Assembly: GCA_024681435.1 (NCBI GenBank)
Contig: JAILAV010000113.1
Location: forward strand, 1 to 33,548
Direction of reading: 5' to 3'
Source: Pseudobutyrivibrio sp.
GTDB lineage: Bacteria > Bacillota > Clostridia > Lachnospirales > Lachnospiraceae
DNA length: 33,548 nt
Positions 1-33,548 of this stretch are shown in pieces. The translations under genes and the position numbers were made by a program. Positions within the stretch are counted from its first letter, which is position 1. Each line of letters begins with the position of its first letter. A model generated the notes under the pieces. That model made no database searches. It saw only the letters and a list, made by a program, of their open reading frames with translations, and had not been told where the DNA came from.

Positions 1-49
1 ATAAATGGCGCTGCTTTCCCGTTTTAATTTAGTTTATGGAGGAATTTTA

Positions 50-451
50 ATGTTTAGTACAAAAGGAAGATACGCACTTCGAGTAATGATAGATTTGGCA
101 CAGCAGGATCCTGAGGAGTTTATTCCACTTAAGGATATAGCTGAAAGACAGGATATTTCAAAGAAGTACTTAGAGATTATAGTTAAGGATTTAGTTCACG
201 GCGGATTCCTTAAGGGCGTCAGCGGTAAAGGTGGTGGCTACCTGCTTACTCGCAAGCCTAATGAATATTCGGTTGGTGAGATTATTGAATTAATGGAAGG
301 AAGTCTTGCACCAGTCGCCTGCTTGACTGACGAGAATATGGAGTGTCCTAGAGAAAATGTTTGTAAGACACTTCCTATGTGGACTGAGTTCTATATGCTT
401 GAAAGAGATTTCTTCTATGGAAAGAAATTAAGCGACTTAATTAATTCTTAA
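50..451 (+). CDS. Rrf2-family transcriptional regulator, probable Fe-S sensor
   Basis: 133-residue winged-helix regulator. The N-terminus MFSTKGRYALRVMIDLA and the following helix-turn-helix (about residues 25-65, with a GKGGGY wing) are typical of the Rrf2/IscR/CymR family. Cys91, Cys99 and Cys105 form a C-x7-C-x5-C group near the position of the three Fe-S ligand cysteines of IscR, so an Fe-S or redox-sensing role is inferred. The start at 50 is chosen because GGAGG at 38-42 lies 7 bases upstream. An in-frame ATG at 5 would add 15 residues unlike the family and has no ribosome site. A strong terminator follows, so the gene is last in its unit or stands alone. It faces the ammonium block tail to tail. 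Target genes cannot be told from the window. Confidence 0.9.
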   Translation: MFSTKGRYALRVMIDLAQQDPEEFIPLKDIAERQDISKKYLEIIVKDLVHGGFLKGVSGKGGGYLLTRKPNEYSVGEIIELMEGSLAPVACLTDENMECPRENVCKTLPMWTEFYMLERDFFYGKKLSDLINS

Positions 452-463
452 ATATAAAAAAAT

Positions 464-495
464 TGCTGGCATCAAATCGATGCCAGCATTTTTTT
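464..495. terminator. Bidirectional intrinsic terminator between rrf2-type gene and amt
   Basis: A 10-bp stem (464-473 with 479-488, core TGCTGGCATC) has a 5-base loop. Seven T follow on the plus strand (489-495) and seven A precede it (456-462), so the hairpin can end transcription in both directions. It closes the Rrf2 gene on plus and the amt gene on minus. Confidence 0.93.
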
Positions 496-506
496 ATGCC
501 AATAGA

Positions 507-2252
507 TTATTCAACATCCTGTAATGCTGCGAAATCTTCTTCGCCAGTTCTGATCTTAACAACCTGCTCTACATCGTAAACGAAAATCTTTCCATCCCCA
601 ATGTGACCTGTGTAAAGAACCTTCTTAGCAGTTTCGATAACCTGCTGTACTGGAACCTTGCAAACTACGACGTCAACACGAATCTTAGGAAGAAGTGCAG
701 GCTCTAAAGCAACACCTCTGTAGTACTCTGGAGCACCCTTCTGAACACCACAACCCATTACGTGTGAAACTGTCATACCTGTGATACCAAGCTTAAGAAG
801 TGCATTCTTAAGTTTCTCAAGGTTACGCTCCTTGCAGAGGATTTCTACCTTTGTCATACGAGGCTTGCCTGCTGCTGTAATCTGTGAAGGTGCGTACTCA
901 ACCTCGATAGCTTCCTCAGGAGTTGCAAGACCTGCTGCCTCAAGAGTTTCTGTAATAAGACTAGCTGTCTCCTCATCATATTCATCTGAATCAAAGTCGT
1001 CATCAAGCATATTAAAGCCAGAGTATGCTGATGGAAGGCCATGCTCAGTTCTATCAAGACCAACGATTTCCTCTTCTGCTGATGCACGAAGACCAATTGT
1101 TGCCTTAATTGCTGAGAATGCAATTGTAATTGTAACTGCTGCCCAAGCACCTACTGTAACTACGCCTAAAAGCTGTATACCTAATAATTTAAAACCGCCC
1201 CCATAGAATAAACCTGCAAGTTCGCTATCTGGAGCGCTTGTTGTAGCAAAGAGACCTACAGCAATTGTTCCCCAGATACCATTCATCATATGTACTGCAA
1301 CTGCTCCAACTGGATCATCAACATGAAGCTTATAATCAAGAAGCCATACACCAAATACTACAAGGAAACCTGAAACAATACCGATAATAATTGCACCAAG
1401 TGCATCTGTTACGTCGCATGGGGCTGTAATAGCTACAAGGCCTGCTAAAGAGGCATTAAGTGACATTGAAACATCTGGCTTACCATACTTAATCCAAGTA
1501 AATGTCATTGTTGTACATGTTGCAACTGCTGGTGCAATTGTTGTTGTAACAAAGATAGAAGCAAGCTGCTCTAAAGATGTAGCTGCTGCACCGTTAAATC
1601 CATACCAACCAAGCCAAAGAATAAATACACCAAGTGCACCAAGTGCGATGTTATGACCAGGGAAAGCGTTAACTTTTGCAATCTTACCGTTCTTATCGTG
1701 GCTAAACTTACCAATACGTGGTCCTAAGATTTTTGCACCGATAAGAGCGCAAATGCCACCAACCATGTGAATTGCACATGAACCAGCAAAATCATGGAAG
1801 CCAATCTGTGCTAACCAGCCGCCACCCCAAATCCAGTGTGCCTCGATTGGGTAAATAACAAGGGAAATAATTCCTGAGTAGATACAATAGCTAATGAACT
1901 TTGTACGTTCAGCCATAGCACCTGAAACGATTGTAGCTGTTGTTGCACAGAACACTAAGTTAAATACAAAGTTACTCCAATCGAAATTAGCGTAGTCAGT
2001 AAAGATACCAAGGGTTGGCTTTCCTACAAGGCCAAATAATGTATCTTCACCTAACATAAGGCTAAAACCTAATAAAATAAACATTACAGTACCAATACAG
2101 AAATCCATTAAGTTTTTCATAATGATATTACCTGTATTCTTTGCTCTGGTAAAACCAGCCTCAACCATGGCAAATCCTGCCTGCATCCAAAATACCAGCG
2201 CCGCTCCAATCAGGAACCAGACACCAAATAGTAAACTTGTGTACTCTTCCAT
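507..2252 (-). CDS. amt: Ammonium transporter fused to a C-terminal P-II (GlnB/GlnK-like) domain
   Basis: 581 residues. Residues 1-390 are an Amt/Rh channel with many membrane segments and the twin pore histidines His162 (CAIHMVGG) and His321 (VAVHMMNG). It conducts ammonium or ammonia across the cytoplasmic membrane. An acidic linker (about 391-465, rich in Asp/Glu) leads to a P-II domain at 466-581 with the signatures TGMTV, QKG, YRG, GDGKIFVYD and RTGEED. In E. coli the channel (AmtB) and its blocker (GlnK) are separate proteins. The T-loop Arg that plugs the pore is kept (Arg512), but the residue at the uridylylated Tyr51 position is Leu516. Start 2252 has AAGGAGG at 2261-2267; a start at 2291 would read through the leader terminator. 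It lies downstream of glnN behind its own attenuator. Confidence 0.95.
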   Translation of the reverse strand: MEEYTSLLFGVWFLIGAALVFWMQAGFAMVEAGFTRAKNTGNIIMKNLMDFCIGTVMFILLGFSLMLGEDTLFGLVGKPTLGIFTDYANFDWSNFVFNLVFCATTATIVSGAMAERTKFISYCIYSGIISLVIYPIEAHWIWGGGWLAQIGFHDFAGSCAIHMVGGICALIGAKILGPRIGKFSHDKNGKIAKVNAFPGHNIALGALGVFILWLGWYGFNGAAATSLEQLASIFVTTTIAPAVATCTTMTFTWIKYGKPDVSMSLNASLAGLVAITAPCDVTDALGAIIIGIVSGFLVVFGVWLLDYKLHVDDPVGAVAVHMMNGIWGTIAVGLFATTSAPDSELAGLFYGGGFKLLGIQLLGVVTVGAWAAVTITIAFSAIKATIGLRASAEEEIVGLDRTEHGLPSAYSGFNMLDDDFDSDEYDEETASLITETLEAAGLATPEEAIEVEYAPSQITAAGKPRMTKVEILCKERNLEKLKNALLKLGITGMTVSHVMGCGVQKGAPEYYRGVALEPALLPKIRVDVVVCKVPVQQVIETAKKVLYTGHIGDGKIFVYDVEQVVKIRTGEEDFAALQDVE

Positions 2253-2277
2253 AATATTTTCCTCCTTGGGTTTTATT

Positions 2278-2328
2278 AAAAAAGCGCACATGAACTAGCT
2301 TTAATCTAGTTCATGCACGCCTTTGTGC
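2278..2328 (-). promoter_or_regulatory. amt leader: AAAGGC hexaloop stem overlapping an intrinsic terminator
   Basis: Read on minus: stem GCAC/GTGC around loop AAAGGC (2328 to 2315). This is mutually exclusive with a 15-bp terminator stem (2320-2306 with 2298-2284, loop 2299-2305, two G-U pairs) followed by TTTTTT (2283-2278). The hexaloop stem can extend by CAT/ATG with one bulged G. The loop has A at position 1 and G at position 4, as in RNA targets of ANTAR antiterminators. The terminator ends 25 bases before the amt start, so default termination would silence amt. No clear promoter was seen between glnN and this element, so it may gate readthrough from glnN. Confidence 0.75.
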
Positions 2329-2352
2329 CATGTAAATATTTTTAAAAACTTG

Positions 2353-4446
2353 TTACTTTACAGAGTAAAGAATCTCTCCATATGTTGGATATGGCCAGAT
2401 ATCACTTGGAACAAGTGTCTCAAGCTCATCAACAACCTCTCTAAGCTCATTCATATCTGCAAAGATTACATCATGGTGGAACTTAGCCAAATCATATGTC
2501 TCAGTAAGCTCTTTACCCTTTTCGATATCGCTTTCAAGCTTCTCAAGTCTCTCATCCATCTTTACAGTAAGCTCTGAAGCCTGCTCTAATCTCTTCTTTT
2601 CTACAGATGAATCAATCTTGATTCCTGTAGCAGCCTTAGCATTTAATGTCTCAGCCAATGTGTACTGATAATCGCTTGCTGCTGCCATGATATTCTTCTT
2701 TACCATAGCATCCATTGTAAGAGCTTCGATATCGATTACCTTGTAGTAATTCTCAAGCTGAATATCGTAACGGCTGTAAAGCTCTTGCTCTGTTAATACT
2801 GAATGCTTTGTAAATACATCGATAGCCTTTTGTGATACGAAAGCTGGAAGTGCATCTACTGTAGACTTAAGATTTGTAAGTCCTCTCTTTTCTGCTTCCT
2901 TAACCCACTCCTCAGAGTATCCATTTCCATTGAAGATGATTCTCTTATGAGCTGTAAGCTCTCTCTTAACAAGCTTCTCAATTGCCTTATCTAAATCCTT
3001 TGCCTTTTCAAGCTCTGTTGCAAACTTATCAAGCTCCTCAGCAACGATTGTGTTCAAGATGATGTTTGGACCAGAAATTGAAGCAGCACTTCCAAGAGAT
3101 CTAAACTCGAACTTGTTACCTGTAAATGCAAATGGTGATGTTCTGTTTCTATCTGTAGTATCCTGTGAAATGCTTGGTACAACAGATGTTCCGATGCTCA
3201 TCTTTTTCTTCTTTACATCTGTGTAATCAGTACCTTCGATGATTGACTCAACGATTGCCTCAAGCTCATCACCGATGAACATTGAGATGATTGCAGGTGG
3301 TGCCTCATTAGCTCCAAGTCTGTGATCATTTCCTGCAGAAGCAACTGATACTCGGAGTAAATCCTGATACTCATCAACAGCCTTAATAACAGCTGTTAAG
3401 AATAATAAGAACTGGGTGTTTTGGGAAGGAGTCGCACCTGGTTCTAATAGGTTTACTCCTGTATCAGTTGATATAGACCAGTTGTTGTGCTTACCTGAAC
3501 CGTTAACACCAGCAAATGGCTTCTCATGCAACAAGCAAGTCATGCCATGGCGTTTTGCAACGACTTTCATTATTTCCATTGTAAGCTGATTGTGATCTGT
3601 GGCTATATTAGTGGTTGAGAAAATTGGTGCAAGCTCATGCTGTGCAGGAGCAACTTCATTATGCTTAGTCTTAGCTAAGATTCCAAGTTTCCACAACTCC
3701 TCGTCTAACTCTTTCATGTAGGCCGATACTCTTGGCTTGATTGTTCCAAAGTAGTGATCATCAAGCTCCTGGCCCTTTGGAGGCTTTGCTCCGAATAATG
3801 TACGACCTGTGTAAATTAAATCAGGTCTCTTGTTGAACATTTCTGAATCAATTAAGAAATATTCCTGCTCTGGTCCAACTGTTGTGATAACTCTCTTCAC
3901 ATCATCATGACCAAATAACTTTAATACTCTTACTGCCTGTTTATCGAGAGCTTCCATTGAACGAAGAAGTGGAGTCTTCTTATCAAGTGCCTCTCCTGAA
4001 TATGAACAAAATGCTGTTGGAATGCAAAGTGTATCATCTTTTACAAATACTGGGCTTGTTGGGTCCCATGCTGTATAACCTCTAGCCTCAAATGTAGCTC
4101 TAAGACCACCTGAAGGGAATGAAGAAGCATCAGGCTCGCCCTTTACTAATTCCTTGCCAGAAAATGTCATAATTACTTTTCCATTTCCATCTGGCTGAAT
4201 AAATGAATCATGCTTCTCTGCTGTAACACCTGTCATTGGCTGGAACCAATGTGTGAAGTGTGTAGCGCCAAGTTCAATTGCCCATTCCTTCATAGCATGT
4301 GCAATCACATTAGCCAAATCTCTATCAAGGGGCTTGCCCTCTTCGATTGTGTGTCTAAGTGCCTTGTACGCATCCTTTGGAAGACGTTCCTTCATAGTCT
4401 CATCATTAAAAACTTTGCTTCCAAATATTTCTGTAACCTTGCTCAT
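2353..4446 (-). CDS. glnN: Type III glutamine synthetase
   Basis: 697 residues, the long GSIII form found in Bacteroides, rumen anaerobes and some clostridia, against about 450-470 for GSI. It joins ammonia to glutamate with ATP to make glutamine in the cytoplasm. Visible family blocks: [34 protein letters not shown] and [16 protein letters not shown], the metal- and substrate-binding core. Start 4446 has AGGAGG upstream. It follows asnB by 79 bases with no terminator, so asnB-glnN co-transcription is likely, and it precedes amt. This layout puts uptake and the main assimilation enzyme next to each other. Confidence 0.97.
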
Positions 4447-4466
4447 AATTTATCCTCCTTTAGTCC

Positions 4467-4492
4467 GGCTGTTACGCTCTCAAGCTACAGCC
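4467..4492 (-). promoter_or_regulatory. Hairpin in the asnB-glnN gap
   Basis: On minus, GGCTGT (4492-4487) pairs with ACAGCC (4472-4467). An inner GCT/AGC stem with loop TGAG sits inside. It ends a few bases before the glnN ribosome site and has no T-run, so it is not a terminator. It may be an mRNA processing or stability element, or a translational control hairpin. It does not carry the AAAGGC loop of the other nitrogen leaders. Confidence 0.45.
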
Positions 4493-4525
4493 TCACTTAA
4501 TTAACTATTTGTCACTTTACGATGA

Positions 4526-6112
4526 CTATACCCCTGAGGCACCGTAGTTCGATAGCACGCGGGCTGATGGGTCGTTTACGTTGCAGCCTGGCCAGTTTTT
4601 GTTTGGCATCCAGAAATCTACAATCATTTCAGCCTGGCCTGGATAGTACTTTTCAAATAGGTCTCTATATAGAAGTGACTCTTTTGTAAATGGTGTTCTG
4701 TACTCGTATTTCTCTGCTGCCTTCTCAAGGTCTTCGTCGGAATATATCGTATTTGCGTATTCCTTAAGGTAATAAACCATGGAATGACCTACCGCATCGG
4801 AAAATGCTGCCTTTTCTCTGAAGAGAATGTCATAAGGTAAATAATCATCTCCCTCGAATGCATGTCGCAGTAAGTATTTTCCTTTGTTGTACTTATTCAT
4901 CTTTATTTCAGGATTTATGCTCATTACATAATCCACGAAATCTAAATCTCCAAATGGAACTCTTGCTTCCATTGAGTGAACTGAGATACATCTGTCTGCT
5001 CTAAGTACGTCGTACATATAAAGCTCTCTCAGCCTCTTCTCTGCCTCAAGCTGAAACTCTTCAGCGTTTGGCGCAAAGTCTGTATATTTATAACCGAAAA
5101 TCTCATCTGAAATCTCACCAGTAAGAAGTACTCTCACCTCTGGGAACTGCTTTTTTATTCCTTTGCAAATCAGGTACATTCCCATGCTGGCTCTAATTGT
5201 TGTAATGTCGTATGTTCCAAGGGAAGCTACAACCTCTTCTAGTGATTCTAAAACGATGTCCTTGTCGATGATGATTTCGTGATGCTCAGAACCGATATAA
5301 TCTGCAACCTCTTTTGCATATTTAAGATCGATGGCATCTTCGTTCATGCCGATTGCAAATGTCTTAATTGGCTTATCCATCATCTTCTGTGCTATGGCAC
5401 ATACAAGTGATGAGTCAAGTCCTCCTGAAAGAAGAAATCCTACTGGAGCATCTGCATCAAGTCTCTTCTCAACACCAGCTACTAGAAGCTCTTTGATTTT
5501 TGCTGAAGCAGCTTCAACATCATCTTTGCTGTAAGGCTGTCTTGCTGACAAATCTCTGTAGCAGATGAACTGTCCATCCTTGTAATAATGTCCTGGTGGG
5601 AATGGCTTTACCTCGTCTGTAAGACCAATAAGGTTCTTGGCTTCTGATGCAAACATTATTGAACCTTCACTATCGTATCCGTAGAACAGAGGTCTAATTC
5701 CGATTGGATCTCTTGCAGCAATCAAATCATCTGAATCCTTGTCGTAGATAACCATTGCATATTCCGCATCAAGCTTTGCGAACATTTCCACTCCGTATTT
5801 ACGATACATTGGTAAGATTATTTCGCAATCACTGTCGCTTAAGAATTTGTATCCGTCTTTTTTTAACTCTTCTCTTACTGGTTTGAATCCATACAACTCT
5901 CCGTTGCAGATTACATAATTGCCATCTAACTCAAAGGGCTGCATACCTGCTTCTGTCAAACCCATAATTGATAATCTTTGGAATCCTAGGACCGAATCGT
6001 TAATGCGTATCACCTTTTGCATATCTGGTCCTCTTGACACTGTTTTAGAAAATGCCGCTTCGAAGTCCTTCATTTCGACATGGCATTTACTTAAAGCCAT
6101 TATTGAACACAT
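4526..6112 (-). CDS. asnB: Asparagine synthetase (glutamine-hydrolysing)
   Basis: 528 residues from the start MCSIM. Cys2 becomes the N-terminal nucleophile of the class II glutaminase domain once Met is removed (RGPD at 27-30, NGELYG at 70-75). The synthetase domain has the ATP-binding PP-loop SGGLDSS at 229-235. It makes asparagine from aspartate, glutamine and ATP. The reading frame stays open back to 6193, but those 27 extra residues (Arg-rich) translate the leader terminator and would bury the nucleophile. GGAAGGTGG upstream of 6112 also supports the shorter start. It sits between gltBD and glnN, consistent with coordinated use of glutamine. Confidence 0.95.
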   Translation of the reverse strand: MCSIMALSKCHVEMKDFEAAFSKTVSRGPDMQKVIRINDSVLGFQRLSIMGLTEAGMQPFELDGNYVICNGELYGFKPVREELKKDGYKFLSDSDCEIILPMYRKYGVEMFAKLDAEYAMVIYDKDSDDLIAARDPIGIRPLFYGYDSEGSIMFASEAKNLIGLTDEVKPFPPGHYYKDGQFICYRDLSARQPYSKDDVEAASAKIKELLVAGVEKRLDADAPVGFLLSGGLDSSLVCAIAQKMMDKPIKTFAIGMNEDAIDLKYAKEVADYIGSEHHEIIIDKDIVLESLEEVVASLGTYDITTIRASMGMYLICKGIKKQFPEVRVLLTGEISDEIFGYKYTDFAPNAEEFQLEAEKRLRELYMYDVLRADRCISVHSMEARVPFGDLDFVDYVMSINPEIKMNKYNKGKYLLRHAFEGDDYLPYDILFREKAAFSDAVGHSMVYYLKEYANTIYSDEDLEKAAEKYEYRTPFTKESLLYRDLFEKYYPGQAEMIVDFWMPNKNWPGCNVNDPSARVLSNYGASGV

Positions 6113-6136
6113 AAAACCACCTTCCCAGTATAGAAC

Positions 6137-6188
6137 AAAAAAAGCGCCGTAAACGTAGTTGGTTCTACGTTTACGACGCCTTTGTCGT
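6137..6188 (-). promoter_or_regulatory. asnB leader: AAAGGC hexaloop stem overlapping an intrinsic terminator
   Basis: On minus, ACGAC/GTCGT (6188-6184 with 6177-6173) closes the loop AAAGGC (6183-6178). The same bases are the 5' foot of a terminator: CGTAAACGTAG pairs with CTACGTTTACG around a 6-base loop, the foot AAAGGCG meets CGC plus T's, and seven T follow (6143-6137). The outer two stem pairs differ from the amt and gltB copies but remain paired, so the small stem is supported by compensatory change. The terminator lies 24 bases before the asnB start. Inferred role: nitrogen-responsive antitermination of asnB and perhaps glnN. Confidence 0.78.
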
Positions 6189-6213
6189 TCCATTGATTTT
6201 TTTATTGATTTGA

Positions 6214-6242
6214 ATAATAAAACTTTGACAATTCGTTGTCAA
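6214..6242 (-). promoter_or_regulatory. asnB promoter with a palindrome over the -35 box
   Basis: On minus, TTGACA (6242-6237), a 17-base spacer and TATTAT (6219-6214) give a near-consensus vegetative promoter. The start of transcription should be near 6207, giving a leader of about 95 bases that holds the attenuator. The -35 box lies in the inverted repeat TTGACAA-CGAA-TTGTCAA (6225-6242), a possible repressor site. Confidence 0.75.
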
Positions 6243-6268
6243 TAACTTTTTTGAATTTTTTTGTTACA

Positions 6269-6333
6269 CTAACAATCCTGAGATACTCTTTCCATCACTA
6301 ATGTGATTGTTCAGAGTACTCAGAGATTGTTAG
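6269..6333 (-). repeat. Long imperfect inverted repeat after gltD
   Basis: Arms 6269-6289 and 6313-6333 pair over 20 bp with two single-base bulges. The loop holds a smaller hairpin (ATCAC/GTGAT). It starts 14 bases after the gltD stop. On minus it is followed by an A-run and not a T-run, so it is not a classical intrinsic terminator. It may still define the gltBD mRNA 3' end or be a protein site. The asnB promoter begins about 27 bases further on. Confidence 0.6.
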
Positions 6334-6346
6334 CTACAAAAAAATA

Positions 6347-7843
6347 CTACAAGTTTGAATATCCCATCAAGTATTCATCTACCTCGCGGGCACAGTCACG
6401 GCCCTGGCGAATAGCCTTAACTACAAGAGATTGACCAGTGTGCATATCTCCTGCAGTAAATACTTTCTTTACGTTTGTTGCAAAAGAATTTGCACTTGCA
6501 GATGCCACATTTGTGCGACCATCCACTTCAACCTTAAATGCTTTTGTAACATAATCCTGAGCGCCGAGGAAACCTGCTGCAATAAGGCATAGCTGGCATG
6601 GTACTTCTTTTTCTGTGCCTTCAACAGGTACCATCATCTTGCGTCCTGTTTTCTTATCCACCTGTGATTCAAGAGATACAAGAACAACTGACTTAAGCTC
6701 GCCCTTTTTGTCAGTCTTGAATTCCTTTACAGTTGTTGTGTAGATGCGTGGATCATGACCAAATTTAGCAATAGCCTCTTCCTGACCATAGTCTGTCTTG
6801 CACACTAGTGGCCACTGTGGCCATGGATTAGACTCAGCTCTCACATCTGGAGCCTTTGGCATCATCTCAAGCTGTGTCACAGACTTACAGCCATGACGAA
6901 TAGCTGTACCAACACAGTCATTTCCAGTATCACCACCGCCGATGATAATTACATCCTTGCCCTTAGCGGAGATATACTGACCGTCCACAAGCTGCATGTC
7001 ATTAGCCCATAGACATTTTGTTGTGGATGTAAGGAAATCTACAGCAAAATAGATTCCTTTTGCCTCCTTACGTCCTGTAGCTGCAATATCCCTAGGATTA
7101 GATGAGCCACAGCAAAGAATTACAGCATCATACTTTGCCACGATGTCACTTGCCTTAACATCCTCACCTACATTGGCATTTACGATAAAGCTTACTCCCT
7201 CCTGCTCCATTATCTTTATCTTACGGTCGATAATCTGCTTTTCAAGCTTCATGTTTGGAATTCCATAGCGAAGTAATCCACCAACCTTGTCATTGCGCTC
7301 GTATACAGTGACACTGTGACCACGTCTGTTAAGCTGATCTGCAACAGCAAGACCCGCAGGGCCTGAACCAATTACAGCTACATTCTTGCCAGTGCGAACC
7401 TTTGGTGGCTTAGCATCAGCCAGACCATTGGCATATGCGTACTCGATAATAGCCATCTCATTTTCCTTTGTAGAGACAGCATCACCATTAAGGCCACAGG
7501 TGCATGCCTTCTCACAAAGAGCTGGACATACTCTGCAGGTAAACTCAGGGAAATTGCTGGTCTTATGAAGACGTCTATATGCCATCTCATAATTTCCCTG
7601 ATATACTAAATCATTCCACTCAGGAATCAGGTTGTTAAGAGGACAGCCTGAAGTCATCCCCTTAATTGTCATACCTGCCTGGCAAAATGGAACACCGCAC
7701 TCCATGCAGCGAGCAGCCTGTTTCTGCTGCTCCTCCTTTGGAAGTGGTGTGTGAAATTCATTAAAATTCTTGATTCGCTGAAGAGGACTTACTGCAGAAG
7801 CCTCTTTACGCTCATATTCTAAAAATCCTGTTGGCTTTCCCAT
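6347..7843 (-). CDS. gltD: Glutamate synthase (NADPH) small subunit
   Basis: 498 residues. The N-terminal Fe-S domain has cysteine clusters (ARCMECGVPFCQAG, then CRVCPALCEKAC at about 100). Two nucleotide-binding folds follow: VIGSGPAGLAVADQL (FAD) and VIIIGGGDTGNDC (NADPH). It feeds electrons from NADPH to GltB. Start 7843 is chosen because AGGAGG (7855-7850) overlaps the gltB stop codon and lies 6 bases upstream, giving translational coupling. A start at 7882 would overlap gltB and add residues unlike the family. It forms the gltBD operon. Confidence 0.96.
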   Translation of the reverse strand: MGKPTGFLEYERKEASAVSPLQRIKNFNEFHTPLPKEEQQKQAARCMECGVPFCQAGMTIKGMTSGCPLNNLIPEWNDLVYQGNYEMAYRRLHKTSNFPEFTCRVCPALCEKACTCGLNGDAVSTKENEMAIIEYAYANGLADAKPPKVRTGKNVAVIGSGPAGLAVADQLNRRGHSVTVYERNDKVGGLLRYGIPNMKLEKQIIDRKIKIMEQEGVSFIVNANVGEDVKASDIVAKYDAVILCCGSSNPRDIAATGRKEAKGIYFAVDFLTSTTKCLWANDMQLVDGQYISAKGKDVIIIGGGDTGNDCVGTAIRHGCKSVTQLEMMPKAPDVRAESNPWPQWPLVCKTDYGQEEAIAKFGHDPRIYTTTVKEFKTDKKGELKSVVLVSLESQVDKKTGRKMMVPVEGTEKEVPCQLCLIAAGFLGAQDYVTKAFKVEVDGRTNVASASANSFATNVKKVFTAGDMHTGQSLVVKAIRQGRDCAREVDEYLMGYSNL

Positions 7844-7853
7844 GATAATCCTC

Positions 7854-10800
7854 CTATCTGCACAGTAAATTAAAGGCTTCAATTTGTGCCTGCTCTGATG
7901 ACAATCCTTTTTCCTCCATTTGGACGATAGTCTGCATCATTTTCTTGTAATCAAATGGCACAATTCTCTTGAACTTAGGAAGGTATTCGCTGAAGTTTTC
8001 ATATACTTCCTTACCCTTTACAGAACCTGTTGCCTTAACATGCTCTTTGATAATTTCCTTAAGTTCTAATACGTCATATTTATCTGTTACAGTCTCCAGG
8101 CTTACCATGGACTTATTTAATCTCTTGTAAAGTGTTGCATCCTCATCGAGAACGTATGCAATACCGCCTGACATACCTGCTGCAAAGTTCTTTCCTGTTG
8201 TACCAAGAACAACAACACGACCACCTGTCATGTACTCGCAGCCGTGATCACCACAACCTTCTACCACTGCTGTTGCTCCGGAATTACGAACTGCAAATCT
8301 CTCACCTGCAACACCATTGATAAATGCCTTACCACTTGTAGCACCATAAAGTGCAACGTTACCGATGATGATGTTCTCATCCTGTTTGTATGTAGCATCC
8401 TTAGATGGATAAACGATAAGCTTTCCACCTGAGAGACCTTTACCAAAGTAGTCATTAGAATCACCTTCAAGCTCCAGAGTAAGTCCTTTAGGAATAAATG
8501 CACCAAAGGACTGTCCGCCTGCGCCATGGCAATTTACCTTGTATGTGTCCTCGTCAAGACTTTCGCCGAAGTGACGAGTAAGCTCTGCTCCAAGTAAAGT
8601 TCCAAGGCTTCGGTCAACATTTGAAATATCTACATTCACTTCGCCTGACTTGCCTGATTTAATAGCTGTCCCCAGTTTCTTAAGAAGAACTTTCTCATCC
8701 ACAGTTTTCTCCAACTCGAAATTAAATACGTTCTTGTTTTCGTAAGAAATCTTCTCACCCTCAAATGGGTTATTAAGAACTGCAGACATATCAACTTTGC
8801 CGTAAGCACCGTTCTTGCAGTTATCCTTAACCTTAAGTAAGTCTGTACGTCCACATAACTCATCAACAGTCTTGCAGCCAAGCTTAGCCATGTATTCACG
8901 AAGTTCCTGAGCGATGAATCTCATAAAGTTTACGATATATTCAGGCTTTCCTGCAAAACGTTTTCTAAGCTCTGGGTTTTGTGTAGCCACACCAACTGGA
9001 CATGTATCAAGATTACATACACGCATCATTACGCAGCCCATAGTTACAAGTGGAGCTGTTGCAAAACCAAATTCCTCTGCACCAAGTGCACAGGCGATGG
9101 CAACATCACGACCACTCATAAGCTTACCATCTGTTTCAATCACAACTTTATTTCTAAGACCATTCATCATAAGAGTCTGATGAGCCTCAGCAAGACCAAG
9201 TTCCCATGGAAGACCTGCATTGTGGATAGATGACTTTGGAGCTGCACCTGTACCACCATCGTATCCTGAAATAAGAATTACCTGAGCACCTGCCTTGGCT
9301 ACACCTGATGCGATGGTTCCAACACCTGCCTCAGATACAAGCTTTACAGAAATACGGGCATCCTTATTTGCATTTTTCAAATCATAAATAAGCTCAGCCA
9401 AATCCTCGATTGAGTATATATCGTGATGAGGTGGTGGAGAAATAAGAGCTACACCAGGAGTGGAAAGACGAGTCTTTGCAATCCATGGATATACCTTCTT
9501 TCCTGGAAGATGTCCACCTTCACCAGGCTTAGCACCTTGAGCCATCTTAATCTGGATTTCCTTGGCACTTACAAGATATTTGCTTGTAACACCAAATCTA
9601 CCTGATGCCACCTGCTTGATTGCAGAGCAGCGGTTTAATCCATCTGGACCAATCTCGTATCTATCATCTTCCTCACCACCTTCACCGGAATTTGACTTTC
9701 CGCGAAGCTGATTCATGGCAATGGCCATAGTTTCGTGAGCTTCCTTTGAAATAGAACCGTAGCTCATAGCACCAGTCTTAAATCTCTTTACGATAGAATC
9801 TACTGATTCTACCTCATCAATACTAATTGCTTTCTTAGGATAATTGAAATCAATAAGACCACGAAGATTTCTGATATTATCCTCCTCATTTACTAAGCTA
9901 GTATACTCCTTAAATGTATTGTAATCTCCTGTTCTGGTTGATAGCTGAAGGAGATGGATTGTAGCTGGGTTGTAGAGATGTTCCTCTGCTCCAGCGCGCA
10001 TCTTGTGCTGGCCCCTTGAATCAAGAGTCTCATCTACATCAAGCTCAAGTGGATCGAATGCATGTGAATGCTGCATATCAACCTGCTCTTGAATATCTTT
10101 GAGAGTAATACCTCCGATTCTGCTGATAGTTCCAGTAAAGTATTTGTCGATTACATCTGAGCTGATTCCGATAGCTTCGAAAATCTTAGCACCCTGATAT
10201 GACTGCACAGTAGAAATACCCATTTTTGATGCAATCTTTACAATTCCGCTGATTACAGCCTCATTGTATGCATCAATGGCTGCATGGGCATCCTTTTTGA
10301 GCTGGCCCTTTTCGATAAGCTCAACAATAGTTTCCTGTGCAAGATATGGGTTGATTGCAGACGCACCATAACCTAGAAGTGTTGCAAAGTGATGCACTTC
10401 TCTTGGCTCACCTGATTCAAGAATCACAGAAAGACTTGTACGCTTCTTTGTCTGAACCAAATGTCTTTGAACTGCTGCGACAGCAAGAAGTGATGGAATT
10501 GCCACGTGATTCTCATCCACACCTCTATCTGAAAGGATGATGATATTTGCACCCTCTCTATTAACTCTATCTACCTCTACGAAAAGATGCTCGATAGCTT
10601 TTTCCAAAGAAGTATTCTTATAGTATACGATTGGCACAGTTTCAGCCTTTAGTCCTGGAACCTTCATAGACTTAATCTTCATCAAGTCTGTTGTGGTTAG
10701 GATTGGATTGTTAATCTGGAGCATGTTGCAGTTTTCTTCCTTTTCCTCAAGGACGTTTCCTGCTGTTCCAAGATAAATAGTAGTGGCTGTAACAATCTCC

Positions 10801-12386
10801 TCACGAATAGAATCGATAGGTGGATTTGTAACCTGTGCAAATAACTGCTTAAAGTAATTAAATAGTGGCTGATGATGCTTTGACAAAACTGCAAGAGGCA
10901 CATCGATACCCATAGCTCCAGTATTCTCCCCGCCGTTTAAAGCCATAGGAAGGATTGAATCCTTAATCTCTTCGTATGAATATCCGAAAGCCTTCTGTAA
11001 TCTATCACGCTCCGCCTGTGTGTATACAGGAACAGATTCATTAGGAATCTTGATATCTGCGAGATGGGCAAGATTTGCATCAAGCCACTGACCATATGGC
11101 TGGCGTGTTGCATAAGTAGCCTTTAGTTCATCATCTGCAATAAGACGTCCTTCTACTGTATCAACAAGGAGCATCTTACCAGGTTTTAATCTATCCTTAG
11201 CCTTGATTCTGCTTTCTGCAATAGGAAGTACACCTACTTCAGAAGAAAGAATAAGGTAATCATCATTTGTAATATAGTATCTTGATGGACGAAGACCGTT
11301 TCTATCAAGAACGGCACCCATAATATCACCATCAGAAAACAGTATAGAAGCCGGACCATCCCATGGCTCCATCATTGTTGAATAATACTGATAGAAGTCA
11401 CGACGTGCTTGCTCCATGGCCTTGTTCTTTACCCATGGCTCTGGAATTGTAATCATTACTGCAAGAGGAAGTGGCATTCCATTCATTACTAAAAATTCAA
11501 GGGCATTATCCAACATTGCTGAATCTGAACCAGCCTGATTACAAACAGGTGTGATTTTTGTCATTTCTGACTCAAGAACCTGTGAAACCATTGTCTCTTC
11601 ACGGGAAAGCATCTTATCCGCATTACCCTTGATTGTATTAATCTCACCATTATGAACGATGAAACGGTTTGGATGAGCTCGCTCCCATGATGGATTTGTA
11701 TTAGTTGAGAATCTTGAGTGAACAGTTGCTATTGCTGACTCATAATCCTCGTCCTGCAAATCTTCAAAGAATAATCTAAGCTGATCTACCAAAAACATAC
11801 CTTTATATACGATAGTTCTACTTGAAAGTGATGCCACATATGTATCTTCAGCAGTTTGTTCAAATACACGTCTAGCAACATAGAGCTTTCTATCAAAGTC
11901 TAACCCTGTATTGCAGCCTAAAGGCTTTTTAATAAAGCCCTGACAAATACAAGGCATACACTCTACTGCCAGTTTACCTAAAATCTCTGCCTTAGTAGGT
12001 ACTTCTCTCCAGCCTAAAAACTCTAGGCCTTCTTTTTCGGCGATGATTTCGAACATCTTCATTGCCTGTTTTCTCTTTAACTCATCCTGAGGAAAGAAAA
12101 ACATACCAATACCGTATTCTCTCTCATCACCAATTGCTATACCAAGTGACTTACATGTTTTCTTAAAAAACTTGTGTGAAATCTGAAGTAAAATACCAAC
12201 ACCATCACCTGTCTCGCCTGTTGCATCTTTACCGGCTCTGTGCTCAAGATTTTCTACAATCTTTAAGGCGTCTGACACGATCTGATGAGTCTTGATTCCC
12301 TTAATAGAAACCACTGCACCGATTCCACAATTGTCGTGTTCAAAGGCAGGATTGTATAATCCCATCTGCTGATTGTCGTTATCCAT
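7854..12386 (-). CDS. gltB: Glutamate synthase large subunit
   Basis: 1510 residues, full length. Cys20 follows a 19-residue propeptide (GLYNPAFEHDN/CGIGAV) and should become the N-terminal glutaminase nucleophile after cleavage. The glutaminase domain is followed by a central domain, then an FMN-binding synthase domain (SGEGGEEDDRY, GAKPGEGGHLPG, SGYDGGTGAAPKSS). The 3Fe-4S ligands are Cys1118, Cys1124 and Cys1129 in a C-x5-C-x4-C motif ending CPVGVATQ, and a C-terminal GXGXG beta-helix closes the protein. It converts glutamine plus 2-oxoglutarate to two glutamate together with GltD. The GGAAGGAG ribosome site lies upstream. It has its own promoter and attenuator. Confidence 0.97.
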   Translation of the reverse strand: MDNDNQQMGLYNPAFEHDNCGIGAVVSIKGIKTHQIVSDALKIVENLEHRAGKDATGETGDGVGILLQISHKFFKKTCKSLGIAIGDEREYGIGMFFFPQDELKRKQAMKMFEIIAEKEGLEFLGWREVPTKAEILGKLAVECMPCICQGFIKKPLGCNTGLDFDRKLYVARRVFEQTAEDTYVASLSSRTIVYKGMFLVDQLRLFFEDLQDEDYESAIATVHSRFSTNTNPSWERAHPNRFIVHNGEINTIKGNADKMLSREETMVSQVLESEMTKITPVCNQAGSDSAMLDNALEFLVMNGMPLPLAVMITIPEPWVKNKAMEQARRDFYQYYSTMMEPWDGPASILFSDGDIMGAVLDRNGLRPSRYYITNDDYLILSSEVGVLPIAESRIKAKDRLKPGKMLLVDTVEGRLIADDELKATYATRQPYGQWLDANLAHLADIKIPNESVPVYTQAERDRLQKAFGYSYEEIKDSILPMALNGGENTGAMGIDVPLAVLSKHHQPLFNYFKQLFAQVTNPPIDSIREEIVTATTIYLGTAGNVLEEKEENCNMLQINNPILTTTDLMKIKSMKVPGLKAETVPIVYYKNTSLEKAIEHLFVEVDRVNREGANIIILSDRGVDENHVAIPSLLAVAAVQRHLVQTKKRTSLSVILESGEPREVHHFATLLGYGASAINPYLAQETIVELIEKGQLKKDAHAAIDAYNEAVISGIVKIASKMGISTVQSYQGAKIFEAIGISSDVIDKYFTGTISRIGGITLKDIQEQVDMQHSHAFDPLELDVDETLDSRGQHKMRAGAEEHLYNPATIHLLQLSTRTGDYNTFKEYTSLVNEEDNIRNLRGLIDFNYPKKAISIDEVESVDSIVKRFKTGAMSYGSISKEAHETMAIAMNQLRGKSNSGEGGEEDDRYEIGPDGLNRCSAIKQVASGRFGVTSKYLVSAKEIQIKMAQGAKPGEGGHLPGKKVYPWIAKTRLSTPGVALISPPPHHDIYSIEDLAELIYDLKNANKDARISVKLVSEAGVGTIASGVAKAGAQVILISGYDGGTGAAPKSSIHNAGLPWELGLAEAHQTLMMNGLRNKVVIETDGKLMSGRDVAIACALGAEEFGFATAPLVTMGCVMMRVCNLDTCPVGVATQNPELRKRFAGKPEYIVNFMRFIAQELREYMAKLGCKTVDELCGRTDLLKVKDNCKNGAYGKVDMSAVLNNPFEGEKISYENKNVFNFELEKTVDEKVLLKKLGTAIKSGKSGEVNVDISNVDRSLGTLLGAELTRHFGESLDEDTYKVNCHGAGGQSFGAFIPKGLTLELEGDSNDYFGKGLSGGKLIVYPSKDATYKQDENIIIGNVALYGATSGKAFINGVAGERFAVRNSGATAVVEGCGDHGCEYMTGGRVVVLGTTGKNFAAGMSGGIAYVLDEDATLYKRLNKSMVSLETVTDKYDVLELKEIIKEHVKATGSVKGKEVYENFSEYLPKFKRIVPFDYKKMMQTIVQMEEKGLSSEQAQIEAFNLLCR

Positions 12387-12417
12387 TCTCGCTACTCCTT
12401 CCCATTATGTACTGCAT

Positions 12418-12477
12418 AAAAAAGAAAGGCGCCTAAAGAAACTCCCACTATAGGAATTTCTTTAGACGCCTTTGTCT
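12418..12477 (-). promoter_or_regulatory. gltB leader: AAAGGC hexaloop stem overlapping an intrinsic terminator
   Basis: On minus, AGAC/GTCT (12477-12474 with 12467-12464) closes the loop AAAGGC (12473-12468). The competing terminator pairs 12473-12457 with 12441-12425 over 17 bp (one G-U) and ends in CTTTTTT (T-run 12423-12418). It is the strongest of the three leader terminators. The predicted transcript start is only 2-3 bases before the hexaloop stem, so there is no room for a second upstream hexaloop. Inferred role: antitermination control of gltBD. Confidence 0.8.
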
Positions 12478-12485
12478 TGTGCAAA

Positions 12486-12514
12486 ACTATACAACTTTTA
12501 GTATTTTTATGCAA
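12486..12514 (-). promoter_or_regulatory. gltBD promoter
   Basis: On minus, TTGCAT (12514-12509), a 17-base spacer and TATAGT (12491-12486). It begins 19 bases after the stop of the xylosidase gene. Transcription should start near 12479-12480, directly at the foot of the attenuator. Confidence 0.78.
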
Positions 12515-12532
12515 GAATTAATTTAAGTAAAT

Positions 12533-14527
12533 TCAATATAACATTTCTTTTGCTGCCTCTTTAGTTGCAAATGGACCTGGAATTACATTAAGTTCTCTAT
12601 GATTTCCAAGATAATCTACGTTAAATGTTATTGGTGTTCCGTCTGGATTTTCAAAGCTCTGCTGAGGCTCGAATGCTTTTCCGAGACTATCAGTATTAAT
12701 CATATCTCCTTTGAAATCACCTAAGACTTCATATATGTTTGTATCAAGGAAATATTTGCCATCCTTTTCAACCAAATCAACATGAACCTTTCCTGAATTA
12801 TCTGTAAAAACATTCTTCTCTTTTTTCCAGCATTTAGCTCCTTCAAAATATGCATTACCATCAATCCATACAGGAAGATGTGAAAAATGAAATGGATCAT
12901 GTTTCATCATATTAGGATGCTCTTCTTCCATATCAAACTGTGGCAGCCATTCATCATAGGTTGGATACTCGTCAAAGCAATCTGTTCCAACCTTTCTATT
13001 CTCAACATACTCTTTGTCTGGCTGAGAATCACTTAAAAGAACCAAATCTTCTGATGACCATTTTTGAATAAATATGTTGTTGTAGATTCGGTCGTCTCCA
13101 TGGAGGATAGTCATAAATCCCATAACCTCAGTTCTGTGAGGCATGTGATATGGAGTATATCTCCAGGTGGTACCTTCTCCAACCATTGTAAATGAACCAG
13201 CACAGAGATTGTGCACCATTGCCACGCCCTGAGTTGCTATACGAAGCGAAACATCAGATAACAATACATTATTATCTATAAGTGTTGGGCCGTGACTTAC
13301 CTCAACAAATATATCCTGGCAGGTCATTCCACCTTCAAGTTGTTTTGCATATTCAGGTCTTAGATTATCATGAAGAAGGTTCTGAGTAATTCTTGTACCT
13401 TGAGCTTCCCAGTCACACCAAATTCCCATAGTACAATGATGTATGTGATTTCTTCTCATAACTACATCAATTGCTGCATGCATTTTTATACCAGCAATCT
13501 CAGCACCACCTAATTCCATCATATTATTGATATGATGAATGTGATTGTCTTCTATAATACTGAAGACTCCGCCCATACGCCCTATAATTCCACCTTGCTC
13601 GCAGTGGTGAATATTGTTTCGGCGGATAATATGTCCACCAATCTTTTCCTTGAGCCAGCCATAGTACTGACCGCGGCAGACAGAGTCTCTCTCCATCTGA
13701 GTTGGACTCTTCACATGCTTAGTAGTATAGAAGTTACTGTTTTCAGGGTCATAGTATCTGCCCACACAAATTCCTGCACATTTACTTCCCCAAATCTCGC
13801 AATCCTCTATTATCCATCCCTTACTCCAATGTGGGCTTATCATTCCATCCTGATATGCAGCTGGTGGAGCCCATGTAGTAGCTGATTTATTAATATTGAA
13901 ACCACTAACTGTGATGTAGCCTACGCCTTCCTTTTCAGGCATAAAGCACTCACGTCTAACTGTGATTTCAACATTTTCTTTATTAGGATCAGCACCACCA
14001 AAATTTGCATAGAATACTGTTTCATCTGTATCAGTATCCTGCTTTGCATACCATTTTTGCTTGGAACTTTCCGGGTCCCAAGAGCAGTCGTATACCTTAG
14101 CTTCTATGCACTCTTCGATACTAAGTGCCTCATATAATGCCTTATCATTTATCCAAACACAGCCTGTATGTTTGTTTGGTGTGGCAAAATACCAGTCCCC
14201 ATAAACCAAAGTTGTATACGGATTATAACCAGCAAAAACACTGTTCTTTACCCTAGCTGTCCACACATCCCCCTTATACTGTGTCCAGCCTGTAATTTTC
14301 TCGGCGCCAGTAATTACTGCCCCTAGTGGCTTCTCACTTTTATATACTATTCTTTTATCCTCTGTACCAGCATTGACTGGATTTACGTACTCTCTATATA
14401 CACCAGGAGCTACTATTATTTCGTCACCAGGAAGGGCAATCTTAGCTGCCTCATTAATCCTTTTAAATGGCAATTCTTTTGTGCCATTGCCATCATGTTT
14501 TGAGTTTATATCAACGTAAATATTCAT
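12533..14527 (-). CDS. Probable beta-xylosidase, GH120-like parallel beta-helix protein
   Basis: 664 residues with no signal peptide, so cytoplasmic. The N-terminus (YVDINSKHDGNGTKELPF, GDEIIVAPGVYREYV) and the repeated RNNIHHC/DNHIHHI/RNHIHHC turns mark a right-handed beta-helix. From memory it resembles GH120 xylosidase XylC of Thermoanaerobacterium along most of its length, including WIIED, AGIKxHAAIDV, WEAQGTR and FVEVSHGP. The catalytic pair of that family is present: Asp372 (CDWEAQG) as nucleophile and Glu409 (FVEVSHG) as acid/base. It should cut xylose from imported xylo-oligosaccharides. It is the last gene of the transporter operon, 32 bases after the permease, and no terminator follows before the gltB promoter. 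A different beta-helix glycosidase specificity remains possible. Confidence 0.8.
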   Translation of the reverse strand: MNIYVDINSKHDGNGTKELPFKRINEAAKIALPGDEIIVAPGVYREYVNPVNAGTEDKRIVYKSEKPLGAVITGAEKITGWTQYKGDVWTARVKNSVFAGYNPYTTLVYGDWYFATPNKHTGCVWINDKALYEALSIEECIEAKVYDCSWDPESSKQKWYAKQDTDTDETVFYANFGGADPNKENVEITVRRECFMPEKEGVGYITVSGFNINKSATTWAPPAAYQDGMISPHWSKGWIIEDCEIWGSKCAGICVGRYYDPENSNFYTTKHVKSPTQMERDSVCRGQYYGWLKEKIGGHIIRRNNIHHCEQGGIIGRMGGVFSIIEDNHIHHINNMMELGGAEIAGIKMHAAIDVVMRRNHIHHCTMGIWCDWEAQGTRITQNLLHDNLRPEYAKQLEGGMTCQDIFVEVSHGPTLIDNNVLLSDVSLRIATQGVAMVHNLCAGSFTMVGEGTTWRYTPYHMPHRTEVMGFMTILHGDDRIYNNIFIQKWSSEDLVLLSDSQPDKEYVENRKVGTDCFDEYPTYDEWLPQFDMEEEHPNMMKHDPFHFSHLPVWIDGNAYFEGAKCWKKEKNVFTDNSGKVHVDLVEKDGKYFLDTNIYEVLGDFKGDMINTDSLGKAFEPQQSFENPDGTPITFNVDYLGNHRELNVIPGPFATKEAAKEMLY

Positions 14528-14559
14528 ATAATTAATTTCCTTCTCCCTCTCTTTAATTT

Positions 14560-15420
14560 TTACCCCTTAACAGCACCTGCCATCATACCTTTTACAAGCT
14601 TGTCCTGGAAAATGATAAACAAGATTATCATTGGAAGCACTGACAATGTTAAAACTGCAAGTATAATTGGAATATCAAGTGCATGCTCTCCTTTGAACTG
14701 ACCTAGAGCCAATGGCAAAGTCTTATGCGATGCTGTCTGTAATAATGTATTCGCAAATGCGAATTCGTTCCAGGTTGCCACGCCATTATAAATTGCAAGT
14801 GTAGAAAGACCTGGCTTTGATAGAGGCAAAATGATAGCAAAGAAATTTCTAAAACGACCACATCCATCAATCTCTGCTGATTCCTCTATTTCCTTTGGAA
14901 TAGTCATCATAAAAGCTGTAAGAATAAACACTGACATAGGAAGAGCAAATGTAACATAAGGTCCAATCAAAGATGCCAGCTTATCGTAAAGCCCCATATC
15001 AGTTGTCAGCTTAAAAACAGGTATAAGAGTAACATGCATAGGTACGGACATCATGGCAACTATGCCAGCATAGATAAGTCCACGGAAACGAAACTTCATT
15101 CTTGCCAATGGATATGCTGCAAATGCTGAAATCAAAAGTGTCAGAACCAACGATACTGTCACCACAATTACACTTCTAAAGAAGTAACCGAAAAATCCGT
15201 GGGTTACAACCTCAACATAATTTTCGAAAAACCATGGGTCTGGAAGATGAAAAACCCCCTGCTGAAGCATATCAAACTGCTTACGGAAGGAATTGAGTAC
15301 CATAAAAATAAATGGTGTCAATGTAAGCAAAAGCCAAACGCAAGCCCCAAAGATTGCAAAGCTCCAGGCAATTACTGATTTTCTTTTTGCTTTTGCGTAA
15401 TCGATTGTTTTAGTCTCCAT
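14560..15420 (-). CDS. Sugar ABC transporter permease, MalG type
   Basis: 286 residues with about six membrane segments. The EAA loop (EIDGCGRFRNFFAIILPLSKPG, about residues 183-204) that docks the ATPase is clear. It belongs to the carbohydrate uptake CUT1 family. It starts one base after the upstream permease stop, so the two are translationally coupled and should form a heterodimer. No ATPase gene lies in the operon, as is common in Firmicutes where a shared MsmK-type ATPase serves several importers. Confidence 0.93.
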   Translation of the reverse strand: METKTIDYAKAKRKSVIAWSFAIFGACVWLLLTLTPFIFMVLNSFRKQFDMLQQGVFHLPDPWFFENYVEVVTHGFFGYFFRSVIVVTVSLVLTLLISAFAAYPLARMKFRFRGLIYAGIVAMMSVPMHVTLIPVFKLTTDMGLYDKLASLIGPYVTFALPMSVFILTAFMMTIPKEIEESAEIDGCGRFRNFFAIILPLSKPGLSTLAIYNGVATWNEFAFANTLLQTASHKTLPLALGQFKGEHALDIPIILAVLTLSVLPMIILFIIFQDKLVKGMMAGAVKG

Positions 15421-15421
15421 A

Positions 15422-16339
15422 TCAGTAATCCTCCTTAACTACGAATACCTTTTGGAATAAAAGAGCAATGATTGTAATCAGAATAAACATTCCGGCTGCA
15501 ACACATGAACCGTAGCCCATGTTAAATTGCTGGAAGGACAGTTTATACATATAGGTAGCCATAAGCTCGGTAGAATTTACCGGACCACCCTGCGTCAAAT
15601 TCCAGATTAAATCAAAGTACTTTAGGGAACCGATTAGAGACATTGTGCATGCAGTCTTAAAGATTGGTCCAAGGAGAGGTATTGCTATCAATCTTACGTA
15701 CTGACTTCTTGTAGCACCATCAATTATTGCAGCCTCATAAATAGTTGTATCGATATTGCCATACCCAGCAATAAAATAAACCATATAAAATGGCGTGTAC
15801 TGCCATGCCATTACACCAATAACAGCAAATAGTGCATGGGGCGATCTACCTAGCAAGTCAATGGTAACCTTCGAACCTTTTATTATGGATGCCATTGAAG
15901 AAATAATACCCCCGTTAGTAGCCAAAGCGTATGTAAACAAAAAGGCGATAGCTACTGAGCTCATAAGATATGGTAAAAACCATATAACTTTGAAAGCATT
16001 AAATTTTCTGCCTGCTGCATCAAGAAAAGTAGCAAGCAACATTCCAATAGGGATTTGCAATAGAATAGAGAACACCATAATGGTTACATTATGCTTAAAG
16101 GCATCCCAGAAAAACACATCATGTATCAGAGTTTTCCAATTATCTAATCCCACAAAAACACGAGCTGATGAAATTCCATTCCACTTGTATGTACTGATGA
16201 CAAAAGTATCAATAATTGGATAAATAAAATAGATGGCGATTAGCAAAAAAGATGGTAGTAGAAAAACCCCTGCCGCAATTGTAGTCTTTTTTCTCTTCAC
16301 TGCCGCCAAGCTGACATTACTATCATTTCTCAAAGCCAT
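15422..16339 (-). CDS. Sugar ABC transporter permease, MalF type
   Basis: 305 residues with about six membrane segments and the EAA loop EAAIIDGATRSQYVRLIAIP. It is the partner of the downstream MalG-type permease in a CUT1 importer, probably for xylo-oligosaccharides given the neighbouring xylosidase. TCCTCCT at 16341-16347 gives an AGGAGGA ribosome site just before the start at 16339. It is separated from the binding-protein gene by an 82-base gap with a hairpin. Confidence 0.93.
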   Translation of the reverse strand: MALRNDSNVSLAAVKRKKTTIAAGVFLLPSFLLIAIYFIYPIIDTFVISTYKWNGISSARVFVGLDNWKTLIHDVFFWDAFKHNVTIMVFSILLQIPIGMLLATFLDAAGRKFNAFKVIWFLPYLMSSVAIAFLFTYALATNGGIISSMASIIKGSKVTIDLLGRSPHALFAVIGVMAWQYTPFYMVYFIAGYGNIDTTIYEAAIIDGATRSQYVRLIAIPLLGPIFKTACTMSLIGSLKYFDLIWNLTQGGPVNSTELMATYMYKLSFQQFNMGYGSCVAAGMFILITIIALLFQKVFVVKEDY

Positions 16340-16357
16340 ATCCTCCTGTATTTGAAA

Positions 16358-16388
16358 ACTGTCTGCCGCCCAAAGGCTGGCAGACAGT
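16358..16388 (-). promoter_or_regulatory. Intercistronic hairpin after the sugar-binding protein gene
   Basis: ACTGTCTGCC (16358-16367) pairs with GGCAGACAGT (16379-16388), with an inner GCC/GGC stem and loop CAAA. The T-tract on minus is short (TTTTC). Hairpins here in ABC operons usually stabilise the upstream mRNA or partly end transcription, so the binding protein is made in excess over the permeases. Confidence 0.7.
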
Positions 16389-16421
16389 CAAACTTTGCCT
16401 AGAAACGGCAAGATATTTCAT

Positions 16422-17804
16422 TTATTGTTCAGCAATAGCCTCTTTCATGGCTTTATCCTGATCAGCGCCAATTTCTTTACCATTCTTCTCAAGTCCAAAT
16501 AGAGCTGACATGCTATTCTTATGTACTTCTGTAACAGATGCTGGCAAATACTGGTCATACCATAACTGAACATTTGATGCGTTGAAGAATACCTCTGTAA
16601 TTATCTTCATGTTAGGATCTGTAACCTGCTTATCATATCCCTTGATTGAAGGAGTCTGGAATGTATCCATCTGCATCTGGTTGTATGTATCATCGTTGTA
16701 ATACTGTGTAGCAAGAACATACATAGCATCAAGCTTAGCCTGGTCACCGTTGCTGTAGAAATTGAAGCAGTTACCAATTGCTGTACCAATTTCAACGTCC
16801 TGTGGAACGCCCTTAGCCTTTGCTTCTGCATCCTCTGGGAAACGGAATACACCGATATTCTCCTTATACCAATCCTCATTATCAGCTGACATGCTTCCTG
16901 CCAACCATGAACCATGTAACATCATTGCGCAGCTTCCATCATAAAGTAACTGCTTGTCCTGTCCATCATCAGGTGAAAGTGAGTTGACGCCATCTGGGAA
17001 GTAACCCTTCTTTACCCAATCCTGAATCTTGTCACTTGCAAAAAGGAATGCCTCTGAGCCAAAAGAACCTTCCTGTGTATATGCTGCATCAAACTCCTCA
17101 TTTCCTGAGTGACGAGCCACAAGATACATATAGTACATAGAGCCTGTCCACTTTGGCGCATTTGCTAAAGCAAAAGGTGTAATTCCATTTTCTTTAAGCT
17201 TTGCACAAACAGCTTCAAGGTCATCAATAGTCTCTGGAACCTCAAGACCTAAATCTTTAAAGATTGTCTTGTTGTAGAAAATATCACAACCTGAAAGGCT
17301 TCCGAAAGGAATACCAAGAATCTTTCCATCATAAGAACCCTGTGCAATTGCTGCATCGATGAAATCTGGATGATCATATTTGTTGTACATATCTGTGATA
17401 TCATCGGCAAAACCTGATTTGTAATATTCAGCCATAGGACCGCCGCCCCATGAAACATACATATCAGGACATTGACCAGAACTCATTGCAACTACCAACT
17501 GCTGCTTGTAGTTATCATTCTGCTGATGAACCTGCTCAACTGTAATGTTTGGATAGTCCTTCATGAAACGTGCAACAGCTGCTTCTTGAGTAGGTCTGCC
17601 AGGTTCCTCTGTAGCGATGTCCCACAGAGTAATTGTCATAGGCTCAGTTGTAAGCTCTGGTAAATTCTTACCATCTGTCTGCTTGCCTTCTGAGGCTCCG
17701 CTATCAGCGGTTTCTGTTCCAGTAGAAGCGCTACTACCACAACCACTAAAAATTGTAGCAGTCAACAGTGCAACCATAGTAATTGCTAAAAATTTGTGTT
17801 TCAT
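16422..17804 (-). CDS. Sugar ABC transporter substrate-binding lipoprotein
   Basis: 460 residues. The signal peptide MKHKFLAITMVALLTATIF ends in the lipobox SGC (Cys22), so the protein is anchored outside the membrane. A Ser/Thr/Gly/Glu-rich linker leads into a family 1 solute-binding fold (ITLWDIATEEPGRPTQEAAVARF, a typical CUT1 start). It is first in the operon with the two permeases and the GH120-like enzyme. The ligand is inferred as a xylo-oligosaccharide from the neighbours only. GAGGGAGGGC precedes the start. Confidence 0.93.
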   Translation of the reverse strand: MKHKFLAITMVALLTATIFSGCGSSASTGTETADSGASEGKQTDGKNLPELTTEPMTITLWDIATEEPGRPTQEAAVARFMKDYPNITVEQVHQQNDNYKQQLVVAMSSGQCPDMYVSWGGGPMAEYYKSGFADDITDMYNKYDHPDFIDAAIAQGSYDGKILGIPFGSLSGCDIFYNKTIFKDLGLEVPETIDDLEAVCAKLKENGITPFALANAPKWTGSMYYMYLVARHSGNEEFDAAYTQEGSFGSEAFLFASDKIQDWVKKGYFPDGVNSLSPDDGQDKQLLYDGSCAMMLHGSWLAGSMSADNEDWYKENIGVFRFPEDAEAKAKGVPQDVEIGTAIGNCFNFYSNGDQAKLDAMYVLATQYYNDDTYNQMQMDTFQTPSIKGYDKQVTDPNMKIITEVFFNASNVQLWYDQYLPASVTEVHKNSMSALFGLEKNGKEIGADQDKAMKEAIAEQ

Positions 17805-18196
17805 ACAATGCCCTCCCTCGCTAAAATAATTTGTATTTTCTGATAGTGTTTTTTATTCGAATCCTACAACTATCAACTCTCTTATCTATAACTCTAAATA
17901 TATGTGTATTTATTTGCCAATAAATAGTTGCTATTTACCATACAGAAATTGCTATTTAGAAAATCCACTTTTCTTTATATATTATGTCAAAACGTATATA
18001 TTTTAAGGATTTTAAAGGTTTTCTTATGCAATAATGACCATATTGAAATACACTAAAATACATAATCTGTTTATTAATTTTTCGATAAAAAGCAATTTTT
18101 ATCTTGTGCATATAGGATTATAATTGCTAATATAAATTCATAATTAATAGACAGAACTGTTCATAAGATTATTATTTCGGGGGGAATAATGCTTTA
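17805..18196. promoter_or_regulatory. Divergent control region of the xylosidase/transporter operon and the AraC gene
   Basis: 392 bases without a gene. The direct repeat TTGCTATTTA occurs at 17928-17937 and 17949-17958, 21 bp start to start, so both copies lie on one face of the helix as in AraC-type sites. Next to it is the palindrome TATTTAT-TTGCCA-ATAAATA (17908-17927). On minus, the nearer copy would sit just upstream of a weak -35 region for a TATATT-like -10, which fits an activated promoter. TATAAT at 18119-18124 may serve the AraC gene, without a good -35. The rest is AT-rich with nothing else recognisable. Confidence 0.55.
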
Positions 18197-19099
18197 ATGA
18201 GAAGTGATTTAGTACTAGCGGCCAGCGCTAAAGAAAAAGTAGAACACAAGGTTAACACTAATCTGAGAGTATTTACAAATCAGCTTCATTCTGATTTTCC
18301 GCCTCACTGGCATCCAGACATTGAGATAATCTGGCCAAAAGAATCACCTTACAAAGTAATCTGTTCTACAGAGGTCTATCACGTGGATATAGATGACATT
18401 CTACTAATCTGCCCTGCTGTTCTCCATGAGATTCTCTCGCCTGCTCCAGGCAACAGGGTTTTCATACAAGCAGATTTTTCCGGCATCGTATCCTTAAAAG
18501 AACTTGATGCAGCTTTTCGTATAATGTCCCCTGCGCTTCATATTAAGAAAAATTCATGTTCTAAAGAAATATATAAAAAGATTTGTGGTTATCTAGATAA
18601 GATAATAAATATTTATAGCGGTCTTGAGCCATTTGATGAACTGGAAATTTATTCTATTCTTCTGAAATTTTTAGCTTTTTGCTCTAAAAATATAAATCTC
18701 TTCAAGGGTAACGAGTCCAGCACCACATCCACTACTTACAAGAATGCAATTTCCCTAAGCAATGTCTGTTCTTATATTTCTGAGCATTTTACAGAGGACT
18801 TGACCCTTGAAGATATTTCAACCTACGCTGGATTCAGTAAATACCATTTTGAAAGAATCTTTACCAATTATACAGGCACAACCTATTATCAATATCTGCA
18901 GCATTTGCGCATAAATTATGCCCAGACATTGCTGTCTAACCCAGAATTATCTGTTACCGATATAGCATTCCAGGCTGGATTCACCAGTTGTACAGCATTT
19001 ACCCGGGCATTCAAAAAAAGTACAGGTTATCCACCATCACAGTTTAGGATGTTGAACGAAGTAAAGAATCCGCTTAAGTATAAAACTTATTTAACTTAA
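18197..19099 (+). CDS. AraC-family transcriptional regulator
   Basis: 300 residues. The N-terminal half is a cupin-like ligand domain (HSDFPPHWHPDIEII at 31-45). The C-terminal AraC domain has two helix-turn-helix units, about 202-223 (LTLEDISTYAGFSKYHFERIF) and 252-273 (SVTDIAFQAGFTSCTAFTRAF), followed by GYPPSQFR. The start at 18197 follows the G-rich tract at 18179-18184. It is divergent from the sugar transporter operon and probably activates it, binding the TTGCTATTTA repeats. Its last 9 bases overlap the end of the convergent cooS-like gene. Confidence 0.93.
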   Translation: MRSDLVLAASAKEKVEHKVNTNLRVFTNQLHSDFPPHWHPDIEIIWPKESPYKVICSTEVYHVDIDDILLICPAVLHEILSPAPGNRVFIQADFSGIVSLKELDAAFRIMSPALHIKKNSCSKEIYKKICGYLDKIINIYSGLEPFDELEIYSILLKFLAFCSKNINLFKGNESSTTSTTYKNAISLSNVCSYISEHFTEDLTLEDISTYAGFSKYHFERIFTNYTGTTYYQYLQHLRINYAQTLLSNPELSVTDIAFQAGFTSCTAFTRAFKKSTGYPPSQFRMLNEVKNPLKYKTYLT

Positions 19100-21178
19100 G
19101 TATTTCTTTCTCTTCTCTTTCATATCTGCAACAATTTGTTGCGCAAGCTTTACTGGATCGGTGTTTACATTCATTGTAGACCCAATTAGCTCCTCTGTCC
19201 CATGCTTTAAAAATTCAATGACATTTTTAGAACCATAGATTGGCGCCTCAACGCAGTGATATGAACTTATTCCATTTAGTCTAAATCCTAGGGCCGCATC
19301 AATACCTTTTTCATTTCCCCATTCTGGAGAGCAAAAAGCATATGGCATTTCATACATATTCTTTCCTAGCTCTCCTGCTATTCCTGCAAATATTCCACTG
19401 GAGCGGGTATTATCGATGCACTCACCTACGTGCCATACTGGAGGTAAATCTGGCTCTAGGAATTCTCGTAAGCTATCCCCAGCTTTTTCCTTACCAGAAA
19501 CAGCGCAATAGCCTAGTTTCATTAGAGGAAATGATGCGCAACCGTTTGTTATGATGAGCACGTTATTTTTAAGAAGCTCGTCTGCCACATCAACAATACA
19601 CTTCTCATAAAGAACTTTAGGATTGTTGCAGCCAACCATGTTTACTATACCAAGGATTCTTCCATCTTTGATAGCTTCTGCCAGTGGCTTCATACTACCA
19701 AATCTTTTATGAATATATTCAACAGAAAATCCTACTTCTGCCTCAACTTCATATGGAGGGATATATACAGGAATTCCTTTTCTATCCTCAAAGCTTTCGA
19801 TTGCACGTCTAACAATCTTTTCAGCAAGTTCCTTTGTCTCGTTAAGATTGCTATGATGGTGATCATATTCAAATCTCTCAGCGCCAGGAAGTCTGGCAGA
19901 CTCACTTGTGGTAATTACTGCGGTCTTAAAGCATTTTGCCACATCCATAATAGCTGGGAATACATCCTGCACATCAGCTACCCAAAGATCCAAGGCACCT
20001 GTACCAAGAACAAGCTCCGCAGACACAGCGTTTGAAAGAGGAATCACTCCACTATCTCTATACATAGCTGAAAGTCCTGAACAGCAAATTCCGTAAAAAC
20101 GAATTCCCTTTGCTCCCTTTGATTTTGCAAGTTCGATTAAATCTTCTCTTTTTCCTGCCTTTACAATTTCACTTACAAGAAGTGGCAAATGTCCGTGAAC
20201 AGCAATATTTACATAGCCTTTCTTTAATGCTCCAATATTAACTTTAGAAGTAACTCTGTCCCCAACACCAAACAATGAATCAGTAGCAATGGATGCTCCT
20301 ACTACACCTGAAAAAGTGAATGCAAGACCACATCGTAAAAGCTGTTGCATGATACTTTTCCAATCTCCGTCTGTGCCGCAGCCTGATTTGTGATAGGCTT
20401 CAAAGACCTCATGATAAGCACTGATTGGAAGAATATCCAATTCTTTCCATACCTTTTGTCTTTCTGGTGTAGCACAGGCTGATATTGTCTTATACTCAGC
20501 TGGAACAGTCCTAGACAAATCCTCCAATAAAGCATCTGCCAAATCCTTTGCTACATTTTTAATCTGTCTATTCTTTTGTCTAATTCCAAAAGCTTCTGCT
20601 GTATTCCTTATCTTTTGTTCTCCTAATATAGGAACATCAAGCTCTCCCTCTGCTGCTTTCTTCAAAGCAAGCATTACTTCTCTAGCATGCATACCATGCT
20701 GTGCTGCACCTGCTGCCGCTGAGCGAAGTAAGTTTCTTGCAACAATTAAATCTGCATCAGCTCCACAAACGCCCTTTTGTGCCTTAGCTGTAATTCTACA
20801 TGGCCCCATATTACAAATCTTGCAACAGGTACCGCATAGGCCAAAATTACACTGCGGCTTCTGGGCATCAAATCTATCAAATGTAGTGTCTATCCCCAGT
20901 TGCTCCATTCTAAGAAGCATCTCCCGCACCGCTGGGTCAGGTGTATTGTCGATTACATCCTGCTTAGAAGGAAATGTCTTTCTGTATTCAGCAACAGCGT
21001 TCATGTAATCCTTTATAAAATCCTCTGGACTACTTTCTCCGCCATGGTCGCTAGCCTTTAGTGTCACCGTCGGAATTCCATGCTCATCGAAACCTATTAG
21101 ATTTCTATGAGAATGTATATGCTCTACCCCATTTGAACTGTGTGAATGCGCATGTATGTGCTCGTGTGTATGGCTCAT
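19091..21178 (-). CDS. cooS: CO-dehydrogenase-like (CooS) protein lacking one active-site Cys; probable hybrid-cluster variant
   Basis: 695 residues, longer than the usual 630-640. The first about 26 residues hold nine histidines. Cys110, Cys118, Cys119, Cys122, Cys127 and Cys138 match the D- and B-cluster cysteines. In the C-cluster, GHLP (His330), GICC (Cys365/366), GCNNP (Cys517), TNGC (Cys547) and HVGEC (Cys587) are kept. The segment equivalent to VVDVQC in true enzymes reads VADVQD, so the Cys333 ligand (C. hydrogenoformans CODH-II numbering) is Asp405. Published work on CooS-V of that organism describes a CODH lacking a motif Cys that carries a Ni-free Fe-S-O cluster and does not oxidise CO. 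This protein may be of that kind (inference). No cooC, cooF or acs genes are nearby. It is last in an operon with an ABC importer. Confidence 0.9.
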   Translation of the reverse strand: MSHTHEHIHAHSHSSNGVEHIHSHRNLIGFDEHGIPTVTLKASDHGGESSPEDFIKDYMNAVAEYRKTFPSKQDVIDNTPDPAVREMLLRMEQLGIDTTFDRFDAQKPQCNFGLCGTCCKICNMGPCRITAKAQKGVCGADADLIVARNLLRSAAAGAAQHGMHAREVMLALKKAAEGELDVPILGEQKIRNTAEAFGIRQKNRQIKNVAKDLADALLEDLSRTVPAEYKTISACATPERQKVWKELDILPISAYHEVFEAYHKSGCGTDGDWKSIMQQLLRCGLAFTFSGVVGASIATDSLFGVGDRVTSKVNIGALKKGYVNIAVHGHLPLLVSEIVKAGKREDLIELAKSKGAKGIRFYGICCSGLSAMYRDSGVIPLSNAVSAELVLGTGALDLWVADVQDVFPAIMDVAKCFKTAVITTSESARLPGAERFEYDHHHSNLNETKELAEKIVRRAIESFEDRKGIPVYIPPYEVEAEVGFSVEYIHKRFGSMKPLAEAIKDGRILGIVNMVGCNNPKVLYEKCIVDVADELLKNNVLIITNGCASFPLMKLGYCAVSGKEKAGDSLREFLEPDLPPVWHVGECIDNTRSSGIFAGIAGELGKNMYEMPYAFCSPEWGNEKGIDAALGFRLNGISSYHCVEAPIYGSKNVIEFLKHGTEELIGSTMNVNTDPVKLAQQIVADMKEKRKKYLS

Positions 21179-21196
21179 TGTATTCTCCCTTTACAA

Positions 21197-21970
21197 TTAA
21201 ATCTGATATTCAATAGTTTCTTCTGTCTTCATATTTAATAATTCGAAAATCTTATCACGTACTAATAGGAAATCACCGCTTGTTCTATCTCTAAAATGAT
21301 GAAGTGGCACAGTAAGCACACCCTTTACCTTTCCTGGGTTCGGTGTCATGACTACTATTCTATCCGCCAGATAAACAGCCTCTTCAATATCATGGGTTAC
21401 AAAAATAATAGTTTTCTTTTCATTTTTACATATATCCAAAATATCATCCTGAAGTTTCATTCTAGTGATTGCATCTAAAGCTCCAAAAGGCTCATCCATA
21501 AATAGAATTTCTGGATTTACAGCTAATGCTCTTGCTATTGCAACACGCTGCTGCATTCCCCCTGAAAGCTGGTGAGGAAAGCTATTCTCAAAATTTTCAA
21601 GCTTAACTACCTGCAAGTACTTTCTAGCTATTTCCTTACGTTTCTTCTTATCCATATTTTGTGACTCCAGACCGAGTTCAACATTTTTTAGAACTGTTCG
21701 CCATGGTAACAAACCATAATTTTGGAATATAGTTACATTATTTGTAGATGGTCCTTTTACCTCTTCTCCATCGATTGTTATGCTACCTTTGTTCACCAAA
21801 TCGAAACCAGCAATTCCATTAAGTAATGTACTTTTTCCGCATCCTGATGGACCAAGCAAGCAAATAAACTCACCCTTTTCAATATCTAAATTTACATCTG
21901 CTAAAGCTGTAAATTCTTCTCCATTTTGTAGGAAGGTTTTTCCTGCATTTTCAATATGAATATACGACAT
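21197..21970 (-). CDS. NitT/TauT-type ABC transporter ATPase
   Basis: 257 residues. Walker A GPSGCGKS (40-47), Q-loop Gln83, signature LSGGMQQR (135-142) and Walker B ILFMDE (155-160) are intact. It resembles the SsuB/TauB/NrtD group. Start 21970 is chosen because the ATG overlaps the permease stop (TAATG) with GGGGAGG upstream; a start at 21988 would overlap the permease further. It powers the importer formed with the next two genes and lies 18 bases before the CooS-like gene. Confidence 0.93.
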   Translation of the reverse strand: MSYIHIENAGKTFLQNGEEFTALADVNLDIEKGEFICLLGPSGCGKSTLLNGIAGFDLVNKGSITIDGEEVKGPSTNNVTIFQNYGLLPWRTVLKNVELGLESQNMDKKKRKEIARKYLQVVKLENFENSFPHQLSGGMQQRVAIARALAVNPEILFMDEPFGALDAITRMKLQDDILDICKNEKKTIIFVTHDIEEAVYLADRIVVMTPNPGKVKGVLTVPLHHFRDRTSGDFLLVRDKIFELLNMKTEETIEYQI

Positions 21971-22731
21971 TACTCTGCACCTCCCCACGCCTTTAGTATT
22001 CTTTTTTCAACTAGTCCTATAAGATAATCTAGAACAAGTCCTATAAATCCTATGACAAAAATCGTAGCTAAAAGAATATCTGCTCTAACATTATTTCTGG
22101 CATCTATAATTTGATATCCAAGTCCTGATTGCGCACCTACCATCTCCCCGGCTACAAGAAAAATCCATGCACTTCCCAACGCAAGATGTATCGCATTTGC
22201 GATACCTGGAAAAGCTGCTGGAAGAATTACCTTCCATAGCAATGCAGGTTGTTTGATTCCAAAGTTTTCCGCCACTTTATAATAAATAGGTTGTATTCTT
22301 ACCACAGCTGACACTGTAGAAAGAAGCACTGGGAAGAATGCTGCAATGAAAATAATTACAACAGCAGGCAAATCCCCTATTCCAAAGAGCAGTACCACAA
22401 ATGGCATCCATGCAGTTGGGGATATTGGTCGAAGCAGCTGCAATGTAGGATTGATATATTTAAACACACCTGGAAGACTTCCTAATATCAACCCTAGTAT
22501 TACAGCAATTATTACCGACAATCCGTATCCAATTACAAATCGAATCATGCTGGTAATGATTGACTCAAGCAACTGTCCTGAAGCAATCATTTCTATCAAA
22601 GCCTGAAATGCCATAAAAGGCGATGGAAACAATGCTTCACTATAATCACTGATTAAAAAGAGGATTTCCCAAACTGCTATTAAAATTAATAGGGAAACAA
22701 TTACGTTTTTTATGGATCTCAATTTCTTCAT
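21970..22731 (-). CDS. NitT/TauT-type ABC transporter permease
   Basis: 253 residues with about six membrane segments. The central block PISPTAWMPFVVLLFGIGDLP and the later AENFGIKQPALLWKVILPAAFPGI (the ATPase-docking loop) are typical of SsuC/TauC/nitrate permeases. Its ribosome site overlaps the stop of the binding-protein gene, and its own stop overlaps the ATPase start. The substrate is not given by the sequence. Confidence 0.93.
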   Translation of the reverse strand: MKKLRSIKNVIVSLLILIAVWEILFLISDYSEALFPSPFMAFQALIEMIASGQLLESIITSMIRFVIGYGLSVIIAVILGLILGSLPGVFKYINPTLQLLRPISPTAWMPFVVLLFGIGDLPAVVIIFIAAFFPVLLSTVSAVVRIQPIYYKVAENFGIKQPALLWKVILPAAFPGIANAIHLALGSAWIFLVAGEMVGAQSGLGYQIIDARNNVRADILLATIFVIGFIGLVLDYLIGLVEKRILKAWGGAE

Positions 22732-22743
22732 TCTCGTTCACCT

Positions 22744-23682
22744 TTAAAAGTCATTCTTTACAAAGTCTTCGTATGTTGGTGGATTGTCACTAAGTCCATA
22801 TTTCTCTACCTTTTCTACAAGGGAGTTATAGATATCCTCAGTAATCTCCAAATCGTCATATGATATCCACTGAAGAGAAATATCAATAACATCATCTTTC
22901 TGATTTAGATATTTCTTTGCTATGTTTTTAGCCTCTTCCTTTGTAAGCTGTGCACCTGCTGCCTTATACTGATCCACATATTCCTTTGCAGCCTCTGGCT
23001 TCTCATCAATAAATTTATCTGTTAATACAAGTGCGCAGCATGCACTGTCATCCCAAAGTTCCTTTGAATCGTAGAGAACCTTACCAGCACCAATTGAAAC
23101 ACCCATTGCGCCAAATGGCTCAGCAACGCAGTATCCATCAATTGTTCCTGCTGCTAGTGCCGATGGCATCTCAGTTGGAGCAAGTTCAACAACTTCAATG
23201 TCATCTATGGTAAGTCCATTTTTCTCTAATGCTTCATTTACCAAAATATTGTGGGAGCTCTGTCTATGAGGAATTGCAATTTTTCTTCCCTTTAAATCTG
23301 TCCCGTCTTTGACATCATTTGAAACCACAATTACGTTTCCGTCTTTATGTCCAAGAGCTACAGCCTTAATCCCAATGCCCTCTGACTTAGACTTCATAGC
23401 AAGTTCGATAAGTACTGATGCACCGTCTACTTGATTTGAATTTAATGCATCTAAAAGCTCTGGCCATGAACCATATTTCACAAGCTCTATGTCGATATTG
23501 CTATCTTCATTTGCTTCCAATAGCTCTTCCTCTTCAAGCACTGCAAGAGAGTGAGTAATAGGTAAATATGCTATCTTAACTGTCTCTTTTTGTGCACTTG
23601 CCTTAGCCTTGCTTCCACAGCCAGAAAGCACAGTCATAAGTGTTAATGTCACAATCAAAATTGATCCTAATTTCTTCTTCAT
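22744..23682 (-). CDS. NrtA/SsuA/TauA-like substrate-binding lipoprotein
   Basis: 312 residues. The signal peptide MKKKLGSILIVTLTLMTVL is followed by the lipobox SGC. The mature part has the NMT1/SsuA-like fold: KIAYLPITHSLAV, a middle GRKIAIPHRQSSHNILV segment and YCVAEPFGAMGV. This class binds nitrate, sulfonates, taurine, thiamine precursors and similar small compounds. Start 23682 has GGAGG 8 bases upstream; in-frame ATGs further up are too near or have no ribosome site. It is first in a four-gene operon ending in the CooS-like gene, so its ligand may be linked to that enzyme's substrate or metal need. Confidence 0.9.
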   Translation of the reverse strand: MKKKLGSILIVTLTLMTVLSGCGSKAKASAQKETVKIAYLPITHSLAVLEEEELLEANEDSNIDIELVKYGSWPELLDALNSNQVDGASVLIELAMKSKSEGIGIKAVALGHKDGNVIVVSNDVKDGTDLKGRKIAIPHRQSSHNILVNEALEKNGLTIDDIEVVELAPTEMPSALAAGTIDGYCVAEPFGAMGVSIGAGKVLYDSKELWDDSACCALVLTDKFIDEKPEAAKEYVDQYKAAGAQLTKEEAKNIAKKYLNQKDDVIDISLQWISYDDLEITEDIYNSLVEKVEKYGLSDNPPTYEDFVKNDF

Positions 23683-23710
23683 AAACATTTCCTCCATAGC
23701 TTTTTCAACC

Positions 23711-23739
23711 ACTATAAACATTATTACCCACTAGGTCAA
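23711..23739 (-). promoter_or_regulatory. Promoter of the ABC importer-cooS operon
   Basis: On minus, TTGACC (23739-23734), a 17-base spacer and TATAGT (23716-23711), about 28 bases before the lipoprotein start codon. No operator palindrome was seen next to it. Confidence 0.72.
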
Positions 23740-23755
23740 TAGGTTTTAAAATAGC

Positions 23756-23800
23756 AAAAAATTATAGCTGGTTATCAATTTTGTTAATAACCAGCTATAA
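23756..23800 (-). terminator. Terminator after rbsR
   Basis: A perfect 14-bp stem (23762-23775 with 23787-23800, core TTATAGCTGGTTAT) and TTTTTT on minus (23761-23756). It separates rbsR from the importer-cooS operon. Confidence 0.92.
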
Positions 23801-23826
23801 AATAATCCATGATGCTTGATAAAGAT

Positions 23827-24816
23827 TTATTTAAGGTTAGGTGAAGTTGTCTCTCTTGATATTAACTCTACATCTAAAATATATTCTTTTTCGTATGGTT
23901 TATCTTCAGCGTAATTGCATATGATATCGACTGCAAGCTTACCCATTTCAGAAACAGGCTGTCTAATAGTGGAAAGCTCTGGAGTCATAAGACTACTGAA
24001 ACGAATATCATCAAAACCCACCATCTGAATTTCTTCAGGTATTTTTTTACCACTACTTTTCAGAACCTTATATGTAGAAACAGCAACAATATCATTGGCT
24101 GCAAATATACCGTCCACATCTGGGTACTTTTCAAGTATTAGCTCAGCAGATTTCAAGCCAGCTTCATAACTGTACTCTGTATCAATAAACATCTCTTTTA
24201 GATTATACTTTTTACAGATATCTCTATAACCTTGGAATCTTAGCCTTCCACTAGCATATTCCTGTGGACCTCTCAAACATACTATCTTTCTACATCCGCA
24301 ATCATATAAATGCTGAGTAGCCAGAAGTCCACCCGTGTAATGATCAGACTCGATAGAAGAAATCTCACCGCCATTTGTCATATGCCTATCAACTACTACC
24401 ACAGGCATATCAACTTCCTGAAGCATCTGCTCTGTATGCTCTCCATTTGTGATAAGAATTATTCCATCAGCCTTCATCTGACTTAGCATACGAATATTGC
24501 TCTGCTCCTTATCAGTGTTATTTCCAGAACTGCAAAGAACGATATGATAACCTCTATTAAAAGCTTCTTCTTCAATAATTCGCGCAAGCTCGCTAAAAAA
24601 CGGGTTATCAATATTAGGTACAATTAAACCTACCAAACCAGAAGAATTCTTAAACAAAGCTCTAGCCAGCTGATTAGGTTGAAACCCCGTTTTTTCAATT
24701 GCATCTAATACTCTGTCCCTTTTTTCATCGTCAACATTCGCTGTTCCATTCATTACTCTGGAAACTGTAGCTGGAGATACCCCCGCTAATTTTGCCACTT
24801 CACGTATTGTTGCCAT
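23827..24816 (-). CDS. rbsR: LacI-family repressor, probable ribose operon regulator
   Basis: 329 residues from MATIREVAKLAGVSPATVSRV, a canonical LacI-family N-terminal helix-turn-helix with a hinge helix near 50-60 (NQLARALF). A periplasmic-binding-protein-like sensor domain follows. ATG 24816 fits the family better than 24831, which would add MERRG. It lies directly behind rbsB but past a terminator-like hairpin. The tandem GAAAC-N2-GTTTC sites at the rbsK promoter are its likely targets. The effector is inferred to be ribose or a ribose derivative from context. Confidence 0.87.
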   Translation of the reverse strand: MATIREVAKLAGVSPATVSRVMNGTANVDDEKRDRVLDAIEKTGFQPNQLARALFKNSSGLVGLIVPNIDNPFFSELARIIEEEAFNRGYHIVLCSSGNNTDKEQSNIRMLSQMKADGIILITNGEHTEQMLQEVDMPVVVVDRHMTNGGEISSIESDHYTGGLLATQHLYDCGCRKIVCLRGPQEYASGRLRFQGYRDICKKYNLKEMFIDTEYSYEAGLKSAELILEKYPDVDGIFAANDIVAVSTYKVLKSSGKKIPEEIQMVGFDDIRFSSLMTPELSTIRQPVSEMGKLAVDIICNYAEDKPYEKEYILDVELISRETTSPNLK

Positions 24817-24835
24817 TCCCCTTCTCTCCATATCT

Positions 24836-24877
24836 AAAAATTTAGCCTATGTTACTGGTATTATAACATAGGCTAAA
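24836..24877 (-). terminator. Terminator-like hairpin between rbsB and rbsR
   Basis: A perfect 14-bp stem (24841-24854 with 24864-24877, core TTTAGCCTATGTTA), a 9-base loop and TTTTT on minus (24840-24836). It starts 7 bases after the rbsB stop. It should end most rbs transcripts, so rbsR expression may depend on readthrough or on a weak promoter not seen here. Confidence 0.88.
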
Positions 24878-24883
24878 TCAAAT

Positions 24884-25855
24884 TTATTGCTCGTCTACAT
24901 TATCTTTTGTGATAAGTTTAACTTCTACTGGCATAGACTTTTCTACTGTCTCACCATTCATAAGACTCTGTGCTGTTTCTACAGCTGTTGCTCCCATAAG
25001 GTCTGGTTTCTGAGCTACTGTACAAGCCATTGTTCCATCCTTGACAGCTGCGATTGCATCATCTGTTGCATCAAAACCAGCAACGATAATATCCTTACCG
25101 CTTATAGCTTCAACTGCACCAAGTGCCATCTCATCATTGTGCGCAAATACTGCCTTGATATCAGAGTTCGCCTGAAGAATATTCTCCATTACTGACATGC
25201 CTTCTGCTCTATTAAAGTTTGCTGTCTGGCTTGCAACTACATCTAACTTATCATCGGCTACTTTGTGGAAACCTTCGCCTCTATCAATTGTAGCAGAAGC
25301 ACCATTTACACCTTCAAGCTCTGCAACTTTTGCACCTTCACCAACTAATTCTACAATGTATTCTGCTGCCATTTGCGCACCAGCTACATTATCTGAAGCA
25401 ATTGAACAATCAACATCAACACCATTTACTACTCTATCTACAGCTATAACTTTAATTCCCTTTGCGATTGCATCTTCTACTGATGGTGCAACAGCATCTG
25501 AATCTACTGGATTAACAATAAGGACTGAAATATCCTTTGAAACTAAATCCTCGATATCACTTGCCTGCTTTGCAGAATCATCACCTGCATCAACAACAAT
25601 AAGATCAATGCCTAGCTCGTCTGCTTTTGCCTGAGCACCTTCTTGTAATGTTACGAAGAATGGATTATTTAATGTTGAAATAGATAATCCGATTGAACCT
25701 GATCCTACAGTTGAACCTGTGTCAGCTGTAGCTTCTGTAGTTGTTGACTCAGTATTTGATGATGTTTCACCATCAATTCCAACTGCTCCACAGCCAACAA
25801 CTGCAAAGGTCATAATTCCTGCAAGTGCCATTGTTAATAAATTCTTAATCTTCAT
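24884..25855 (-). CDS. rbsB: Ribose ABC transporter substrate-binding lipoprotein
   Basis: 323 residues. Signal peptide with lipobox VVGC, then a Ser/Thr linker. The mature part closely follows E. coli RbsB: LSISTLNNPFFVTLQEGAQ, VNPVDSDAV, DRGEGFHKVADDK and FAHNDEMALGA. It presents ribose to RbsA/RbsC outside the membrane. Start 25855 has GGGAGG 8 bases upstream. It is the last structural gene of rbsKDACB, as in E. coli except that rbsK and rbsD lead here. Confidence 0.94.
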   Translation of the reverse strand: MKIKNLLTMALAGIMTFAVVGCGAVGIDGETSSNTESTTTEATADTGSTVGSGSIGLSISTLNNPFFVTLQEGAQAKADELGIDLIVVDAGDDSAKQASDIEDLVSKDISVLIVNPVDSDAVAPSVEDAIAKGIKVIAVDRVVNGVDVDCSIASDNVAGAQMAAEYIVELVGEGAKVAELEGVNGASATIDRGEGFHKVADDKLDVVASQTANFNRAEGMSVMENILQANSDIKAVFAHNDEMALGAVEAISGKDIIVAGFDATDDAIAAVKDGTMACTVAQKPDLMGATAVETAQSLMNGETVEKSMPVEVKLITKDNVDEQ

Positions 25856-25902
25856 TTTTGTTACCTCCCAATAACATTTATAAATTTTATTTTCAATTCT
25901 CA

Positions 25903-26838
25903 TTAACGTTTTCTATCTGAAAGAACAGCAATGAGAATGACAATTCCCTTAACAACTGACTGATAATAAGAAGAAACACCAAGAATGTTTAATCCATTAT
26001 TTAAAACTGCAATGATAAGAACACCAACGAAGGTTCCCCATATTCTTCCTCTACCACCATTCATACTTGTTCCGCCGAGGGCAACAGATGCGATAGCATC
26101 AAGCTCATATCCATCACCAAGTGTTGGCTGCGCAGAAGCAAGTCTTGATAGAAGAATTAATCCTGAAAGAGCTGCCATACCACCAGAAATCGCATAGGTA
26201 ATAAGCTTTGTTTTGTTGATATTTACACCTGATAGCTTTGCAGAAGTTGCATTACTTCCAGTTGCATATATTCTTCTACCAAAAACTGTCTTCTGGAGAA
26301 CGAAAAGAAATATTAAGAATACAGCCACAAATAAAATAACTGGGAATGGAATTCTAAATAGGTTTCCTTTACCAACAAACTTTAATAAAAAGCTGTCACC
26401 TAAACCAGAGATAGGTTTTCCATCCATAAATATCATTGTTACACCTCTGAATACAGTCATTGTAATAAGCGTAGCAATAAATGGTTGTAGTCTTCCTTTT
26501 GTTACAAGAAGTCCACTAATTATTCCACATCCTGTACCTATAAGAAGTGCAAGAATCATTGCCAAACCAACTGGCATTCCCCCCTTTATAAAGTACGCAC
26601 AAAATGCTGTAGACAGTGCCAATGTAGAACCAACTGACAAATCAATTCCACCTGTTAAGATTACACATGTCATACCAAAAGCAATAAAACCATTGATTGA
26701 TGACTGCCTAACCAACGACATAAAGTTGTCTAATGTTCTAAATTGTGGACTTATAATACTGATAACAATTATAAGTGCGATTAGAGCAATCAAAGCTCCT
26801 AAATCTTGTACCTTGTTAATAACTTTCTTAGTTTCCAT
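25903..26838 (-). CDS. rbsC: Ribose ABC transporter permease
   Basis: 311 residues with eight or more membrane segments and the RbsC/XylH family block GGIDLSVGS near 65. The segment ATGSNATSAKLSGVN and the later VALGGTSMNGGRGRIWGT are typical of the CUT2 family. It forms the ribose channel with RbsA. Its start overlaps the rbsA end by 11 bases, giving translational coupling. Confidence 0.95.
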   Translation of the reverse strand: METKKVINKVQDLGALIALIALIIVISIISPQFRTLDNFMSLVRQSSINGFIAFGMTCVILTGGIDLSVGSTLALSTAFCAYFIKGGMPVGLAMILALLIGTGCGIISGLLVTKGRLQPFIATLITMTVFRGVTMIFMDGKPISGLGDSFLLKFVGKGNLFRIPFPVILFVAVFLIFLFVLQKTVFGRRIYATGSNATSAKLSGVNINKTKLITYAISGGMAALSGLILLSRLASAQPTLGDGYELDAIASVALGGTSMNGGRGRIWGTFVGVLIIAVLNNGLNILGVSSYYQSVVKGIVILIAVLSDRKR

Positions 26839-28321
26839 TGTTTTGGCCTCCTGTGGCGAGAATCATAACATTTTCTTGATTTGCTTCGTTTCTATCTATA
26901 AAACCGCCAATCTTTCCTTCATTTATAACCATTACTCTATCAGACATTCCAAGTATTTCTGGTAATTCTGAAGATACCATGATTATTGCTACACCCTGAG
27001 CTGCCAGGTCATTGATAATTGAATATATTTCCTTTTTAGCTCCAATATCAACACCTCGCGTTGGCTCATCAAGGATCAATACCTTTGGATTTGTAAAAAT
27101 CCATTTCGAAAATACAACCTTTTGTTGATTTCCTCCGCTAAGCTCGTTACAGCTATGGTCTGGTCCTGTGCATCTGATATGTAATTCTTCGATGCCCTTT
27201 TTAACCATTTCGTTCTCGTCTTTGCGATTTAGTATTCCGTGCTTTGAAATACGATTTAGGTTTGTTAATGAAATATTTCTTTTTATACTTTCTTCGAGCA
27301 TCAAGCCTTCTGTCTTTCTATCTTCTGTTATGAAGCCTATTCCATTTTTCATAGCTTGCTCTGGAGATTTATTGTGTATTTCTTTCCCCTCAATAAAGAC
27401 ACGGCCTGTGACATTTGGCATATTTCCAAAAATGGACTGCATGATTTCTGTTCGTCCTGCCCCCATAAGACCGGCAACTCCAAGAACTTCACCTGCTCTA
27501 ACATTAAAGCTAATATTAGAAAATACTCCTGGGCAATTTAAATCTTCAACGTTAAATACTACATCTCCAGTTTTTACATCACGCTCTGGATATCTTTCAC
27601 CGATTTCGCGACCAATCATCATTTTTACAACTTCTGTCATATCAGTTTCACTAATAAGACGAGTTCCAATATATTGGCCATCTCTTAAGATTGTGATTCT
27701 ATCACAAAGCTCAAATATTTCTTCCATACGGTGGGAAATATAAACAATTGAAACCCCTTTTTCTTTTAAAGATCTGACAACCTTAAAAAGTACCTCTGTT
27801 TCTTTCTGAGTAAGTGCAGCTGTTGGTTCATCCATGATGATAACCTTTGCGTCTACCATTAAAGCTTTTGCAATTTCTATCATCTGCTGCTGGCCGATTG
27901 AAAGCATATCCATTTTTTCGCTAGGCTCAATATCTACCCCTAACACATCAAGTATTTTCTTTACCTCTGCTCTCATTGCTGCTTTATCGCAAACACCAAA
28001 TTTATTTACGATTTCTTTTCCAAGATACATGTTTTCCTCAACTGTCATGTCAAAAAGAACATTTAATTCCTGATGAATGAAAACTATACCCGCCTTCTCA
28101 GCTTCCTGTGGATTCTTGTAACAAACTTCATTCCCGTCTACAAAAATCTCTCCGGCATCTTTCGTATATACACCAGTTAATATCTTCATCAATGTGGATT
28201 TTCCTGCACCGTTTTCTCCCATAAGTGCATGAATCTCACCATCATTTAACTCGAAGCCAGCATTCTGTAAAACTGGATTTCCGCCAAATGCTTTATTGAT
28301 TCCACTCATTTTAATTTTCAT
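26828..28321 (-). CDS. rbsA: Ribose ABC transporter ATPase (tandem nucleotide-binding domains)
   Basis: 497 residues with two ABC domains. The first has Walker A GENGAGKST, signature LSIGQQQ and Walker B VIIMDEPTA. The second has a degenerate Walker A (GLMGAGRT), LSGGNQQ and VLILDEPTRG. This asymmetry is normal for RbsA. Start 28321 has AGGGGG 6 bases upstream, overlapping the rbsD stop; a start at 28339 would overlap rbsD. It powers ribose import. Confidence 0.95.
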   Translation of the reverse strand: MKIKMSGINKAFGGNPVLQNAGFELNDGEIHALMGENGAGKSTLMKILTGVYTKDAGEIFVDGNEVCYKNPQEAEKAGIVFIHQELNVLFDMTVEENMYLGKEIVNKFGVCDKAAMRAEVKKILDVLGVDIEPSEKMDMLSIGQQQMIEIAKALMVDAKVIIMDEPTAALTQKETEVLFKVVRSLKEKGVSIVYISHRMEEIFELCDRITILRDGQYIGTRLISETDMTEVVKMMIGREIGERYPERDVKTGDVVFNVEDLNCPGVFSNISFNVRAGEVLGVAGLMGAGRTEIMQSIFGNMPNVTGRVFIEGKEIHNKSPEQAMKNGIGFITEDRKTEGLMLEESIKRNISLTNLNRISKHGILNRKDENEMVKKGIEELHIRCTGPDHSCNELSGGNQQKVVFSKWIFTNPKVLILDEPTRGVDIGAKKEIYSIINDLAAQGVAIIMVSSELPEILGMSDRVMVINEGKIGGFIDRNEANQENVMILATGGQNNGN

Positions 28322-28331
28322 TGTTTGCCCC

Positions 28332-28748
28332 CTAACCAAAAATGCAGCCAGCCTGAAGTATTATATTTGCATATGGAGTTGTTTCTCCAGTGCGAACAAC
28401 TGCTTTGCAATCATTAGTAAGCTCTTTGAGTTTTGTATGTGGTACATACTCGACTTCAATATTGAAACCCGTTTCACTTTCCTTTAAAAAATTAAGTACT
28501 TCGTCTAGTACTTTAGGATTTTGGTTTTTTATTTCCTCTGCAAGAATAACCTTCTCAATTTTCATATCTGCTCCAACTTCTTTTAGAACATCAATAAAAT
28601 GAGGCACACCAAATTTTAAGGAGAGATCAATTCTTTCAACTTCATCTGGTATTGGTAAGCCACAGTCACCTATACAAATTCTATCTGTGTGCCCCATGTA
28701 AGATAATACTCTTGAAATATCGCTATTTAAAATTCCTTGTTTTTTCAT
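28332..28748 (-). CDS. rbsD: D-ribose pyranase
   Basis: 138 residues, full length. N-terminus MKKQGILNSDISRVLSYMGH with the catalytic His20 and Asp22 (GHTD), and C-terminal GETTPYANIILQAG. It converts beta-pyranose ribose to the furanose form for the kinase. It overlaps the rbsK end by 4 bases (ATGA). Confidence 0.95.
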   Translation of the reverse strand: MKKQGILNSDISRVLSYMGHTDRICIGDCGLPIPDEVERIDLSLKFGVPHFIDVLKEVGADMKIEKVILAEEIKNQNPKVLDEVLNFLKESETGFNIEVEYVPHTKLKELTNDCKAVVRTGETTPYANIILQAGCIFG

Positions 28749-29638
28749 TTGTTACCCTCCAACTCTGCTTCAACTTCTTTTAAAGTTGGCATACCACCTT
28801 GTGCTCCCATCTTTTCAACCGAAAGACCTGCAGCTGTATTTGCAAAAGTTAAAGCATCTTTTATAGAATTATTAACTGAAATTCTAACAGCAAAAGCTCC
28901 ATTTAACGTATCCCCCGCTCCTGTCGTGTCAACAACCTTACTCTTTCTGGATGGAACTGTAAGGATTTCCCCTGATTTTAAACTAGTTGATACGCCTTTG
29001 CTTCCTTGTGTTATCACTAACTTCTCGGGATAGGTTCGTAGCAATTCTTCAGTTGATTTATCATTTCCAAATATTAGAACGGCCTCATGCTCATTAGGAG
29101 TAAGATAAGTTACTTTATCAACTATTTCTTTTGGAACACTTGCAGCTGGTGCTGGATTAAGTACTGTTTTTATTCCACGATCATAACAAAGTTCAATAAT
29201 ATAATGAACTGTATTAAGTGGAATTTCATGCTGAAGCACCACCATGTCGTACTTAAATAATTCCTCCTTTATCTCATCCACATATGCCTTATCAACACAA
29301 CCATTTGCTCCTGAAACAACAACAATTGTATTGTCGTTATCTCCTAAAGTAATAATCGCAAGTCCAGTAGGTACCCCATCAATCACCTTAATACCATCAG
29401 TGTTAATGCCTTCTTCTTTTAGTTTGGCAGTAAGCTTTCTACCATTGTCGTCATTACCAACACAGCCAAACATAGCTACATCAGCCCCTAGTCTAGCCAT
29501 GGCGACAGCTTGATTTGCACCTTTACCACCTGGAATATACTGCAATTCTGACCCCATAAGAGTTTCACCTTTAAGTGGGATTCTCTCGGCTATTACAGTT
29601 TGATCCATATTTATGCTTCCCACTACAGCTATTTTCAT
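28745..29638 (-). CDS. rbsK: Ribokinase
   Basis: 297 residues of the PfkB family. GSINMDQ at 7-13 and GGKGANQA at 37-44 bind the sugar. DTTGAGDTLNGAF at 237-249 holds the catalytic base Asp243. It phosphorylates ribose to ribose 5-phosphate. It is first in the ribose operon, behind a promoter with tandem operators. The gene order rbsK-D-A-C-B is that of Bacillus-type operons, but with the regulator at the far end. Confidence 0.95.
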   Translation of the reverse strand: MKIAVVGSINMDQTVIAERIPLKGETLMGSELQYIPGGKGANQAVAMARLGADVAMFGCVGNDDNGRKLTAKLKEEGINTDGIKVIDGVPTGLAIITLGDNDNTIVVVSGANGCVDKAYVDEIKEELFKYDMVVLQHEIPLNTVHYIIELCYDRGIKTVLNPAPAASVPKEIVDKVTYLTPNEHEAVLIFGNDKSTEELLRTYPEKLVITQGSKGVSTSLKSGEILTVPSRKSKVVDTTGAGDTLNGAFAVRISVNNSIKDALTFANTAAGLSVEKMGAQGGMPTLKEVEAELEGNK

Positions 29639-29677
29639 ATAAACACTTCCTTTCCCCTCAATACCCTAGGGAATATT

Positions 29678-29704
29678 TGAAACAGGTTTCTGAAACGCGT
29701 TTCA
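29678..29704 (-). promoter_or_regulatory. Tandem RbsR-type operators
   Basis: The perfect palindrome TGAAACGCGTTTCA (29691-29704) abuts a second site TGAAACAGGTTTCT (29678-29691). They share one base and the form GAAAC-N2-GTTTC. They lie just downstream of the predicted transcript start, so a bound LacI-type repressor would block elongation. The centre is GC or AG, not the CG of CcpA cre sites. Confidence 0.78.
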
Positions 29705-29716
29705 TTTGATAAAATG

Positions 29717-29745
29717 ATAGTACCTCTATAGATATAATTAGTCAA
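29717..29745 (-). promoter_or_regulatory. rbs operon promoter
   Basis: On minus, TTGACT (29745-29740), a 17-base spacer and TACTAT (29722-29717). Expected start near 29710, directly before the tandem operators. Confidence 0.75.
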
Positions 29746-29807
29746 CATTTTTTGTTACTTTTGACTATTTCTATAATCTTTAGTTTAAAGTTTTGTATAA
29801 TTTTAAT

Positions 29808-29840
29808 AAAAAAAGCTAGTTATTCCAAATAACTAACTTT
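29808..29840 (-). terminator. Terminator after the alarmone synthetase gene
   Basis: A 13-bp stem (29812-29824 with 29828-29840, one G-U) with a 3-base loop and a run of seven T on minus (29814-29808, partly in the stem). It starts just after the stop at 29847 and insulates the rbs promoter. Confidence 0.9.
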
Positions 29841-29846
29841 TATACC

Positions 29847-30554
29847 TTACTTTTCAATTATTGAATTTAATATCTCTAGCTTCTGCTGTGCCGAGTATAT
29901 TAGCTCTGCGGCCTGAAGAAGTTCATCCTCTATGTCTATTTCCATGGCATCTAAAGAATCCATGTTAGTAGAAATAGATTTATATTTAATATCGTGTTCC
30001 AGCGAAGCCCACAAATCCATGGCCATTGTTCTAATTTGAATTTCAACAGGCACTAGTTGCTTTTTGTTCATAAAATAAACAGGCACTCTGATTATCATAT
30101 GAAGGCTTCGGTAACCGTTTGGTTTAGGGCTTGCTATATAATCTTTAATCTCTATTATATGGACATCGTCCTGGGAAATAATTCTGTCGCGAATTAAATA
30201 TACATCCTTAATATAAGGGCAGACGCATCTGATTCCTGCTATGTCATAAATGTTATTGCAAGCTTCTGTCAGAGAGAGAGTCATCCCTTTCTTTTCCAAT
30301 TTGCCAAGGATACTTTTTGAAGATTTAAGTCTTGTGTCGATGTGATGTATCGGAACACGCTGACCTCTAAATTCAAATTCATCCTTTATAATATTAAGTC
30401 TAGCTGCAGTTAAATTCATAGCTGCATTATACATTCGAAGAATTGGGTCAATGGTATGTGAGAACTCATCTTCCATGGCCGCTATCCTTGCCATATTATT
30501 TTCGTATGCATACCCTACAGAAACAATCTCATTAACTGACATTGTCTCTTCCAT
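29847..30554 (-). CDS. Small alarmone synthetase, RelQ-like (p)ppGpp synthetase
   Basis: 235 residues. A single RelA/SpoT synthetase domain with no hydrolase or TGS domain, as in RelQ/YjbM. Motifs: HHIDTRLKSSKSILGKLEKK (ATP binding), IYDIAGIRCVCPY (magnesium-binding Asp), DYIASPKPNGYRSLHM and VEIQIRTMAMDLWASLEHDIKY. It transfers pyrophosphate from ATP to GDP or GTP. Start 30554 (MEETMSV) has AAGGA 8 bases upstream. An ATG at 30608 gives 18 more residues with a weaker site and cannot be excluded. It follows the toxin-antitoxin pair by 92 bases without a terminator. Confidence 0.9.
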   Translation of the reverse strand: MEETMSVNEIVSVGYAYENNMARIAAMEDEFSHTIDPILRMYNAAMNLTAARLNIIKDEFEFRGQRVPIHHIDTRLKSSKSILGKLEKKGMTLSLTEACNNIYDIAGIRCVCPYIKDVYLIRDRIISQDDVHIIEIKDYIASPKPNGYRSLHMIIRVPVYFMNKKQLVPVEIQIRTMAMDLWASLEHDIKYKSISTNMDSLDAMEIDIEDELLQAAELIYSAQQKLEILNSIIEK

Positions 30555-30646
30555 TAAATTTTCCTTTTCCATACTTCTATGGTAAAGGTTTAATGTGTCG
30601 AATACCATAAAATAACTCTTAAATATTTCTTAACTTTTACTGAAGA

Positions 30647-31297
30647 CTAGGTGAAGAGGTCTTTGGGATTACAGTTAAGAACATCACTTAATGCAATAAC
30701 TGTACTTGCTGCCGCTTTACTTAAATCTTTCGCTCCTATTTCATATTGTTGTAAAGTTCGAAGATTAACACCGGCCTCTTTTGCTAATTCACTCTGCGAT
30801 AATCCAGAAAGCTTTCTATAAGCTTGTAAACGCCTAACAGCACAATTTTTAAACTCAGAACTATTTGCTTTTTCATTTATAAGCATTACCATACTATCCT
30901 CATCCATCTCATGATATGGATTATAATGACTATGAATCTCTTCAAGGGACATTATTTTTTGAATCTCTTTAAAGGATTTACCTGTCTGCCATTGATAATA
31001 TGCAAGTACCCACCCTGCCCAATATTCTGAACCAGGTTTGCGATAGTTAGATTGAGCTTCTATAACATCAGATGGGCCATAAGTCCTATATATTATTTCT
31101 TCTACCAATTCAATTCCAGATTTTCCTGAAACATATTTAGGATTACCAACTTCAAACTGATGTGCAACCCCTGACACAACAAAAATGTCCATGAAAAAGT
31201 TTAGTCCAAACTTGTAGATATAGCTTGCAGCCTCAGCTGCCTCTGCTAAATTATGCATAGCATCATTTAAATACATTTGGCTATATGGATGTGCCAT
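30647..31297 (-). CDS. XRE-type helix-turn-helix protein, probable antitoxin
   Basis: 216 residues. The C-terminal 60 residues are an XRE DNA-binding domain (RLQAYRKLSGLSQSELAKEAGVNLRTLQQYE). The N-terminal 150 residues are not a domain I can name; they include VGNPKYVSGKSGIELVEEII and EYWAGWVLAYYQWQTGKSF. Start 31297 is chosen because AAGGAGG lies 6 bases upstream; 31303 is too close. It overlaps the DUF3990-like gene by 17 bases, so the two are translationally coupled. The pair layout (toxin first, HTH second, palindromic promoter) suggests it neutralises the upstream protein and represses the pair. The antitoxin role is inference. Confidence 0.75.
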   Translation of the reverse strand: MAHPYSQMYLNDAMHNLAEAAEAASYIYKFGLNFFMDIFVVSGVAHQFEVGNPKYVSGKSGIELVEEIIYRTYGPSDVIEAQSNYRKPGSEYWAGWVLAYYQWQTGKSFKEIQKIMSLEEIHSHYNPYHEMDEDSMVMLINEKANSSEFKNCAVRRLQAYRKLSGLSQSELAKEAGVNLRTLQQYEIGAKDLSKAAASTVIALSDVLNCNPKDLFT

Positions 31298-31952
31298 CAG
31301 CATCCTCCTTTCTCATTAAATCAATCAAATAAACTCCTGATTTATCTACAGTGTTAGTTATTAAATTAAAATCCGCTCTAGCTTTATTATCTCTAACTCT
31401 TTTCATTGGATAATACTCAGCATAATCAACCGGTATTGCTTCTAAGAACTGTATTTTTGAAAAAGCTTTCTTGCTTTGAAGAAAATACTGTTCACCTAGT
31501 TCTCCTAAGTACATTGATCGTTCGAGCTGTTCTACACTAATCGAATTAGAAATAAAAGCCCGCGCAAAAGAGAAATATGAATCATCAGCTCTATAGCCAA
31601 TAATCAAATCATAGTCAGAAATATCCAACTGATATTTATTCTTTAAAAATTTCAAACCATCTTCGGAAACAGGGCTATTCATGGTAGTCGTTCTGTGTTC
31701 TAGAAGTAATGTAAGCCAATGTAAAATTGAATATTTATCATCGTTAAGATTAAGTATTTTTAGGTCAGAAGTATCTATATCATATGTGTTAACATAACCA
31801 TCACGTCCCTCATCAACAGCCCATTCTTTAGCCAGTTCAATATGCCTAGTACAATAGAATCCCTGACCATAATCATTATGTATTCTTCCTGCTTTATACT
31901 CTGGTTTATCTATAATTTTTTCAGATCCATGATAAAGTCTAATTCTTGACAT
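31281..31952 (-). CDS. DUF3990-like protein, probable ADP-ribosyltransferase-fold toxin
   Basis: 223 residues. The N-terminus has the DUF3990 signature: IRLYHGSEKII, KAGRIHNDYGQGFYCT and AKEWAVDEG. This family sits in the ADP-ribosyltransferase superfamily, with YHGS and GFYCT resembling the NAD-binding His and Tyr motifs. The middle (DYDLIIGYRADDSYFSFARAF) may form the rest of the active site. AGGAGG lies 5 bases before the start. It is followed by an overlapping XRE protein and preceded by a promoter with an internal palindrome. Toxicity and target are not shown by the sequence; a non-toxin modifying enzyme is the main alternative. Confidence 0.72.
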   Translation of the reverse strand: MSRIRLYHGSEKIIDKPEYKAGRIHNDYGQGFYCTRHIELAKEWAVDEGRDGYVNTYDIDTSDLKILNLNDDKYSILHWLTLLLEHRTTTMNSPVSEDGLKFLKNKYQLDISDYDLIIGYRADDSYFSFARAFISNSISVEQLERSMYLGELGEQYFLQSKKAFSKIQFLEAIPVDYAEYYPMKRVRDNKARADFNLITNTVDKSGVYLIDLMRKEDADGTSI

Positions 31953-31962
31953 GGTAGCCTCC

Positions 31963-32014
31963 TATACTTCTTTAGAAGTATAATAATTATAACTCTACAG
32001 AAGTACAGATTCAA
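31963..32014 (-). promoter_or_regulatory. Promoter and operator of the toxin-antitoxin pair
   Basis: On minus, TTGAAT (32014-32009), a 17-base spacer and the perfect -10 TATAAT (31991-31986). A perfect inverted repeat TATACTTC-TTTA-GAAGTATA (31963-31982) covers the expected transcript start, and the half-site TACTTCT recurs inside the promoter spacer (near 32000-32006). This fits repression by the XRE partner. Confidence 0.75.
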
Positions 32015-32017
32015 CAC

Positions 32018-32046
32018 AAAAAGAGACGACTTCCCAGCCGTCCCTT
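32018..32046 (-). terminator. Weak terminator upstream of the toxin promoter
   Basis: GACG/CGTC stem (32039-32042 with 32025-32028), extended by AAG/CTT past one mismatch, then TTTTT on minus (32022-32018). A likely second stop for transcripts from the chemotaxis gene. Confidence 0.5.
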
Positions 32047-32112
32047 CAATTATTTTATATTTACTAGCTTACTTCCCCTTCAAAAACTTCTTGTTTTCAT
32101 ACATCTTCTTAC

Positions 32113-32148
32113 GCAAAAGGCGCCCTTCATTTCGAAGGGCGTCTTTGC
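32113..32148 (-). terminator. Hairpin after the chemotaxis receptor gene
   Basis: CGCCCTTC pairs with GAAGGGCG (32134-32141 with 32121-32128, loop 32129-32133), extended past one mismatch by AAA/TTT and GC. The T-tract is only four and partly paired, so termination may be incomplete. It begins 17 bases after the receptor stop codon. Confidence 0.6.
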
Positions 32149-32164
32149 TATATTCATTATCCGA

Positions 32165-33548
32165 TTATTCTGCCGGAACCTCTTCAACCTCAACCTCATC
32201 ATTATTATCCTTGAAGAATGAGATTTCCTGGTTGAGCTGAACAGCTATATCCTTCAAATCATCTGCTGAGTTTGCAAGACTTGCAACTGTAGCAGAAAGC
32301 TCTTGAACTGATGCTCCTGTAGTCTCAGATGATGCTGCGTTCTCTTCTGAGATTGCAGAAAGTGATGACATTGCATCAGATACAACTGCATTAGAAGATA
32401 CGCAAGTGCCAGCTCCACCAGCAATATCTCTTACACCCTCTACTGTTCCATCGATATCCTCAAGCATGCCATTTACAGAATTGAGAGTTCCACCAATAGC
32501 CTCTTGCTGCTCTAAGTTACCTTGCTTAACAAGATTTGCTGCTGCAACTGCTGCTTCAGACTGCTTAAGCAAAATATCCATCTCAGATCTGATATCCTGA
32601 GCCATGCTATCTGAATCATCAGCAAGTTTTCTAATTTCCTCAGCAACTACTGCGAAGCCCTTACCTGCTTCACCTGCACGAGCTGCTTCGATTGAAGCAT
32701 TAAGTGAAAGAAGATTTGTCTGAGCTGCAATACCAGAAATACCTTCTACTCGCTCATTAATATTAGCAACAGCATCCTTTGTTGCAGAAATAGTTTTAGC
32801 GATTTCTTCAATCTTTGCTGTCATATCACTACTTGAATTCTGAAGGTTAAGAAGTGAATGACTAGATTTCTCTGAAGCTTCCTTCATCTTACCAGCAAGA
32901 TTTTCCATGTTATCGGTAGAGTTCTGAACACCTGTAACTGCATCAGTGATTCTACCAACATTATCTGCTGCTTCCTGAATTTCCTCAGCCTGCTGAACAG
33001 CACCTGTTGCAATTTCTTGAACTGCTGTTGCAACAGTATCTGTTGTAGATGCAATCTGATTTGCCATATCTGCCAAGTCCTCAGAAGAAGTTGTTACTGT
33101 GGCTGCAGAATGCTTAATTGAAGCAACTATTCCACCTAATCTATCAATAACTGAGTTTGTACTACGGACAATTTCACCGAATTCATCTTTGCGCTTTGAG
33201 TATCCTTTAATCTTCTTGAAGCGACCATCTGCAAGATCTGAAATTGTGCTTGTAACTGCAAGTACAGGTCTTGTAAAGCTGTTAGCCATAAGAAGCGAAA
33301 TAACAATTGCCACTACCAAAAGGATAGCACCAATTATTACAACTAGTAATGCAGAACGCTTTGCCTCTACCATAATAGCTGACTCCTGCTCAGAAATAGC
33401 TACATAGAATCCTGTTGTAGGCTCTTTAATCCATGATGTATATGTGTTTGCTCCATCATATGCTTTTTCAAAAATACCGCTAGACTCTGATGATGTCATA
33501 AACTCATAACTACTTAAATCGTATTCCTCATCCGGTTTGATTTCAAAT
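32165..33548 (-). CDS. Methyl-accepting chemotaxis protein, 5' part outside the window
   Basis: The frame is open to the window edge (33548), so about 461 C-terminal residues are seen and the N-terminus is missing. The visible first part ([25 protein letters not shown]) looks like the end of an extracellular Cache sensor. A membrane segment ([23 protein letters not shown]) and a HAMP domain follow, then a long coiled-coil signalling domain with the hairpin tip [21 protein letters not shown]. The protein ends in an acidic tail ([13 protein letters not shown]). It reports an unknown ligand to CheA/CheW. An internal ATG at 33499 is not the true start, because the conserved sensor sequence continues upstream. 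Confidence 0.93.

Follow-up and report, generated by a model that had tools for sequence, protein, structure and literature searches.

A single-hexaloop element before nitrogen operons of Pseudobutyrivibrio and its relatives, very probably an attenuator read by a NitR-type ANTAR protein

The question raised by this locus is why the leaders of three genes of nitrogen assimilation, gltB, asnB and amt, carry the same small hairpin, and what might read it. The locus lies in a stretch of 33,548 nt from Pseudobutyrivibrio sp. (assembly GCA_024681435.1, contig JAILAV010000113.1, positions 1 to 33,548 of the forward strand), hereafter called the window. The source is a rumen bacterium (Lachnospiraceae, Lachnospirales). 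The elements are, in our reading, very probably transcription attenuators which are read by the single NitR-type ANTAR protein of the genome and which would thereby set the nitrogen operons together.

A preliminary description of this DNA had placed an AAAGGC loop on a small stem before each of the three genes on the minus strand, and these sequences were found where it had located them (Table 1). The gltB and amt stems have the 4 bp assigned to them, whereas the asnB stem has 5 bp. In addition, transcription of asnB probably begins near 6207, directly behind a strong promoter (an estimate of ~7 nt after the -10 element), and the asnB leader is therefore probably longer than the interval 6137-6188 first given. 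AAAGGC occurs 26 times on both strands of the window, with a stem of at least 4 pairs only in the three leaders and 0-2 stem pairs at the remaining 23 copies; the three AAAGGC leaders are not a matter of chance. A known riboswitch or leader family was considered and rejected, as no Rfam family matched the window at gathering score and the matches in positions 1-13000, all of them sub-threshold, were taken for chance.

Table 1. Features of the nitrogen genes and their leaders in the window. Energies are in kcal/mol; those of the hexaloop hairpins refer to the hairpin alone.
Feature	Positions	Strand	Remarks
gltB promoter-like pair TTGCAT - 17 nt - TATAGT	12486..12514	(-)	8/12 consensus letters
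gltB hexaloop hairpin AGAC-AAAGGC-GTCT	12464..12477, loop 12473-12468	(-)	proposed NitR site / antiterminator; -2.3
gltB leader intrinsic terminator	12418..12473, stem 12473-12425, then U tract	(-)	-33.0; model match E 1.2e-5
gltB, glutamate synthase large subunit	7854..12386	(-)	1510 aa
gltD, glutamate synthase small subunit	6347..7882	(-)	511 aa
asnB promoter TTGACA - 17 nt - TATTAT	6214..6242	(-)	11/12 consensus letters
asnB hexaloop hairpin ACGAC-AAAGGC-GTCGT	6173..6188, loop 6183-6178	(-)	-4.8
asnB leader intrinsic terminator	6137..6183	(-)	-26.8; model match E 1.0e-6
asnB, glutamine-hydrolysing asparagine synthase	4526..6109	(-)	527 aa
GlnN, glutamine synthetase type III	2353..4446	(-)	697 aa; Pfam GSIII_N E 4.8e-84
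amt hexaloop hairpin GCAC-AAAGGC-GTGC	2315..2328, loop 2324-2319	(-)	-3.8
amt leader intrinsic terminator	2278..2324	(-)	-25.5; model match E 2.6e-6
Amt-PII fusion (ammonium transporter 10-405, P-II 465-575)	507..2249	(-)	580 aa

Each AAAGGC loop is at the same time the foot of the intrinsic terminator of its leader, and the 5' half of the hexaloop stem lies outside the terminator in all three leaders. Both points had been proposed before, as had the mutual exclusion of the two folds, which follows from the bases that they have in common. Since the hexaloop hairpins are so much weaker than the terminators with which they share these bases, the terminator is predicted to win unaided. An overlap between the terminator and the hexaloop hairpin adjoining it is a feature of dual-hexaloop ANTAR targets, and it is present here as well.

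The small stem might nevertheless be a by-product of ordinary terminators that have an AAAGGCG foot and involve no separate hairpin or binding protein. The loop and the 3' half of the stem lie within the terminator foot, so that their conservation alone proves nothing, and terminators of the same kind without a hexaloop stem do exist, including three weaker model matches in this genome. For tests of the stem, a covariance model (R2) was used which contains the terminator pairs only and ignores the hexaloop pairs; an earlier model, R1, included the hexaloop pairs themselves and was not used for tests. Among the R2 matches listed (down to E ~5.5e-4), 77 from 51 genomes were picked before stem inspection, priority going to other families and to genes not yet encountered. 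Their stems reach at least 4 bp in 70/77 and at least 3 bp in 74/77, the exceptions being seven stems below 4 bp, three of these below 3 bp. Counted from the loop, pairs 1-6 are formed in 76, 75, 75, 72, 43 and 25 of the 77, and a comparable run of pairs is absent from slid registers of the same matches. Next to the loop stand an A-U (65/77) and a C-G pair (76/77), while the two variable positions are paired in 75/77 and 72/77. The covariation that had been anticipated also held in an alignment, with a value of 0.641 against 0.185 in shuffles (0/500 as high), a figure which is overstated because part of the sequences in the alignments (A2/A3) had been selected for a stem of at least 4 bp and for A1/G4. 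Cleaner tests of stem and loop are provided by these 77 matches and by sets of 15 pattern matches, 30 amt loci and 47 NitR loci. The 15 pattern matches, which were not chosen on their outer pairs, have a 4-bp stem in 14 cases and a 3-bp stem in one (one match repeats the context of another and was printed once). Furthermore, stems below 3 bp occur in 2/74 R2 matches from genomes with an ANTAR gene versus 6/9 from six genomes without one, where 9 of the 11 listed matches were examined. As a general account, plain terminators were rejected on the covarying outer half of the stem, and we regard a by-product as extremely improbable.

The letters A1 and G4 of the loop had been put forward as the hallmark of ANTAR-protein targets. 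R2 favours these letters, and the loops of its matches are therefore not evidence on this point. Near 47 NitR genes, a search that did not require them recovered 84 C-G-closed hexaloops on terminators with A1/G4, compared with 3-15 for each of the other 15 letter pairs. Thirty amt loci were selected on the Amt protein and nothing else; at 22 of them an A1/G4 hexaloop lies on a terminator close upstream, and the other loop positions vary, the terminator arm changing to match in part of the cases. Two of the eight loci without a close element have one further up. Some of the 30 loci list extra hexaloops in other registers or hairpins, and at one (L102) the sole hexaloop is of a different kind.

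The element also tracks the ANTAR gene across genomes, as the preliminary description had expected. This genome carries one copy of the ANTAR domain PF03861 (E 1.1e-14), of the NitR type. Among relatives, the element is present in 89/112 genomes with an ANTAR gene versus 4/33 without; outside the family the counts are 17/28 versus 2/27 (p 4e-5), and in a draw from the phylum 26/126 versus 1/123 (p 1e-7), all of these p values ignoring kinship among genomes. In 23 of the 112 relatives with an ANTAR gene there is no model match. It is conceivable that the attenuator is read by a small ligand, a small RNA or another RNA-binding protein, given that binding by NitR is itself something that we infer and that three genomes have a stemmed element and no detected ANTAR gene (G027, 77% complete; G094, 80%; G423, 98%). 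Against this stand the recovery of A1/G4 where these letters were not required, an association with PF03861 that holds among relatives, outside the family and across the phylum, the linkage of glnA and nitR, and the failure of any Rfam family to reach its gathering score in the window; in addition, ligand pockets usually take more RNA than a hairpin of 14-16 nt. A reader other than an ANTAR protein is accordingly very unlikely.

The sole ANTAR gene, nitR, lies behind glnA in this genome, which agrees with the earlier pointer to NitR-type regulators near glnA; in Clostridium saccharobutylicum nitR presumably adjoins glnA as well. Of the 47 named NitR loci, 46 include glnA in the stretch examined; the contig of the remaining one (L291) begins just before nitR. 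Across these loci the elements stay at operon starts while the gene order shuffles, and 10/47 have no element in the stretch examined. In all 47 named loci and in the NitR of this genome, the phospho-acceptor Asp of the receiver is replaced by Asn, and the Pfam Response_reg model scores NitR at 28.0 bits, below its cut-off of 30.2; NitR thus differs from the EutV-type ANTAR response regulators with their canonical phospho-Asp receiver. RNA binding by NitR is favoured by the position of EutV Met172, a reported RNA contact, which keeps Met in 46/46 named NitR proteins that reach it. Against it count the positions of EutV Tyr164, which is His in 46/46, and of Arg142, where 23/23 aligned Asn-type proteins have Leu, Met, Ile, Val or Gln. 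The NitR profile matches structure chains including AmiR and NasR and two further ones which we take to be Rv1626 and EutV. Lacking the phospho-acceptor Asp in its receiver-like domain, NitR probably responds to a partner protein or ligand instead of a kinase. AmiR likewise combines a pseudo-receiver with control by a partner protein (Walshe et al., 2022; PMC8934654). NasT is described as being released by NasS; the neighbour of NitR here is glnA.

ANTAR control of nitrogen genes as such is already published (PMC3369931), and NitR of C. saccharobutylicum has been described as an ANTAR protein which induces GS/GOGAT genes on nitrogen limitation (PMC6316151, citing Stutz et al., 2007). The present elements resemble the ANTAR targets of the Enterococcus faecalis eut and the Desulfotomaculum nitrogen regulons in the A1/G4 hexaloop, the short stem, the terminator overlap and the loop-adjacent A-U and C-G pairs, and glutamate synthase, ammonium transporters and P-II are common to both sets of nitrogen genes (Ramesh et al., 2012; PMC3369931). 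Induction of E. faecalis eutP was lost when the loop-adjacent A-U and C-G pairs of its P1 hairpin were changed (PMC3369931). What differs is the anatomy: as judged from sequence, the elements consist of one hexaloop without an upstream one. Published ANTAR targets are defined as dual hexaloops (PMC3369931, PMC8164766), and both hairpins were needed for EutV in vivo, deletion of the second abolishing binding of one construct (PMC3369931). A later study found that EutV binds each hairpin alone, redefined the minimal EutV site as one hexaloop and allowed for single-hexaloop targets, while asking for more work; in its model, the upstream hairpin recruits the EutV dimer and both are obligatory in vivo (Walshe et al., 2022; PMC8934654). 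This upstream hairpin was not found here. In the chiefly open literature on ANTAR proteins, NitR and nitrogen antitermination we found no report of a single-hexaloop antiterminator, and PMC8934654 was the one paper listed there for single hexaloops. The preliminary description did not address the second hexaloop of published targets.

A classical dual target whose upstream hexaloop is too degenerate for detection would be a further explanation, in keeping with the published definition and with a scan that required a hexanucleotide loop bearing A1 and G4 on a stem of 4 bp. No upstream partner was found in the three leaders of the window, and this strict scan found none in any of 74 Lachnospirales elements (the 77 R2 matches minus the three with stems below 3 bp), but the same scan found one in 6/25 matches from other families; for this comparison 28 of the 32 listed matches outside this genome were examined, of which three were left out, two being from the same family and one from the same class. 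Upstream loops with A1/G4 number 6/74 in Lachnospirales and are no commoner than loops with other letters (mean 8.9). In the positive controls, a first set of 20 short loci centred on eutB yielded a single candidate but nothing of the dual type, and a similar scan of six wider eut stretches gave dual hexaloops on terminators in two. The distance from the end of a promoter with at least 10/12 consensus letters to the stem is 0-34 nt in 38/74 leaders and less than 20 nt in 27/74; with a start ~7 nt after the -10 element, the latter leave no room for an upstream hexaloop, and in the rest, which include the amt and perhaps the asnB leader of the window, the absence rests on the scan. Loose and strict scans, backed by the positive controls, led us to reject a hidden upstream hexaloop, which we consider very unlikely. 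The rule that a single hexaloop goes with an Asn receiver was ruled out as not exclusive: single hexaloops also occur where the sole ANTAR protein keeps Asp and Tyr164 (G307, G450, G522), so that the single hexaloop cannot be equated with the NitR subclass.

Unlike in the targets described in PMC3369931, the single hairpin lies near the predicted transcript start in the same 38/74 leaders. In the window, 8 nt separate the end of the -10 element from the hexaloop stem at gltB and 25 nt from the 5-bp stem at asnB, and TTGCAT or TTGCAA - 17 - TATAGT stands in the same position as the gltB pair in three genomes (G026, G027, G028). Such proximity would also suit a 5'-terminal hairpin that shields the transcript against degradation, or an operator in the DNA immediately past the start site. 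However, the window hairpins reach only -2 to -5 kcal/mol, the amt element lies 25 nt past the glnN stop with a weak promoter-like pair (8/12 letters), paired covariation is not required of an operator, and both proposals leave the terminator overlap unexplained; we give them hardly any credence.

The preferred scheme, attenuation read by NitR, would proceed as follows. In many leaders RNA polymerase would start a few bases upstream, and the single A1/G4 hexaloop hairpin would be made first. Active NitR on the hairpin would keep the loop and the 3' half from the terminator, and the operon would be transcribed; on a hairpin without NitR the much stronger terminator would form and transcription would stop. 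No upstream recruitment hairpin would take part, unlike in published ANTAR targets. One signal could thus be common to GOGAT, AsnB-GlnN, Amt-PII, GlnA-NitR itself and some uptake and amine genes, and a shortage of nitrogen or glutamine is presumably what turns the regulon on. The evidence above supports the proposal, made in the preliminary description, that an ANTAR protein may bind the hexaloop and let polymerase through.

More tentatively, and on balance doubtfully, the elements may form a global nitrogen and glutamine regulon of Lachnospirales in which NitR, dispensing with phosphorylation and a recruitment hairpin, reads a single hexaloop, placed at the 5' end of the transcript or close to it, and senses glutamine through a direct partner. 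That partner would most likely be the neighbouring glutamine synthetase, or else the Amt-PII fusion, and the regulon of relatives would include the glutamine-spending enzymes CTP synthase, PurF, CarA, NadE, AsnB and GOGAT. In Bacillus, TnrA is held by glutamine synthetase, of which such a system, if it exists, would be an RNA-level counterpart.

The elements point to a candidate nitrogen regulon in a widespread group of bacteria of the gut and rumen, under a receiver-like regulator not phosphorylatable at the usual site, and a large natural set of single hexaloops, with eight elements in this one genome and matches in dozens of relatives. With a second hairpin not found and often without room, the capture of nascent RNA by an ANTAR dimer becomes directly testable. 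Further leaders of this kind before nitrogen genes, which had been predicted for relatives, were found: a usable downstream frame is present at 71 of the 74 elements, and the 71 proteins include glutamine synthetase (11), GOGAT-type amidotransferase (10), AsnB (7), Amt (5), CTP synthase (4), P-II (3) and NifH (2). In some relatives, the synthesis of CTP, purines, NAD and asparagine appears to be tied into the regulon.

The sequences reported in the preliminary description for the gltB, asnB and amt leaders, in which an AAAGGC hexaloop is closed by a small covarying stem, were confirmed as written by direct reading. AAAGGC occurs 26 times in the window, and a stem of at least four pairs accompanies it in these three leaders only. 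At the same time each of the three hexaloops forms the foot of a strong terminator; both folds make use of the loop and of the 3' half of its stem. Since the hexaloop hairpin alone amounts to -2 to -5 kcal/mol, against -25 to -33 kcal/mol for the terminators, the terminator prevails when unaided. A further AAAGGCG hairpin in the window (see table) seems to be an ordinary hairpin and provides a negative example.

The window's own genome (G000; 2.23 Mb, 81% complete) encodes one ANTAR-domain protein, NitR, of 190 amino acids, whose gene lies directly behind glnA. A covariance model, R2, which contains the terminator pairs and from which the hexaloop stem is absent, found 11 places in this genome at E up to 0.5. 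The hexaloop is present in eight of these; the remaining three have stems of 0 or 1 pairs, and two of them are one hairpin seen on both strands. The solute-binding protein behind element 8 is taken for a polyamine-binding one.

Elements in the genome G000 and further features of the window
Feature	Window position (strand)	Downstream gene or description	Loop
Element 1		gltB	
Element 2		asnB-glnN	
Element 3		amt-PII	
Element 4		glnA-nitR	ATGGGC
Element 5		substrate-binding protein, nearest the branched-chain amino-acid kind, below that model's cut-off	
Element 6		tyramine-oxidase-B/ornithine-cyclodeaminase-like gene	
Element 7		Peptidase C26/class-I amidotransferase	AATGGC
Element 8		solute-binding protein	AATGGC
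AAAGGCG hairpin	32116 (plus)	AAAGGCGCCCTTCATTTCGAAGGGCGTCTTT, without hexaloop stem	
Amt-PII fusion	507-2249 (minus)	ammonium transporter and P-II signal protein in one 580-aa frame	
Palindrome	6255-6345 (minus)	91 nt, between gltD and the asnB promoter	

Among 145 relatives, R2 matched 93 at E up to 0.05, and 77 matches drawn from 51 genomes were examined. Hexaloop pairs 1 to 6, counted from the loop, were present in 76, 75, 75, 72, 43 and 25 of the 77, and 70 have a stem of at least 4 bp; the 4-bp stem is thus maintained independently of a model that ignored it. A pattern search of the same 145 genomes, with ACAAAGGCGT and the GCGC-T tail fixed, gave 15 places in 10 genomes (stem of 4 bp in 14, 3 bp in one), and the reversed pattern gave none. 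In an unselected set, the ammonium transporter was sought in 61 genomes and matched in 44, and 30 loci were examined: 22 carry a hexaloop with A at position 1 and G at position 4 (A1/G4) on a terminator within about 240 nt upstream, and two more carry one further upstream (ATAGGC and AAAGAG). Besides A1 and G4 the loop positions vary at the amt loci (AAAGGC, AACGGC, AATGGG, AAAGGG, AAAGAG, AATGAG, AATGGA), partly with corresponding changes in the far arm of the terminator; at locus L102 the terminator bears no hexaloop except one of another kind.

The loop letters were also counted in the surroundings of 47 named NitR loci, including loci from Pseudobutyrivibrio, Butyrivibrio fibrisolvens 16/4, Roseburia and Cellulosilyticum; these names hint at a Pseudobutyrivibrio origin of the window. 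The count considered all letter pairs at positions 1 and 4 of hexaloops that are closed by C-G, have a 4-bp stem and lie on terminators. A/G was found 84 times and each of the other 15 pairs 3 to 15 times; with A or T at position 2 added to the rule, 37 of the 47 loci have at least one hexaloop. In alignment A3 of the elements, 27 of the 39 rows have a U-G wobble as the terminator pair that involves the hexaloop-stem U (columns 14 and 50), as though terminators stayed slightly weak exactly where the hexaloop competes.

The element accompanies the ANTAR domain (PF03861). R2 matches occur in 89/112 relatives with PF03861 versus 4/33 without, in 17/28 versus 2/27 outside the own family and, at E up to 0.005 in a phylum-wide draw, in 26/126 versus 1/123, the p values for this association ignoring kinship. 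Ten of the 33 ANTAR-less relatives were re-examined; G027 and G094, both incomplete genomes, have real stems, and the stems in G076, G110, G095 and G083 are shorter than 3 bp. In G423, the only ANTAR-less genome matched in the phylum draw, the stem has 5 bp. The element first noticed in the window is real, and the proposal that an ANTAR protein binds the hexaloop and lets RNA polymerase through is well supported as an inference.

NitR aligns end to end with a EutV-like protein, its receiver match lying below the Pfam cut-off, and the phospho-acceptor position is Asn in all 47 named NitR loci and in the own genome. When the RNA-contacting residues of EutV were mapped by alignment to locus L064 and by spacing, the Met plug was found to be kept and Tyr164 to be replaced by His in 46/46 named NitR proteins reaching it, one being cut short. 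In 23 Asn-type proteins, the positions of Lys143 and Lys147 hold Lys or Arg, and that of Arg142 holds Leu, Met, Ile, Val or Gln. In a structure model of a relative 81% identical to NitR, strands and helices alternate in a receiver-like manner, with one long and two short helices besides. The best solved chains for the NitR profile were 1s8n, 6wsh, AmiR and 4akk (nitrate regulatory protein). Single hexaloops on terminators were also seen in a distant family, at L298, L326 (G522), L310 (G307) and L316 (G450); the only ANTAR protein there retains Asp and Tyr164, in contrast to the Asn and His of NitR.

Upstream A1/G4 hexaloops, sought by a loose scan, turned up in 4/45 and 6/74 elements and were not commoner than those with other letters; a strict scan gave 0/74 within the order Lachnospirales and 6/25 in other families matched by R2. 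In eut regions within the order, dual hexaloops lie on terminators in 2/6. Promoters were called at 10 or more of 12 consensus letters and measured from the end of the -10 to the hexaloop stem: this distance is 0-34 nt in 38/74 elements, most at 10-19 nt, with 0-2 promoters per 10-nt bin beyond 40 nt. Assuming, as is usual, that initiation takes place about 7 nt downstream of the -10, a second hairpin would have no room in the 27/74 elements whose stem lies within less than 20 nt. For the others, including amt behind glnN, upstream RNA may exist, and the absence of a second hexaloop is a scan result.

The kind of system is already known: the ANTAR-target motif is defined as two hairpins (PMC3369931; PMC8164766) and already tied to nitrogen genes (PMC3369931), one hexaloop is enough for binding while two are retained for antitermination, with further work on single-hexaloop motifs called for (PMC8934654), and NitR of C. 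saccharobutylicum is reported to switch on GS/GOGAT genes when nitrogen is limiting (PMC6316151). Among the papers listed by searches on ANTAR, hexaloops, NitR and clostridial or Lachnospiraceae antitermination, no description of a single-hexaloop attenuator or of a Lachnospiraceae ANTAR target was found. What is new, judged from sequence, is a putative variant that combines a single hexaloop, often near the transcript start, with a receiver-like regulator lacking the phosphorylation site.

Several named relatives have the order gltB gltD [element] asnB glnN [element] amt-PII [element] glnA nitR; elsewhere glnA-nitR separates gltD from asnB, and elements precede gltB, asnB and often amt-PII. 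In 46/47 NitR loci glnA is present in the stretch examined, the exception (L291) being a contig that starts just before nitR. Of 74 R2 matches with a stem of at least 3, 71 had a usable downstream frame, and Pfam assigned these proteins to glutamine synthetase (11), GOGAT-type class II amidotransferase (10), asparagine synthase (7), ammonium transporter (5), CTP synthase (4), ABC permease (4), P-II (3), family-3 binding protein (3), RidA-like (3) and NifH (2). Individually tested downstream proteins were consistent with PurF (amidotransferase and phosphoribosyltransferase domains), CarA and NadE; glutamine-consuming enzymes recur behind the element, as raw counts in the element set alone.

At L180 (G114) and L183 (G109) the element precedes nifH-like genes, judged by Pfam Fer4_NifH in 2/71 and by the beginning of the translations, and nitrogen fixation may be under its control in some relatives. 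Proteins with a chemotaxis MCP signaling domain, which are unexpected in a nitrogen regulon, follow it at L185 (G136) and L204 (G114). The Amt-PII fusion in the window may bear on the nitrogen signal. The 91-nt palindrome has a folding energy of -40.1 kcal/mol, against -14.3 in shuffles (z -8.4); its U-run is at the 5' end and its A-run at the 3' end, so neither strand has a downstream U-run, and it is perhaps not a terminator but a small mobile palindrome.
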